Part shown: one piece after another, positions 1 through 64,000 of the stretch
Layout of the letters: every line of letters starts with the position of its first letter
Position numbering within the stretch: position 1 is the first letter of the stretch
DNA from: Collimonas fungivorans
GTDB taxonomy: Bacteria > Pseudomonadota > Gammaproteobacteria > Burkholderiales > Burkholderiaceae_D
Assembly (NCBI RefSeq): GCF_001584145.1
Contig: NZ_CP013232.1
Coordinates: forward strand, 1,736,001-1,800,000
DNA: 64,000 bases
Direction of reading: 5' to 3'
Made by a program: the position numbers and the translations under genes
Notes under the pieces: generated by a model
Databases searched by the model: none
The model's input: only the letters and a program-made list of their open reading frames with translations
What the model was told of the DNA's origin: nothing

Positions 1-492
1 TTGCTGGATTTTCTCGGGCTGCAGGATCGTTATCTGGAAAAAGACCTGGAAGACGCCATCTTGCGCGAGATGGAGCAGTTCCTGCTGGAGCTGGGAGCGG
101 GATTTACATTTGTGGAAAGGCAGAAACGCCTGCAGATAGATCAGGATGATTTTTACATCGATTTGCTGTTCTACAACCGCAAGCTCAAGCGCTTGATTGC
201 CGTCGAACTGAAGTTGGGCGATTTCAAGGCCGAGTATAAAGGGCAAATGGAGCTCTATTTGCGCTACCTGTCGAAATTCGAACAGGAACCGGACGAAAAT
301 CCGCCGCTGGGCATCATCCTGTGCACCGGCAAGAAGCAAGAGCAGATCGAATTGCTGGAGTTGAACAAGAGCGAAATCCATGTGGCCGAATATGTGACCG
401 TGTTGCCCCCGCGCGAAGTTCTGCAGGCACGCCTTAACCTTTCGGTAGAACAGGCGCGTCAACGGCTGGAGAGCCTGGAGAAGCATACCTGA
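1..492 (+). CDS. PDDEXK nuclease domain protein (DUF1016/YhcG type), 5' truncated
   Basis: The frame is open at the left edge, so only the C-terminal 163 codons are present. The visible part matches the C-terminal half of DUF1016/YhcG proteins, a PDDEXK-superfamily nuclease fold. The recognisable core is FYIDLLFYNRKLKRLIAVEL followed by KLGDFKAEYKGQM: the Asp of YIDLLFY and the E-x-K of VELKLG are the expected catalytic acid and E-x-K. The biological role of these proteins is poorly defined; restriction-like or DNA-repair roles have been proposed. Nothing next to it here (smc follows) explains its function. The true start lies outside the window. Confidence 0.8.
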   Translation: MLDFLGLQDRYLEKDLEDAILREMEQFLLELGAGFTFVERQKRLQIDQDDFYIDLLFYNRKLKRLIAVELKLGDFKAEYKGQMELYLRYLSKFEQEPDENPPLGIILCTGKKQEQIELLELNKSEIHVAEYVTVLPPREVLQARLNLSVEQARQRLESLEKHT

Positions 493-753
493 CCGGCGTC
501 AGTCGTGAAAACGCCGTCCATGCCGGCAACGGCGAACCGGCGCAATTCGTTTCCCTATCAGGAAATGGCCTTCCTCCTACGTGATTAACAGTAAGGTAAC
601 AATCACATTTCACGCTTGTCATCGCCATCCATATCGCATATATGGCAGGGCAGAATGTTATGATGTCGACCTCCTGCGAGGTTTTTCCTCGTTTTTATAG
701 TGTGAAGTATGGCGGCTGCTTTTTCGCCGACTTTGATAAGAACAGTCGATAAC

Positions 754-3700
754 GTGCGTCTAACCTCCATTAAATTATCAGGATTCAAGTCTTTCGTCGA
801 TCCCACCAATTTTCAGGTCCCGGGCCAGCTGGTCGGCGTGGTCGGACCTAACGGCTGCGGCAAGTCGAATATCATCGATGCGGTGCGCTGGGTCTTGGGC
901 GAATCCAAGGCTTCCGAGCTGCGCGGCGAATCGATGCAGGACGTCATTTTCAACGGTTCCTCGCACCGCAAGCCGGCTGGCCGCTCATCGGTCGAACTGG
1001 TGTTCGACAACGGTCTCGGCAAAGCCGCCGGGCAGTGGAGCCAGTATGCCGAGATCGCCGTCAAGCGCACCTTGACGCGCGACGGCACCTCCACTTATTA
1101 CATCAACAATCAGGCGGTGCGCCGGCGCGATATCCAGGACATTTTCCTGGGCACCGGCCTCGGCCCACGCGCTTACGCCATCATCGGCCAGGGCATGATC
1201 TCGCGCATCATCGAAGCGCGCCCGGAAGAATTGCGGATTTTCCTGGAAGAGGCCGCCGGCGTTTCCAAGTACAAGGAACGCCGCCGCGAAACCGAGAACC
1301 GCCTGAACGACACCCGTGAAAACCTGGTGCGGGTCGAAGACATCCTGCGCGAGCTCAACGCCAACCTGGAAAAGCTGCAGTCGCAGGCCGCGGTCGCCCA
1401 GAAATTCCATGAACTGCAAGGCGACCAGGAAGAAAAGCAGAAACTGCTGTGGCTGCTGCGCAAGAACGAAGCCAAGACCGAGCAGGAAAAGCATTTCCGC
1501 GATATTGAAAAAGCGCAGCTCGAACTGGAAGAACAGACCGCCAAGCTGCGCCATGTGGAAACCGAGCTGGAGCACATGCGCCAGGCGCATTACGCAGCCG
1601 GCGACCGCATGCACCAGGCACAAGGCCACCTATACCAGACCAATTCGGAAATCGGCAGCCTGGAAGCGCAGATCAAGTTTGTTATCGAGTCGCGCAATCG
1701 CCTGCAATCGCAGCTCAATTCGCTGACCGCGCAGCGCGACCAGTGGCAACGCCAGGGCAGCCAGTTCCAGGACGACCTGGTCGAGGCCGAGATGCACCTG
1801 GAAGAACTGGCGGCGCGGGTCGAGCAATCGCAGGTGGTCTCGCAGCAGCACAACGACCAGTTGCCGGCGCTGGAGCAGAGCTGGCGCGAGGCGCAGCTGA
1901 AGAGTACCGAGTCGCGCGGCAAGATCATGCAGATCCAGCAGCAGATCGAACTCGAATCCACCCATCAGCGCAACGCCTCGAATATCTTGAACGGCCTTGC
2001 CAGCCGGCGCGAACGCCTGGCGCAGGAAAAGAACGGCTTGAACCTGCCGGACAACGCCCACCTGACCAACCTGCGCATGCAGCTGGAAGAGAAGCAGGCC
2101 GGGCTGGAAGAAGTCGGCATGCAGCTGGAAGAAGTACAGGAACAGCAGCCGCGCCTGGAAGAAGAACGGCGCAATGCGCAACAGCAGGTCAATACTGAAA
2201 GCGCCAACAACGCGCAGCTGGAAGCGCGCCTGACGGCGCTCAAGCAATTGCAGGAAAGCGTACAGACCGAAGGCAAGGTGCAACCCTGGCTGCAAAAGCA
2301 CGAGCTGGCTGGGCTGCCGCGCCTGTGGCAAAAACTGCATATCGACGGCGGCTGGGAAACCGCGCTGGAGTCGGTGCTGCGCGAGCGTACTTCGGCATTG
2401 GAAATGTCAAACCTGGACTGGGCCAAGGCCTTCTTCAACGATGCGCCGCCGGCCAAGCTGGCCCTGTTCTCGCCGAACGGCGTGGCGCCGGCCGACAATA
2501 TTGAAACACCTGCCGGCCTCAAGCCTTTCCTCAGCCTGTTGCAGCTGAACGATCCGGGGCTGCGGGTCTTGATGCAAGACTGGCTGCACAATTTCTACGT
2601 CGCCGACGATACCGTGACAGCTTTTGCCGAGCGCAACAAACTGCCGCTGGGCGCCAGTTTCGTCACCCGCCAGGGCCACGTGATCAGCAGGACCGGCGTA
2701 CGTTTTTATGCTTCCGATTCGGAGCAGGACGGCATGCTGGCGCGCCAGCAGGAAATCGAAAACATCACCAAGCAGTTGCGCGCGCAGCAGATGCTGGCCG
2801 ACGAAGCACGGTCGCGTTCGGTGCGCGCCGAAGCAGCGCTGTCGCAAGCGACCCAGCGCCTGCAGGAAATGCGCCTGCGCCATACCGGCCTGACCCAGGC
2901 GGTGCATGGCTTGCAGATCGATGTCATGAAATTGTCCGAGTTGCAGGAGCGCTTCAACCAGCGCAGCTCGCAGATTGCTGCCGACCTGGCCGAAATCGCC
3001 GCGCAGGAAAGCGAGCAGCAGCAGGTCAAGATGGAATCGGAAGCCAAGTTCGAACAGCTCGACATGGAACTGGCTGAGCTGCAGGAAAAGCACGAAGACG
3101 GACAAACCGATTTCCTGGGCAAGGAACAGCAGCTCAACGATGCGCGCCAGCGTTTGCGCGAAATGGAACGCGCTGCGCAAGAAGCGGAATTTGCCGAAAA
3201 ATCCCATCGCAACAAGATCGAAGAACTCAAGCGCAGCATCGCGACCGCGCTGGAGCAGGCGGCACAGCTGTTCGCCAACATGCAGCAGGGCCATCTGGAG
3301 CTGGAAAGCCTGGACGACCAGGCGGCGCAAGCCGGCCTGCAAGACTTGCTGGACAAGCGCAGCGAACAAGAGCGTGCGCTGGCCGATACCCGCCACGAGC
3401 TGGACCAGGTATCGCAGAACTTGCGCCAGCATGAAGAAACACGCTTGCAAGCCGAGCGCAGCCTGCAGCCGCAGCGTGACCGCATCATGGAATTGCAGCT
3501 GAAAGAGCAGGCCGCGCGCCTCAACCAGGAACAATACGTGCAGCAGCTGCTCGAAGCGCAGGCTGACGAAGCCGCCCTGAGCGAGAAGCTGACAACGGAA
3601 ATGCGGCCATCGTACCTGCAGGGTGAAGTTACGCGCCTGACCAATGCCATCGCCGGCCTGGGCGCGGTCAACCTGGCGGCGCTGGATGAGCTGGCGCAGG

Positions 3701-4284
3701 CGTCCGAGCGCAAGAATTTCCTGGATGCGCAAAATGCTGACCTGACCGAAGCGATCAATACGCTGCAAGATGCAATCCACAAGATCGACAAGGAAACCCG
3801 CGACCTGCTGCAAGATACCTTCGACAAGGTCAACCACCACTTTGCCGAGCTGTTCCCGATCCTGTTCGGCGGCGGCCAGGCCAAGCTGATCATGACCGGC
3901 GACGAAATCCTCGATTCCGGCGTGCAAGTCATGGCGCAGCCGCCGGGCAAGAAGAATGCAACGATCCACTTGCTGTCAGGCGGTGAAAAGGCGCTCACGG
4001 CGACCGCCCTGGTATTTTCGATGTTCCAGCTGAATCCGGCGCCGTTCTGCCTGCTGGACGAAGTGGATGCGCCGCTGGACGACGCCAATACCGAGCGTTT
4101 CTGCAATATGGTGAAGCGGATGTCGGCCAATACCCAGTTCCTGTTCATTTCGCATAACAAGATTGCGATGGAAATGGCGCAGCAGCTGATCGGGGTGACG
4201 ATGCAGGAGCAGGGGGTGTCGCGGATCGTGGCGGTCGATATGGAAGCGGCACGCAGTTTCGCCAGCGACGCCGTCGCTGCTTAA
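754..4284 (+). CDS. smc: chromosome segregation protein SMC
   Basis: Structural-maintenance-of-chromosomes ATPase that organises and segregates the nucleoid with ScpA/ScpB. The N-terminal Walker A is GPNGCGKSN (about residues 31-39). Long heptad coiled coils flank a hinge near residues 520-650. The C-terminal half carries the signature LSGGEKALTA and Walker B CLLDEVDAPLDDAN. At 1176 residues it is the normal family length. The GTG at 754 was chosen because family members begin with (M/V)RLTSIKLSGFKSF; an in-frame ATG at 709 would add 15 atypical residues. It is first in the smc-zipA-ligA order typical of Burkholderiales, with a 360-bp gap before zipA. Confidence 0.96.
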   Translation: MRLTSIKLSGFKSFVDPTNFQVPGQLVGVVGPNGCGKSNIIDAVRWVLGESKASELRGESMQDVIFNGSSHRKPAGRSSVELVFDNGLGKAAGQWSQYAEIAVKRTLTRDGTSTYYINNQAVRRRDIQDIFLGTGLGPRAYAIIGQGMISRIIEARPEELRIFLEEAAGVSKYKERRRETENRLNDTRENLVRVEDILRELNANLEKLQSQAAVAQKFHELQGDQEEKQKLLWLLRKNEAKTEQEKHFRDIEKAQLELEEQTAKLRHVETELEHMRQAHYAAGDRMHQAQGHLYQTNSEIGSLEAQIKFVIESRNRLQSQLNSLTAQRDQWQRQGSQFQDDLVEAEMHLEELAARVEQSQVVSQQHNDQLPALEQSWREAQLKSTESRGKIMQIQQQIELESTHQRNASNILNGLASRRERLAQEKNGLNLPDNAHLTNLRMQLEEKQAGLEEVGMQLEEVQEQQPRLEEERRNAQQQVNTESANNAQLEARLTALKQLQESVQTEGKVQPWLQKHELAGLPRLWQKLHIDGGWETALESVLRERTSALEMSNLDWAKAFFNDAPPAKLALFSPNGVAPADNIETPAGLKPFLSLLQLNDPGLRVLMQDWLHNFYVADDTVTAFAERNKLPLGASFVTRQGHVISRTGVRFYASDSEQDGMLARQQEIENITKQLRAQQMLADEARSRSVRAEAALSQATQRLQEMRLRHTGLTQAVHGLQIDVMKLSELQERFNQRSSQIAADLAEIAAQESEQQQVKMESEAKFEQLDMELAELQEKHEDGQTDFLGKEQQLNDARQRLREMERAAQEAEFAEKSHRNKIEELKRSIATALEQAAQLFANMQQGHLELESLDDQAAQAGLQDLLDKRSEQERALADTRHELDQVSQNLRQHEETRLQAERSLQPQRDRIMELQLKEQAARLNQEQYVQQLLEAQADEAALSEKLTTEMRPSYLQGEVTRLTNAIAGLGAVNLAALDELAQASERKNFLDAQNADLTEAINTLQDAIHKIDKETRDLLQDTFDKVNHHFAELFPILFGGGQAKLIMTGDEILDSGVQVMAQPPGKKNATIHLLSGGEKALTATALVFSMFQLNPAPFCLLDEVDAPLDDANTERFCNMVKRMSANTQFLFISHNKIAMEMAQQLIGVTMQEQGVSRIVAVDMEAARSFASDAVAA

Positions 4285-4644
4285 GGGTAAAACAGGCAGC
4301 CCTGGCTGGCCCGGATGCCATGCTTGGCCAGCTTGACAACTTTTTTAGACCCCACTAAGCTGATTTTCTGGTCGTAATGCAATATATTGTAAGAAATTGT
4401 CTCAATATTTTTACGTTGGCGACATATACAGTAATACTTGTATTGTTTTTATAAAAAGAAATGGCTTTGCTTGGGGAGTGCTTTGGGTTTTAAATAAGAA
4501 ATAAACATATACGCGGTCACTGACAACTATTTTAGAAGTGTTTTTTCCTCGGATTCAATCAATGACCAGTCCACGATTTCAATCGCGAATTCACAGCCCG
4601 TTGACCGTTTGCACGGCAGCGCCGGCTATTAAGGCATCAACAGA
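4285..4644. other. 360-bp non-coding gap between smc and zipA
   Basis: No convincing gene on either strand. Just after smc there is a 7-bp inverted repeat (GCTGGCC at 4305-4311 and GGCCAGC at 4326-4332) with a run of six T at 4341-4346. The run is nine bases from the stem, so this is only a weak terminator candidate. The rest is strikingly AT-rich compared with its neighbours and probably holds the zipA-ligA promoter, but no clear -35/-10 pair can be assigned. Confidence 0.5.
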
Positions 4645-8703
<4,059 letters not shown>

Positions 8704-8722
8704 TCCTACTGAAGATCGCGCC

Positions 8723-9259
8723 ATGACCGTTCGTGAAATCCTGAAAATGGGCGATCCGCGCCTGCTGCGGCAAGCCGAGCCGGTCACTGCCTTTGGCACG
8801 TCGGAACTGGAGGCGCTGATCGCCGACATGTTCGATACCATGTATGCGGCCAACGGCGCCGGCCTGGCGGCGCCGCAGATCGGCGTCAACCTGCAGCTGG
8901 TGATCTTCGGTTTCAAGAACAACGTGCGTTATCCCGATGCGCCGGCGGTGCCGGAAACGGTGCTGATCAACCCGGTATTGCGGCCGCTTTCCGACGAAAC
9001 CGAAGACGGCTGGGAAGGCTGCCTGTCGGTGCCCGGCCTGCGCGGCGTGGTGCCGCGCTGGACCAGCCTGCATTACGAAGGCTTCGACCAGACCGGCGCA
9101 GCCATCAGCCGCGACGTCGACGGTTTTCATGCACGTGTTGTGCAACATGAAACCGATCATCTGAATGGCATCCTGTATCCGATGCGTATCAAGGATTTCA
9201 CCCGCTTCGGTTTTACCGAAGTGCTGTTCCCCGAGCTGGATCCCAGCCACGACGACTGA
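8723..9259 (+). CDS. def: peptide deformylase
   Basis: Removes the formyl group from the N-terminal methionine of new proteins. All three family motifs are intact: [10 protein letters not shown] (about 45-54), EGCLSVPG (Cys100) and QHETDHLNG (His142, Glu143, His146), which bind the catalytic metal. 178 residues is normal. There is no fmt gene beside it; many betaproteobacteria carry more than one deformylase, so this may not be the only copy. The 175 bp after it contain short GC hairpins and the promoter region of the antiporter gene. Confidence 0.96.
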
Positions 9260-9349
9260 TTTGCGGTTTTCCGGCGTTGGCCGGACTGCAATCCCTATTT
9301 CATTCGGCCGTTGAGAGGTTGAATGCCATGCCGGTTGTCGCCGGCAATA

Positions 9350-9355
9350 TATAAT
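9350..9355 (+). promoter_or_regulatory. candidate -10 box for the antiporter gene
   Basis: A perfect TATAAT hexamer sits 80 bp before the preferred antiporter start. No good -35 box lies at the right distance, so this is only a candidate. Confidence 0.3.
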
Positions 9356-9434
9356 TGCAAGAAAGCCAAGCATGGCGGCGCCTGCCGCTGCTGCTTGTGC
9401 GCCTCTTCAATCTGCTTACTTCGGAAACCCACCC

Positions 9435-11201
9435 ATGCACCATGCGGTAGAAACGTTTATCCAGGATCTGGCCGTGATCATGCTGATTGCAGGCGTCGTG
9501 ACAGTGCTGTTCAATCGTTTCAAGCAGCCGGTGGTGCTTGGCTACATCGTCGCCGGCGTCATCATCGGACCGCATACGCCGCCGTTTTCACTGATCACGG
9601 ATGAGCGCACGATCCAGATCCTGGCGGAACTGGGCGTGATCTTCCTGCTGTTTTCGCTGGGCCTGGAATTCAGCCTGAAGAAACTCGGCAAGGTCGGCGC
9701 TACGGCTTTCGTGGCGGCCCTGGCGGAGATTACGCTGATGCTGTGGGTGGGTTACGAGATCGGGATCTATTTCGGCTGGAAGACGATGGACGCGGTATTC
9801 CTCGGCGCCATGCTGTCGGTATCGTCGACTACCATCATCGTCAAGGCGCTCAACGAACTGGGCATGAAGCGCGAGAAATTCGCCCAGCTGATTTTCGGCA
9901 TCCTGATTGTCGAGGATGTGCTGGCGATCGGCATGATTGCCTTGCTGTCCGGGGTGGCGACCAGCGGTTCGGTGGATGCCGGCGACGCCGCGGTCACCAT
10001 CGGCAAGCTGGTGCTGTTCATGATCGTGTCGCTGGTGGCCGGCATCCTGGTGGTGCCGCGCCTGCTCGATTATGTGGCCAGGTTCAAGAGCAAGGAAATG
10101 CTGCTGGTAACCGTGCTCGGCCTGTGTTTCGGCTTCTGCCTGCTGGTCATGAAAATGCAGTACAGCGTGGCGCTGGGCGCCTTCATCATTGGCGCGGTGA
10201 TGGCCGAGTCGCGCCATCTGCATCAGATCGAACGTCTGATCGAACCGGTGCGCGACATGTTCAGCGCCATCTTTTTCGTCGCCATCGGGCTGCTGTTCAA
10301 TCCCTCCATCCTGGCCCAGTACTGGCTGCCGATCGGCGTGATTACATTGGCCGTGGTGCTGGGCAAGGTGGTCAGCTGCGGCCTGGCGACTTTCCTTTCG
10401 GGCCACGACGGCCGCACCTCGATGCGGGTCGGCATGGGGCTGTCGCAGATCGGCGAGTTTTCATTCATCATCGCGGCGCTTGGCGTCAGCCTGAAAGTCA
10501 CCAGCGATTTCCTGTATCCGACCGTGGTGGCCGTTTCCGCCGTCACTACCTTGCTGACACCCTACCTGATCAAGCTGGCCGATCCGCTCTCGACCCGCCT
10601 GGCGCAGGCCATGCCGCAGAAGCTGGCGTCGGTGTTCGGCATGTATTCAACCTGGCTGGACAGCCTGCAGCCGCAAGGCGACCGTGCCGAACTGTCGCGC
10701 ATCATCCGCCGCATCCTGATGCAGGTGGTGGTGAACCTGGCGCTGGTGGTGGCGATTTTCATCATCGGCGGCTATTTTGCCGAGGCGCTCGGCAACAGCA
10801 TGTCGGCGTGGGTGGCGGATGCGCAAGTGCAGAACGCGATCGTATGGGGTGGTGCGCTGCTGATTTCGCTGCCTTTCCTGATCGCAACCTATCGCAAACT
10901 GCATGCGCTGAGCATGCTGCTGGCGGAAATCAGCGTCAAGCCGGAATGGGCCGGTTCCTACAGCCACGCGGTGCGGCGCGTGGTCGCCGAGGTAATCCCG
11001 GTGGTGTCGATCATCGGCATCATGCTGATGATTGCAGCGCTCAGCAGCAGGATCCTGCCGCCGACCAACCTGTTGATCCTGGTGCTGGTGGCTGCCGCCG
11101 CACTGGTGTTAGTGTTGTGGCAACGGTTTGTGAAATTGCATTCGAAGCTGCAAATCGCGCTGCGCGAAACGCTGGAGCAACAGCCCGACGAAAATCACTG
11201 A
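9435..11201 (+). CDS. cation:proton antiporter, CPA2 family (KefB/YbaL-like membrane domain)
   Basis: Integral inner-membrane protein with 12-13 predicted helices of the Na+/H+ (K+/H+) exchanger fold. Typical motifs are [37 protein letters not shown] and the helix [17 protein letters not shown]. The C-terminal part (about 400-588) is also membrane-rich and I see no TrkA-N/RCK domain, unlike classical KefB/KefC. The start was placed at ATG 9435 (MHHAVETF); an upstream in-frame ATG at 9372 lies only about 10 bp after where a TATAAT box at 9350-9355 would start transcription. The substrate ion cannot be told from sequence. Confidence 0.87.
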
Positions 11202-11286
11202 AACGAGAGAAGGGCGGCTTTGTTTTCCAAATTCGTCGTCTCGTTTGGTTAAAATAGCGTCTTTACTTCTTTTTCAAGACAAAGCC

Positions 11287-11967
11287 ATGACTGCCATGAC
11301 CCAGGACGAACTCAAACAAGCCGTTGCCCGTGAAGCAATCAAATACGTGGTGGACGGCCAGATTGTCGGCGTCGGCACTGGCTCAACCGCCAATTTTTTC
11401 ATTGACGAACTGGCCAAGATCAAGCACCGCATCAAAGGCGCGGTGGCATCGTCGGAAGCCACCGCGGCGCGGCTGCGCGCGCACGACATCGAGGTGTACG
11501 ACCTGAACCAGGTCGCGACCATGCCCGTCTATATCGACGGCGCCGACGAAATCACCGAGCAGGGCGCCATGATCAAGGGTGGCGGTGCGGCCTTGACGCG
11601 CGAAAAGATCGTCGCCTCGGTGGCTGAAAAATTCATCTGCATCGCCGACGGCTCCAAGCTGGTCAAGGTGCTTGGCAAGTTTCCGCTGCCGGTCGAAGTG
11701 ATCCCGATGGCGCAGGCCGTAGTGGCGCGCAAGCTGATCAAGCTGGGCGGCGAACCGCGTTTGCGCTTCAAGGACGGCAAGCCGCTGATTACCGACAACG
11801 GCTGCGTGATCATCGACATGGTCGACCTGAAAATCACCGATCCGGTCGAGCTGGAACGGCAAATCAACCAGATCACCGGGGTGGTGACAGTCGGGCTGTT
11901 TGCCCAGCAAGGAGCGGATGTCTGTTTGCTGGGGACGCCGGATGGCGTGAAGACGCTGAAATTCTGA
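11287..11967 (+). CDS. rpiA: ribose-5-phosphate isomerase A
   Basis: Interconverts ribose-5-phosphate and ribulose-5-phosphate in the pentose phosphate pathway. Family motifs: [14 protein letters not shown] (about 27-40), the DGADEI segment (YIDGADEIT) with a catalytic Asp, and [13 protein letters not shown]. 226 residues from the ATG at 11287 is typical. A TTG 42 bp upstream is in frame but overlaps a probable -10 box (TAAAAT at 11250-11255), so it is unlikely to be used; an ATG three codons inside (11296) is also possible. A strong terminator follows 27 bp after the stop, so the gene is probably monocistronic. Confidence 0.96.
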
Positions 11968-11993
11968 CCAGGACTGCGGTCGCACGGAATTGA

Positions 11994-12022
11994 AAAAAGC
12001 CCGGATTCCGGGCTTTTTTTTT
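11994..12022 (+). terminator. intrinsic terminator after rpiA
   Basis: A 7-bp stem AGCCCGG / CCGGGCT with a 3-base loop (ATT), preceded by A and followed by nine or more T. A textbook factor-independent terminator 27 bp after the rpiA stop. Confidence 0.93.
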
Positions 12023-12503
12023 GCGCTGAAAACCAGGGCGGGAGTCCTGGCCAGCAATCCGGCCAGCCTATCCGATGTCCATAGACTGTTGTGTATTGGA
12101 AACTAAAATCTTTATCAAAAAAGACATTTTTCGGTAGCCATTATATTCGGCAGCGCTATCGCAGCGGCAAATCCATGTCGATTATTGATACATATCGGCG
12201 CTGTCGTCATTTATTCCAGAGAATGCGTCGATTTCGGCTATTGCTCATATATAAGCTCGTATAACGCATATCCTCAGTCACAAATGTCATAAACGGCTGC
12301 CAAAAAACAACAAGTATGCTCAACTTCACCTAAATTTTTCTTTTATTTCAAAGAAGTCCGCAAAAATCAATGCAATTTTCTTATGGATAGGTAATATCTA
12401 GGCCGTTCCACTTGTAACAATTAGTAACGTCGCTAAAAACGTTGCCAAAATACTCAAGCAGGACACCGGGATAAGATTATTTACATACCAACAAAGGGTA
12501 GAA
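12023..12503. other. long AT-rich upstream region of the porin gene
   Basis: About 480 bp with no credible gene on either strand. It is clearly AT-richer than the surroundings, with many TAT/ATA steps, as is common in front of highly expressed and multiply regulated outer-membrane porin genes. A TAATAT at 12392-12397 could be a -10 element but lacks a convincing -35 partner. The ribosome-binding site AAAGGG at about 12494-12499 belongs to the porin gene. No strong inverted repeat was noticed. Confidence 0.45.
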
Positions 12504-13616
12504 ATGAAAAAGACCGTATTCGCATTAGCCGCCCTCGGCCTGATCGGCGCCAATGCACAAGCACAAACCAACGTCACCATCTATGGCGTGATCGACGCTG
12601 GCCTTACTTACACCAGCAAAGTCGGTCCGAAGAACGACGGTCGCTTCAGCCTGGATTCCGGCGACATGGCGACTTCCCGTATCGGCTTCCGCGGAACGGA
12701 AGACCTGGGCGGCGGCTTGAAAGCTGTTTTCCAGCTGGAAAACGGTTTCAATGCAGACGACGGTTCGCTCGCTACTGCCAGCACACTATTTGACCGTAAG
12801 GCGGTAGTCGGCCTGTCCGGCAGCTTCGGTACCGTCACCCTCGGCCGCCAGACCGACTACCTGGATGACATCGGCAGCAAATATACGTCGGTGCAGACAT
12901 TCGGCAGCAACGGCATCAAAGCCGGCCATTTCAATAACCTGGACCGCGTCGGCGGCGTCCGTGCGAATAACTCGATCCGCTATGACAGCGCCAACCTGAG
13001 CGGCTTCACCGGCAGCCTGTTCTACGGTTTCGGCGAAGTTGCCGGCCAGACTTCGGCAGGCCAGTCATTCGGCCTGGCAGGCAACTATGCAAATGGCCCG
13101 TTCGGCATCGGCCTCGGCTACTTCCAGACCAAGCTGGCTGCCGATGCGCTGCCTAGCAAGGCTGGCGACACCGACCTCAAGACCTTCACCCTCGGCGCCA
13201 GCTACCAAGCCGGCCCAGCCAAGATCTACGGCGCATGGTCGCAAACCAAGCGTCCGTTGGCTGCCGCACTGGCGGCGACCGGCCTGGTCAACATCACTAC
13301 CGCGACCAAAGCCAACATCTTCGACCTGGGCGTCGATTATTCGCTGACTGGCAACCTGCATCTGCTGGCCAGCGTGATCTATGACCGCGCCGACCTCAGC
13401 CGCAAGACAGCCGGTTCGACCAAGGGCAAGACTACCCAGCTGAACCTGGGCGTGGACTACTACCTGTCGAAGCGCACCGACCTGTATGCTCTGTACACCA
13501 ACCAGCGCGCCAACGACGTCAACAACCCAGGTGTGATCAACGCTGCATACAGCAGCGCACCGGCGGACGACACCAGCCAGAACGTATTGCGCGTAGGCCT
13601 GCGCCACAAGTTCTGA
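12504..13616 (+). CDS. outer-membrane porin, Burkholderiales OmpC-like family
   Basis: General-diffusion trimeric porin in the outer membrane. The signal peptide is MKKTVFALAALGLIGANAQA (cleavage near residue 20), followed by the family start QTNVTIYGVIDAGL. The early strand motif SRIGFRGTEDLGGGLKA and the C-terminal RVGLRHKF with a terminal Phe (the BAM recognition signal) are diagnostic. 370 residues is normal. It has its own long upstream region and its own terminator, so it is transcribed alone. The substrate cannot be inferred. Confidence 0.95.
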   Translation: MKKTVFALAALGLIGANAQAQTNVTIYGVIDAGLTYTSKVGPKNDGRFSLDSGDMATSRIGFRGTEDLGGGLKAVFQLENGFNADDGSLATASTLFDRKAVVGLSGSFGTVTLGRQTDYLDDIGSKYTSVQTFGSNGIKAGHFNNLDRVGGVRANNSIRYDSANLSGFTGSLFYGFGEVAGQTSAGQSFGLAGNYANGPFGIGLGYFQTKLAADALPSKAGDTDLKTFTLGASYQAGPAKIYGAWSQTKRPLAAALAATGLVNITTATKANIFDLGVDYSLTGNLHLLASVIYDRADLSRKTAGSTKGKTTQLNLGVDYYLSKRTDLYALYTNQRANDVNNPGVINAAYSSAPADDTSQNVLRVGLRHKF

Positions 13617-13651
13617 TTGTTGGAAGCTAACTAGCAGCAAAAGGCAATATG

Positions 13652-13687
13652 GGCGGGGAAGCGAATATGCTTCCCCGCCATTTTTTT
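13652..13687 (+). terminator. intrinsic terminator after the porin gene
   Basis: An 11-bp perfect stem (GGCGGGGAAGC / GCTTCCCCGCC) with a 6-base loop, then A and seven T. It lies between the porin and the convergent yeiH, whose stop codon is 2 bp further on. Confidence 0.93.
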
Positions 13688-13688
13688 A

Positions 13689-14771
13689 TCAAGCCAGCCA
13701 ACGCAGCACCAGCATATTGATCAAGGCGCCGCCGACGATCAGCCAGCCGAACAATACCGCCGCAAACACCAGCGGTTTGACTCCTGCGGTGCGCAGCGAG
13801 GAAAAATGGGTGGATATGCCCAGCGCCGCCATCGCCATGGCCAGCAACACGTTGTCGGCATCGTTGACATGCGACACCAGCGCACCCGGCAGCAGGTGCA
13901 GTGAATTGAGCGCTACGATCGCTACAAAACCGAATGCAAACCAGGGAATCGCCAGGCGGCCTTTTGCGCTGCTGCCTGCTTTCCTGGCGGCGCAGCTTTT
14001 CTTCGAGATGTAAGCCGACAGCAGCATCAGGAACGGCGCCAGCATCATCACTCTCACCATCTTGGTAATCACCGCCGTATTGGCCGCATCGGGGCTGATG
14101 GCGCGGGCCGCGGCCACCACTTGAGCCACTTCATGCACGGTGGACCCGGTAAAGATGCCATAGGCTTGCGGCGAAGCCGCCAGGAACTGCCAGTGCAGGT
14201 TGAGCTGGTACAGCAGCGGATAGAGAAAGATCGCCAGCGACCCGAACACTACGACGGTCGCCACCGCCACCGTCACCTGCGCCGGCTTTGCCCGCAGCAC
14301 AGGTTCGGTAGCCATCACGGCAGCCGCGCCGCAGATCGAGCTGCCGGCGCCGATCAGCATGGCGGTTTCGCGGTCCAGCTTGAATACGCGGGTGCCGAGC
14401 AGCAGCGCCATGCCGAAGGTGGAGCACAGGACCAGGGCGTCGATCAGCACGCCGCTCAGCCCGACGTGGCCGATATCCTGGAACGTCAGCCGGAAACCGT
14501 AGAGGATGATGCCCAGCCGCAGCAGGTTTTGCTTGGAGAAATTGACACCGGCGGCGCAGGAGGGGGCAATCCGCTGGTAACCCAGGTTGCCGGCCAGCAT
14601 GCCGAGCACGATAGCCAGGGTCAGCGCGCTGAAGCCGTGTGACTGCAGCCAGTCTATCCTGGCGGCGGCGATTGCAGCTGCTGCAATCAGGGCGCTAAGC
14701 GCCAGTCCGGCCAGCAGCGGAGGCGGCGTTTTTACGGGGCGGGATGTTGTTGTCAGCGTCGAGGTATTCAC
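13689..14771 (-). CDS. yeiH: YeiH family putative sulfate exporter (UPF0324)
   Basis: Inner-membrane protein with about ten hydrophobic helices. It matches the YeiH/UPF0324 family, for which export of sulfate or another sulfur anion is the usual proposal. Recognisable segments are LRLGIILYGFRLTFQDI and the conserved GAGSSICGAAAVMATEPV loop. 360 residues is typical. The start is GTG at 14771, preceded by GGAAG at good spacing. It is divergent from a YeiE-like LysR gene, the same arrangement as yeiE/yeiH in enterobacteria, so the regulator very likely controls it through the palindrome between them. Confidence 0.9.
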   Translation of the reverse strand: MNTSTLTTTSRPVKTPPPLLAGLALSALIAAAAIAAARIDWLQSHGFSALTLAIVLGMLAGNLGYQRIAPSCAAGVNFSKQNLLRLGIILYGFRLTFQDIGHVGLSGVLIDALVLCSTFGMALLLGTRVFKLDRETAMLIGAGSSICGAAAVMATEPVLRAKPAQVTVAVATVVVFGSLAIFLYPLLYQLNLHWQFLAASPQAYGIFTGSTVHEVAQVVAAARAISPDAANTAVITKMVRVMMLAPFLMLLSAYISKKSCAARKAGSSAKGRLAIPWFAFGFVAIVALNSLHLLPGALVSHVNDADNVLLAMAMAALGISTHFSSLRTAGVKPLVFAAVLFGWLIVGGALINMLVLRWLA

Positions 14772-14837
14772 TAGGACTTCCAGTCAGATGCGGCCATGCC
14801 GCCATGGAAGTCACTATAGCTATTTGATATCTAAAAG

Positions 14838-14873
14838 AAAAACAGATTAATTTTGTATAATTAACCTGTTTTT
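14838..14873. promoter_or_regulatory. 36-bp near-perfect palindrome, probable YeiE operator
   Basis: Two 15-base arms (AAAAACAGATTAATT and, read on the other strand, AAAAACAGGTTAATT) differ at one position and flank a 6-base centre TTGTAT. The site is 66 bp from the yeiH start and 43 bp from the yeiE start. LysR-type regulators bind such interrupted AT-rich dyads between themselves and a divergent target, so this is the best candidate site for both autoregulation and yeiH control. Confidence 0.75.
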
Positions 14874-14915
14874 CAGGTAAATTGATCTCGATAAATGTTT
14901 CAGACAAAGGCCAAC

Positions 14916-15806
14916 ATGCGCCTCACTATCAGGCAATTGCAGATTTTCCTGGCGATAGCCCAGTCCGGCAGCACGACAGCGGCGGCGGTACAGATCGCCT
15001 TGTCGCAGTCGGCCGCCAGCGCCGCCCTGAACGAGCTGGAAAACCTGCTCGACTGCCGTTTGTTCGACCGCGTCGGCAAGCGCCTGATCCTCAATGACAA
15101 CGGCCGCCTGCTGCTGCCGCAGGCGGGCCAGGTGGTGGATGCCGCCAAGACCATAGAACAGCAGTTCCTGGCGCCAGGCATGGCGCAGGGCGGCAGCCTG
15201 CAGATCGGTTCCAGCACTACCATTGGCAGTTACCTGCTGCCTGCGCTGATTGCCGCTTACCGGCAACAGCACAGCGAGCTGCAAGTGCGGGTGACGATCG
15301 CCAATACCGCCGACATCGTCGCCGCCGTGGTCAATTTCGAAGTCGACGTCGGCCTTATCGAAGGCCCTAGCCATGCCGCCGACCTGCAGGTGGAGCCATG
15401 GATGGTCGACGAGTTGCTGGTGGTTGCTTCGCCGCAGCATCCGTTGGCCGGCGGCGACCAGAAAGTCGGCTTGGCGCAGCTGCGCCAAGCCGAATGGCTG
15501 CTGCGCGAGCCAGGCTCAGGCACGCGTGAAGCCGTCGAACAAGCCTTGCTGCCGCATCTGCACCATTTGCGGCAAAGCTATGAATTCGGCAATTCGGAAG
15601 CGATCAAGCACGCGACCGCAGCCGGCCTCGGCATCAGTTGCCTGTCGCATGCGGTGGTAGCCGATTTCCTGCAAAGCGGACGGCTGGTGGAGCTGAAAAC
15701 ATCGCTGCCAAGATTGCATCGGCACTTCTACCTGGTCCACAGCAAGCACAAGATCCTGTCGCTGCGGCTGATGCAGTTCCTGGCGTATTGCCGCAGCTGG
15801 TCTTGA
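14916..15806 (+). CDS. yeiE: LysR family regulator, YeiE-like
   Basis: DNA-binding transcription factor. The N-terminal winged helix (about residues 1-60: RLTIRQLQIFLAIAQSGST, LSQSAASAALNELE, RLFDRVGKRLIL) is followed by a LysR substrate domain. Stretches such as GSSTTIGSYLLPALIAAYR, LREPGSGTREAVE and GNSEAIKHATAAGLGISCLS closely resemble enterobacterial YeiE, linked to sulfite/sulfur and iron regulation. The start at 14916 is favoured by AAAGG five bases upstream; an in-frame ATG at 14895 lacks a good ribosome site. Its likely target is the divergent yeiH. Confidence 0.88.
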   Translation: MRLTIRQLQIFLAIAQSGSTTAAAVQIALSQSAASAALNELENLLDCRLFDRVGKRLILNDNGRLLLPQAGQVVDAAKTIEQQFLAPGMAQGGSLQIGSSTTIGSYLLPALIAAYRQQHSELQVRVTIANTADIVAAVVNFEVDVGLIEGPSHAADLQVEPWMVDELLVVASPQHPLAGGDQKVGLAQLRQAEWLLREPGSGTREAVEQALLPHLHHLRQSYEFGNSEAIKHATAAGLGISCLSHAVVADFLQSGRLVELKTSLPRLHRHFYLVHSKHKILSLRLMQFLAYCRSWS

Positions 15807-16015
15807 ATATCCTTTGTTTCCAGCTGTCGTATGTGGCTGCCTTGCCAATGTCGATATCAAAATGGATATCGGTTGTGATAAAAAAGTGATTAGTAAGACT
15901 AGCCAAGTGTTTTTACACTGGCTTCGGTATTTATTCTCTTGAGATTGGCGGGGAAAAGCCTGTCGTGCGATTTTCTTCTTCACTATATTGATATCTGAAA
16001 CCGTATCGAAACTAC
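15807..16015. other. upstream part of the chvE regulatory region
   Basis: Non-coding. After yeiE a bulged hairpin (AGCCA.AGTGT / ACACTGGCT, 15899-15923) could be its 3' end, but it lacks a following T-run. Two oppositely oriented GATATC motifs (15852-15858 and 15865-15871, CGATATC...GATATCG) and a third at 15990-15995 resemble the core of the operator-like site at 16016-16049, so several regulator contacts are possible here. Confidence 0.45.
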
Positions 16016-16049
16016 GAAAAAATTCATTTGTTTGATATCAATGATGTTC
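16016..16049 (+). promoter_or_regulatory. operator-like element A in front of chvE
   Basis: Contains AAAAATTCATT, five bases, then GATATCAAT, with the palindrome TTGATATCAA at 16032-16041. The same arrangement recurs at 26678-26711 (25 of 34 bases identical). A TATATT -10 candidate at 16083-16088 puts this element at about -60, where LysR-type activators usually bind. It is inferred to be the binding site of the LysR regulator at 25631-26572 for the sugar transport/catabolic operon. Confidence 0.65.
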
Positions 16050-16176
16050 GTAAGATAGTGAGGAATTTCATCAGGAAAGGTCTATATTTACTGTTACCCG
16101 GCAACGGACCACGCAGTCAATGCAGGTGCATCACAATGTTCTGGCGCAAGATCAAAATAACTAAAGGAGACAAGCT

Positions 16177-17241
16177 GTGAAAATGTTTAAAACGACGATT
16201 GTTGGATTGCTGATTGGCGCATTCGGCCTGGTGTCCCAGGCTGGCGCGCAGGAGAAAGGTCCGATCGGCATTTCGATGCCTACCAAATCCTCGGCGCGCT
16301 GGATCGCCGATGGCGACAATATGGTCAAGGTATTCAAGGAAAAAGGCTACAAGACCGACCTGCAATACGCTGAAGACGACATCCCGAACCAGCTGGCGCA
16401 GATCGAGAACATGGTGACCAAAGGCGTCAAGGTGCTGGTGATCGCCGCCATTGACGGCACTACCTTATCCAACGCCTTGCAAAAAGCTGCCGACAAGGGC
16501 ATCAAGGTCATCGCCTATGACCGCCTGATCCGCGGTTCCAAGAACGTCGACTACTACGCTACTTTCGACAATTTCCAGGTCGGCGTGCTGCAAGCCGGCT
16601 ATATCGAAAAAACACTTGGCCTGAAGGAAGGCAAGGGCCCGTTCAATATCGAATTGTTCGGCGGTTCGGCTGACGACAATAACGCCTTCTTCTTCTACAA
16701 CGGCGCGATGTCGGTGCTGCAGCCGTATATCGACAAAGGCAAGCTGGTGGTGCGCAGCAAGCAGACCGGCATGGACAAGGTTTCGACCTTGCGCTGGGAT
16801 GGCGCGGTAGCCCAGGCGCGCATGGATAACCTGCTCAGCGCCTACTACGGCAACGCCCACGTGGACGCAGTGCTGTCGCCGTACGACGGCATCAGCATCG
16901 GCATCCTGTCGTCGCTCAAGGGCGTAGGCTACGGCACGCCGAAGCAACCGATGCCGATCGTGACCGGCCAGGACGCTGAAGTCCCTTCGGTGAAATCGAT
17001 CGTGCGCGGCGAGCAGCGCCAGACCGTATTCAAGGATACGCGCGAACTGGCCAAGGTGACGGTCGGCATGGTAGACGCCATGCTGAGCGGCAAGGCGCCG
17101 GCCATCAACGATACCAAGACGTATAACAACGGCGTCAAGATCGTGCCTTCCTACCTGTTGAAGCCAGTCAGCGTCGATGCCTCCAACTGGAAGCAAGTGC
17201 TGGTCGGCAGCGGTTACTACACCGAAGCCCAGATCAAATAA
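16177..17241 (+). CDS. chvE: ChvE-type multiple-monosaccharide binding protein
   Basis: Periplasmic solute-binding protein of a CUT2 sugar ABC transporter. The signal peptide is about residues 1-24 (cleavage after AGA). Long stretches match Agrobacterium ChvE, which binds arabinose, galactose, glucose, xylose and fucose: [64 protein letters not shown] and [20 protein letters not shown]. 354 residues is normal. The start is GTG at 16177, with AGGAG at ideal spacing; ATG 16183 is an alternative. It heads the operon with gguA, gguB and the arabinose enzymes. A hairpin separates it from gguA, probably giving the binding protein higher expression. Confidence 0.95.
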
Positions 17242-17289
17242 GCGTCGGCCGGGATGTAGCAATACGTAGTAATGAAGAGTCTTGTTTGG

Positions 17290-17330
17290 CCGGACCTTGC
17301 AATTCGCAGAAGCGGGTTGCAAGGTCCCGG
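17290..17330 (+). other. intercistronic stem-loop between chvE and gguA
   Basis: Perfect 11-bp arms GGACCTTGCAA (17292-17302) and TTGCAAGGTCC (17317-17327), extended by CCGG pairing with a one-base bulge. There is no T-run, so it is not a standard terminator. Such hairpins after binding-protein genes commonly protect the upstream mRNA from 3' exonucleases. Confidence 0.8.
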
Positions 17331-17374
17331 AGTCAGGCGCTGGCGTAGGTTTGAGGTAAGCGAGGTAACAACAG

Positions 17375-18907
17375 ATGGAAACCATCCTGGAAATGCGCGG
17401 GATCGGGAAGACATTCCCGGGAGTCAAAGCATTGGACAATGTCAACCTGGCAGTCCGTAACGGCGAGATCCACGCCGTGGTCGGTGAAAACGGCGCCGGA
17501 AAATCCACCTTGATGAAAGTATTGAGCGGCGTCTATCCGCACGGTTCCTATACCGGCGAGATCCGCTTCGAAGGCATGGCGCGGCAGTTCGACGGCATCG
17601 CCGACAGCGAAAAGATCGGCATCATCATCATCCACCAGGAATTGGCGCTGGTGCCGCTGCTGTCGATTACGGAGAACATTTTCCTCGGCAACGAACAGGC
17701 TACAAACGGCGTGATCGATTGGGAAGTTTCCTACGCCAAGACCAAGGAACTGCTGGCCAAGGTCGGCCTGAAGGAATCGCCCAGCACGCTGATCACCAAC
17801 CTCGGCGTCGGCAAGCAACAGCTGATTGAAATCGCCAAGGCGCTGTCGAAGCAGGTCAAGCTGCTGATCCTCGACGAACCGACCGCCAGCCTGAACGAAA
17901 GCGACAGCGACGCCTTGCTGGATTTGCTGCTGGAGCTCAAGGCGCAGGGTATTTCCTCCATCCTGATTTCCCACAAGCTCAACGAAATTTCCAAGGTCGC
18001 CGATTCGATCACGATCCTGCGCGACGGCTCCACGGTCGATACCCTGGATTGCCACAAGGAAGTGATCAGCGAAGACCGTATCATCCAGAACATGGTCGGA
18101 CGTGAGATGGCGGACCGCTATCCCAAGCGCAACCCGGATATCGGCGAGACCATATTCGAGGTAAAGCAATGGTCTGTCCACCACCCGATCCATCCTGAAC
18201 GGCAGGTGATCAAGGGTGTCGATTTCCATGTCAAGAAAGGCGAGATCGTCGGCATCGCCGGCTTGATGGGGGCCGGCCGCACCGAACTGGCGATGAGCAT
18301 TTTCGGCCGTGCCTACGGCCAGCGCATCAGCGGCAAGGTGTTTTTGCGCGGCAAGGAAATCGACGTCAGCAACGTGCAAAAAGCCATCGACAACGGCATT
18401 GCCTATGTCACCGAAGACAGGAAAGGCTACGGCCTGATCCTTGACCAGGATATCAAGAAGAACATCACGCTGGCCAATCTGAACGGCATTGCGGACAGCA
18501 GCGTGATCGACGAAGGGCGCGAGTATGCGGTCGCCGCCGATTACCGGCGCCAGCTGAAGATACGCTGCTCGAACGTGTTCCAGAAAGTGCTGAACCTGTC
18601 CGGCGGCAACCAGCAGAAAGTGGTGCTCAGCAAGTGGCTGTTTTCCAACCCCGACGTGCTGATCCTGGACGAACCGACGCGCGGCATCGACGTCGGCGCC
18701 AAGTACGAGATCTACACCATCATCGACCAGCTGGCCCGCGAAGGCAAATGCATCATCATGATTTCATCGGAAATGCCGGAACTGCTGGGCATGTGCGACC
18801 GCATCTATGTCATGAACGAGGGAAAATTTGTCGGCGAAATGGCGGCGGCGGAAGCATCCCAGGAAAGAATCATGCGCAGCATAGTGAGAAATGAGTGCGT
18901 AAAGTGA
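17375..18907 (+). CDS. gguA: multiple-monosaccharide ABC transporter ATP-binding protein GguA (MmsA)
   Basis: Cytoplasmic ATPase of the ChvE-Ggu importer, with two fused nucleotide-binding domains as in CUT2 transporters. The first has Walker [10 protein letters not shown] (37-45), a [15 protein letters not shown] signature and Walker [12 protein letters not shown]. The second has the degenerate P-loop GLMGAGRTE typical of these proteins, an intact [15 protein letters not shown] and [19 protein letters not shown]. 510 residues is standard. It closely follows the Agrobacterium GguA sequence pattern. GAGGT lies 9 bases before the start. gguB follows after 18 bp. Confidence 0.95.
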
Positions 18908-18925
18908 AGAACGGAGACAACTGAA

Positions 18926-20143
18926 ATGAACCAAGATATAGCAGCGCCGGCAGCCAGCGAAAACCGGCCCCAGCCCGCAGCCGAAAAGAAGGAATACAAC
19001 GGCTTCCTGAAGAACAACATGCGTGAATACGGCATGCTGATGTCGCTGATCGCGATCATGGCGTTTTTCCAGTACATGACCAACGGCACCCTGATGCAGC
19101 CGCTGAACCTGACCAACCTGGTGCTGCAGAACAGCTATATCGTCATCATGGCGCTCGGCATGCTGATGGTCATCGTGGCCGGCCATATCGATTTGTCGGT
19201 GGGGTCGGTAGTCGGATTCATCGGCGCTCTGGCGGCGGTACTGATCGTCAACCTGCACATGAATTTCGTACTGGCCAGCATCCTGTGCATCCTGGCCGGC
19301 GCCGTGATCGGCGCGGCCCAAGGATATTGGGTAGCGTTTTTCAAGATACCTTCGTTCATCGTCACCCTGGCCGGCATGCTGGTGTTCAAGGGATTGACGC
19401 TGGCGCTGCTGCAGGGGCAATCGATAGGACCGTTCCCCGACGATTTCCAGATGCTCAGTTCGGGCTTCATCCCGGATCTCTTCAGCGCAGCCGACTTGCG
19501 CATCACTTCCCTGCTGGTAGGCGTGGCGGTCGCCGCCATCATGATCTTTGTCAAGGTCCGTGCCCGCACCAAGCAGACCAAGCATGGCATGGAAGATGAA
19601 CCTTATGTGTTCTTCATCTTGAAGAACGCCGTGTTTGCCGCCGTCATCATCTTCTTCAGCTATCTGCTGGCGTCCTATAAAGGCATGCCGAATGTGCTGA
19701 TCATCATGTTCCTGCTGATGGTGGTGTATACCTTCGTCGCTAACCGCACCACGATCGGACGCCGCATCTATGCGGTCGGCGGCAACGAGAAGGCCGCCAA
19801 GCTGTCCGGCATCAAGACTTCGCGCGTATCGTTTTACACCTTCATCAACATGGGCATGCTGGCTGCGCTGGCAGGGCTGATTTTCGCGGCCCGCCTCAAT
19901 ACCGCTACACCCAAGGCCGGCACCGGTTTCGAGCTGGACGTGATTGCAGCCTGCTTCATCGGCGGCGCGTCGGCTTCCGGCGGCGTCGGCAAGGTCATGG
20001 GAGCGGTGATCGGCGCTTTCGTGATGGGCGTGATGAACAATGGCATGTCGATCATGGGCATCGGCATCGATTATCAGCAGGTGATCAAGGGGCTGGTGTT
20101 GCTGGCCGCGGTATTTGTCGACGTCTACAACAAGAACAAATAA
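18926..20143 (+). CDS. gguB: multiple-monosaccharide ABC transporter permease GguB (MmsB)
   Basis: Inner-membrane permease partner of GguA and ChvE. After a hydrophilic N-terminus (about 35 residues) come about ten hydrophobic helices. The family motifs MVIVAGHIDLSVGSVVGFIGA and YAVGGNEKAAKLSGIKT are present; the latter is the loop that contacts the ATPase. The C-terminal AACFIGGASASGGVGKVMGA is also characteristic. 405 residues matches GguB/MmsB proteins, which are longer than XylH/AraH. It is co-transcribed with gguA; the sugar-acid enzymes begin 126 bp later on the same strand. Confidence 0.94.
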   Translation: MNQDIAAPAASENRPQPAAEKKEYNGFLKNNMREYGMLMSLIAIMAFFQYMTNGTLMQPLNLTNLVLQNSYIVIMALGMLMVIVAGHIDLSVGSVVGFIGALAAVLIVNLHMNFVLASILCILAGAVIGAAQGYWVAFFKIPSFIVTLAGMLVFKGLTLALLQGQSIGPFPDDFQMLSSGFIPDLFSAADLRITSLLVGVAVAAIMIFVKVRARTKQTKHGMEDEPYVFFILKNAVFAAVIIFFSYLLASYKGMPNVLIIMFLLMVVYTFVANRTTIGRRIYAVGGNEKAAKLSGIKTSRVSFYTFINMGMLAALAGLIFAARLNTATPKAGTGFELDVIAACFIGGASASGGVGKVMGAVIGAFVMGVMNNGMSIMGIGIDYQQVIKGLVLLAAVFVDVYNKNK

Positions 20144-20269
20144 CAAGGCGGCTGCGCTTATTCGCCATTATTAACTGCGGCCGGCGATTTTTCATATTTC
20201 AATTTTAAAGCTGGCGTCCGTCCCGATGCGGATGGATGCCGCCCCGACAATTTCAAGAGGAAGCCAAAG

Positions 20270-22033
20270 ATGACTGTCGATAAAAAGCATCCGCTCCAGA
20301 ATACACGCCCGTTGCGTTCGGCCGAATGGTTCGGCAGCAACGACAAGAACGGCATGATGTACCGCAGCTGGATGAAGAACCAGGGAATTCCCGACCACGA
20401 ATTCCAGGGCAAGCCCATCATCGGCATCTGCAATACCTGGTCGGAACTGACACCGTGCAACGCCCATTTCCGCAAGATCGCCGAACACGTCAAGCGCGGC
20501 ATTTCGGAAGCAGGCGGATTCCCGGTGGAGTTCCCGGTATTTTCCAACGGCGAATCGAACCTGCGGCCGACCGCCATGCTGACCCGCAACCTGGCCAGCA
20601 TGGATGTAGAAGAATCGATCCGCGGCAATCCGATGGATGCGGTAGTGCTGCTGGTGGGCTGCGACAAGACTACGCCGGCCTTGCTGATGGGCGCCGCCAG
20701 CTGCGATATTCCGGCGATCGTGGTGACCGGCGGCCCGATGCTGAACGGCAAACACGAAGGCAAGGACCTGGGTTCCGGCACCGCCGTCTGGCAGCTGAGT
20801 GAAGCGGTCAAGGGCGGCGAGATCAGCATGCACCAGTTCCTGGCGGCCGAAGCCGGCATGTCGCGCTCGGCCGGTACCTGCAACACCATGGGCACGGCTT
20901 CGACCATGGCCTGCATGGCCGAGGCGCTGGGCACATCGCTGCCGCACAATGCGGCGATTCCGGCAGTCGATGCGCGTCGTTATGTGCTGGCGCACATGTC
21001 GGGCATGCGGATTGTCGACATGGTGTGGGAAGACCTGCGCTTGTCGAAAATACTGACCCGCGAAGCGTTTGAAAACGCGATCCGGGTGAATGCCGCGATC
21101 GGCGGCTCGACCAACGCCGTGATCCACCTGAAGGCGATCGCCGCCCGCATCGGCGTGCCGCTGGAACTGGAAGATTGGACTCGCATCGGCCGCGGCACGC
21201 CGACCCTGGTCGACCTGCAGCCGTCCGGCCGCTTCCTGATGGAAGAGTTTTATTACGCCGGCGGTTTGCCCGGCGTACTGCGCCGCCTGGGCGAAGCGGG
21301 ACTGCTGCCGCACAAGGACGCCTTGACGGTGAACGGCAAGTCGCTGTGGGAAAACAACCAGGACGCGCCTATCTATAACGATGAAGTGATCCGCGTCATC
21401 GACAAGCCCCTGATCGCCGACGGCGGCATCTGCATCCTGCGCGGCAACCTGGCGCCGCGCGGCGCAGTGCTCAAGCCGTCTGCCGCCACGCCGGCACTGA
21501 TGCAGCATCGCGGCAAGGCGGTAGTGTTCGAAGACTTCGCGCATTACAAGGCGCGCATCAACGATCCCGAACTGGAAGTCGACGCCAGCTCGGTGCTGGT
21601 GATGAAAAATTGCGGCCCCAAGGGTTATCCCGGCATGGCCGAGGTCGGCAACATGGGTTTGCCGCCGAAACTGCTGGCGCAGGGCATCAAGGACATGGTG
21701 CGGATTTCGGATGCCCGCATGAGCGGCACCGCCTACGGCACCGTGGTGCTGCACGTGGCGCCGGAAGCGGCCGCCGGCGGCCCGTTGGGCATCGTGCAGG
21801 ATGGCGACTGGATAGAACTGGATTGCGCCGGCGGCCGTTTGCACCTGGATATCAGCGACGCCGAAATGGCGCAGCGCCAGGTGGCAAGGGAAGCGGTGAA
21901 CGCTGCAGCGGTGACGGCGCACAGCGGCTACCAGCGTCTGTACATAGACCGGGTATTGCAGGCCGACGAAGGCTGCGATTTCGATTTCCTGGTCGGCTGC
22001 CGCGGCTCGGCCGTACCTAAGCACTCCCACTAA
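20270..22033 (+). CDS. L-arabonate dehydratase (IlvD/EDD family)
   Basis: Predicted to dehydrate L-arabonate to L-2-keto-3-deoxyarabonate in the oxidative pentose pathway. It is an IlvD/EDD-family Fe-S enzyme. Cys63 (TPCNAH), Cys131 (VGCDKTTP) and Cys204 (SAGTCNTMG) have the spacing (68 and 73 residues) of the [2Fe-2S] ligands known from characterised L-arabinonate dehydratases, and Lys133 of CDKTTP is also conserved. 587 residues fits the sugar-acid branch better than IlvD itself. Between a sugar ABC transporter and an AraD1-type gene, a pentonate substrate is strongly implied; D-galactonate or D-fuconate remain possible. AAGAGG precedes the ATG. Confidence 0.9.
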   Translation: MTVDKKHPLQNTRPLRSAEWFGSNDKNGMMYRSWMKNQGIPDHEFQGKPIIGICNTWSELTPCNAHFRKIAEHVKRGISEAGGFPVEFPVFSNGESNLRPTAMLTRNLASMDVEESIRGNPMDAVVLLVGCDKTTPALLMGAASCDIPAIVVTGGPMLNGKHEGKDLGSGTAVWQLSEAVKGGEISMHQFLAAEAGMSRSAGTCNTMGTASTMACMAEALGTSLPHNAAIPAVDARRYVLAHMSGMRIVDMVWEDLRLSKILTREAFENAIRVNAAIGGSTNAVIHLKAIAARIGVPLELEDWTRIGRGTPTLVDLQPSGRFLMEEFYYAGGLPGVLRRLGEAGLLPHKDALTVNGKSLWENNQDAPIYNDEVIRVIDKPLIADGGICILRGNLAPRGAVLKPSAATPALMQHRGKAVVFEDFAHYKARINDPELEVDASSVLVMKNCGPKGYPGMAEVGNMGLPPKLLAQGIKDMVRISDARMSGTAYGTVVLHVAPEAAAGGPLGIVQDGDWIELDCAGGRLHLDISDAEMAQRQVAREAVNAAAVTAHSGYQRLYIDRVLQADEGCDFDFLVGCRGSAVPKHSH

Positions 22034-22041
22034 GTGCAGTC

Positions 22042-22112
22042 GTAGGGTGGGCACGCTTTTGTGCCCACGCTGTTTTGATATCCGCGTGGGCACAAAAGCG
22101 TGCCCACCCTAC
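22042..22112. repeat. 29-bp perfect inverted repeat (REP/BIME-like double hairpin)
   Basis: Arms 22042-22070 and 22084-22112 are exact reverse complements of 29 bases around a 13-base centre. Each arm is itself a hairpin (GTGGGCAC, loop GCTTTT, GTGCCCAC), so the element can fold as one long stem or two short ones. It sits 8 bp after the dehydratase stop inside the operon. The GTAGGGTGGGCAC motif is typical of dispersed REP-type repeats; I did not notice a second copy in this window. Confidence 0.9.
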
Positions 22113-22148
22113 AATTAATTTCGTGACGTTAGTAAATGGGAGAAACAC

Positions 22149-23144
22149 ATGTTGTTGATTCAATTCAAGCAGGCCGACGGCCAGCGCCGGATCGGCGTAC
22201 TGGAAGACGACGGCCGCAAAATCCATGTGGTGGAAGGCTTTGCCTCGACTTACGCTCTGGCGCAAGCGGCGATTGCCGGCAGCCGTTCATTGCAAGAACT
22301 TGCCGCTGCCGCGCTCGGCGGCACCGTGCTGGATTACGCTGAGGTAGCGCAAGCCGGGCGCCTGCTGCCGCCGCTGGATCACGGCGACAGCGCCCATTGC
22401 TACGTCACCGGCACCGGCCTGACCCACCTGGGCAGCGCCGACGGCCGCGACGCCATGCACAAGAAAATCAGCGATGTCGACAGCCTGACCGACAGCATGA
22501 AGATGTTCCGCATGGGCCTGGAAGGCGGCAAGCCGCAGCCGGGAACAGCGGGCGTGCAGCCGGAATGGTTCTACAAAGGCGACGGCAGCATCGTCTGCGC
22601 CGGCGAACAGGCGCTGACGATGCCGCATTTTGCGCTGGATGGCGGCGAAGAGCCTGAGATCGCCGCGTTGTATGTGATTGGACCGGACGGCACGCCATGC
22701 CGGCTTGGTTTTGCGATCGGCAACGAATTTTCCGACCATGTCACCGAGCGCCAGAATTACCTCTACCTGGCGCACTCCAAGCTGCGCGTCTGCGCGGTCG
22801 GCCCGGCCTTGCTGCTGGGAGATTTGCCGCCGCACGTGGAAGGCATGTCGCGCATCCGCGACATCAGCGGCCGGGTCCGCTGGGAAAAACCTTTTGTCAG
22901 CGGCGAAGAGAACATGTCGCACACCGTGGCCAACCTGGAGCACCACCATTTCAAATATCCGCTGTTCCGGCGTCCGGGCGATGTGCATATCCATTTCTTC
23001 GGCACCGCCACCCTGAGCTGTTCGGATGGCATCCAGGTGGCGCCGGGAGAAACATTCGAGATCGACGTCGCTGCCTTCGGGCCGCCGCTGCGCAACCGGC
23101 TTGCGGTCGAGACCTTGCCAGCGCCGCGCATCCGTCAGTTGTAA
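22149..23144 (+). CDS. araD1: AraD1/GguC family protein, probable 2-keto-3-deoxy-L-arabonate dehydratase (FAH fold)
   Basis: Member of the GguC/AraD1 group of the fumarylacetoacetate-hydrolase superfamily. Its predicted job is conversion of L-2-keto-3-deoxyarabonate to alpha-ketoglutarate semialdehyde. Recognisable stretches are [32 protein letters not shown], the acidic metal-binding segment [29 protein letters not shown] and [14 protein letters not shown]. 331 residues is normal. In Agrobacterium gguC lies directly downstream of gguAB; here the dehydratase gene is inserted between them. GGGAG lies before the ATG. No DHDPS-type AraD is present in the window, so this protein would fill that step. 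Confidence 0.88.
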
Positions 23145-23199
23145 ACTGTTCGCTGCATGCCGCAATCCGGCACTGCAGCCTTTCAATTTTAGGAAAAGC

Positions 23200-24789
23200 A
23201 TGGACCTCAGTATGAATATTACGGGCGAATCCCTGATCGGCGCCTCCCGTATCAAAGGCGGCGGCGCTGCCTTTTTTGCTTTTAATCCCGCTACCGCAAG
23301 CGATATCGAACCGGCATTCCATACCGCCGGCAAAGTCGAAATCGACTGCGCCTGCGATCTTGCGCGCATTGCTTTCGATCCTTACCGCGCGACCGATCCG
23401 GAAACGCGCGCCCGTTTCCTGGAAAGCATCGCTGCCAATATCCTGGCGCTCGGCGACCAACTGATAGAACGTGCGATGAGCGAAAGCGGCTTGCCGCGCG
23501 CCCGGCTGGAAGGCGAACGCGGCCGCACCATGGGGCAGCTCAAACTGTTTGCCGAAGTGCTGCGCGAAGGTTCCTGGCAGGATGCGCGCATCGACCCGGC
23601 GCTGCCGGAGCGCCAGCCCTTGCCGCGTGTCGACCTGCGCTTGCGCATGATTGCGCTGGGGCCGGTGGCGGTGTTCGGCGCCAGCAATTTTCCGCTGGCG
23701 TTTTCAGTCGCCGGCGGCGATACCGCGGCGGCGCTGGCGGCGGGTTGCCCGGTGGTAGTCAAAGCCCATCCGGCCCATCCAGGTACCTCGGAACTGGTTG
23801 GCCGGGCGATCCAGCAAGCGGTGGCGGCAGCGGGTTTGCCGGAAGGCGTGTTTTCCCTGCTGACAGGCGTCGGCAACGAACTCGGCATCGCGCTGGTCCG
23901 GCAGCCGGCGATCCAGGCGGTAGGTTTTACCGGCTCGCGCCAGGGCGGGCTGGCCTTGATGGCGGCGGCTGCCGCACGGCCGCAACCGATTCCGGTGTAT
24001 GCCGAAATGAGCAGCATCAATCCAGTGTTTCTACTGCCGCAGGCACTGGCCGGCAAGGCTGAAGCGCTGGCTGCGGCGTTTGTCGATTCGCTGGTGCTGG
24101 GCGTCGGCCAGTTCTGCACCAATCCCGGCCTGGTGCTGGCGCTGCAAGGACCGGATCTTGAGCGTTTCAGCGCCGCGGCTGCGGCGCAGCTGGCGCAGCG
24201 CAATGCCGCCACTATGCTGACGGCCGGCATCCATCACGCCTATCAAAACGGCGTCAGTCGCCTTGCCGCCAATTCCCGGGTGCGCCAGCTGAGCCAAGGC
24301 GTCGCCGGCGATGCCGCCGGCAGCGGCGTGCCGGCATTGTTCAGCACCAGCGCCCAGGATTTCCTGGCCGATCCGCATTTGTCGGAAGAGATATTCGGAC
24401 CCGCGTCATTGCTGGTCGCCTGCCGCGACCTGGGCGAGATGTTTGCCGTAGCAGAGCACCTGGAAGGGCAGTTGACCGCGACGCTGCAGATGACAGACGG
24501 CGACCATGAAACCGTACGCGGATTGCTGCCTATCCTGGAGCGCAAGGTTGGACGGATCCTGGCCAATGGTTTTCCGACCGGGGTCGAGGTATCGTATTCG
24601 ATGGTCCATGGCGGGCCGTTCCCGGCGACATCGGACAGCCGCGCCACCTCGGTCGGCACGGCAGCCATCCAGCGTTTCCTGCGCCCGGTTTCCTACCAGA
24701 ACCTGCCGCAAGACTTGTTGCCCGCAGCCGTCCAGGACAGCAATCCGCTGGCGATCTGGCAGCGCATCAACGGTCAATTGAAAAAATAA
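23200..24789 (+). CDS. alpha-ketoglutarate semialdehyde (2,5-dioxovalerate) dehydrogenase
   Basis: NAD(P)+-dependent aldehyde dehydrogenase, predicted to oxidise alpha-ketoglutarate semialdehyde to 2-oxoglutarate, the last step of the pathway. Active-site elements: Asn163 ([10 protein letters not shown]), Lys188 ([12 protein letters not shown]), GFTGS (242-246), Glu269 ([10 protein letters not shown]) and nucleophile Cys306 (GQFCTNPG). The [10 protein letters not shown] and CTNPG forms mark the sugar-acid-linked KGSADH type. The start at 23200 has AGGAA upstream; longer in-frame readings run back into the preceding gene and are not credible. 529 residues is normal. Confidence 0.92.
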
Positions 24790-24832
24790 GCTGAACTCAT
24801 CGGCATAACACCGGAATAACACAGGAGTTGAC

Positions 24833-25615
24833 ATGTCCGCAGTAAAAGATACGCAGCTGGCGCATTTCCCCAGCCTGAAAGGCAAGAATGTATTCATCAC
24901 CGGCGGCGGCAGCGGCATCGGCGCGGCGATTGTCGGCGCGTTTGCCGAGCAGGGCGCGCGCGTGGCTTTCGTCGATATCGAGACCGCAGCCAGCGAAGCG
25001 TTATGCGAGCAGCTGGCAACGGCAGGCTTGCCCAAGCCGTTGTTCCGTCATTGCGATATCCGCGACATCGCGGCATTGCAGTCGACCATCGAAGGATTGG
25101 CGCAAGAGCTGGGCGATTTCGATGTGCTGGTCAACAATGCGGCCAACGATCAGCGCCATCAGTGGGAAGAAGTGACCGTCGATTACTGGAACGACCGCAT
25201 CGCCATCAACCAGCGGCCGATGTTCTTTACCTGCCAGGCGGTGGCGCCCGGCATGCGCAAGAAGGGCGGCGGTTCGATCATCAACCTCAGCTCGATCAGC
25301 TGGCATCTGTCGAACGGCGGCTACCCGGTGTACACCACGGCCAAGGCGGCGGTAGTCGGCCTGACCCGCGGCCTGGCGCGCGACCTCGGGCCGCACAATA
25401 TCCGCGTCAATACCGTGTCGCCGGGCTGGGTCATGACTGAAAGGCAGATCGCTCTGTGGCTGGATGCCGCCGGCGAGGAAGACATCAAGCGCAACCAGTG
25501 CCTGCCTGGGAAACTGCAGCCTTGGCACCTGGCGCGCATGGTGCTGTTCCTGGCTGCGGACGACAGTGCGATGTGCACTGCCCAGGAATTCATCGTCGAT
25601 GCCGGCTGGGCCTGA
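24833..25615 (+). CDS. SDR family sugar dehydrogenase (probable L-arabinose 1-dehydrogenase)
   Basis: Short-chain dehydrogenase/reductase, predicted to oxidise the sugar at C1 to the lactone. It has the nucleotide motif GGGSGIG (24-30), Asp48 at the end of strand 2 (favouring NAD+), NNAA (101-104), Ser153/154 and the catalytic YxxxK (Tyr167, Lys171). The C-terminal TAQEFIVDAGWA is typical. 260 residues. Its place at the end of the ChvE-Ggu/arabonate operon implies an aldopentose or galactose-type substrate; the exact sugar cannot be read from sequence. A strong AGGAG precedes the ATG. It converges on the LysR gene, with 15 bp between stops. Confidence 0.87.
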   Translation: MSAVKDTQLAHFPSLKGKNVFITGGGSGIGAAIVGAFAEQGARVAFVDIETAASEALCEQLATAGLPKPLFRHCDIRDIAALQSTIEGLAQELGDFDVLVNNAANDQRHQWEEVTVDYWNDRIAINQRPMFFTCQAVAPGMRKKGGGSIINLSSISWHLSNGGYPVYTTAKAAVVGLTRGLARDLGPHNIRVNTVSPGWVMTERQIALWLDAAGEEDIKRNQCLPGKLQPWHLARMVLFLAADDSAMCTAQEFIVDAGWA

Positions 25616-25630
25616 AGAAAAGGCCGCGCT

Positions 25631-26572
25631 TCAGTAAATCTGCGTCGCCACCTCACGGATCGTCTGCTGCAAAATCTTGGCGCCCGGCGACAGGATCTGC
25701 AGGCGGCGCGTGATGATGCCGAAACCATCCATCTTGCACGGCAGCTCGATCGGCAGTATCGCCAGCACGTTGACCTGGGCGTAAAAGCGCGCCACTTCGG
25801 CCGGCATCACATGCAGGAAATCGGTTTGCTGCAACAGGCTGCTGATCACCAGTATCGCGGTGGTGTCGACCACATTCGCCGGCGGCGCCAGGCCATCCTT
25901 GTGGAACATCATGTCGACCCGGTGGCGCAGGATGCTGCCCTTGGGCGGCAGGATCCAGCCGGCGTCGGCGATATCCTTCAATTGCAGGTTCGAGACATGG
26001 CGCAGCGGATGGTCGACCCGCGCCACTGCGCACACCGGCTCGTCCGACAGCTCTTCGTATTCGAGGTTGCGGTTGTCTTCCTGGTCCAGGATGCGCGCCA
26101 CCAGGAAATCGAGCGAGCCGCGCTGCAGCCGCTCCAGCAAGATATTGCTGCTCTCGACCTCGACCCCGATGCGCAGCATCGGCGCCTGCTGCTTGAGCCG
26201 CGCAATCGCCGGCGGCAGCAGCACCATGCCCGGCGACAGGATCGCACCGACATTGACTTGCCCCGACAGGCCGGATTTCAGCGCGGTGATGTCGTCATGC
26301 GCGTGCGACAGGCTGGTCAGCGCCATGCGTGAATGGCGGATCATCGCCTCGCCGTAGATGGTCGGCCGCATGCCGCGCGGCAGCCGCTCGAACAGCTGTA
26401 CATCGAGCATGTCTTCCAGGTCCTTGAGCTGCTTGGAGGCGGCCGGCTGCGTCATGTTGAGCGCTTCCGCCGCGCGGTGGATATTGCGTTCCTCGTCCAG
26501 CGCGATCAGCAAGAGCAGCTGGCGGGTTTTAAGGCGCGCGCGCAGAAACCAGTTGGTGTCGTTGGTAGGCAT
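25631..26572 (-). CDS. LysR family regulator, GbpR-like
   Basis: Transcription factor with an N-terminal winged helix (LKTRQLLLLIALDEERN, RAAEALNMTQPAASKQLKDL, LFERLPRGMRPT) and an effector domain (about 100-310). It resembles GbpR-type regulators, which control ChvE sugar-binding genes in Agrobacterium and Azospirillum in response to sugars. 313 residues from ATG 26572 is normal. A longer in-frame reading back to 26728 would encode an unrelated N-terminus and cover the palindromic regulatory site, so it was rejected. It is divergent from the porin-lactonase pair and convergent with the arabinose operon, and is the likely sensor for the whole locus. Confidence 0.88.
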   Translation of the reverse strand: MPTNDTNWFLRARLKTRQLLLLIALDEERNIHRAAEALNMTQPAASKQLKDLEDMLDVQLFERLPRGMRPTIYGEAMIRHSRMALTSLSHAHDDITALKSGLSGQVNVGAILSPGMVLLPPAIARLKQQAPMLRIGVEVESSNILLERLQRGSLDFLVARILDQEDNRNLEYEELSDEPVCAVARVDHPLRHVSNLQLKDIADAGWILPPKGSILRHRVDMMFHKDGLAPPANVVDTTAILVISSLLQQTDFLHVMPAEVARFYAQVNVLAILPIELPCKMDGFGIITRRLQILSPGAKILQQTIREVATQIY

Positions 26573-26658
26573 TGTCGTCTCGCTGGTTGGTTTTTTTATA
26601 TGCCGCTCGCTCAATCCTTTGATCTTTCCAGTTTGGCGAAGCTCCCAAAATGATACCA

Positions 26659-26711
26659 AATACAGTATTGATGTAGTGGAAAAATTCATTGGATCGATAT
26701 CAATCGAATCC
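26659..26711 (+). promoter_or_regulatory. operator-like element B between the LysR gene and the porin
   Basis: Positions 26678-26711 repeat the chvE upstream element: AAAAATTCATT, five bases, GATATCAAT. Just before it, AATACAGTATT (26659-26669) is a perfect 11-bp palindrome with LysR-box character. The pair lies 87 bp before the LysR start and 97 bp before the porin start, suitable for autoregulation and porin control. Confidence 0.62.
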
Positions 26712-26808
26712 TTACTATGAGCCCACATTCACGCAGGTTTGCCGCCTCCAGGTACAGGGGGCAGGCCGGCAGTGGATGAATTCATAATAATTTCAAGGAG
26801 ACGACAAC

Positions 26809-27882
26809 ATGATTCTTTCCAAAACCCTTGCTGCGGCTAGCCTGTTAGGCCTGGTCGCCGCAGCCTCTAGCCAGGCGCAAGCGCAGACCAATGTCACCAT
26901 CTACGGACGCGTCGATGCCGGCATCGATTTCCAGAGCGGCGTCGCGCTGAAGGACGCCAACGGCAACCAGACCGGCGCCACCGGCAGCAAGTTCGGCACT
27001 TCCGGCAACCAGTGGGGCACCAGCATGTTCGGCTTCAAGGGCACGGAAGACCTGGGCGGCGGGCTCGGCGCCTTCTTCCTGCTGGAGTCCGGCTTCAACG
27101 CGCCTACCGGGCAGACCAACGGCAGCGCATTGTTCAACCGCCGTTCCTACGTCGGCCTGAACGGCAGCGCGGGCTCCATCAAGTTCGGCAAGAACCTGTT
27201 CATCGTCAACGATGTCTGGTACCTGGATCCGACCGGCCAGCAATTCATCGGCACCGCCAACCTGGTCAAGGGCCGCAACTGGCCGGGCGCCAACAATGTG
27301 ATCGAATACCAGACTCCGACCTGGAGCGGCTTCAATGCCACCGTGCAGACCAGCCTGGGCGAACAGGCCGGCTCGACCCGCAACGGCCGCAGCGACGGCG
27401 TCTCGCTGGTGTATACCAACGCCGGGCTGGAACTGCGCGCCATCTATGACGTGATCCGCGACGTCAACGGCAAATACAGCGATATCTACGCCGCGTCCAA
27501 GGACCTGATCGTGGGCGGCACCTACACCATCGATGCCTTGAAACTGTTCGCCGCTTATGAAAACGTGTCGGCGCCGGACAGCGTTGCCGGCAGCCCCGAC
27601 AAGATCCAGCATTACTGGATCGGCGCCAACTACGTGCTGACGCCGGCGCTGACCTTGATCGGCGGCGCTTTCCACGCCAAGCTGAACAACGACGGCGGCA
27701 GCGGCAACCTGTTCATGCTGGGCGCCAATTACAACCTGTCCAAGCGCACCTTGCTGTACGCCAGCGTCGGTACCGTGCGCAACAAGGGCAATGCCGATTT
27801 TTCGGTCGAAATGAGCGGCGACAATCCACTGGCCGGACATAGCCAGAATGGCGGCTACCTGGGCGTCAGCCATTCTTTCTAG
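26809..27882 (+). CDS. outer-membrane porin, sugar-locus associated
   Basis: Burkholderiales OmpC-type porin. The signal peptide (about residues 1-25, ending SSQAQA) is followed by QTNVTIYGRVDAGIDF. It has the strand motifs MFGFKGTEDLGGGLGAFF and NRRSYVGLNGSAGSIKFGK and ends YLGVSHSF with the terminal Phe. 357 residues. An AGGAG ribosome site is present. Its position between the LysR regulator and the lactonase suggests it admits the sugar or sugar acid handled by this locus, unlike the stand-alone porin at 12504. A hairpin separates it from the lactonase gene, suggesting differential expression within one transcript. Confidence 0.94.
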   Translation: MILSKTLAAASLLGLVAAASSQAQAQTNVTIYGRVDAGIDFQSGVALKDANGNQTGATGSKFGTSGNQWGTSMFGFKGTEDLGGGLGAFFLLESGFNAPTGQTNGSALFNRRSYVGLNGSAGSIKFGKNLFIVNDVWYLDPTGQQFIGTANLVKGRNWPGANNVIEYQTPTWSGFNATVQTSLGEQAGSTRNGRSDGVSLVYTNAGLELRAIYDVIRDVNGKYSDIYAASKDLIVGGTYTIDALKLFAAYENVSAPDSVAGSPDKIQHYWIGANYVLTPALTLIGGAFHAKLNNDGGSGNLFMLGANYNLSKRTLLYASVGTVRNKGNADFSVEMSGDNPLAGHSQNGGYLGVSHSF

Positions 27883-27923
27883 AGCCCGGCTTTGAGGTAA
27901 GCTGTGGGTTCTGCGCAACATCA

Positions 27924-27948
27924 CAACGAGGTCGTCAAGACCTCGTTG
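27924..27948 (+). other. intercistronic stem-loop between porin and lactonase genes
   Basis: Perfect 10-bp arms CAACGAGGTC and GACCTCGTTG around a GTCAA loop. No T-run follows. Like the chvE-gguA hairpin it follows a gene whose product is needed in large amounts, and may stabilise the porin message. Confidence 0.8.
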
Positions 27949-27970
27949 GCATTTCAAGAAGGATGGAGAC

Positions 27971-28882
27971 ATGAGCACCGAGATAGCCACCGCCAGCCTG
28001 CTGTTTGACGGCAAGCACCTGCTGGGAGAAGGAGTGTTGTGGTGTGATCGCACGCAACGCCTGTTCTGGACCGATATCCTCGGCGCCAGCCTGTGGTGCC
28101 ACGATCCGGCCGCAGGCACGACCCGCAATTGGCCGATGCCGGAACGGCTGGCGACGTTTGCCCTGACCGCAGACGACGACCGCCTGCTGCTGGGGCTGGC
28201 CTCGCAACTGGCCTGGTTCAGTTTTTCCAGTAATGCCGTGACGCCGATTTGCGCGGTCGAGGCCGACTTGCCGCACACCCGGCTGAACGATGGCCGCTGC
28301 GATCGCTTCGGACGTTTCGTGTTCGGCACCAAGAACGATGCCCCCGGCCTGGCGCGCTGCTGCAGTTTCTACCGGCTCAATACCGACCTGACGCTGGAGC
28401 GCCTGGCGCTGCCGATGGTGGCAATCAGCAACAGTATCTGCTTCAGCCCGGATGGCCGCACCATGTATTACTGCGACTCTCCCAGCAAGACGATACGCTG
28501 CTGCGACTATGACACCAGTACCGGCGCCACCAGCAACGATCGCCTGTTTGCCGACTTGCAGGAGCAGCCGGGCGAACCTGATGGTTCAACCGTGGATAGC
28601 GAGGGTTACCTGTGGAACGCGCAGTGGGGCGGCCATCGCGTGCTGCGTTTTGCGCCGGACGGCAGCATCGACCGCATGGTGCGGATGCCGGTGGCGCAGC
28701 CCAGCTGCGTGGCATTGGGTGGCGCGGCCCTGGATACCTTGTATGTGACGAGTGCGCGCGAATCGCTGTCGGCCGCCGCCTTGCTGGCTGAACCGGCCGC
28801 CGGCGGTCTGTTCCAGCTGCATTTGCCTGGCGTGCGTGGTTTGCCGGAGGGGCGTTTCGGCGGCCGGCTTACAGATAGCTGA
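27971..28882 (+). CDS. SMP-30/gluconolactonase family protein (probable L-arabinonolactonase)
   Basis: Six-bladed beta-propeller lactonase, predicted to hydrolyse the sugar lactone to the aldonic acid (second pathway step). Metal-binding residues typical of the family are visible: Glu20 in LLGEGVLW, Asn in TRLNDGRCDRFGRFVFGT, Asn in VAISNSICFSPDG and Asp in GEPDGSTVDSEGYLWNAQWGG. 303 residues is normal. It follows the porin by 88 bp. With the SDR dehydrogenase, dehydratase, AraD1 and KGSADH it completes the route to 2-oxoglutarate. Its end overlaps the convergent pilin-like gene by 14 bp. Confidence 0.9.
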   Translation: MSTEIATASLLFDGKHLLGEGVLWCDRTQRLFWTDILGASLWCHDPAAGTTRNWPMPERLATFALTADDDRLLLGLASQLAWFSFSSNAVTPICAVEADLPHTRLNDGRCDRFGRFVFGTKNDAPGLARCCSFYRLNTDLTLERLALPMVAISNSICFSPDGRTMYYCDSPSKTIRCCDYDTSTGATSNDRLFADLQEQPGEPDGSTVDSEGYLWNAQWGGHRVLRFAPDGSIDRMVRMPVAQPSCVALGGAALDTLYVTSARESLSAAALLAEPAAGGLFQLHLPGVRGLPEGRFGGRLTDS

Positions 28883-29258
28883 TGGTCATCACCACCGGAC
28901 TAAGGGTGGCGCCGGCAGCTGCGGGAGCGACGCGCAGGCCGAGCCGGCTGTTGCCCTGCAAGGCCAGGCGGTAGGCTGTTGCTTCTTCGGTTCCCAACGC
29001 TTTGCCGTCGCGCGTCAAGGTAACAATGGAGGCTGCCGAATTGACGGAAGGACCGACGCGCTGGAATGAAACGGCGACAGCGCTGCGTTTGTCGCAGTGA
29101 ATGTTAATTTGTCCGGCATCGAAGCTGCTGGTGCTGCAAGGCGGCTCGACGATGTTGCCGGTGAAATGAATGATGCCGCCGTTGGCGCTGGCCATGGCGC
29201 CTGAAGCCAGGGACAGCAGGGCGGATGCAGCCGCGAGTTTTAACAGGGCGATGTTCAT
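28869..29258 (-). CDS. secreted type-1-pilin-like protein (orphan)
   Basis: A 129-residue protein with a clear signal peptide (about 1-23, ending AMA). The mature start resembles type-1 fimbrial subunits: GGIIHFTGNIVEPPCS, a second Cys (NIHCD) for the usual intramolecular disulfide, and a C-terminus with the penultimate-aromatic pattern (TISYL). No chaperone, usher or other pilin gene lies nearby, so it is an orphan with unknown role. A strong ribosome site (AAGGAGT) lies just before the ATG. Its 5' region contains a 14-bp perfect inverted repeat. The 3' end overlaps the lactonase gene. Confidence 0.75.
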   Translation of the reverse strand: MNIALLKLAAASALLSLASGAMASANGGIIHFTGNIVEPPCSTSSFDAGQINIHCDKRSAVAVSFQRVGPSVNSAASIVTLTRDGKALGTEEATAYRLALQGNSRLGLRVAPAAAGATLSPVVMTISYL

Positions 29259-29289
29259 TGTTACTCCTTAGATAGTCAAACCCGCAAAT

Positions 29290-29325
29290 AAGTTTCCATG
29301 TAGAAATGGTACTACATGGAAACTT
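29290..29325 (-). promoter_or_regulatory. 14-bp perfect inverted repeat upstream of the pilin-like gene
   Basis: Arms AAGTTTCCATGTAG (29290-29303) and CTACATGGAAACTT (29312-29325) are exact complements around an 8-base centre. It lies 32-67 bp before the pilin-like ATG, so it is either an operator or a 5'-UTR hairpin. No T-run follows on either strand, which argues against a terminator. Confidence 0.7.
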
Positions 29326-29394
29326 TAGTTGCCAGCGTTTAACTTGTCTTAATCAGGAGAAACGATAAGTTTTGTCTTGAACATTCCTTGTTCT

Positions 29395-29416
29395 AAAAAT
29401 CCCGCTTCCGGGATTT
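29395..29416 (-). terminator. intrinsic terminator after the FUSC gene
   Basis: Read on the minus strand: stem AAATCCCG / CGGGATTT with a GAAG loop, followed by TTTTT. It begins 5 bp after the stop of the FUSC gene. Confidence 0.85.
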
Positions 29417-29420
29417 ACCG

Positions 29421-31607
29421 TCACGCGGCCAGGATGCGCCCGATCGCCGCGCTGTTGACTGCAATTTTTTCACTGTCTTGATAAAGCAGTTCCACCCGCT
29501 GCTGCAGCGGATGCCAGGCTGGCCAACTCTCGGCCTGGTTGCCGCCGTCGGTTGCTTGCGCGGAGGCCGCCGCGGCATCGGCCGCCGCAGCATCGGAAGG
29601 TGGCAAGGGCGCGTTCGGATCGAGTACCTGTTCCGCCAGTCCCAAGGTCTTGCTGACCCGCGCAGTGGCCGCATCCAGTTCGCCATTGACTGCATCCTGC
29701 GGCAGGCCTTCGGCATTGCGCCGCAACAGCATGCGCAGCGCGGCGACATGGGCGATGACCAGGTAGTTCTGTACGATGAACTGATTCAGGTTTTCCACCG
29801 CGCGATGTTTGCTGGCCGGTTCATCGAGCATGCGCACCAGGGTCGACACCAGTTCGGAAATACTGTCGAGGAAGCGCTTGCGGCAGACGCGGTAAATGAA
29901 GTCGTCGCGCACCTTGCCTTGCAACAGGTTGTTGCCGGCTTCGAGAAAGCGCTGGTTGCTTTTCAAGACGTTGCGGACCAGCTGCGGCAGCGTGCGGTAT
30001 TCCCAGCTCGGCAAGACGAAGCTGAACGCGGTGGCGATGGCGGCGCCGATCAAGGTGTCGATCAGGCGCTCGCCGATGACGTGGCCGCTGCTGGGAATCA
30101 CCAGGTTGATCTGCAGCAGGATTTGCATGCTGGCGGCAATTGCCGTGTAGCGGTACTTGACGTAGATGAAAGCCGGCGCCGCCACGGTGGCCATGAACAG
30201 GAAACCGAGCAGGGCCACCGGTTCGTGCACGAAGCGCAGGATCAATGCCGTCGCTACGCAGCCGATCAAGGTGCCGACCAGGCGGTCGCTGCGGCGCTGC
30301 TTGGTCTGGCTGAAGCTGGGCTTGAGGATGATGGCGATGGTCAGCACGATCCAGTAGCCGTGGCCGGCATACGGCAAGGCATCCGCCGCCAGCAGGCCGC
30401 AGGAAATCGCCAGCGCCGCGCGCACCGCAAAACGAAAGGTCGGCGATTGCCAGCGCAGGTTGGAGACCAGCACGCCGAGCTGGTATTTCTGCTGGGTCAG
30501 GAACGGCGTCATGTCCTTGCCCATCAGCACCGGCAGCGGCCCTTGCACGCTTTGGGTGGCGTGGTGCAGCTGGCCGATCATGTCGATTGCATCGCAGATC
30601 TTGGTATACGTGGTGCGCAGGATATCCAGCGCTTCTTCGGATACCTTGCCGGCCAGGCTGTCTTGCTGCAGCTGCTGCAGCTCGCTCTCGATCGAACGCA
30701 TCTCGGCCTTGTAGCTGATGCTGGCGAACGAAGCGCGCTTGCGGGTGATGGCGTAGGCGATGGTTTCGATATCCTTGGCGGCCTTGCTGACCAGGTCGCG
30801 CAGGTAAGTCAGGACTTCGGCGTCGGCCAGGTGGCGGCGCAGGATGGCGTAGTCGGTATGGGTCGACAGGATATGTTCATACAGGTCGAACATGCCGAAA
30901 TGGACTTGCACCAGGATCGCATCTTCCTGGTTCTTGGAGTCGCGCAGGATCAGGTCGCGCGAGGCCTGCTGCTTTTCGGCCAGCACGATCTGCTGGCGCA
31001 CCAGCGTATTGAACTGGCTGTTGAGGTCGACATGCATGTCGTAGAAATCGGCCTTGATATTGATATAGCGCGCCAGTTCGAACAAGGCTTCGGCCAGCAC
31101 CTGCTGCTTGATGCGGCTGCGCAGGAACCACGACACCGTCATCGAATAAGCCAGGTAAGCCAGGCCGCCGCCCAGGAACAGGCCGGTATGGAAAAGCGCC
31201 TGCTCCACGTTCATGGCGTTTTCCATCGACAAGGTCATCACGAACAGCGCGGAAAACTGCAAGGGCATGGCTTTTTTGCCGTACACCACCATCATGCTGG
31301 CCAGGAAAGTGACCACCACCAGCATGATGCTCAGCAGCCAGTGGAACGGCGCGCACAAGCTGATGACCAGGGTGACCACGGTGCACAACAGCACGCTCGA
31401 CAGCATTTCATTGAACTTGTGGCGCAGCGTGCTGGGCAGGTCCATCAGGCTGGTCGACAAGGCGCCGATGCAGACCGTCATCGCGGTCGGCAGGTCGCTG
31501 AACTGCAGCACCAGCAAGGTCAGCCCGACTACGCCCGTGGCGATCCGCAAACCAGTATAGAAATAATGGCTGAAGATAAAGGTGCGCAGATCCAGAGCGT
31601 AGTGCAT
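29421..31607 (-). CDS. FUSC family membrane protein (YccS-like)
   Basis: Large inner-membrane protein of the fusaric-acid-resistance/aromatic-acid efflux superfamily. There are two blocks of about five to six hydrophobic helices (roughly residues 15-160 and 395-535). Each is followed by a long soluble alpha-helical domain (about 165-390 and 540-728), the YccS/YhfK layout. SCGLLAADALPYAGHGYWIVLTIA is the typical entry into the second block. The start was placed at ATG 31607 (MHYALDLRTF); an in-frame TTG 24 bp upstream is less likely. The substrate is unknown. It is divergent from the kdp operon and has its own terminator. Confidence 0.88.
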   Translation of the reverse strand: MHYALDLRTFIFSHYFYTGLRIATGVVGLTLLVLQFSDLPTAMTVCIGALSTSLMDLPSTLRHKFNEMLSSVLLCTVVTLVISLCAPFHWLLSIMLVVVTFLASMMVVYGKKAMPLQFSALFVMTLSMENAMNVEQALFHTGLFLGGGLAYLAYSMTVSWFLRSRIKQQVLAEALFELARYINIKADFYDMHVDLNSQFNTLVRQQIVLAEKQQASRDLILRDSKNQEDAILVQVHFGMFDLYEHILSTHTDYAILRRHLADAEVLTYLRDLVSKAAKDIETIAYAITRKRASFASISYKAEMRSIESELQQLQQDSLAGKVSEEALDILRTTYTKICDAIDMIGQLHHATQSVQGPLPVLMGKDMTPFLTQQKYQLGVLVSNLRWQSPTFRFAVRAALAISCGLLAADALPYAGHGYWIVLTIAIILKPSFSQTKQRRSDRLVGTLIGCVATALILRFVHEPVALLGFLFMATVAAPAFIYVKYRYTAIAASMQILLQINLVIPSSGHVIGERLIDTLIGAAIATAFSFVLPSWEYRTLPQLVRNVLKSNQRFLEAGNNLLQGKVRDDFIYRVCRKRFLDSISELVSTLVRMLDEPASKHRAVENLNQFIVQNYLVIAHVAALRMLLRRNAEGLPQDAVNGELDAATARVSKTLGLAEQVLDPNAPLPPSDAAAADAAAASAQATDGGNQAESWPAWHPLQQRVELLYQDSEKIAVNSAAIGRILAA

Positions 31608-31744
31608 GAGTGTCTTAGCGGTAGCCGGCAAGGCTGAAAGTGTACCGCGTTTGCCACAAAAAATCGGGCAGGAAGGTGCAAAAAAGGCATGAAATCAATC
31701 CGGGCTTCCGGCGCTTGGCTTTCCCAGAGGATTTTTACGGCTTT

Positions 31745-31762
31745 TTTACACTTTGTTTACAC
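31745..31762 (+). promoter_or_regulatory. KdpE-binding box of the kdp operon
   Basis: Direct repeat TTTACAC (31745-31751) and TTTACAC (31756-31762), with repeat starts 11 bp apart, in a T-rich stretch. This matches the E. coli kdpFABC KdpE site (TTTATAC then TTTACAC, also 11 bp apart). Downstream, TTTACG (31777-31782) and TATAGC (31802-31807) could be the -35 and -10 elements. Confidence 0.8.
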
Positions 31763-31844
31763 CCCTGTCGCGTCTCTTTACGACATTTTTAGAAGCTTCT
31801 GTATAGCCTGTCGGTACCGCAACTAATCTGTAATGAGGGTAATG

Positions 31845-31949
31845 ATGGACCTGGTACTGGATGGAATTTATGTCGGCGCGGTGGTGGCGATGTTTGTCGT
31901 CACCTGGGCGCTGGCGGTGGGCTGCAAGAAGCTGGAGGATAAGCAATGA
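31845..31949 (+). CDS. small membrane protein upstream of kdpF (34 residues)
   Basis: A short ORF beginning MDLVLDGIYVGAVVAMF and ending CKKLEDKQ, with GAGGG five bases before the ATG. It has one hydrophobic helix (about residues 8-27) and a basic/charged tail after a single Cys. Its stop overlaps the kdpF start (ATGA at 31946-31949), which indicates translational coupling. Comparable 30-45 residue single-helix proteins with a Cys-x-x-Leu tail occur in front of kdpF in other proteobacteria as I recall, but their role is not established. It could be an extra small subunit or regulator of the Kdp pump. Confidence 0.72.
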   Translation: MDLVLDGIYVGAVVAMFVVTWALAVGCKKLEDKQ

Positions 31950-32035
31950 ACCCGTTTTATGTACTCGGTGCGCTGGTCACCGTGGCGCTGCTGGTATACC
32001 TGGTGGTCGCCTTGTTAAAAGCGGAGGACTTCTGA
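31946..32035 (+). CDS. kdpF: K+-transporting ATPase small subunit KdpF
   Basis: A 29-residue single-helix peptide ([20 protein letters not shown] then VALLKAEDF) matching KdpF in length, position and the C-terminal YLxxALLxAExF pattern. KdpF stabilises the KdpABC complex in the inner membrane. It starts within the stop of the preceding small ORF (ATGA) and ends 1 bp before the kdpA ATG, so translation of the three genes is tightly coupled. Confidence 0.9.
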
Positions 32036-32036
32036 T

Positions 32037-33866
32037 ATGACCTCCCAATCCACCATGTTGCTGATCGCTTTCCTGGCAGTGCTGCTGGTGCTGAGCTATC
32101 CGCTCGGCAAATTTATCGTGCAGGTCGCCGGCGGCTCTTCCGACCATGCCCCGGTGCCTGGCTTCGGCTGGTTCAACCGCATCGAGCAATGGCTGTACCG
32201 TTGTGCCGGCATCCAGGCCAAGTCCGAAATGAACTGGAAGCATTACGCGCTGGCGCTGCTGCTGTTTAACACCATAGGCGCGCTGGCGACTTATGCCCTG
32301 CAGCGCTTGCAAGTCTGGCTGCCGCTCAATCCGCAGCATTTTGCCAACGTCAGCCCCGACTCTTCGTTCAATACGGCAGTCAGCTTTATTTCCAATACCA
32401 ACTGGCAGGGATACGCCGGCGAAGGCACGATGAGCTACCTGACCCAGATGCTGGTGCTGGCAGTACAGAATTTCTTCTCCGCGGCCACCGGCATCTCGGT
32501 TGCGTTTGCCTTGATCCGCGGTTTTTCGCGTCATTCGGCACAGTCTATCGGTAATTTCTGGACCGACGTCACGCGTTCCACCGTGTATGTATTGTTGCCG
32601 CTGTCGGTGATTTTCTCGGTATTCCTGATCAGCCAGGGCGTGATCCAGAATTTCGATTCGTATAAAGACGCCAACATCGTGCAGTCGCTGGATTATCAGC
32701 AGCCTAAAGTCGGCGCCGACGGCCAGCCGCTCATGGGTACCACCGGCGATGCAGCGGGCAAGCCTGTGATGGAAGCCGCCAACACCAAGGTGCAGACTTT
32801 GGCGATGGGTCCGGTGGCGTCGCAGGAAGCGATCAAGATGATAGGGACCAACGGCGGCGGTTTCTTTAACGCCAACTCGGCCCATCCCTATGAGAATCCG
32901 ACGCCTTTGTCGAATTTCATGCAGATGCTGGCGATCTTCCTGATCCCGGCCGCGCTGTGCTTCACGTTCGGTTTCATGGTCGGCGATATCCGCCAGGGCT
33001 GGGCGGTGCTGGCGGCGATGACGATCATCTTCGTCATCATGACCGCGGTAGTCATGTATGCGGAACAGCAGCCGCATCCCGGCCTGACCGCGATGGGCAT
33101 CGACCAGGGCCACAGTTTGCTGCAGTCCGGCGGCAACATGGAAGGCAAGGAAACCCGTTTCGGCATCAGCGCTTCGGCTCTGTTTGCAGCGATCACCACG
33201 GCAGCTTCTTGCGGTGCGGTCAATGCCATGCACGATTCGTTCACGGCATTGGGCGGCCTGGTGCCGATGGCCCTGATACAGATGGGTGAAGTGGTGTTCG
33301 GCGGCGTCGGTTCAGGCCTGTATGGCATGCTGGTGTTCGCCATCATGGCGGTGTTCATCGCCGGCCTGATGATCGGCCGCACCCCGGAATACCTGGGCAA
33401 GAAGATCCAGTCGTTCGAAATGAAGATGACTTCGATTGCGATCCTGGCGACGCCGATACTGGTATTGGCCGGCACCGCGATTGCGGTGATGGCGACAGCC
33501 GGCGTAGCAGGCATCCTGAATCCGGGCGCCCATGGCTTCAGCGAAATCCTGTATGCCTTCTCTTCTGCCGCCAACAACAACGGCAGCGCTTTTGCCGGCC
33601 TGTCTGCCAACACGCCGTTCTATAACGTGATGCTGGCGATAGCCATGTGGTTCGGACGATTCATCATCATCGTCACGATCCTGGCGATGGCTGGTTCGTT
33701 TGCAGCTAAAAAACGGCTGGAGCCCAACTCCGGAACCATGCCTACCCATGGCCCGCTGTTCATCGTGTTGCTGATCGGTGTCGTGGTGCTGGTGGGGGTA
33801 CTGAACTATGTACCGGCCCTGGCGCTTGGTCCCGTCGTTGAACATCTGCAGATGTTTGCACAGTAA
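32037..33866 (+). CDS. kdpA: potassium-transporting ATPase subunit A (KdpA)
   Basis: K+-selective channel-like subunit of the high-affinity KdpFABC pump. Multiple membrane helices with selectivity-filter-type loops are visible: [54 protein letters not shown] and [14 protein letters not shown], one from each of the four pseudo-repeats. 609 residues is slightly longer than E. coli KdpA (557), mainly from a periplasmic loop insertion around residues 230-255. It is coupled to kdpF upstream. The 110 bp before kdpB hold a long palindrome. Confidence 0.96.
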
Positions 33867-33876
33867 AAATATTTGC

Positions 33877-33951
33877 GGGACAGAGCCGCCCGGGTAGGGT
33901 TTAAGGGCCACCGCAGCGTGGCGAATTACACTCCCCGTGCGGCTCTGTCCC
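33877..33951. repeat. 75-bp palindromic repeat between kdpA and kdpB
   Basis: Outer arms GGGACAGAGCCGC (33877-33889) and GCGGCTCTGTCCC (33939-33951) are perfect complements. Inward, pairing continues imperfectly (CCCGGGTAGGGTTTAA against TTACACTCCCCGTG), and the centre has its own small hairpin (GCCAC / GTGGC). It resembles an intergenic REP/BIME-type element and is unusual inside kdpAB. Confidence 0.85.
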
Positions 33952-33976
33952 CAACTAATCAAGAAGAAGGATCATC

Positions 33977-36085
33977 ATGTCTCGCACTAATCTGACGCTC
34001 TTCGATTCCGCGCTCATGGGCCCGGCCATCGTCGCATCGTTCAAAAAGCTGGCGCCGCAAACGCAATTGCGCAACCCGGTCATGTTCGTGGTTTATGTCG
34101 GCAGTATCCTGACCACCCTGTTGTATTTCCAGGCCCTGATCGGCAAGGGCGAAGCCAGTCCGGCCTTCATCCTGGCGATCTCGGTGTGGCTCTGGTTCAC
34201 TGTGCTGTTCGCCAATTTCGCCGAAGCGCTGGCGGAAGGGCGCAGCAAGGCGCAGGCGGAATCGCTGCGCGCCTTGAAGCAAACCGTTTCCGCCAAAAAA
34301 CTGGACAATAACGGCAGCGGCAAGCCCAATGGCCAGCTCAGCAAGTGGTCGGCCACTCCGGCCAGCAACCTGCGCAAGGGCGACATCGTGCTGGTGGAAG
34401 CCGGGGACGTGATCCCGGTCGACGGTGAAGTCATCGAAGGCGTGGCCTCGGTTGACGAAAGCGCTATCACCGGCGAATCGGCACCCGTAATCCGCGAATC
34501 CGGCGGTGACTTTTCCGCTGTCACCGGCGGCACCCGGGTGCTGTCCGACTGGCTGGTGGTGCGAGTCTCGGTGAACCCTGGCGAAGCCTTCCTCGACCGC
34601 ATGATCTCAATGGTGGAAAGCGCCAAGCGGCAAAAGACACCGAACGAGATCGCCCTCACCATCTTGCTGGTGGCGCTGACCATCGTGTTCCTGCTGGTGA
34701 CTGTCACGCTGCTGCCGTTCTCGCTGTTTAGCGTGACCGCCGCCAAGTTCGGCACGCCGATCACCATCACAGTGCTGGTGGCTTTGCTGGTGTGCCTGAT
34801 CCCGACCACCATCGGCGCCTTGCTGTCCGCCATTGGCGTGGCCGGCATGAGCCGCATGATGCAGGCCAATGTGATCGCCACCTCCGGCCGTGCGGTCGAA
34901 GCTGCCGGCGACGTCGATGTACTGTTGCTGGACAAGACCGGCACCATCACGCTGGGCAATCGCCAGGCTTCGGCATTCATTCCGGCGCCCGGCATCACCG
35001 AGCAGCAATTGGCGGACGTGGCGCAACTGGCTTCGCTGGCCGATGAAACACCGGAAGGGCGCAGCATCGTGGTGCTGGCGAAGCAGCGTTTCAATATCCG
35101 CGAACGCGAGATGGGTTCGCTGCACGCCACTTTTGTGCCGTTCACCGCACAGACGCGCATGAGCGGCATCGATATCGGCGAAGCAGGCCACGAAGGTGGA
35201 AAAATTCGCGCGATCCGCAAGGGCTCGTCCGAGGCGCTCAAGAACTACCTGCAGGAACTGGGGCAGCCGTTCCCGGCCGAAGTCGCTCACAACGTCGACG
35301 ACGTCGCCCGCCGCGGCAGCACGCCGCTGGTGGTGGTGGACGACGGTGTGGTGATGGGTGTGGTCGAGTTGAAAGACATCGTCAAGGGCGGCATCAAGGA
35401 ACGTTTTGCCGAACTGCGCCGGATGGGCATCAAGACCGTCATGATCACCGGCGACAACCGCTTGACAGCGGCATCGATTGCCGCCGAAGCGGGGGTTGAC
35501 GATTTCCTGGCGGAAGCGACGCCGGAAGACAAGCTCAAGCTGATCCGCAGCTACCAGTCGGAAGGCCGGCTGGTAGCGATGACCGGCGATGGCACCAACG
35601 ACGCACCGGCGCTGGCCCAGGCCGACGTGGCGGTGGCGATGAACAGCGGCACACAGGCAGCGAAGGAAGCCGGCAACATGGTCGACCTCGATTCGAACCC
35701 GACCAAACTGCTGGAGATCGTCGAGATCGGCAAGCAGATGCTGATGACGCGCGGCGCCTTGTCGACCTTCTCGATTGCCAACGATGTCGCCAAGTATTTC
35801 GCGATTATCCCGGCGGCCTTCATCACCACTTATCCGCAGCTCGCGGCATTGAATGTGATGCACCTGGCCAGCCCATCGTCGGCCATCATGTCCGCGGTCA
35901 TCTTCAACGCCCTGATCATCGTGGTGCTGATCCCGCTGGCGCTGAAAGGTGTGCGCTATCGCGCAGTTGGAGCGGCTTCGCTGTTGCGTCGCAACCTGCT
36001 GATCTACGGCCTGGGCGGCATCATCCTGCCCTTTATCGGTATCAAGCTGATCGACATGATCTTGTCGGTCATGCACCTGGTGTAA
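33977..36085 (+). CDS. kdpB: potassium-transporting ATPase subunit B (KdpB)
   Basis: P-type ATPase catalytic subunit of Kdp. Phosphorylation motif DKTGTIT with Asp319; actuator motif TGES (ITGESAPV); hinge [21 protein letters not shown]; and [11 protein letters not shown] in the nucleotide-binding region. Seven membrane segments are expected. 702 residues compares with 682 in E. coli; the extra length is in the N-terminal third (a Ser/Asn/Gly-rich stretch around 105-118). AAGGA precedes the ATG. kdpC follows after 14 bp. Confidence 0.97.
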
Positions 36086-36099
36086 TTAGGAGTATAGAA

Positions 36100-36771
36100 A
36101 TGAAATCCGCATCTACAACGCTGCCGCCGGCAAAACTGGCGGCCAATTCGAAAGTATCTTCGTCGAAAGCGGCTTCGCAAGGCGTAATGCGCCCGGCACT
36201 AGTGCTGTTCGCCAGCCTGACAATCCTATGCGGAGTGATCTATCCGCTGGCCGTGACCGGCATCGGCAAGGCGGTCTTTCCCGACCAGGCTTCCGGCAGC
36301 CTGATCGTGCAAAACGGCAAGCTGATCGGCTCGCGCCTGATCGGCCAGGAATTTTCAGCCCCCAACTATTTCTGGGGACGTCTGTCGGCAACCAGCCCGA
36401 TGCCATACAACGCCCAGGCTTCCAGCGGCTCCAATTTCGGACCTAGCAATCCGGCTTTGATAGACGCGGTCAAGGGCCGGGTCGACGCCCTGAAAGCCGC
36501 CGATCCGGGCAACACGCTGCCGATGCCGGTAGACCTGGTGACTGCCTCCGGCAGCGGCCTGGATCCGGAAATCAGCCTGGCTGCCGCCTATTACCAGGCC
36601 GGACGCATTGCACGCGAACGCAAGCTGAGCGTCGATACCGTGCACAGCCTCATCGACAGCCTGCAGCTGCGGCGCAGCCTGGGCTTCTTCGGCGAGCCGC
36701 GCGTCAATGTGCTGGCGTTGAACCTGGCGCTTGATCGGGCAACTGAGCGCCAGCATCCGGCTGCGAACTAA
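36100..36771 (+). CDS. kdpC: potassium-transporting ATPase subunit C (KdpC)
   Basis: Single-span subunit with a periplasmic domain, required for assembly and K+ affinity of KdpFABC. The membrane helix is about residues 30-52 (ALVLFASLTILCGVIYPLAV), followed by the family motifs GSRLIGQEFSAPNYFWGRLSA and VTASGSGLDPEISLAAAYYQ. 223 residues is longer than E. coli KdpC (190), owing to a 28-residue Ser/Ala/Lys-rich N-terminus before the helix. AGGAG lies at ideal spacing before the ATG. A 7-bp hairpin (36816-36838) without a T-run follows, before the TorF-type gene. Confidence 0.95.
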   Translation: MKSASTTLPPAKLAANSKVSSSKAASQGVMRPALVLFASLTILCGVIYPLAVTGIGKAVFPDQASGSLIVQNGKLIGSRLIGQEFSAPNYFWGRLSATSPMPYNAQASSGSNFGPSNPALIDAVKGRVDALKAADPGNTLPMPVDLVTASGSGLDPEISLAAAYYQAGRIARERKLSVDTVHSLIDSLQLRRSLGFFGEPRVNVLALNLALDRATERQHPAAN

Positions 36772-36907
36772 GTTTCACCACCCATTTCATTCCAGAAGGG
36801 ATAGTGCTCGCAGGACTGGCCGTACAGCGTGCGGCCAGCTTGCACACGTCCATGTTTCTTCGGGTTTGAAATAAAACACCACGCTATCTTTGTCTTATCT
36901 GGAACAT

Positions 36908-37669
36908 ATGAAGAAAATCATCTATTTTGCTGGCCTGCTGTCCGTCATCGGTGTTACCGCCTTCACTGCAAATTTCTCGCAGGCTGAAGAGGCGCCTGTT
37001 GAAGCTGCTGTCCCTGACAATTCCCTGACGTTCAATGCCAGCCTGGTCTCCGACTATCGCTTTCGCGGCATTTCCCAGACACGCTTGAAACCGGCCCTGC
37101 AAGGCGGCGCGGATTATAGCAACGCTCCTACCGGGCTGTATGTCGGCACTTGGCTGTCGACTATCAAATGGGTCAAGGACGGCGGCGGCGACGGCAATAT
37201 CGAATGGGATGTCTACGCCGGCAAGAAAGGCAATTTCACCCAGGACTTGAGCTACGATTTCGGCGTCCTGACGTATGTATATCCGTCCAATGAATTGAAT
37301 CCGGACGCCAATACCACGGAACTCTACGGCCAGCTTGGCTACGGTCCCGCATATGTCAAATATTCGCAGTCGCTGACCAATCTGTTTGGCTTTGCCAACA
37401 GCAAGAACAGCGGTTACCTGGATATCGGCGCCAATATCGATGTCAGCAACGGTTATACGGTCAATTTGCATGCCGGCCATCAAACCGTCAAAAACAACTC
37501 GGCTTCCAGTTATAACGACTGGAAAGTCGGCCTGACCAAGGATTTCGGTTTCCTGTCCGCCAGTGTGGCCGTGATCGGCACCGATACCAACAACTATGTA
37601 GGCCCGGGGCCAGATCGCAAGAACCTGGGGAAAACCGCGCTGGTAGTATCGGCGGCCAAGATATTCTAA
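36908..37669 (+). CDS. TorF family putative porin (kdp-associated outer-membrane protein)
   Basis: A 253-residue secreted beta-barrel-type protein. The signal peptide is about residues 1-26 (KKIIYFAGLLSVIGVTAF... ending SQA). The mature protein opens with LTFNASLVSDYRFRGISQT, the hallmark of the TorF/Gcw_chp (TIGR02001) family. Repeated amphipathic strands and a C-terminal aromatic (AAKIF) fit an outer-membrane barrel. The start at ATG 36908 was preferred over an upstream TTG. Lying between kdpC and kdpD on the same strand, it is likely induced with the pump and may help K+ or another solute cross the outer membrane; this is inference. Confidence 0.87.
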   Translation: MKKIIYFAGLLSVIGVTAFTANFSQAEEAPVEAAVPDNSLTFNASLVSDYRFRGISQTRLKPALQGGADYSNAPTGLYVGTWLSTIKWVKDGGGDGNIEWDVYAGKKGNFTQDLSYDFGVLTYVYPSNELNPDANTTELYGQLGYGPAYVKYSQSLTNLFGFANSKNSGYLDIGANIDVSNGYTVNLHAGHQTVKNNSASSYNDWKVGLTKDFGFLSASVAVIGTDTNNYVGPGPDRKNLGKTALVVSAAKIF

Positions 37670-37866
37670 GGATTGCTGACCGACGGTTTCAATAGTACGG
37701 GTCGGAAGGCGCAGAGTCTTCCGGCCTGTTTGCCGTTGCGGTCCCGGTATCGGCCCCGGTATCAGCCCCGATACGGGCAAGGAATTCATGCGGATTTCGG
37801 TATATCGTAGCGATAACTGGATTCCATCTACAATTAGCGCTACGATTTTATCTAACCGTCTTATCG

Positions 37867-40659
37867 ATGGCTTTCACAAGGCAATCAGTGTCCTCACCCT
37901 ATTCAAACGACGATCTGCGTCCGGATCCGGATGCTTTGCTGGCGCGGCTGCAGGTGCAGGAGAGCCTGGCCGGGCGCGGCAAGCTGCGCATCTATTTCGG
38001 CGCTTCGGCCGGCGTCGGCAAAACCTACGCCATGCTCAGCGCCGCACACAAGTTGCATGGCGAGGGGCGCGACGTCTTGGCGGGAGTGATCGAAAGCCAC
38101 GGCCGCGCTGAAACCGCTGCGTTGCTGAACGGGCTGGAACTGCTGCCCATGAAGCAGGTCGCTTATCGCGACAAGCAGCTGCCGGAATTCGACCTCGACG
38201 CTGCCTTGCGGCGCAAGCCATCGTTGATACTGGTCGATGAACTGGCGCATTCCAATGCAGCCGGCTCACGCCATCCGAAGCGCTGGCAAGACGTGGAAGA
38301 GTTGCTGAATGCCGGCATCGATGTATTCACCACGCTCAATGTCCAGCATCTGGAAAGCCTGAACGATGTGGTGGGCGGCATCACCGGCATCCGGGTCGCG
38401 GAAACATTGCCGGACACCGTATTCGACGCTGCCGATGAAGTGGTGCTGGTGGACCTGCCGGCCGACGAATTGCTGAACCGGCTGAAACTAGGCAAGGTCT
38501 ACAAGCTGCCGCAGGCGGAACGCGCCTCGCGCAATTTTTTCCGCAAAGGCAACCTGATCGCACTGCGCGAACTGGCTTTGCGCCGCACCGCGGATCGCTT
38601 GCAGGGCGATGTCCAGGCCTACCGGATCGAGAAGTCGATAGGCGCGGTGTGGCAGACCGACGCCGCCCTGCTGGCCTGCGTTGGCCCGTCGCCCAGCGCG
38701 GAACATGTCATCCGCAGCACCGCACGGCTGGCGACCCAGCTCAATGCCGAATGGCATGCGGTGTATGTCGAGACGCCGAAACTGCAGCGCCTGCCTTCCG
38801 CCAAGCGCGAGCGCATCCTGAAGACGCTCAAGCTGGCGCAGGACCTGGGCGCGACCACTGCTGTACTGGCCGGCAGCGAAGTAGCCGAGGTTGTGGCCAG
38901 TTATGCACGCAGCCACAATTTCTCGAAGATCATCATCGGCCGCAGCCAGCGCCGCTTTCCCTGGCAAGCCAGCCATTCCGCGCGGATCGCGGCCCATGCC
39001 CGCGATATCGACCTGATCGCCATCGGCGCAAGCTCGGCCGGCACTGCGGAAAAAGCCGAGGAGGGCGCCGGCGGCATCCTGCCGCGCCACTTGCCGATGC
39101 AGAACCGGGTCGAATGGTGGGGTTATGCCTGGGCGCTGGCGGTATGCGTGCTGGTGACTTTACTGGCGACGCCGATACTGCCGTTTTTCGACCTGGCCAA
39201 CATCGTCATGTTATATCTGCTGGCGGAAGTCCTGATCGCTATCCGTTATGGCCGCGGACCGGCGATTTTTGTCGCGCTGTTGAGCATCGCTTCCTTCGAT
39301 TTCTTTTTTGTGCCGCCGCGCTTTTCGTTTGCCGTCAGCGATTTCCAGTACCTGGTGACCTTCGGCGTGATGCTGGCGGTCGGCCTGACCATTAGCCACC
39401 TGACCTCCGGGCTGCGCTACCAGGCGCGGATCGCCTCGGACCGCGAAGCGCGCTCGCGCGCCTTGTTCGAATTTGCCCGCGCCTTGTCGGGAGTGCTGCA
39501 GACAGAACAGATCTTCGAGACCAGCGGACAGTTCTTGCAGCACAGTTTCCAGGCCAAGACCTTGCTGCTGATACCTGACGATGCCGGCCGGCTGAACTTG
39601 CCGGCGGCGATACCGGACGATGTGGCCAATGTCGCCGCCACGCTCGACATGGGTATCGCCCAGTGGGCTTTCGACAATGCCAGCAGCGCAGGCATCGGCA
39701 CCGATACCCTGCCAGCCAGTAATTATCTCTATCTGCCTTTGGTGGCGCCGATGCGCACCCGGGGCGTGCTGGTGATCTTGCCGCATAACCGGCGCTGGAT
39801 CCTGATCCCGGAGCAGCAGCAACAGTTGTATACCTTCGCCACCCTGACCGCGATTGCGCTGGAGCGCGTGCACTATGTCGAAGTGGCGCAAGACGCTCTG
39901 GTGAGGATGGAGTCGGAGCGTTTGCGCAACTCCCTGCTGTCGGCGCTGTCGCACGATTTGCGCACGCCGCTGACCGCCTTGATCGGCTTGTCCGAGTCGC
40001 TGGTGCTGTCGAAGCCGCCATTGCAGCAGAACCAGCAAGTGCTGGCCAGCGCACTGCACAGCGAAATGCTGCGCATGAGCGCGCTGGTGACCAACCTGCT
40101 GGACATGGCGCGTATCCAGAGCGGAGAGGTCAAGCTGAATTTGCAATGGCAGCCATTCGAGGAAGTGGTCGGCAGTGCATTGCGCGCCAGCGGTTCAGCG
40201 CTGCACGGACACCAGGTCGAGATAAGGGTGGCGCACGAGTTGCCGCTGGTCCATTTCGATGCGGTGCTGATCGAACGCGTGCTGTGCAATTTGCTGGAGA
40301 ATGCCGCCAAATACACGCCGCCCGGCTCCCACATTGTTTTAGCAGCCGTAGCCAATGCACGTTTCCTGACGGTGACCATCGCCGATGATGGACCGGGGCT
40401 GCCGAGCGGCATGGAAGATACGATATTTGAAAAATTCACGCGCGGCGAGCGCGAATCGGCCAAACCCGGCGTCGGACTCGGATTGGCCATCTGCCGGGCA
40501 ATCGTGGAAGCCCATGGCGGCAGCATCCATGCCCGCAGCGGCCATCGCGGCGAAAGCGGCGCCGAATTCATCTTCACCATTCCGCTCGGTGCGCCGCCCA
40601 GCATGCCGGACCTGGAAGAACACGAACCGAGCGCCGGTGACGATACGGAGAACGCATGA
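37867..40659 (+). CDS. kdpD: sensor histidine kinase KdpD
   Basis: Membrane sensor of K+ limitation/turgor. The N-terminal KdpD domain has Walker A GASAGVGKTYAML (about 44-56) and LVDELAHSNAAGSRHPKRW. A universal-stress-protein-like domain (about 255-375) follows, then four closely packed membrane helices (about 415-510), a GAF-like region, and the kinase core with phospho-acceptor His696 (SALSHDLRTPLTALIG), N box ENAAKYTP and G box GVGLGLAI. 930 residues. A 9-bp inverted repeat (37804-37812 / 37838-37846) lies just upstream of the ATG. kdpE overlaps it by 4 bp. Confidence 0.97.
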   Translation: MAFTRQSVSSPYSNDDLRPDPDALLARLQVQESLAGRGKLRIYFGASAGVGKTYAMLSAAHKLHGEGRDVLAGVIESHGRAETAALLNGLELLPMKQVAYRDKQLPEFDLDAALRRKPSLILVDELAHSNAAGSRHPKRWQDVEELLNAGIDVFTTLNVQHLESLNDVVGGITGIRVAETLPDTVFDAADEVVLVDLPADELLNRLKLGKVYKLPQAERASRNFFRKGNLIALRELALRRTADRLQGDVQAYRIEKSIGAVWQTDAALLACVGPSPSAEHVIRSTARLATQLNAEWHAVYVETPKLQRLPSAKRERILKTLKLAQDLGATTAVLAGSEVAEVVASYARSHNFSKIIIGRSQRRFPWQASHSARIAAHARDIDLIAIGASSAGTAEKAEEGAGGILPRHLPMQNRVEWWGYAWALAVCVLVTLLATPILPFFDLANIVMLYLLAEVLIAIRYGRGPAIFVALLSIASFDFFFVPPRFSFAVSDFQYLVTFGVMLAVGLTISHLTSGLRYQARIASDREARSRALFEFARALSGVLQTEQIFETSGQFLQHSFQAKTLLLIPDDAGRLNLPAAIPDDVANVAATLDMGIAQWAFDNASSAGIGTDTLPASNYLYLPLVAPMRTRGVLVILPHNRRWILIPEQQQQLYTFATLTAIALERVHYVEVAQDALVRMESERLRNSLLSALSHDLRTPLTALIGLSESLVLSKPPLQQNQQVLASALHSEMLRMSALVTNLLDMARIQSGEVKLNLQWQPFEEVVGSALRASGSALHGHQVEIRVAHELPLVHFDAVLIERVLCNLLENAAKYTPPGSHIVLAAVANARFLTVTIADDGPGLPSGMEDTIFEKFTRGERESAKPGVGLGLAICRAIVEAHGGSIHARSGHRGESGAEFIFTIPLGAPPSMPDLEEHEPSAGDDTENA

Positions 40660-41357
40660 CGATACAACCTACACCCATAGCACTGCTGGTCGAAGACGAA
40701 CCTCAGATCCGGCGTTTTGTACGCGCCGCCCTCGAGGATGAGGGCTGGCAGATTTTCGAAGCGGCCACCATGCAGCGCGGCCTGATCGATTGCGGCACCC
40801 GCAAGCCGAACCTGGTGATCCTCGATCTCGGCCTGCCGGATGGCGATGGCATCGATTTCATCCTGGATGTCAGGAAATGGTCGCGTGTGCCGATCATCGT
40901 GCTGTCGGCGCGGGTCAATGAAACCGACAAGATCAAGGCGCTCGATGCCGGCGCCGACGATTACCTGAGCAAGCCGTTCGGCGTCGGCGAACTGCTGGCG
41001 CGGGTGCGCGCCACGCTGCGGCGGCAGCACCAGCCGCTGGCCGGCGACGATGGCTTGATCCGCTTCGGCGACGTCACGCTGGACCTGCAGGCGCGGCTGG
41101 TCACCAAGGCGCAACAGCAGGTGCACCTGACGCCGACCGAGTATCGCCTGCTGTCGGTGCTGGTGGCCAATGCCGGCCGGGTGGTGACCAATCCGCAGCT
41201 GCTGAAAGAAGTGTGGGGGCCGTCGCATTCGGAGAGCGGCCACTACCTGCGGATTTATATGGGACACTTGCGGCAGAAGCTGGAAGACGATCCGGCACAG
41301 CCCAAGCACCTGCTGACCGAAACCGCAGTTGGCTACCGGATCCTGCTGTCCCAGTAA
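40656..41357 (+). CDS. kdpE: response regulator KdpE
   Basis: OmpR-type response regulator activating kdpFABC. The receiver domain has the acidic pocket (LLVEDEPQ), phospho-acceptor Asp57 (VILDLGLPDGDGIDF) and Lys in SKPFGVGELLARV. The C-terminal winged helix includes LTPTEYRLLSVLVANAGRVV and HYLRIYMGHLRQKLE. 233 residues. It overlaps the kdpD stop by ATGA, the standard translational coupling. Its likely site is the TTTACAC direct repeat in front of the operon. Confidence 0.97.
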   Translation: MTIQPTPIALLVEDEPQIRRFVRAALEDEGWQIFEAATMQRGLIDCGTRKPNLVILDLGLPDGDGIDFILDVRKWSRVPIIVLSARVNETDKIKALDAGADDYLSKPFGVGELLARVRATLRRQHQPLAGDDGLIRFGDVTLDLQARLVTKAQQQVHLTPTEYRLLSVLVANAGRVVTNPQLLKEVWGPSHSESGHYLRIYMGHLRQKLEDDPAQPKHLLTETAVGYRILLSQ

Positions 41358-41389
41358 AGGCCAATGAACGAGAAAAAACGGAGAAGACA

Positions 41390-41902
41390 ATGACCAGACC
41401 GGAATGCATCAAACACTGGCAAGAGATCCAGGGCGCGGACGATTCCAGCTATCCCGGCAGCGCCGAGCTGATGTCGATCGGTTCGCCGTTCGGCCGCGTC
41501 TTCGGCCTGAACCGCCTCGGCATCCATCATGAACTGCTGCAGCCTGGCCGCCGCACTTCCTGGCCGCATGCCGAGAAGACCGAGGAAGAATTCGTCTACG
41601 TCATCGAAGGCGCGCCGGATGTCTGGCTGGACGGTCATTTGCACCGGCTGGCGCCGGGAGACGGCGTCGGCTTTGCACCCGGCACCGGCCTCGCGCATAC
41701 CTTCATCAACAATACCGCAACCGATGTGCGCTTGCTGGTGGTGGGCGACCGCTTCCGCGCCGACAACCAGGTTTATTACGCCTTGCACGCGCAGCGCAAT
41801 GCCGAGATCGGCGAACAGCTTTGGCTGGATGTGCCGAAACAGCCGCTGGGTCCGCATGATGGTTTGCCGGACAAATTGCGGGAGTCCAACGGGCCGTTCT
41901 GA
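41390..41902 (+). CDS. cupin domain protein
   Basis: A 170-residue single-domain cupin. The conserved beta-barrel segments are HHELLQPGRRTSWPHAEKTEEEFVYVIEG (written here in parts: HHELLQPGRR, SWPHAEKTEEEFVYVIEG) and LAPGDGVGFAPGTGLAHTFIN, supplying the His, Glu and His ligands that usually bind a metal. It starts at ATG 41390, 32 bp after the kdpE stop, preceded by GGAGAAG, so it may be co-transcribed with kdpDE. Similar proteins are often annotated only as cupins, and no substrate can be assigned. Confidence 0.8.
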   Translation: MTRPECIKHWQEIQGADDSSYPGSAELMSIGSPFGRVFGLNRLGIHHELLQPGRRTSWPHAEKTEEEFVYVIEGAPDVWLDGHLHRLAPGDGVGFAPGTGLAHTFINNTATDVRLLVVGDRFRADNQVYYALHAQRNAEIGEQLWLDVPKQPLGPHDGLPDKLRESNGPF

Positions 41903-42004
41903 AGGTAGGAGGGGGGCGATCCGGGGCAACGGAAGTTGTCCTGAAAAGAAAGCAGTCATCGTACATCCTGCCAAATTCCAGGAATAGGTGTAAACTATCG
42001 GGCA

Positions 42005-42036
42005 GACAGATGCAAACTGCTTGCATCTGTCTTTTT
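42005..42036 (+). terminator. intrinsic terminator or attenuator between the cupin and MFS genes
   Basis: Perfect 11-bp stem GACAGATGCAA / TTGCATCTGTC with a 5-base loop (ACTGC) and a following TTTTT. It lies 102 bp after the cupin stop but only 22 bp before the MFS GTG start, so it could end the kdp/cupin transcript, act as an attenuator for the exporter, or both. Confidence 0.85.
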
Positions 42037-42058
42037 GTTTACCCTACGGTTATCGGCA

Positions 42059-43447
42059 GTGCCACGTACTCTTCTCATTCCGCTCATTGTTGCCTGCGCG
42101 CTGTTCATGGAAAACATGGACGCGACGGTGATTGCCACCTCGCTGCCGGTACTGGCGCGCGACCTCGGCCAAGATCCCCTTACCCTGAAACTGGCGTTGA
42201 CCTCGTATGTGGTCGGCCTCGGCGTGTTCATCCCGATCAGCGGCTGGGTCGCCGACCGTTTCGGCGCACGCACCGTGTTCCGTGCCGCCATCCTGGTGTT
42301 CCTGGGCGGCTCGCTGATGTGCGCAGCCTCGAGCTCGCTGGCGGCGTTTGTCGCAGCGCGCTTCTTGCAGGGCATAGGCGGCGCCATGATGGTGCCGGTG
42401 GGGCGTATTGTCATTTTCCGTTCGGTGCCGCGTACTGATCTGGTGAAAGCCATCAGCTACCTGACCATTCCGTCCCAGCTGGGACCGGTGATCGGGCCGC
42501 CGCTGGGCGGTTTCATCACGACTTATTTCCACTGGCGCTGGATTTTCCTGATCAATGTGCCGATCAGCATCCTCGGCATGTACCTGGCCAGCCGCTATAT
42601 CGAAAATTACCGTTCCGACGATCTGCAGCCGCTCGACATGAAGGGTTTTGTGCTGTCGGCTATCGGCAGCACCTTGCTGATGCTTGGCCTGTCTCTGATC
42701 GACGGCGAATTGCTGGCGCCGCAGTGGGCGTTCGCCATGTGCGTGCTGGGCGGCCTGACCTTGTATGTGTATTTGCTGCATGCAAGGCGCGAACCGTTTC
42801 CGCTGCTGGACTTGCGCCTGCTGCGGATCCCGACGTTCCGCGCCAGCGTCATTGGCGGCTCGCTGTTCCGCATCGGGCTGGGCGCCGTGCCGTTCCTGCT
42901 GCCGCTGGCGCTGCAGGTGGGGTTTGGCATGAATGCCTTCCACGCCGGCACCATTACTTGCGCCTCTGCTTTCGGTGCGATTTTCATGAAAGCCATCGGC
43001 ACCTCGGTCCTGCGCCGTTACGGCTTCCGTTCAGTGCTGATCTGGAATGCAGTGCTGGCCGGGCTGGCGCTGGCCTCGTACGGCCTGTTCACGCCGACCA
43101 CGCCCTACCTGGTGATGATGGCGGTGGTGCTGCTGGGCGGGTTTTTCCCTTCCATGCAATTCACCTGCCTCAACACCATGGCTTACGCCGACCTCGATAG
43201 CGCCGACGTCAGCCGGGCCACCAGCCTGGCCAGCGTGGTGCAGCAGATTTCCTTGGGTTTGGGAGTGACCATAGGCGGCCTGGCGGTGCATCTGTCGAGC
43301 CGTTTGCAAGGGCATTCGACCATCGTGGCGGGGGATTTCTGGCCGGCCTTCATTGTCATCGGCCTGTTTTCGTTGGCCTCGATTCCGGTCACCCGGCGCT
43401 TGCCTTTGAATGCGGGCTCTGCATTGACCGGACATAAGCCGGCTTGA
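42059..43447 (+). CDS. MFS transporter, DHA2-type drug exporter
   Basis: Proton-driven inner-membrane exporter with about 13-14 hydrophobic helices. The first helix carries LFMENMDATVIATSLPVLA. Motif A is SGWVADRFGARTVFR and motif C-like GPVIGPPLGGFI is in helix 5; helix 4 reads RFLQGIGGAMMVPVGR. These are DHA2 drug:H+ antiporter features. The GTG at 42059 was chosen because an in-frame TTG at 42035 lies within the terminator T-run, and ATG 42107 would cut the first helix. The substrate is unknown. It converges on cphA with a 13-bp gap. Confidence 0.88.
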   Translation: MPRTLLIPLIVACALFMENMDATVIATSLPVLARDLGQDPLTLKLALTSYVVGLGVFIPISGWVADRFGARTVFRAAILVFLGGSLMCAASSSLAAFVAARFLQGIGGAMMVPVGRIVIFRSVPRTDLVKAISYLTIPSQLGPVIGPPLGGFITTYFHWRWIFLINVPISILGMYLASRYIENYRSDDLQPLDMKGFVLSAIGSTLLMLGLSLIDGELLAPQWAFAMCVLGGLTLYVYLLHARREPFPLLDLRLLRIPTFRASVIGGSLFRIGLGAVPFLLPLALQVGFGMNAFHAGTITCASAFGAIFMKAIGTSVLRRYGFRSVLIWNAVLAGLALASYGLFTPTTPYLVMMAVVLLGGFFPSMQFTCLNTMAYADLDSADVSRATSLASVVQQISLGLGVTIGGLAVHLSSRLQGHSTIVAGDFWPAFIVIGLFSLASIPVTRRLPLNAGSALTGHKPA

Positions 43448-43460
43448 TAGCGGTTTTAAT

Positions 43461-46031
43461 TTAAACTTCCGCGATACGCTTGGCGATATGCGCCAGCGCT
43501 TCTTCGACCTGGTCGACCAGGATCAGGCAAAGATCTCCCGGCGCCAGGTGCGACAAGGCGGTATCGATGGCGACGAATTCGCCGTTGATTTCCTCGGTCG
43601 ACGTGGTGCGGCGGGCGTTTTGCAAACCTTCGCGCAACAGACCGAGCACCTCGCCGTCGGCGCGGCCGCGCTGGCACTGGTCCTGGTACAGGATCACCTG
43701 GTCGAAAGCATCGCCCAGGATTTCGGTCTGGTGGCGGATATCGATATCGCGCCGGTCGCCGGCGCCGCTGATGACGACCGAGCGGCGTTTGGCTGGCATG
43801 CTGTCGATGGCCTTGACCAGCGCCTGGATCGCATCCGGGTTGTGGCCGTAGTCGGCGATCAGGGTCGCGCCGCGGTAATCGAATACATTGAAGCGGCCTG
43901 GCGCCGTGGCGGCATCGTTGACGAAGGTGCTGAGGCCGGCGCGGATCACTTCCCAGTCCAGGTCCAGCGCCCAGGCTGCGGCAATCGACGCCATGGCGTT
44001 TTCGATCTGGAAGCCGATGGCGCCGTTGCGCGTCAGCGGAATGTCTTGCAGCAAAATCCGATGTTCCTGCTTGCCCTTGGCGGCGACGATGGCGTTGCCG
44101 TCCTGGTACACCACCCGGTGGCCTTGCGCACGATGGGTAGTCATCAGCGGGTGATGGAAATCGTGGGCGAAAAAGGTGACCGAGCCGGTGCAGGATTTGG
44201 CCATGCTGGCGACCATCGGGTCGGCCGCGTTGAGGACGGCGTGGCCGCCGGGCGCGACGTTTTCCACGATCACGCGTTTTACCACGCTCAGGTCTTCCAC
44301 CGTGCTGATATAACTCAGCCCGAGGTGGTCGCCCATGCCGATGTTGGTGACCACGGCGACATCGCAGCGATCGAAGCCAAGGCCCTCGCGCAAGATGCCG
44401 CCGCGCGCGGTTTCAAACACGGCGGCGTCGACGTCGGGATGCATCAGGACATTGCGGGCGCTGCGCGGACCGCTGCAGTCACCGGTATCGATGCGTTGCT
44501 GTTCGATGTAGACGCCGTCGGAATTGGTCATGCCGACGCGCAGTCCCTTGCGCCCCAGCAGGTGGGCGATCAGGCGCACGGTAGTGGTCTTGCCGTTGGT
44601 GCCGGCCACCGCTACCAGCGGGATGCGGCCGTTGTCGCCGCTGGCGAACATGGTCGACATGATGGCGGCGCCGACCGCACGGCCCTTGCCGTAGGAAGGG
44701 CTGATGTGCATGCGCAAGCCAGGCGCGGCGTTGACTTCGACTACGCCGCCTTCCTGTTCTTCCAGCGGCTGGTGGACATTGTTGCAGACCACGTCGACGC
44801 CGCAGATATCGAGTCCCACCATTTGCGCCGCGGCGACGGCGCGCGCCGCCAGCTCCGGATGGACGTCTTCGGTGACGTCGGTGGCGGTGCCGCCGGTGCT
44901 CAGGTTGGCGTTGTTGCGCAGGACTACGCGCACGCCTTGCTGCGGAATCGAATCCGCGGCGTAATTCTGTTTCGCCAGGGTGGCCAGGGCGATCGCATCA
45001 AAGCGGATCTTGGTCAGCGAAGTGGCATGGCCATCGCCGCGCAGCGGGTCGCTGTTGACCTGGTCTACCAGCTGGCTGATGGTGCGCACACCGTCGCCGA
45101 TGACTTGCGGCGGATCGCGGCGGGCAGCGGCGATCAGCTGGTTGCCAACCACCAGCAGGCGGAAGTCATGCCCCGGCAGGTAGCGTTCGACAATCACTTC
45201 CGAGCAGATCTTGGCCGCCACTTCGAACGCAGCCATGACTTGCTCGCGAGCGGTGATATTGACCGCCACGCCTTTGCCCTGGTTGCCGTCGCGCGGCTTG
45301 AGCACCACCGGGCCTGCGATTTCCTGGGTCGCGGCCCAGGCTTCTTCCGCGCTGGACACCACCCGGCCCATAGGCACCGGAACGCCGGCGGCGTTCAGCA
45401 GCTTCTTGGTCAGGTCCTTGTCCTGCGCGATCGATTCCGCGATGGCGCTGGTATGGTTGGTTTCGGCGGCCTGGATGCGGCGCTGGCGGCTGCCCCAGCC
45501 GAACTGCACCATGCTGCCGCTGGTCAGGCGCCGGAATGGAATCCCGCGCATGACTGCGGCCTGCACGATGGAACCGGTGCTAGGCCCGAGACGGACGTCT
45601 TCATCCAGTTCCTGCAAGCTGGCCAGTGCGCCGGCCAGGTCGAACGGCTGGTCGTCCAGCGCTGCCTGGCACAGTTGCTGCGCCAGCTGGAACGCCAGCC
45701 GGCCGACTTCTTCTTCGGTATATTCAACGATGACCTGGTAGACGCCGCCTTCCAGCGTCGGCACCGTGCGGCTGAAGGTGACCGGGCAACCGGATTCCGA
45801 CTGCAGTCCGAGCGCTGCTATCTCCAGCGCATGCGCCATCGACACCACTTCGTTCTTGCTGCCGGCCTCCAAAAAGCCGATTTTTGGAAAGCGTTCACGC
45901 AGCCTGGCTTCGAAACCGGCGATGCCCGCAATGGCGCGCTCGACATCGGGACAAGACACAATGGCTTCGATAGCGGTATGTCGACTCCACAGATTGGGGC
46001 CGCGAAGTACTCGGATACGTGATACGTCCAT
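43461..46031 (-). CDS. cphA: cyanophycin synthetase CphA
   Basis: Polymerises aspartate and arginine into multi-L-arginyl-poly-aspartate (cyanophycin), a nitrogen reserve granule. It has an N-terminal domain (about 1-160), an ATP-grasp domain (about 215-470; VVLKPRDGNQGKGVAVNI, GVDVVCNNVH and VVEVNAAPGLRMH) and a Mur-ligase-like domain with P-loop VAVAGTNGKTTTVRL. The C-terminal lobe contains APGRFNVFDYRGATLIADYGHNPDAI. 856 residues matches the family. The ATG at 46031 is preferred over the TTG one codon upstream. It is downstream of the shorter paralogue on the same strand, with a terminator-like hairpin between them. Confidence 0.95.
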   Translation of the reverse strand: MDVSRIRVLRGPNLWSRHTAIEAIVSCPDVERAIAGIAGFEARLRERFPKIGFLEAGSKNEVVSMAHALEIAALGLQSESGCPVTFSRTVPTLEGGVYQVIVEYTEEEVGRLAFQLAQQLCQAALDDQPFDLAGALASLQELDEDVRLGPSTGSIVQAAVMRGIPFRRLTSGSMVQFGWGSRQRRIQAAETNHTSAIAESIAQDKDLTKKLLNAAGVPVPMGRVVSSAEEAWAATQEIAGPVVLKPRDGNQGKGVAVNITAREQVMAAFEVAAKICSEVIVERYLPGHDFRLLVVGNQLIAAARRDPPQVIGDGVRTISQLVDQVNSDPLRGDGHATSLTKIRFDAIALATLAKQNYAADSIPQQGVRVVLRNNANLSTGGTATDVTEDVHPELAARAVAAAQMVGLDICGVDVVCNNVHQPLEEQEGGVVEVNAAPGLRMHISPSYGKGRAVGAAIMSTMFASGDNGRIPLVAVAGTNGKTTTVRLIAHLLGRKGLRVGMTNSDGVYIEQQRIDTGDCSGPRSARNVLMHPDVDAAVFETARGGILREGLGFDRCDVAVVTNIGMGDHLGLSYISTVEDLSVVKRVIVENVAPGGHAVLNAADPMVASMAKSCTGSVTFFAHDFHHPLMTTHRAQGHRVVYQDGNAIVAAKGKQEHRILLQDIPLTRNGAIGFQIENAMASIAAAWALDLDWEVIRAGLSTFVNDAATAPGRFNVFDYRGATLIADYGHNPDAIQALVKAIDSMPAKRRSVVISGAGDRRDIDIRHQTEILGDAFDQVILYQDQCQRGRADGEVLGLLREGLQNARRTTSTEEINGEFVAIDTALSHLAPGDLCLILVDQVEEALAHIAKRIAEV

Positions 46032-46048
46032 CAACAGGTTTTCCTAAT

Positions 46049-46068
46049 ATTACCAATAATTACCAATA
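46049..46068. repeat. 10-bp tandem direct repeat in front of cphA
   Basis: Two adjacent perfect copies of ATTACCAATA, lying between the hairpin that ends the paralogue and the cphA ribosome site (AGGAAAA on the minus strand). It could be part of a promoter or regulator site for independent cphA transcription. Confidence 0.7.
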
Positions 46069-46100
46069 AAAAAGCAGGATCGGCAGCAGCCGTCCTGCTT
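46067..46100 (-). terminator. terminator-like hairpin between the two cyanophycin synthetase genes
   Basis: On the minus strand, AAGCAGGA and TCCTGCTT form an 8-bp stem around 13 bases, followed by a T-run. It starts 7 bp after the paralogue's stop and 75 bp before the cphA start, so it should reduce read-through into cphA. Confidence 0.75.
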
Positions 46101-46106
46101 AGCTTT

Positions 46107-48263
46107 TTAAGCCATTTCGAAGGTCTCTATCCCTGCACGGATCAGATCGTGAGAGATGTCCAGCGCCCATGCCGCTGCTACTGCCGCCAGCACGTTTTCC
46201 ACCTGGAAGCTGTCCTTGCTGCGGGCAATCAGCGGCACGGTGGCGATGTCGGCCAGCAGCATTTCATTCTTGCCGACCGCCAGCATGATCTGGTCGTTGC
46301 GGACAAACACCGCACGCTTGTCTTGCTCCAGCTGTTCGGCGATCACCGGCAGGGTAGGGGAGAGGCCAAAGAAGATCACTTCACCATCGCACAGCGACGC
46401 CATGCCCGCTACCAGCGGATCGGCGGCATTCAGCACGGCGACGCCGCTAGGCAGCACGACATCGACCTGGGTGCGGGTGACCTTGACCATTTCCTCGGCA
46501 TCGCTGATGTAGTACTGCGGCGAACTGTCGCCGGCGGCGATATTGGTGACGACGCCGACCTGGCAGCGGTCGTAGACCAGGCCTTCCGACAGGATAGTGT
46601 CGTGGCTGTTTTCGAACACCGCTGCTTCGACCGCACGATTGATCAGCACCCGTTGCGCCGATTCCCAATTGGCGCGGTCGCCCTTTTCGACTTGGCGCTG
46701 GGCGAAATACAGGCCGTCGCCGCAAGCCAAGCCGACATGGTTGCCGCTCAGGTGCAACTGCCAGGCTATCAGGCGCGAGACCGTGGTCTTGCCGTGGGTG
46801 CCGGTGACGCCGACGATAGGGATGCGGCCATTGTTGGCAGCGGCAAACAAGTGTTCGATGATGGCGCGGCCAACCGGGCGCGGCCGGCCTTCGGCCGGTT
46901 TCAGGTGCATCAGCAGGCCGGGGCCGGCATTGACTTCGACAATCGCGCCGCGCTGTTCTTCCAGCGGCCGGGAAATGTCTTCGGCCACCAGGTCGACGCC
47001 GGCGATATCCAGGCCCACCACGCGTGCGGCGAGCGAGGCCGCGGCGGCGACGCTGGGGTGGACCAGGTCGGTAACGTCGATGGAAACGTTGCCGTTGCGC
47101 TGGATCAGCACTTGTTTGCCTGCGGGTGGGATCGATTCGCCGTTGAAGCCTTGCCGTTCCAGCTCTACCCGCACCACCGGTTCATCGTCCAGCAGCACCA
47201 GGCTGAGCGGACATTCTTCCAGTTCGCCGCGGCGCGGGTCGGAATTGATCTGGCTGTCGATCAGCTGGCGGATGGTCGACTTGCCGTCGCCGCTGATGGA
47301 CAGCGGCTCGCCGCGCGCAGCTGCCGCCAGGCGGCCGCCGACGATCAGCAGCCGGTGTTCGTTGCCGCGGATGAAACGCTCGACGATCACGCTGCTGCCT
47401 TCTTGCAGCGCCAGCGTGTAGGCGGTTTCGATCTCGGCCTGGGTATTGAGGTCGATGAAGACGCCGCGGCCATGGTTCGCATCGGAAGGCTTGACCACCA
47501 CCGGCAAGCCGATGTCTTCCGCCGCTTCCCAGGCCTCAGCGGCGCTTTCCACCAGTTGTCCTTCTGGCACCGGCACGCCGCAAGCCTGCAGCAGGCTCTT
47601 GGTCAGGTCCTTGTCGCTGGAGATGCTTTCGGCGATGGCGCTGGTCTGGTCGGTTTCCGCGGTCCAGATGCGGCGCTGGCGGATGCCGTGGCCGAGTTGC
47701 ACCAGGTTGCCTTCGGTCAGGCGGAATGAGGGGATACGTCGTTCGTCTGCTGCTTCCACGATGCAGGCCGTGCTTGGCCCCAGGCAGCGCGAATCGACCA
47801 TGCTGCGCAGTTCGGTGATAGTGGCGGGGACGTCGAACGGCTTGTCTTCAATCGCAGCCATGACCAGGTCGCGTGCAGCGTGCAGGGCGGCGCGGGTGAC
47901 CTGTTCGTGGCGCGCGCGCACCGCAACCTTGTAGACGCCGCGCACCGAAGTGCTGCGCGCCTTGCCGAAACCGCCGGGCATGCCGGCCAGGTTTTGCAGT
48001 TCCAGGGTGACGTGTTCGAGGATGTGGCCGGGCCAGGTGCCGTCTTGCAGGCGCTGGACAAAACCGCCGCGTTCGCCGTAGCTGCAGCGATGTTCGATCA
48101 GGGTAGGCAGCCAGCTGGTCAGGCGCTGGTTGAACCCGGGCAAGGTATTTGAAGGGAAATCTTCCAGTTCGCCAATGTCGATCCACGCCTCAAGGGTTGA
48201 GCGGTAGGTCCAGATATTTGGACCGCGTAGCGACATGATGCGGAGAATTTCAATGTTTTTCAT
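46107..48263 (-). CDS. CphA-like cyanophycin synthetase paralogue lacking the C-terminal ligase lobe
   Basis: A 718-residue homologue of CphA. The N-terminal domain, the ATP-grasp domain (VVVKPSDANHGRGVFIDL, GVDLVAEDIS, IVEVNAGPGLLMH) and the Mur-ligase P-loop (GVTGTHGKTTVSRL) are all present. The chain ends at ALDISHDLIRAGIETFEMA, so the whole Mur-ligase C-terminal lobe (which in cphA includes YGHNPDAI) is missing. The stop is followed at once by a proper terminator, so this looks like an evolved short form rather than a recent truncation. Paired cphA genes occur in many betaproteobacteria, and cyanobacterial CphA2 is also short and uses the beta-Asp-Arg dipeptide; whether this protein does so is inference. 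Confidence 0.88.
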   Translation of the reverse strand: MKNIEILRIMSLRGPNIWTYRSTLEAWIDIGELEDFPSNTLPGFNQRLTSWLPTLIEHRCSYGERGGFVQRLQDGTWPGHILEHVTLELQNLAGMPGGFGKARSTSVRGVYKVAVRARHEQVTRAALHAARDLVMAAIEDKPFDVPATITELRSMVDSRCLGPSTACIVEAADERRIPSFRLTEGNLVQLGHGIRQRRIWTAETDQTSAIAESISSDKDLTKSLLQACGVPVPEGQLVESAAEAWEAAEDIGLPVVVKPSDANHGRGVFIDLNTQAEIETAYTLALQEGSSVIVERFIRGNEHRLLIVGGRLAAAARGEPLSISGDGKSTIRQLIDSQINSDPRRGELEECPLSLVLLDDEPVVRVELERQGFNGESIPPAGKQVLIQRNGNVSIDVTDLVHPSVAAAASLAARVVGLDIAGVDLVAEDISRPLEEQRGAIVEVNAGPGLLMHLKPAEGRPRPVGRAIIEHLFAAANNGRIPIVGVTGTHGKTTVSRLIAWQLHLSGNHVGLACGDGLYFAQRQVEKGDRANWESAQRVLINRAVEAAVFENSHDTILSEGLVYDRCQVGVVTNIAAGDSSPQYYISDAEEMVKVTRTQVDVVLPSGVAVLNAADPLVAGMASLCDGEVIFFGLSPTLPVIAEQLEQDKRAVFVRNDQIMLAVGKNEMLLADIATVPLIARSKDSFQVENVLAAVAAAWALDISHDLIRAGIETFEMA

Positions 48264-48285
48264 GAGTGAGCAATGAGGCTGTGCG

Positions 48286-48318
48286 ATAGGGCTGCAATAG
48301 GGCTGCAATAGGGCTACG
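48286..48318. repeat. 11-bp tandem repeat (about 3 copies) in the cphA-paralogue leader
   Basis: Two exact copies of ATAGGGCTGCA (48286-48296, 48297-48307) and a third with ATAGGGCTACG (48308-48318), ending 22 bp from the paralogue's ATG. Eleven bases is close to one helical turn, so it may be an iterated protein site or a slippage-prone leader. Confidence 0.85.
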
Positions 48319-48568
48319 TGAGTGCTGAAAATTTTTCTTGTTTTATGTCGGTTCAACACCCTGCAACTATCTGTAACGCGCTAATACGTGAATCGGTTTA
48401 CAGAAGCTCACTTAAAATAGCAAAATGATAGGGTTATGGTAACGAAATGTAACGTTTCTGAAAAACACGATAGGATATAATACTTGCGGCAGACGATGTG
48501 CGCCATTTGAGGCGATTTCACACAAAATTCAATCCGGTCCGTGCCTGCGGACACACCATGCCGTTTAG
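48319..48568. other. divergent promoter region between the cphA paralogue and the ABC operon
   Basis: AT-rich non-coding DNA. A perfect TATAAT at 48476-48481, facing right, is a good -10 candidate for the ABC/DUF1854 operon, with an expected start about 80 bp before its ATG, but there is no strong -35 match. No clear promoter for the leftward cph genes could be singled out. Confidence 0.5.
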
Positions 48569-50881
48569 ATGAAAAGCAACCCCTTATCCCCTGTGCCTAC
48601 CTCCAGTAATTATTTATCCCATATCCTGTCTGCCGATTTGCGTGCCGAAGTGACAACACTGCTGGCCCCGGCCGAAGAGGTATTGGCGTCGCTGCAGGTC
48701 GATCTTAACGCTTCGCTGCATTTCGCGCGCGGCACGGTGCTGCTTACCAATCGCCGCGTGCTGGCCAAGATGGAACAGGACAGCAGCTGGCGCGAATGGG
48801 CTTACCGGCCGGGTCTGAGCCTGAGCCACCATGACCATGCCGGCGTCGGCAGCCTGGAGCTGTTCGACGAGCAGCGGCAACTGGCCTGCTGGCGCTACAC
48901 GCTCGGCCTCAACCTGGAAGCGCTGCGCCTGATCAAGGTTTTCGAGCAGCAGCGCGACGATTACCTGGCCGGGCGTTCAGCAGCGCGCCAGGAGCAGGCG
49001 CTTTGCCCGCAGTGCCAGGCGCCGTTGCCGCCGGGTAGCGATGAATGCCTGATCTGTCCGGAAAAAGGCGAAGCGCCATCCTCGACCTGGGCTCTGTTCC
49101 GGCTGGCGCGTTTCGCCACGCCCTACAAGGGCATGCTGCTGCTGGGCTTCATCCTGATGCTGATCTCGACTGCCGCTACCCTGGTGCCGCCTTACCTGAT
49201 GGGCCCCTTGATGGATAACGTGCTGATTCCTTATCAGAACGGCAAGCCGATCAATTACGACCTGGTCAAGCTCTACCTGTCCGGATTGCTGGCTTCCGCC
49301 CTGGTGGCATGGAGCCTGGGCTGGGCCCGCACCTATATCCTGGCGCTGGTCAGCGAGCGTATCGGCGCCAACCTGCGCACTACTACCTATGAACACCTGC
49401 TGCGCCTGTCGCAGGAATATTTCGGCGGCAAGCGCACCGGCGACCTGATGGCGCGCATCGGTTCCGAAAGCGACCGTATCTGCGTGTTCCTGTCCCTGCA
49501 CCTGCTGGATTTCGCGATCGACGTGCTGATGATCGTCATGACCGCGGTGATCCTGTTCTCGATCAATCCCTGGCTGGCGCTGGTGACCCTGGTGCCGCTG
49601 CCGTTCATCGCCTGGATGATCCACCTGGTGCGCGACCGGCTGAAGCACGGCTTTGAAAAGATCGACCGCATCTGGGCCGAAGTGACCAACGTCCTTGCCG
49701 ACACCATCCCGGGGATCCGCGTGGTCAAGGCGTTTGCCCAGGAAAAGCGCGAAGCCACGCGTTTCCGTGACGCCAACCAGCACAACCTGCTGGTCAACGA
49801 CCGCGTCAACAAGATCTGGTCGCTGTTCTCGCCGACGGTCACCTTGCTGACCGAAGTCGGATTGCTGGTGGTCTGGGTGTTCGGCATCTGGCAGGTCTCG
49901 AAAAACGAAATCACGGTCGGTGTGCTGGCCTCGTTCCTGGCTTACATCAGCCGCTTCTATACCCGCCTCGATTCGATGAGCCGTATCGTCTCGGTGACGC
50001 AAAAAGCCGCAGTCGGCGCCAAGCGCATTTTCGAAATCCTGGATCACGTATCGAGCGTGCCGGAACCGGCCAACCCGGTGCACCTGGAGCATGTGAAAGG
50101 CGCCATCGAGTTGCGCAACATCGGTTTCCGCTACGGCAACCGGGCGGTGATGCGCGACGTTAACCTGACCATTGCGCCGGGCGAGATGATCGGCCTGGTG
50201 GGCCATAGCGGCTCCGGCAAGAGCACGCTGGTTAACCTGATCTGCCGTTTCTACGATGTGTCGGAAGGATCGATACGGATCGATGGCGTCGATATCCGTT
50301 CCATGCCGATCTCGGAATACCGCCGCAATATCGGCCTGGTGCTGCAAGAGCCGTTCCTGTTCTTCGGCACCATTGCAGAGAATATCTGCTACGGCAAACC
50401 GGAAGCCACGCGCGAAGAAATCGTCGCCGCCGCGCGCGCCGCCCATGCCCATGAGTTCATCCTGCGCCTGCCGCAAGGCTATGATTCGCTGGTCGGAGAA
50501 CGCGGCCAGGCGCTGTCCGGCGGCGAGCGCCAGCGTATTTCGATCGCACGCGCCTTGCTGATCGATCCGCGCATCCTGATCATGGATGAGGCTACTTCCT
50601 CGGTCGACACCACTACCGAAAAAGAAATCCAGAAAGCGCTCGACAACCTGGTGCAAGGCCGCACCACGATTGCGATTGCGCACCGCTTGTCGACCTTGCG
50701 CAAGGCGGACCGACTGGTGGTGCTGGACCGCGGCCAGATTGTCGAAGTCGGCAGCCATGACGAACTGATGCTGCGCGAGGGCGCTTACTACCGCCTGTAC
50801 CAGGCGCAGCTGCGCAATGCCGATACCGAGCCGACCCTGGTCGATGAAGATAGCGAAGACAGTGACGAGAGGGCTGCATGA
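48569..50881 (+). CDS. cyanophycin-locus ABC transporter (exporter-type half transporter with N-terminal zinc ribbon)
   Basis: A 770-residue fused permease-ATPase. Residues about 25-130 form a soluble domain whose GTVLLTNRRVLAKM stretch looks PH-like. A zinc ribbon follows (CPQC at 146-149, CLIC at 160-163). A six-helix exporter membrane domain (about 185-470) comes next, then a nucleotide-binding domain with Walker A GLVGHSGSGKST, signature LSGGERQRISIARAL, Walker B ILIMDEATSSVD and the H-loop IAHRLST. Exporter-type half transporters normally dimerise. The ATGA overlap with the DUF1854 gene and the location beside two cphA genes tie it to cyanophycin metabolism. The substrate is unknown. Confidence 0.88.
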   Translation: MKSNPLSPVPTSSNYLSHILSADLRAEVTTLLAPAEEVLASLQVDLNASLHFARGTVLLTNRRVLAKMEQDSSWREWAYRPGLSLSHHDHAGVGSLELFDEQRQLACWRYTLGLNLEALRLIKVFEQQRDDYLAGRSAARQEQALCPQCQAPLPPGSDECLICPEKGEAPSSTWALFRLARFATPYKGMLLLGFILMLISTAATLVPPYLMGPLMDNVLIPYQNGKPINYDLVKLYLSGLLASALVAWSLGWARTYILALVSERIGANLRTTTYEHLLRLSQEYFGGKRTGDLMARIGSESDRICVFLSLHLLDFAIDVLMIVMTAVILFSINPWLALVTLVPLPFIAWMIHLVRDRLKHGFEKIDRIWAEVTNVLADTIPGIRVVKAFAQEKREATRFRDANQHNLLVNDRVNKIWSLFSPTVTLLTEVGLLVVWVFGIWQVSKNEITVGVLASFLAYISRFYTRLDSMSRIVSVTQKAAVGAKRIFEILDHVSSVPEPANPVHLEHVKGAIELRNIGFRYGNRAVMRDVNLTIAPGEMIGLVGHSGSGKSTLVNLICRFYDVSEGSIRIDGVDIRSMPISEYRRNIGLVLQEPFLFFGTIAENICYGKPEATREEIVAAARAAHAHEFILRLPQGYDSLVGERGQALSGGERQRISIARALLIDPRILIMDEATSSVDTTTEKEIQKALDNLVQGRTTIAIAHRLSTLRKADRLVVLDRGQIVEVGSHDELMLREGAYYRLYQAQLRNADTEPTLVDEDSEDSDERAA

Positions 50882-51348
50882 CAATCCACGATTTCAAACT
50901 CAGCCGCAACGCCTTCGGCCGCCTGGTGTACACCGCCGCCGGCGGCGAAGTGCATGAAGGCGTGGTGCCGGTGCGCGCTTTTCCCATCGGCGCGCCGGAC
51001 GACGGCATTTCACTGGTAAACGGCGACGGCCAGGAGCTGGCCTGGATTTCGCGCCTGAGCGATTTGCCCGGCGAAACCCGGACGATGGTTGAAAAAGAAC
51101 TGGCGAGCCGCGAATTCATGCCGGAAATCCGCCGCATCCAGCGGGTTTCCAGTTTCACCGCACCCAGCACCTGGTACGTCGAGACCAATCGCGGCGATGC
51201 TTCTTTCACGCTCAAGGGCGAGGAAGATATCCGGCGTATCGTGGCGACCAGCCTGCTGATTGCGGACAGCCACGGCGTACAGTTCCTGATCCGCGATACC
51301 CAGGCGTTGGACAAGGCCAGCCGCAAGATACTGGATCGTTTCTTGTAA
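50878..51348 (+). CDS. DUF1854 protein of the cyanophycin locus
   Basis: A 156-residue soluble protein without signal peptide or membrane helix. Typical DUF1854 stretches are GRLVYTAAGGEVHEGVVPVRAFPI (in parts: GRLVYTAAGG, HEGVVPVRAFPI), ELAWISRLSDLP and REFMPEIRRIQRVSSFTAPSTWYV. The middle (ADSHGVQFLIRDTQALD) is also family-like. Its start overlaps the ABC transporter stop (ATGA), so the two are translated together and probably act together. DUF1854 proteins recur next to this transporter and cphA in betaproteobacteria as I recall; the biochemical role is unknown. Confidence 0.85.
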   Translation: MTIHDFKLSRNAFGRLVYTAAGGEVHEGVVPVRAFPIGAPDDGISLVNGDGQELAWISRLSDLPGETRTMVEKELASREFMPEIRRIQRVSSFTAPSTWYVETNRGDASFTLKGEEDIRRIVATSLLIADSHGVQFLIRDTQALDKASRKILDRFL

Positions 51349-51378
51349 TCGGCAGCGGCCTTGGCGGGCCGCATTCCC

Positions 51379-52125
51379 TTAGAACTGCTCGTCCGCACCC
51401 AGGTAGCGCCATTGGCCTTCCGGCAAATTCCCCAGCTTCACACCGCCAATCCGCACCCGTTTCAATCCCAGCACCTTGAGGCCGACCATGTCGCACATGC
51501 GGCGGATCTGGCGCTTTTTCCCTTCGCGTAAAGTGAAGCTCAACTGGTCGTCATTCTGCCATTTGACGATGGCCGGCTTGAGCTTCTTGCCGTCCAGCGT
51601 CAGGCCGTGGTTGAGGCGGCGCAGTTCGGCGTCGGGCAGCTTGTCGCCCTTGGTGTAGCGCACCCGCACCAGGTATTCCTTGTCGACGCTGGTTTCTTCG
51701 CCGATCAGGTGCTTGGCGATACGGCCGTCCTGGGTCAGCACCAGCAGGCCGACCGAGTCGATGTCGAGGCGGCCGGCGGGCACCAGGCTGCGCAGCTGGG
51801 TTGGATGGAACAGGGTCGGAGAGCGGTCTTCGCTCCAGCGGTTGGCTTCCTTGATCAGCGCTACCGCCGGCTGGTAGCCGTCTTCGGCCTGGCCGCTGAC
51901 GTAGCCGACCGGCTTGTTGATCAGGATGGTGACGCGTTTCGATTGTTCGGCCGCGGCCTGGCGCTCGACGCTGATGCGCTGGCCGGGCAGGACTTTGCTG
52001 CCGAGTTCCGATACGACGACGCCGTCGACCCGGACCCAGCCGCGGGCGATCCACTCATCGGCTTCGCGGCGCGAGCATAGCCCGAGTTCTGACATGCGTT
52101 TGGAAAGGCGTAATGGTTCGGTCAT
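51379..52125 (-). CDS. rluF: rRNA pseudouridine synthase, RsuA/RluF family
   Basis: Isomerises a uridine in rRNA to pseudouridine. It has an N-terminal S4 RNA-binding domain (RLSKRMSELGLCSRREADEWI) and a catalytic domain with the conserved Asp in AGRLDIDSVGLLVLT. The C-terminal EGKKRQIRRMCDMVGLKVLGLKRVRIG is closest to RluF (23S U2604) among family members. 248 residues from ATG 52125; longer in-frame readings run toward glnD and look spurious. It converges on the DUF1854 gene over 30 bp. The family is certain, the exact target base less so. Confidence 0.9.
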   Translation of the reverse strand: MTEPLRLSKRMSELGLCSRREADEWIARGWVRVDGVVVSELGSKVLPGQRISVERQAAAEQSKRVTILINKPVGYVSGQAEDGYQPAVALIKEANRWSEDRSPTLFHPTQLRSLVPAGRLDIDSVGLLVLTQDGRIAKHLIGEETSVDKEYLVRVRYTKGDKLPDAELRRLNHGLTLDGKKLKPAIVKWQNDDQLSFTLREGKKRQIRRMCDMVGLKVLGLKRVRIGGVKLGNLPEGQWRYLGADEQF

Positions 52126-52156
52126 GAGGTGCAAACAATAAGGAAGATAAAATACA

Positions 52157-54709
52157 TCAGATATGCAGCGCATCCAGCAGGTCGGTTTCCAGCTGGATCT
52201 GCAGGCGTGCATGGTTGAGCGCATTGCCGTCGACCAGGAACACGTCTTCGACCCGTTCGCCGAGCGTCATGATCTTGGCGGTGTGCAGATTGATCTTGTG
52301 CTTGGCCAGCACGCTGGCGACGGAGAACAGCAGGCCGGTGCGGTCGTTGGCGGTGATCGACAGCAGGTAGTACTGGCCGCGCTCGTCGGGACGCAGGTCG
52401 ACCGTCGGTGTTACCGGGAAGGTGCGCGACAGGCGCGACAGTCGTCCCTTGGACGGCGCCGGCAGGGGACTGTCGGTTTGCAGCAACAGCGTCAGTTCAT
52501 GCTCGATCAGGTTGATGATGTCGCGATAGTGCTTGGCAAATAGCGGCGCGCTGATCAGGAAAGAGTCGAGCGCGTAGCCGTGCCGGGTAGTCTGGATCTT
52601 GGCGTCCAGGATGCTGAAATTCTTGCTGTCGAAATAGCTGCAGATGCGGATGAACAGATCGTTCCGGTCCTTGGTGTAGACCGCCACCTGCAGACCTTCG
52701 CCGATCGGCGCCAGGCGGCATTTGACGATCGGGCTCGGGCTATCAGTCTGGTTGTAGAAGGAACGGGTTTGCCAGGCGATGTCGGACGAGTCGTGGCGCA
52801 GGAAATAGGCGACGTCGAGCTGGCGCCACAGGGTTTCGTGGGCGTCTTCCGCCAGGCCGTACAGGCGCAGGGTTTTCAGCGCTTCTTCCTGGCGGTTTTT
52901 CAGCTCGCGGTCAGCCGACGGCGTTTCACCGCCGAGCACACGCAAGGTCATGCGGTACAGATCTTCCAGCAACTTGCCTTTCCAGGCATTCCATACCTTG
53001 GGACTGGTGCCGCGTATGTCGGCCACGGTCAGCAGGTAGAGCGCGGTCAGGTGCCGTTCGTCCTTGACCGTATTGGCAAAATTGAGGATCACTTCGGGAT
53101 CCGACAGGTCCTGTTTTTGCGCCACTTGCGACATGGTCAGGTGATGCTCAACCAGGAACACCACCAGCGCGGTGTCCGCCGCCGGCAAGCCGTGCTGCTG
53201 GCAGAAGTGCAGGGCGTCGGTCATGCCCAGCTTGGAGTGGTCGCCGCCGCGGCCCTTGGCGATGTCGTGGAACAGGGCGGCGACGTACAGCAGCCAGGAA
53301 CGCGGGAAATTGGCGATCAGCTGGCTGCAGAACGGATATTCATGGGCATGTTCGCTCATCGTGAAGCGGCGCACATTGCGCACCACCATCAGGATGTGCT
53401 GGTCAACGGTGTAGACATGGAACAGGTCGTGCTGCATCTGGCCGACGATGCGCCGGAAGTTCGGCAGATAGCGGCCCAGGATGCTGGTCTGGTTCATGCC
53501 GCGCAGCGCGTGGGTGATGCCTTGCGGCGCCTGGATGATCTGGATGAACAGCGAGCGGTTATGCGGATCGCGGCGGAAGCTGTTGTCGATCTTGACGCGG
53601 GCGTGCCACAAGGCGCGCCGGGTGCGTGCGGTCATGTCCTTCAGTTCGCTGTGCTGGGCCAGCAGCAGGAACAGCTCCAGCATGGCTGACGGCGTGGTCT
53701 TGAACAGGTCGTCGTGGGCGATATCGATCAGGCGGTTCAGATGGTTGAAGCGGTCGTTGATACGTTGCGGCACCATCGGCTGCGGGAACAGTTGCACTTC
53801 GATGTTCTGCAGCAGGATGGTGTTGAGCTGGGTCACCGCCTTGGCGGCCCAGTAATAACGCTGCATCAGGTATTCGCTGGCGCGCCGGGTTTCCGTGGTC
53901 TGGAAGCCGAGCGCTTCGGCAATCGGCGTCTGGACATCGAATACCAGCCGGTCTTCGCGGCGGTTAGTGTAGATGTGCAGGCGGATCCGGATATCCTTGA
54001 AAGCGCGCTCCTGGCGCGACAGCTGGCGCGCTTCGGCGGCCGTGATCAGGCCGCGCTGGGCCAGTTTGGGCCAGGATTCGCCGAGCCCGGCTGCCTTCGC
54101 CACCCACAGGATCACTTGCAGGTCGCGCAAGCCGCCCGGGCTCTCCTTGCAGTTCGGTTCCAGGCTGTACGGCGTATCTTCGTATTTGACGTGGCGCTGG
54201 CGCATTTCCAGGATTTTCCCCTGGAAAAAGGCGCAGGCGTCCATGGCGCCATTGCAGCGTTCCTGCAATTGCACGAACAGCGGATGGCTGCCGCTCACCA
54301 GCCGCGCTTCCAGCAGGCTGGTCTGGACTGTGATGTCGGCGGCGGATTCGCTCAGGCACTCGTCAACCGTGCGGATGCTGTGGCCGATTTCCAGGCCGAT
54401 ATCCCAGAACAGCTGCACCAGCTGTTCCAGCCGGGATTTCAATTCGGCGTCCGGACTGGCTTCCAGCAGGATCAGGACATCAACGTCGGAATGCGGGAAC
54501 AGCTCGCCGCGGCCGTAACCGCCGACCGCCACCAGTGCTGCGCTGGACGGCAGTTCCAGCATTTTCCAGGCTTGCGTCAGGGCGATGTCGACACTGCGCC
54601 GCAGCGCCGTCAGCAGTTCGCCGGGTTTACCGTCCGCCAGGAAGGCAGAGATGATGGTTTGCCGCTCGCTTCTAAGCTGTTGTTTGAGTGTGGCGGCAAG
54701 GGTCGTCAT
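52157..54709 (-). CDS. glnD: bifunctional PII uridylyltransferase/uridylyl-removing enzyme GlnD
   Basis: Nitrogen sensor that uridylylates PII proteins when glutamine is low and deuridylylates them when it is high. The nucleotidyltransferase motif is [16 protein letters not shown] (about 63-78). A central HD domain carries [12 protein letters not shown], and two ACT domains that sense glutamine lie in the last about 190 residues. 850 residues from ATG 54709 is standard; a TTG nine codons upstream is less likely. It is 27 bp downstream of map and co-transcribed with it. Its presence near the cyanophycin genes is notable, since both relate to nitrogen status. Confidence 0.96.
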
Positions 54710-54736
54710 GTAGGCGCGGGTCGAGATACAGCTCAA

Positions 54737-55558
54737 CTAAGCGGCAGCGGCCGCTTGTTGGATGAATGCAGGCGGAGGCGGCGTACCCTCGGATACGGTC
54801 AGCACTTCGTAGCCGGTTTCGGTGACCAGCACGGTGTGTTCCCATTGTGCGGACAGGCTGCGATCCTTGGTCTTGATGGTCCAGCCGTCGCCCATTTCGC
54901 GGATGTCGCGGCGGCCGGCGTTGATCATCGGCTCGACCGTGAAGATCATGCCGGCTTCCAGCCGTTCCAGCGTGCCGGGGCGGCCGTAGTGCAATACCTG
55001 CGGCTCTTCGTGGAAGACCTTGCCGATGCCGTGGCCGCAGAATTCGCGGACTACGCTGTAGCCGGCTTTTTCGGCGTGCTGCTGGATCACATGGCCGATA
55101 TCGCCCAGGTGCGCGCCGGGTTTGATCTTGGCGATGCCCAGCCACATGCACTCATAGGTGATGTCGCCCAGGCGCTTGGCCATGATCGACGGTTCGCCGA
55201 CATAAAACATGCGGCTGGTGTCGCCATGGTAGCCATTCTTGATGACGGTAATGTCGAGATTCACCACGTCGCCGCTTTTCAGCACCTTGTCGCCCGGAAT
55301 GCCGTGGCAGATGACGTCGTTGACCGAGGTGCAGATGGCCTTCGGATACGGCGTATAGCCAGGCGGGCAGTAATTCAGCGGGGCAGGGATGGTATCTTGT
55401 ACATTTGTCATGTATTCATGGCACAGGCGGTCCAGCTCGCCGGTGGTGACGCCGGCTTTGACAAAAGGCGTGATGTAGTCGAGCACCTCCGAGGCAAGCT
55501 TGCCAGCGACGCGCATGCCGGCGATATCCTCAGCGGTTTTAATGGAGATGGAGGTCAT
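54737..55558 (-). CDS. map: type I methionine aminopeptidase
   Basis: Removes the initiator methionine from proteins. The pita-bread fold has the dinuclear-metal ligands Asp (VNLDITVIKNG), Asp (DTSRMF), His (CGHGIGKVFHEEP), Glu (FTVEPMIN) and Glu (QWEHTVLVTE). 273 residues is normal for type I. It is divergent from rpsB, the common bacterial arrangement, and is followed on the same strand by glnD. Confidence 0.97.
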   Translation of the reverse strand: MTSISIKTAEDIAGMRVAGKLASEVLDYITPFVKAGVTTGELDRLCHEYMTNVQDTIPAPLNYCPPGYTPYPKAICTSVNDVICHGIPGDKVLKSGDVVNLDITVIKNGYHGDTSRMFYVGEPSIMAKRLGDITYECMWLGIAKIKPGAHLGDIGHVIQQHAEKAGYSVVREFCGHGIGKVFHEEPQVLHYGRPGTLERLEAGMIFTVEPMINAGRRDIREMGDGWTIKTKDRSLSAQWEHTVLVTETGYEVLTVSEGTPPPPAFIQQAAAAA

Positions 55559-55697
55559 AAGATTAGGAAAAATCGAGAAAATTCGGTGAATTCTTTAGCA
55601 AAAGGCGCAAAAAACGCCTGGATTCAGTCAGTATCGAGTCAATGAGCGATTATAAACGAGGCCAGCCGGATGCGCTTAAAGATATGCCTCGCAGCGC

Positions 55698-55727
55698 TTG
55701 AAGAAACCTGGGGTTTTGGGTTACAAT
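55698..55727 (+). promoter_or_regulatory. rpsB-tsf promoter
   Basis: -35 TTGAAG (55698-55703), 18-base spacer, -10 TACAAT (55722-55727). Transcription from about 55734 would give a leader of nearly 150 bases before rpsB, long enough for the S2 autoregulation known in other bacteria. The rest of the 322-bp map-rpsB gap holds the start region of map and this leader; no small gene is evident. Confidence 0.65.
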
Positions 55728-55880
55728 CTTGGGTTAGCTCGAATTGCTATTGGGCTATATCGATGTTTGTGTAGTTTATTTTATGTGTCAAAACGCGAAT
55801 TCACTCGAAAAGGGTGCTGTGTTTGTCTCTCGACAAAGGCGGTGACTGAGTGGGTTCCAGACCAAACCCTGGAGAAAATT

Positions 55881-56633
55881 ATGTCCGTAACAATGCGTGA
55901 AATGCTGGAAGCCGGTGTCCACTTCGGTCACCAAACCCGTTTCTGGAACCCAAAGATGGCGCCGTTCATCTTCGGTCACCGCAACAAGATTCATATCGTC
56001 AACCTGGAAAAGACCCTGGGCATGTACCAGGAGGCGATGAAGTACATCCGCCAACTGTCGTCCAACCGCGGCAACATCCTGTTTGTCGGCACCAAGCGTC
56101 AAGCACGCGAAATCGTAGCTGCTGAAGCGGCGCGTTCGGGTTCGCCTTTCGTTGACCAGCGTTGGCTGGGCGGCATGCTGACCAACTTCAAGACCATCAA
56201 GACATCGATCAAGCGCCTGAAGGAAATGGAAGCATCGATCGAAGACGGTTCGGTCGAGAAGCTGAGCAAAAAAGAAGGCCTGATGTTCCAGCGCGAGCTG
56301 ATCAAGCTGCAAAAAGCTATCGGCGGCATCAAGGACATGGGCGGCATTCCTGACGCAATTTTCGTGATCGACGTCGGCTACCACAAGGGCGCCATCACTG
56401 AAGCCGCCAAGCTGGGTATCCCGGTAATCGGCGTGGTTGATACCAACCACTCGCCAGACGGCGTGACTTATGTCATTCCTGGCAACGACGACTCGTCCAA
56501 GGCAATCGCTTTGTACGCTCGCGGTGTTGCCGATGCCATCCTGGAAGGCCGCGCCAATGCAGTGAACGACGTAGTTGAAGCCATCAAGGGCGCAGCTGGC
56601 GACGAATTCGTCGAAGTTAACGACCAGGCTTAA
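55881..56633 (+). CDS. rpsB: 30S ribosomal protein S2
   Basis: Ribosomal protein of the small subunit. It starts [20 protein letters not shown] and carries the universal [41 protein letters not shown] and [25 protein letters not shown]. 250 residues. GGAGAAA lies just before the ATG; in-frame codons further upstream are not part of the gene, because the promoter and leader lie there. It is followed by an attenuating terminator and tsf. Confidence 0.98.
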
Positions 56634-56663
56634 GCCCTGCATCTGAGGTTTCATACTCAGAAG

Positions 56664-56693
56664 AAAAAAGGGGGCGTGGTTGCCCCTTTTTTT
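56664..56693 (+). terminator. terminator between rpsB and tsf
   Basis: GC core GGGGC / GCCCC around GTGGTT, extended by a run of A paired with a run of T, so it works as a stem plus U-tract. Partial termination here would set the S2 to EF-Ts ratio. Confidence 0.85.
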
Positions 56694-56788
56694 GTATCAC
56701 TTGCACCTGTTTTACCCGAATTTATTTTGAATGATGGCGCTGGATAGCTGTGGATCACCGGCACGGCGCCACTTGTTAGGAGAATAGT

Positions 56789-57670
56789 ATGGCAGCAATT
56801 ACAGCAGCACTGGTAGGCGAACTGCGCGCAAAGACTGATGCGCCAATGATGGAATGCAAGAAGGCGCTGACCGAAGCCGGCGGCGACATGGACAAGGCAG
56901 AAGAAATCCTGCGCGTGAAACTGGGCGGCAAGGCTTCCAAGGCCGCTTCCCGCGTGACCGCCGAAGGCGTGGTCGCGGCTTACATCGCCGGCGGCGTCGG
57001 CGCCCTGGTTGAAGTCAACTGCGAAACCGACTTCGTCACCAAGAACGACGACTTCCTGGCCCTGGCGAATGCCTGCGCCAAGCTGGTTGCGGAAAAAAAT
57101 CCTGCTGACGTGGCTGCCCTGTCGGCGCTGCCTCTCGACGGCAGCACCGTTGAAGAGACCCGCGCGGCCCTGATCGGCCGTATCGGCGAAAACATGTCGA
57201 TCCGCCGTTTCACGCGTTTCGACACTGCCGCCAAGCTGGTTTCCTACCTGCACGGCACACGCATCGGCGTGATGGTCGAATTCGACGGCGCTGACGAACA
57301 AGTCGGTAAAGACGTGGCCATGCACATCGCTGCTATGAAGCCTGTTTCGCTGTCGTCCGAGCAAGTACCTGCCGACCTGATCGAAAAAGAGCGTTCGGTA
57401 GCAACCCTGAAGGCGGCCGAATCCGGCAAGCCTGCAGATATCGCTGCCAAGATGATCGAAGGTTCGGTGCAGAAATTCCTGAAGGAAGTTTCCCTGCTGA
57501 ACCAGACTTTCGTCAAGAACGACAAGCAAACCGTTGAACAGATGCTGAAGGCAGCCAACACCAGCGTTAAATCGTTCACCATGTTTGTGGTCGGCGAAGG
57601 CATCGAGAAGAAACAGGATGACTTTGCTGCAGAAGTTGCAGCGACAGTTGCTGCGGCCAAGCAGGCGTAA
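56789..57670 (+). CDS. tsf: elongation factor Ts
   Basis: Guanine-nucleotide exchange factor for EF-Tu. It starts [20 protein letters not shown] with the UBA-like N-terminal domain ([19 protein letters not shown]) and the Tu-contact motif [14 protein letters not shown]. Core repeats and a C-terminal module complete the 293 residues. AGGAG precedes the ATG. A perfect terminator follows. Confidence 0.98.
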
Positions 57671-57678
57671 GCAAGAAT

Positions 57679-57702
57679 ACGGGCCGAAAGGCCCGTTTTT
57701 TT
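57679..57702 (+). terminator. intrinsic terminator after tsf
   Basis: Stem ACGGGCC / GGCCCGT with a GAAA tetraloop and a following run of T. pyrH, 245 bp further on, must therefore have its own promoter or rely on read-through. Confidence 0.93.
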
Positions 57703-57946
57703 GGCTCTGAGGAATTTTCTTCCCAAGCCAAGGACTAAGGGATGCCTTGCTGAATTGCTGCCTCGTATCCAAGGGTAGGGAAAAGCCGCAGGAACCGGCG
57801 CCGCGTATTCTCGCTGTGCATGCTAAATAGCGCCGGTAGTGGATTTTGCTGCGGTTTGGCCTGACAATGGCGCTGCAGTCCTTCAGCACTACACAAGGCA
57901 TCGACCAATATATATTTCAATCGGAAAGCCATAAGGGGCCCAGACC

Positions 57947-58662
57947 ATGACAAAACCAGCTTATAAGCGTGTTCTCCTGAAACTCTCCGGTGAGGCCCTG
58001 ATGGGCGACGACGCCTACGGCATCAATCGTGCAACGATTGAGCGCATGGTGGCTGATGTTGCCGAAGTGGCCAAGTTGGGCGTTGAACTGGCGATCGTGA
58101 TCGGCGGCGGCAATATTTTCCGCGGCGTGGCGCCAGGCGCCCAAGGCATGGACCGTGCTACCGCTGACTATATGGGGATGCTGGCCACGGTGATGAACTC
58201 GCTGGCGCTGGCGGACGCCATGCGCCAGGTAGGCATCACGGCGCGCGTGATGTCGGCCATCAGCATCGAACAGGTAGTGGAACCGTACGTGCGGCCCAAG
58301 GCGCTGCAATACCTGGAAGAAGACAAGATTGTCATTTTTGCAGCAGGTACCGGCAATCCGTTTTTCACCACCGATACCGCGGCTGCGCTGCGCGGTTCGG
58401 AAATCGGGCCGAAATCGTCCTGAAAGCGACCAAGGTTGACGGCGTCTACAGCGCGGATCCGAACAAGGACCCGACAGCAACCCGCTATTCCCACATCACT
58501 TTCGACGAAGCGATCACCAAGCACCTGCAAGTCATGGATGCTACCGCGTTCGCCCTGTGCCGCGACCAGAAGCTGCCGATCAAGGTGTTTTCCATCATCA
58601 AGCCGGGCGCGCTGAAGCGTGTCATCCTGGGTGAAGATGAAGGCACTTTGGTACACGTTTAA
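57947..58662 (+). pseudogene. pyrH: UMP kinase gene with a one-base deletion (frameshift near 58406-58408)
   Basis: Encodes UMP kinase (UMP to UDP), normally 238 residues. Frame 1 reads [26 protein letters not shown] and [22 protein letters not shown], then runs to an early TGA at 58421-58423 (158 residues). Shifting frame at GGGCC (58406-58410) restores [20 protein letters not shown] and continues to HV and TAA at 58660-58662. The total length, 716 bases, is exactly one base short of 239 codons. The family has a two-codon Gly-Ala here (GG-N GCC), so one base is missing. Because pyrH is essential in most bacteria, a sequencing or assembly error is more likely than a true null. Confidence 0.92.
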
Positions 58663-58683
58663 ATTATTTGCCCAATTTGTAAT

Positions 58684-58708
58684 ATTTGTGCAAATCGTTT
58701 GCACAAAT
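58684..58708. other. 11-bp inverted repeat between pyrH and frr
   Basis: Perfect arms ATTTGTGCAAA and TTTGCACAAAT around TCG, without a T-run. Just after it, CAAATTGCTGGC and CAAATCGCTGGC form a short imperfect direct repeat. Possibly an RNA hairpin in the intercistronic region or a protein-binding site. Confidence 0.7.
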
Positions 58709-58783
58709 TGCTGGCGCAAATCGCTGGCATCAATAAGTATTACTTAATTTAAAAAATCACCCGCTTTCGAAGAGGAGAACAGC

Positions 58784-59344
58784 ATGAGTATTGCTGACGT
58801 CAAAAAGAATACCGACCAAAGAATGCAAAAGTCGCTTGAGACTTTGCGTGCCGACCTGGCGAAGGTACGCACCGGCCGCGCCCACACCGGCATTCTCGAC
58901 CACATCATGGTGGAATACTACGGTAGCCCGACCAACCTGAGCCAGGTTGCCAACGTGACCCTGATCGATGCCCGCACCATCGGCGTGCAGCCGTTCGAAA
59001 AGAAAATGGTCGCGGTGGTCGAGAAGGCCATCCGCGAATCCGACCTGGGCCTGAATCCTGCCACCCAGGGCGAAATGATCCGGGTGCCGACGCCGCCGCT
59101 GACGGAAGAGCGCCGCAAGGAAATGGTGAAGCTGGTCAAGGGCGAAGCGGAAGATGCGAAAATTGCAATCCGCAATATCCGCCGCGACGCCAACGAAGGC
59201 TTGAAGAAGCTGGTCAAGGACAAGGAATGTTCGGAAGACGACGAACGCCGCGCACAGGACGAGATCCAGAAGCTGACCGACAAGTTCGTGGCTGAAATCG
59301 ACAAGCAAGTGATCGATAAAGAAAAAGAGATACTGACGGTGTAA
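58784..59344 (+). CDS. frr: ribosome recycling factor
   Basis: Releases ribosomes from mRNA after termination, together with EF-G. It starts [19 protein letters not shown] and contains [55 protein letters not shown] and the C-terminal helix [19 protein letters not shown]. 186 residues. GAGGAGA precedes the ATG. An imperfect hairpin (59353-59381) without a T-run follows. Confidence 0.98.
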
Positions 59345-59426
59345 AACAGGGCAAGTACTGTATCTCCGGGGTACAGTGCTTATCTGCCGGTCTTTTCGTA
59401 TTTCTCTGTTGTTTATTTCATTACTT

Positions 59427-60194
59427 ATGGCCCATACAAGTTCCACGCAAACGCTACCAGCAATTCCGACGGTGCCGCGGCACGTTGCCATTATCATGGA
59501 CGGCAACGGCCGCTGGGCGACCAAGCGTTTTTTGCCGCGTTTCGCCGGCCATGGCAAGGGCGTCGAAGCAGTGCGGACGGTGGTCGAAGCCTGCGTTGCG
59601 CGCGGCGTCGAATACCTGACGCTGTTTGCCTTCAGCTCGGAAAACTGGCGCCGTCCGGCCGACGAAGTGTCCTTGCTGATGCGTTTGTTCGTGGTGGCGC
59701 TGGAACGCGAGGTCAGCAAGATGCACGCCAACGGCATTCGCCTGAAAGTGGTCGGCGACCTGAGCCGTTTCGACGCCAAGCTGCAACAGATGATCGATAA
59801 CGCCGAGCGCAAGACGGCCGGCAACACTACCTTGACCGTGACCGTCTGCGCCAACTACGGCGGCCGCTGGGATGTGATGCAGGCGGTGCAGAAGATGCTG
59901 GCCGCGCGCGGCTCGGATTCAGGGCAGGATCCCTCGGTGTTTTCCGAGGAAGAGCTGGCGCAGCACCTGGCGATGGCCTATGCGCCCGAGCCGGACCTGT
60001 TCATCCGCACCGGCGGCGAGCAGCGCATTTCGAATTTCCTGCTGTGGCAGCTGGCCTACAGCGAACTCTATTTCACCGATACCTACTGGCCGGATTTCGG
60101 CGCCGGCGAGCTGGACCAGGCGATTGCCTCCTATCAGCAGCGAGAGCGCCGTTTCGGACGCACCAGCGCGCAATTGCTGGAACAGGCTTCCTGA
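59427..60194 (+). CDS. uppS: undecaprenyl diphosphate synthase (UppS/IspU)
   Basis: cis-Prenyltransferase making the C55 lipid carrier for peptidoglycan and O-antigen. Motif I is [16 protein letters not shown] with the catalytic Asp. [11 protein letters not shown] and the C-terminal [20 protein letters not shown] follow. 255 residues from ATG 59427. A GTG at 59376 is in frame but falls inside a hairpin and would add a spurious N-terminus. Its TGA overlaps the cdsA ATG (TGATG), so the two are translationally coupled. Confidence 0.96.
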
Positions 60195-61018
60195 TGCTGA
60201 GAACGCGTGTCATCACGGCCTTGCTGTTATTGGCAGTCCTGCTGCCGATCTTGTATTTCAATTATTTCCCCGCATTCGCCGTCGTTTCGACGCTTTTTTT
60301 TGCCGCCGCCATCTGGGAAAGCGCCAGGATCTTCGGCGCTGCTCCTAAAGCAGCCCTGGCCTGGGGCTTGGCGGCGCTGATCCTGTTTGCCGCCATCATG
60401 TACTACGGCAGCGGTCCCGATATCCGTCTGCTGTTCATGCTGTGCGTGGCAATCTGGGGTTTGCGGTTCGTGCCGGCGCTCGGTTTTGGCTTGCCGCCGC
60501 TGGCCAGCTTCGCCAACCGCATGGTCGCCGGCACCTACGCGATTGCCATTTTCGGCTGTTTCCTGGCGATCGTGGTGCTGTTCCATCACTCTCCTTTATA
60601 TCTGCTGTCGGTCCTGGTGATCGTCTGGGTGGCGGATATCGGGGCTTATTTTTCCGGCAAGGCATTCGGCCGCCATAAGCTTGCGCCATCGATTTCTCCC
60701 GGCAAGTCCTGGGAAGGGGCGCTTGGCGGCTGGTTCCTGGTGCTGGCCATGATGTTCGGTTTTAGCCTGGCGCCGGCGCTGGCCGAGACCTTCCCGGCAC
60801 GCCTGCTGGCAAGCTGGGGCTGGGCCGGATTGCTGGTGGCGGCGACGGTGCTGGTAGCCGCCAGCGTGGTCGGCGATCTGTTCGAGTCGCTGCTCAAGCG
60901 CCGCGCCGGCATCAAGGACAGCAGCAACCTGCTGCCTGGCCATGGCGGCGTGCTGGACCGGGTCGATGCGCTGATCCCGGTATTGCCGCTGGCTGCCTTA
61001 TTGAGTTTCTGGTTTTAG
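60194..61018 (+). CDS. cdsA: phosphatidate cytidylyltransferase
   Basis: Makes CDP-diacylglycerol, the precursor of all phospholipids, in the inner membrane. About seven to eight membrane helices. The C-terminal signature is [20 protein letters not shown] followed by GVLDRVDAL; upstream lie [20 protein letters not shown] and [12 protein letters not shown]. 274 residues from ATG 60194. It is coupled to uppS and followed by dxr after 5 bp. Confidence 0.96.
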
Positions 61019-61023
61019 GTCGT

Positions 61024-62196
61024 ATGCAAAATATTACTATTCTCGGCTCCACCGGTTCGATCGGCATGTCGACGCTGGATGTGCTGTCGCGCCATCCTGA
61101 ACGTTATTCGGTCTATGCCCTGACCGCCCACAGCCGGGTCGAACAGCTGGCGGAGCAATGCCTGCGCTTCAAGCCGCAGCTGGCCGTGGTCGGCAGCGCG
61201 GCGGCGGCGCAGCAGCTGAGCGCCTTGCTGCAAGACAAAGCGCCCGCGATCGAAGTGCTGTTTGGCGATGCTGCGCTATGCCAGGTGGCCAGCGCCGAGG
61301 CTTGCGACACGGTGATGGCTGCCATCGTCGGCGCTGCCGGGCTGGCGCCTAGCCTGGCCGCGGCCAGGGCCGGCAAGAAGATCCTGCTGGCGAACAAGGA
61401 AGCGCTGGTCATGTCCGGCCAGCTGTTCATCGATGCGGTGAAGCAGAGCGGCGCCGTGCTATTGCCGATCGACAGCGAACACAATGCAGTTTTCCAATGC
61501 CTGCCGCATGGCTATCAGCGCCAGCCGGCTGCGCTTGGCGTAGAAAAAATCCTGTTGACCGCGTCCGGCGGCCCGTTCCTGCACCGGGCGGTAGAGACGC
61601 TGGAGTCGGTTACCCCGGAAGAGGCAGTAGCCCACCCGAACTGGGTCATGGGACGCAAGATTTCGGTCGACTCCGCGACCATGATGAACAAGGGCCTGGA
61701 GGTGATCGAGGCGCACTGGCTGTTCGGCGCCGCCGCCAGCCAGATCGAGGTGGTGATCCATCCGCAAAGCGTGATCCACTCCATGGTGTCTTACATCGAC
61801 GGTTCGGTGCTGGCGCAGCTGGGCAATCCCGACATGCGCACGCCGATCGCCTATGCGCTGGCCTATCCGGAACGGATCGCGTCCGGCGTCAGCCCGCTGG
61901 ACCTGACCGTAGTGGGGCAGTTACAATTTACCCGCCCCGACCTGCAACGTTTTCCCTGCCTTAAACTCGCGTATGATGCATTGCAGGCCGGCGGTTCGGC
62001 TGCTGCATTATTGAACGCCGCGAATGAAGTGGCTGTCCAAGCTTTCCTAGATGGAAAAATCGGGTTTCGCATGATTGATCAACTGATAGCGCGCACCATG
62101 GATAAGTTGCCGCTGTGCGCAGTAAGCGATATCGATTTGTTGCTTGAGCAGGATCTTCTAGCGCGCCAGACGGTTCACAGTTTCCTGAACGCATAA
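61024..62196 (+). CDS. dxr: 1-deoxy-D-xylulose 5-phosphate reductoisomerase
   Basis: Second enzyme of the MEP isoprenoid pathway. NADPH motif [18 protein letters not shown] at the N-terminus. [58 protein letters not shown] (in two parts: [21 protein letters not shown]) and [12 protein letters not shown] mark the metal and substrate sites. 390 residues. It sits between cdsA and rseP as in many proteobacteria. Confidence 0.98.
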
Positions 62197-62205
62197 ATCG
62201 TACAA

Positions 62206-63582
62206 ATGGCCTTCCTGCAAACCATCCTCGCATTTGTTGTCGCCCTTGGCTCCCTGGTCATCATCCACGAGCTTGGCCATTATGTGGTCGCGCGCTTGTG
62301 CGGGGTCAAGGTGCTGCGTTTTTCGGTAGGGATGGGCAAGATTGTTTTCTCGCGCAAGTTCGGCCCCGACCAGACCGAATGGGCGATTTCCATCCTCCCC
62401 CTGGGCGGCTACGTCAAGATGCTCGATGCGCGCGAGCAAGACGTCAGCGGCTTGTCGGCGCAGGAACTGAAGCGCGAATTCACCGGCCAGTCGGTATGGC
62501 GGCGCATGGCGATCGTGGCGGCTGGCCCCCTGGCTAATTTTGCTCTTGCCATTTTGTTATTTGCCGGCCTCTACATGCACGGCGAGATGGAGCCGACGCC
62601 GCGGGTGCGCACCGTCGCCGAGCAGACTGCTGCCTACCAGGCGGGCTTGCGCGGCAATGAACTGATTACCGCGGTCAACGGCGAAGCGATCCAGACCTGG
62701 TCCGAGCTGCGCTGGAAAGTGCTGCAAGGGGTGATCGACAAGACGCCGATCAGGCTCGACGTGCGCCGGTCGAATCCGGGCCCGGGTGGGGATAACCGGG
62801 GTAACCTGTTGGATACGGTCAACCTTCCTATAGACGGGCTGAGCACCAAGGACCTGGAAGGCGATTATCTTGGCAAGTTAGGCATCAAGATGGCGCGCGC
62901 CAAGCCTATCCTGGGCACGGTCATGCCAGGCGGTCCCGGGATGCTGGCCGGCTTGCATGAAGGCGACCTGATCACCAGCATCGACGGCGAGCCAGTGGGC
63001 GACAGCGGCACTTTCGTCGACAAGATCAAGGCTTCCCCGGGCAAGCCGCTGAGCCTGACAGGTTTGCGTAACGGCAATAGTTTCACTGTGAGCGTGACGC
63101 CGCAGGCGGAAGCCGGCAAGGAAGGGCAGATCGGCCTGATAAAAGTGGTCATGTCTGGCATGCCGGAAATGATCCTGGCCAGCAGCCCGCCGCTGGAAGC
63201 GCTGGCCAAGGGCGCCAGGCGCACCTGGGACAGCAGTATCTTGACCCTCAAGATGCTGGGTAAAATGGTAACTGGCGAGGTTTCCTGGAAAAATATCACC
63301 GGTCCCATCACCATTGCCGACTATGCAGGCCAGACTGCGCGCATCGGCGCATTCAGCTACCTGAGCTTTATTGCCTTCATCAGCATCAGCCTGGGCGTCA
63401 TGAATTTGCTGCCCATTCCGGTGCTAGACGGTGGCCATTTGCTGTATTATTCGCTGGAAGTTTTGACTGGACGTCCCATTCCCGAGCGAGTTGGTGCAAT
63501 TGCACAGCGCGCGGGCATTGGTATTCTGATGACGTTGATGATGGTCGCCATGTTTAACGACATCGTTCGGCTCATATTTTAA
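62206..63582 (+). CDS. rseP: RIP metalloprotease RseP
   Basis: Site-2 protease that cleaves anti-sigma-E and signal-peptide remnants in the inner membrane. HELGH (His21, Glu22, His25) lies in the first helix. Two PDZ domains (about 120-280) are followed by the second catalytic motif NLLPIPVLDGGHLLYYSLE near the C-terminus. About four membrane helices. 458 residues. It follows dxr after 9 bp and precedes bamA, the conserved envelope cluster. Confidence 0.97.
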   Translation: MAFLQTILAFVVALGSLVIIHELGHYVVARLCGVKVLRFSVGMGKIVFSRKFGPDQTEWAISILPLGGYVKMLDAREQDVSGLSAQELKREFTGQSVWRRMAIVAAGPLANFALAILLFAGLYMHGEMEPTPRVRTVAEQTAAYQAGLRGNELITAVNGEAIQTWSELRWKVLQGVIDKTPIRLDVRRSNPGPGGDNRGNLLDTVNLPIDGLSTKDLEGDYLGKLGIKMARAKPILGTVMPGGPGMLAGLHEGDLITSIDGEPVGDSGTFVDKIKASPGKPLSLTGLRNGNSFTVSVTPQAEAGKEGQIGLIKVVMSGMPEMILASSPPLEALAKGARRTWDSSILTLKMLGKMVTGEVSWKNITGPITIADYAGQTARIGAFSYLSFIAFISISLGVMNLLPIPVLDGGHLLYYSLEVLTGRPIPERVGAIAQRAGIGILMTLMMVAMFNDIVRLIF

Positions 63583-63641
63583 GTTCTCTCTCTTGTCTGA
63601 CAATCGTGGCAGGCAAGGACATTGATAAAAAACGATCGCTA

Positions 63642-64000
63642 ATGAAATTACATTCTGAGCACTTCCCTTTGTCGATTCTTCCCCGTCGTTTGATTGCTGC
63701 TGCCGCCTTTGCCGTGTGTTCAGGCCAAGCGCTGGCGGTGCAACCGTTTGTGGTCAAGGATATCCGCATTGAAGGTATTCAACGTACCGAGGCCGGCACC
63801 GTTTTCAGCTACCTGCCGGTACGCGTCGGCGAAACCTTTACCGATGAAAAAGGCACGGCAGCGATCAAGGCGCTGTACGCGACCGGTTTCTTCAAGGATG
63901 TCCGGGTTGAGTCCGAAGGCGATGTGCTGGTGGTCATGGTGGAAGAGCGGCCATCGATTGCCGGCGTCGATTTTTCCGGCATCAAGGAATTCGATAAAGA
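63642..64000 (+). CDS. bamA: outer membrane protein assembly factor BamA, 3' truncated by the window edge
   Basis: Central subunit of the BAM complex inserting beta-barrel proteins. Only the first 119 codons are present. The signal peptide ends SGQALA (about residue 32). The first POTRA repeat follows: VQPFVVKDIRIEGIQRTEAG, with ALYATGFFKDVRVE and VVMVEERPSIAGVDFSG. The ATG at 63642 follows rseP by 59 bp. The barrel lies beyond the window. Confidence 0.95.
   Translation, partial: MKLHSEHFPLSILPRRLIAAAAFAVCSGQALAVQPFVVKDIRIEGIQRTEAGTVFSYLPVRVGETFTDEKGTAAIKALYATGFFKDVRVESEGDVLVVMVEERPSIAGVDFSGIKEFDK

Follow-up and report, generated by a model that had tools for sequence, protein, structure and literature searches.

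Four genes lie around a single divergent intergenic region in the DNA analysed here, a stretch of 64,000 nucleotides from Collimonas fungivorans that we call the window. Two of them encode cyanophycin synthetases (CphA) and run one way, while an exporter-type ABC protein and a DUF1854 protein run the other way. This layout had been described in the original prediction, and all four open reading frames were confirmed at their positions. The genes and their main features are as follows.

43461..46031, minus strand: CphA1 (stop at 43461, likely ATG at 46031; NF010623, 1257.2 bits)
45279..45281, minus strand: codon of CphA1 Gln252, at the aligned position of SuCphA1/TeCphA1 His267
46107..48263, minus strand: CphA1', a shortened CphA paralogue (stop at 46107, likely ATG at 48263; NF010623, 1098.5 bits)
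48012..48086, minus strand: Cx19HxxEH endo-cyanophycinase motif of the CphA1' N domain, Cys58 to His82 (motif as defined in PMC9262961)
48264..48568, no strand: divergent intergenic region between CphA1' and the ABC gene, ~305 bp
48569..50881, plus strand: ABC half-transporter of the exporter type with an N-terminal extension (NF052233, 1446.6 bits; PF00664 and PF00005; Walker A, signature and Walker B motifs)
48632..48979, plus strand: predicted PH-like domain of the ABC protein, residues 22-137
49004..49057, plus strand: four-cysteine ribbon of the ABC protein, Cys146 to Cys163 (Pfam zinc-ribbon matches sub-threshold)
50878..51348, plus strand: DUF1854 protein (PF08909, 181 bits; NF052234, 237.1 bits)

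In a family scan, NF010623 was the best family for both synthetases. The ABC protein scores above the curated cut-off of NF052233 (1446.6 versus 880 bits), and the DUF1854 protein is above those of NF052234 (237.1 versus 150 bits) and PF08909 (181 versus 26.8 bits). The DUF1854 protein shares 96% identity with a protein of C. fungivorans. The ABC stop codon and the DUF1854 start codon share an ATGA overlap, and, with start codons picked automatically, 28/43 loci show such an overlap, which suggests translational coupling. A divergent promoter region had been proposed between the gene pairs. The pairs do diverge over ~305 bp, but the promoter itself does not stand out, since a scan of this gap gave two weak sigma-70-like matches on opposite strands where 0.8 were expected.

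The four genes travel together well beyond close relatives, which removes one of the two grounds for rejection named in the original prediction. We searched 130 genomes of the same order as the window, representing 51 families (the order set). CphA was called present at ~440 bits or more, as every one of the 130 genomes has weaker Mur-ligase matches. CphA1' is found in 45 genomes and the ABC gene in 45 (E <= 1e-150; 44 above the NF052233 cut-off), and the two coincide in 45/45 carriers without exception, with neither in the other 85. Such agreement among 130 genomes is not a chance association. DUF1854 is present in 44 genomes; the sole carrier without it (G267) has a contig that stops inside the ABC gene. 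Carriers are spread over 24 of the 51 families, and 11 families include both carriers and non-carriers, which indicates that the four genes were gained or lost jointly and repeatedly. Their order is not fixed: all four point the same way, in a different order, in G209 and G256, and the ABC-DUF1854 pair lies apart from the synthetases in G260 (~13 kb) and G182 (~8 kb).

A second set was drawn from 574 loci of named genomes that a CphA1' alignment had picked out; we took the best 80, in which CphA1' is present by construction. The full four-gene set occurs in 70 of these best 80, which include loci from Herbaspirillum, Cupriavidus, Ralstonia, Achromobacter, Pandoraea, Accumulibacter, Rhodocyclus and Thiobacillus. 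Eight of the ten incomplete loci end at a contig edge (L130, L137, L147, L151, L159, L162, L183 and L187), with part of the ABC gene visible before the edge in L151 and L183. Another incomplete locus, L160, is apparently the G260 contig with its pair 13 kb off. The last one, L174, is an exception, whether real or only apparent: no ABC gene was detected over the 2.7 kb that lie upstream of its CphA1'. GlnD was considered as a further member of the system and rejected, since the flanks fetched for these best 80 loci contain it in just 11.

Part of this association is known already. The NCBIfam families NF052233 (CphA_assoc_ABC) and NF052234 (CphA_assoc_prot, DUF1854), far above whose cut-offs the window proteins score, carry the name ‘cyanophycin metabolism-associated’; they name the association only, with no mechanism, fold, occurrence without CphA or link to an absent cyanophycinase. 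In addition, ‘Group 1’ clusters with two cphA genes, an ABC gene and no cphB were described in 2023 (PMC10687191), together with a call for cphB analogues and transport genes to be sought. The window shares this composition, its genome likewise being without cphB. On the other hand, the Group 1 cluster text names no DUF1854 gene, and it suggests a composite transposon, with flanking insertion sequences reported, whereas seven scanned genes that flank the window locus include no transposase. The original view of an incompletely described system is supported in part: a text search of 5.39 million papers found no mention of DUF1854, but the NCBIfam names and the Group 1 clusters came earlier. What we add is the co-inheritance, the absence of cyanophycinase, the divergent active sites and a separable ABC-DUF1854 unit. 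The specialisation of the synthetases, the cyanophycinase-free locus type and the ABC-DUF1854 pairs of CphA-free genomes had all been missed.

Both synthetases belong to the CphA family, as first proposed, but the second is a shortened paralogue. Compared at reference residues from PMC9262961 and PMC9427784, CphA1 and CphA1' are, by sequence, differently specialised enzymes. The domain order is that of classic CphA1 (SuCphA1, TeCphA1, 7lgm and 7lgn). Window CphA1 shares the M site of the classic enzymes and CphA1' shares their catalytic His267 and N motif; unlike in the classic enzymes, no single window protein holds all three sites. A literature search that took in few subscription papers, and so leaves absence unproven, found no paper describing such a specialised pair.

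All 45 CphA1' of the order set, and all 80 of the best 80 of 574 loci, have an intact N-domain motif (Cx19HxxEH). In CphA1 it is absent from the window protein, from all 43 of the order set and from all 78 sequences drawn from those best 80 loci. The motif is present in 83% of CphA1 at 70% redundancy (PMC9262961), and is therefore not strictly required of classic CphA1. The same study found the SuCphA1 N domain to be a slow endo-cyanophycinase yielding four-unit fragments, not dipeptides, and the isolated domain to prime TmCphA1 in trans in vitro.

The M domain shows a different distribution. In CphA1, the P-loop Lys, Asp585 and His586 are kept in 43/43 and 78/78 (the latter from the best 80 of 574 loci), and the window protein has a complete site including P-loop, Asp585, His586 and lid. 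Window CphA1' has no Mur_ligase_C and is missing the lid and His586. We defined the complete M set in CphA1' as the P-loop Lys and Thr, Asp585, His586 and two lid residues. It is kept in 2/45 genomes (G176 and G243), the other 43, window included, being incomplete, and in 23/80 of the best 80 of 574 loci, where the retaining proteins are full-length and come from Cupriavidus, Ralstonia, Achromobacter, Bordetella and Pandoraea, among others. We considered whether all CphA1' have lost the M site and rejected this on these untrimmed sequences: with the residues kept in 2/45 and 23/80, M loss is common but does not belong to the module itself. Lack of a complete M domain also makes window CphA1' resemble cyanobacterial CphA2. 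CphA2, however, is described as lacking the N motif (PMC9262961), which is present in 45/45 CphA1'.

Two kinds of G domain can be told apart. In CphA1', His267 and Arg309 are kept in 45/45, the large-loop residues past Asn394 are deleted in 45/45 (Asn394 itself aligns in 40/45), and Arg458, described in the reference papers (PMC9262961 and PMC9427784) as recognising the Asp substrate, is replaced by Leu in 42/45 and in 77/80 of the best 80 of 574 loci. In CphA1, Arg309, Asn394 and Arg458 are kept in all sequences (43, and 78 from the best 80 of 574), and position 267 is Gln in the window, in 41/43 and in 78/78 (again from the best 80). The solved CphA1 enzymes 7wac, 7lg5, 7lgm and 7lgn have His at this position in the alignment, and H267A was used as an inactivating mutation in SuCphA1 (PMC9262961). 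A dead G domain in CphA1 was considered for this reason and rejected: the other G residues are kept in 43/43 and G is the best-conserved CphA1 domain (identity 0.714). In addition, both CphAs of an ABC-less cyanophycinase locus (in G202) carry Gln267. Gln267 is therefore no proof of a dead site, which is better called ‘altered’ than ‘dead’. Finally, Glu215 is absent from both paralogues, with Glu at 214 instead (CphA1 43/43, CphA1' 44/45), and chain recognition may thus differ from that of the classic enzymes.

These patterns bear on the idea that the genes move or are inherited as a block but are not closely coupled in function, with CphA1' a decaying duplicate. The relaxed M domain of CphA1' in most lineages fits this (median identity over 45 genomes 0.443 for the M core versus 0.646 for N and 0.669 for G), as do the varied surroundings of the loci (GlnD alongside in only 11 of the best 80 of 574, within the fetched flanks) and the composite transposon suggested in PMC10687191. 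Decay, however, is hard to square with an N motif and catalytic G residues that are invariant in CphA1' in the 45 genomes and the best 80 of 574 loci. The rearranged, same-direction loci of G209 and G256 and the lack of transposases in the seven genes flanking the window locus also argue against a mere block, and we regard this explanation as improbable.

The other half of the locus combines familiar and unusual parts. The ABC protein (PF00664, 151.5 bits; PF00005, 119.6 bits) shares its transmembrane and nucleotide-binding domains with exporters of the MsbA/TAP/Sav1866 type, and its Walker A, signature and Walker B motifs are intact. It differs from them in its N-terminal PH-like domain and ribbon and in its DUF1854 partner. 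The original prediction of a half-transporter fused to a soluble domain and a zinc ribbon was borne out. The soluble domain is predicted to be PH-like, with a structural match spanning the whole domain, and a CxxC/CxxC ribbon comes after it. Pfam ribbon matches stay below threshold. The ribbon cysteines are kept in 37 of 46 aligned ABC proteins and not in the other 9. Movement of a precursor, granule contact and sensing, the roles first suggested for the pair, are hypothetical, and nothing positive speaks for metal sensing. DUF1854 has no sequence relative in the PDB (best E 0.99) and no clear structural match by Foldseek or VIA, although this does not prove that its fold is new; its halves may at most weakly resemble a polo-box or PH fold. 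An apparent ABC-DUF1854 fusion (P0121) was rejected, because it looks like an ABC gene frameshifted near its end, after which DUF1854 starts normally.

ABC-DUF1854 pairs are also found in genomes without CphA. The pair is thus a separable unit, and its basic job need not be cyanophycin. One proposal is that the transporter handles small molecules for the pathway (Arg, Asp, a beta-aspartyl dipeptide or another compound), either bringing them in for the synthetases or removing them to relieve these enzymes. The CphA-free pairs suggest a substrate wider than the polymer, and some exporter-fold ABC proteins do import. Against this, amino-acid uptake normally relies on other ABC types, the locus has no binding protein or permease partner, and the link to the CphA1' type is strict while the other CphA type goes without the ABC gene. 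We consider this proposal unlikely.

Cyanophycinase marks that other type of locus. TIGR02069 matches above its cut-off in 9/130 genomes, with sub-cut-off matches in 11 more. In the four CphA genomes without the ABC gene (G189, G232, G272 and G258), a cyanophycinase of 233-251 bits adjoins a cphA-like gene in 4/4; in G232 this neighbour is a Mur-ligase-type stretch on a different contig from the full cphA. By contrast, none adjoins an ABC-type locus in any of the 45 carriers. Four carriers have one above the cut-off elsewhere: in G202 (260 bits) it lies ~0.1 kb from the second, ABC-less cphA locus, and in G247, G214 and G169 (136-164 bits) it is at least 180 kb away or on another contig. One genome (G270) has a match above the cut-off without CphA. 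The genome of the window gave no TIGR02069 match, and BLAST with the G189 cyanophycinase found none within the fetched flanks of the best 80 of 574 loci. DUF1854 was considered as the missing cyanophycinase and set aside as unlikely, as it also occurs in genomes without CphA and no enzyme matched it.

These observations agree with the report that just 2.8% of 903 betaproteobacterial CphA1 genomes have a recognisable cyanophycinase (Sharon and Schmeing 2023, PMC10206079), a scarcity its authors call unanticipated and for which they propose unknown cyanophycinases. The locus offers two candidate answers to this gap: the N site of CphA1', and a transporter that possibly removes the need to degrade.

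The first answer leads to storage rather than export. Here, the CphA1' N domain would replace cyanophycinase, with IaaA handling dipeptides, and ABC-DUF1854 would be a granule membrane dock or an ATP-driven regulator that moves no cyanophycin. The N motif is invariant in CphA1', the genome of the window has an IaaA-family gene (which fits intracellular dipeptide use), and the predicted PH-like and weakly polo-box-like parts would be binding folds. An exporter-type ABC protein with intact ATPase motifs, however, normally transports. Moreover, the SuCphA1 N domain, the precedent for such an endo-cyanophycinase, is slow and releases four-unit fragments, not dipeptides (PMC9262961). We consider the storage account rather unlikely.

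The second answer leads to our preferred reading, to which we tentatively assign a probability of about 35%: the four genes would work as one module, with short cyanophycin passing from the two specialised synthetases to ABC-DUF1854 for export. Its footing in the sequences is the joint inheritance, the lack of an adjacent cyanophycinase, the N site confined to CphA1', the M site always present in CphA1 but lost from CphA1' of the window and most relatives, and the two kinds of G domain. The intact ATPase motifs of the ABC protein, the overlap of its frame with DUF1854 and the known priming in trans by an isolated N domain also favour it. CphA1 would elongate the polymer, adding Asp via its Gln267-type G domain and Arg via its M domain, and, as a primer-dependent polymerase, could not make its own primers. 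The N domain of CphA1' would cut chains or supply primers in trans. Its G domain, with the chemistry kept and the Asp site partly lost, would take a building block different from free Asp, possibly the beta-Asp-Arg units that cyanobacterial CphA2 joins. An ABC homodimer would then export short cyanophycin or oligomers from the cytoplasm, with the PH-like/ribbon domain and the coupled DUF1854 subunit as docking parts. The substrate and direction of transport, which we infer, are the weakest step of this model. Several observations count against it: the ABC-DUF1854 pairs of CphA-free genomes, the full-length CphA1' with M residues, Gln267 in the ABC-less cyanophycinase locus of G202, the cyanophycinases elsewhere in four carriers, the IaaA-family gene and the L174 locus.

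An exporter-type ABC protein at a polymer locus was singled out as puzzling in the original prediction; export of short chains would account for it in loci without cyanophycinase. At this locus type, the polymer may be exported or handled in some other way. A bolder version is that the specialised synthetases, the PH-domain ABC exporter and DUF1854 make and secrete short cyanophycin-like isopeptides, so that cyanophycin would be an exported product, not a store, in many betaproteobacteria. This would explain the missing cyanophycinase in many of them, and we think it rather unlikely.

For cyanophycin production, it is of interest that primer supply and polymerisation may be divided naturally between two enzymes. 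For DUF1854, a role as partner subunit of an ABC protein can now be put to the test. Outside Pseudomonadota, DUF1854 was reached through one plasmid match and its relatives, and through a Sulfolobus control.

One genome of the same-order set (G202; loci L089 and L066) carries both locus types, that is, a locus of CphA1, CphA1', ABC half-transporter and DUF1854 genes and, separately, a cyanophycinase-type locus, in which two CphAs, both with Gln at G-domain position 267, lie about 0.1 kb from the cyanophycinase. Its two loci thus lend themselves to a side-by-side comparison of the types within one organism. In the same order, the cyanophycinase-type loci (L084, L086, L087 and L088) have, in addition to CphA1, an extra stretch that matches only the Mur-ligase part of CphA.

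In locus L046 (G160), CphA1 is made up of two overlapping reading frames (6533-9347) with the break near the G/M domain boundary; either a frameshift or a naturally split gene may account for this. Some of the named loci, for example L118, L128 and L131 (Cupriavidus, Ralstonia, Achromobacter), encode a full-length CphA1' that keeps the residues of the M (Arg-adding) site, unlike the CphA1' of the window; this could be either an intermediate or a re-specialised form.

Next to the four-gene locus of the window lies:

52157-54736, glnD (PII uridylyltransferase), 0.8 kb from the locus

Within the fetched flanks, glnD is near the four-gene locus in only 11 of the 80 named loci (the best 80 of 574).

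A shortened DUF1854 frame occurs without the ABC gene in locus L103 (7935-8273; G314). It is adjoined by an NnrS gene, and NnrS also flanks the ABC-DUF1854 pair in G449.
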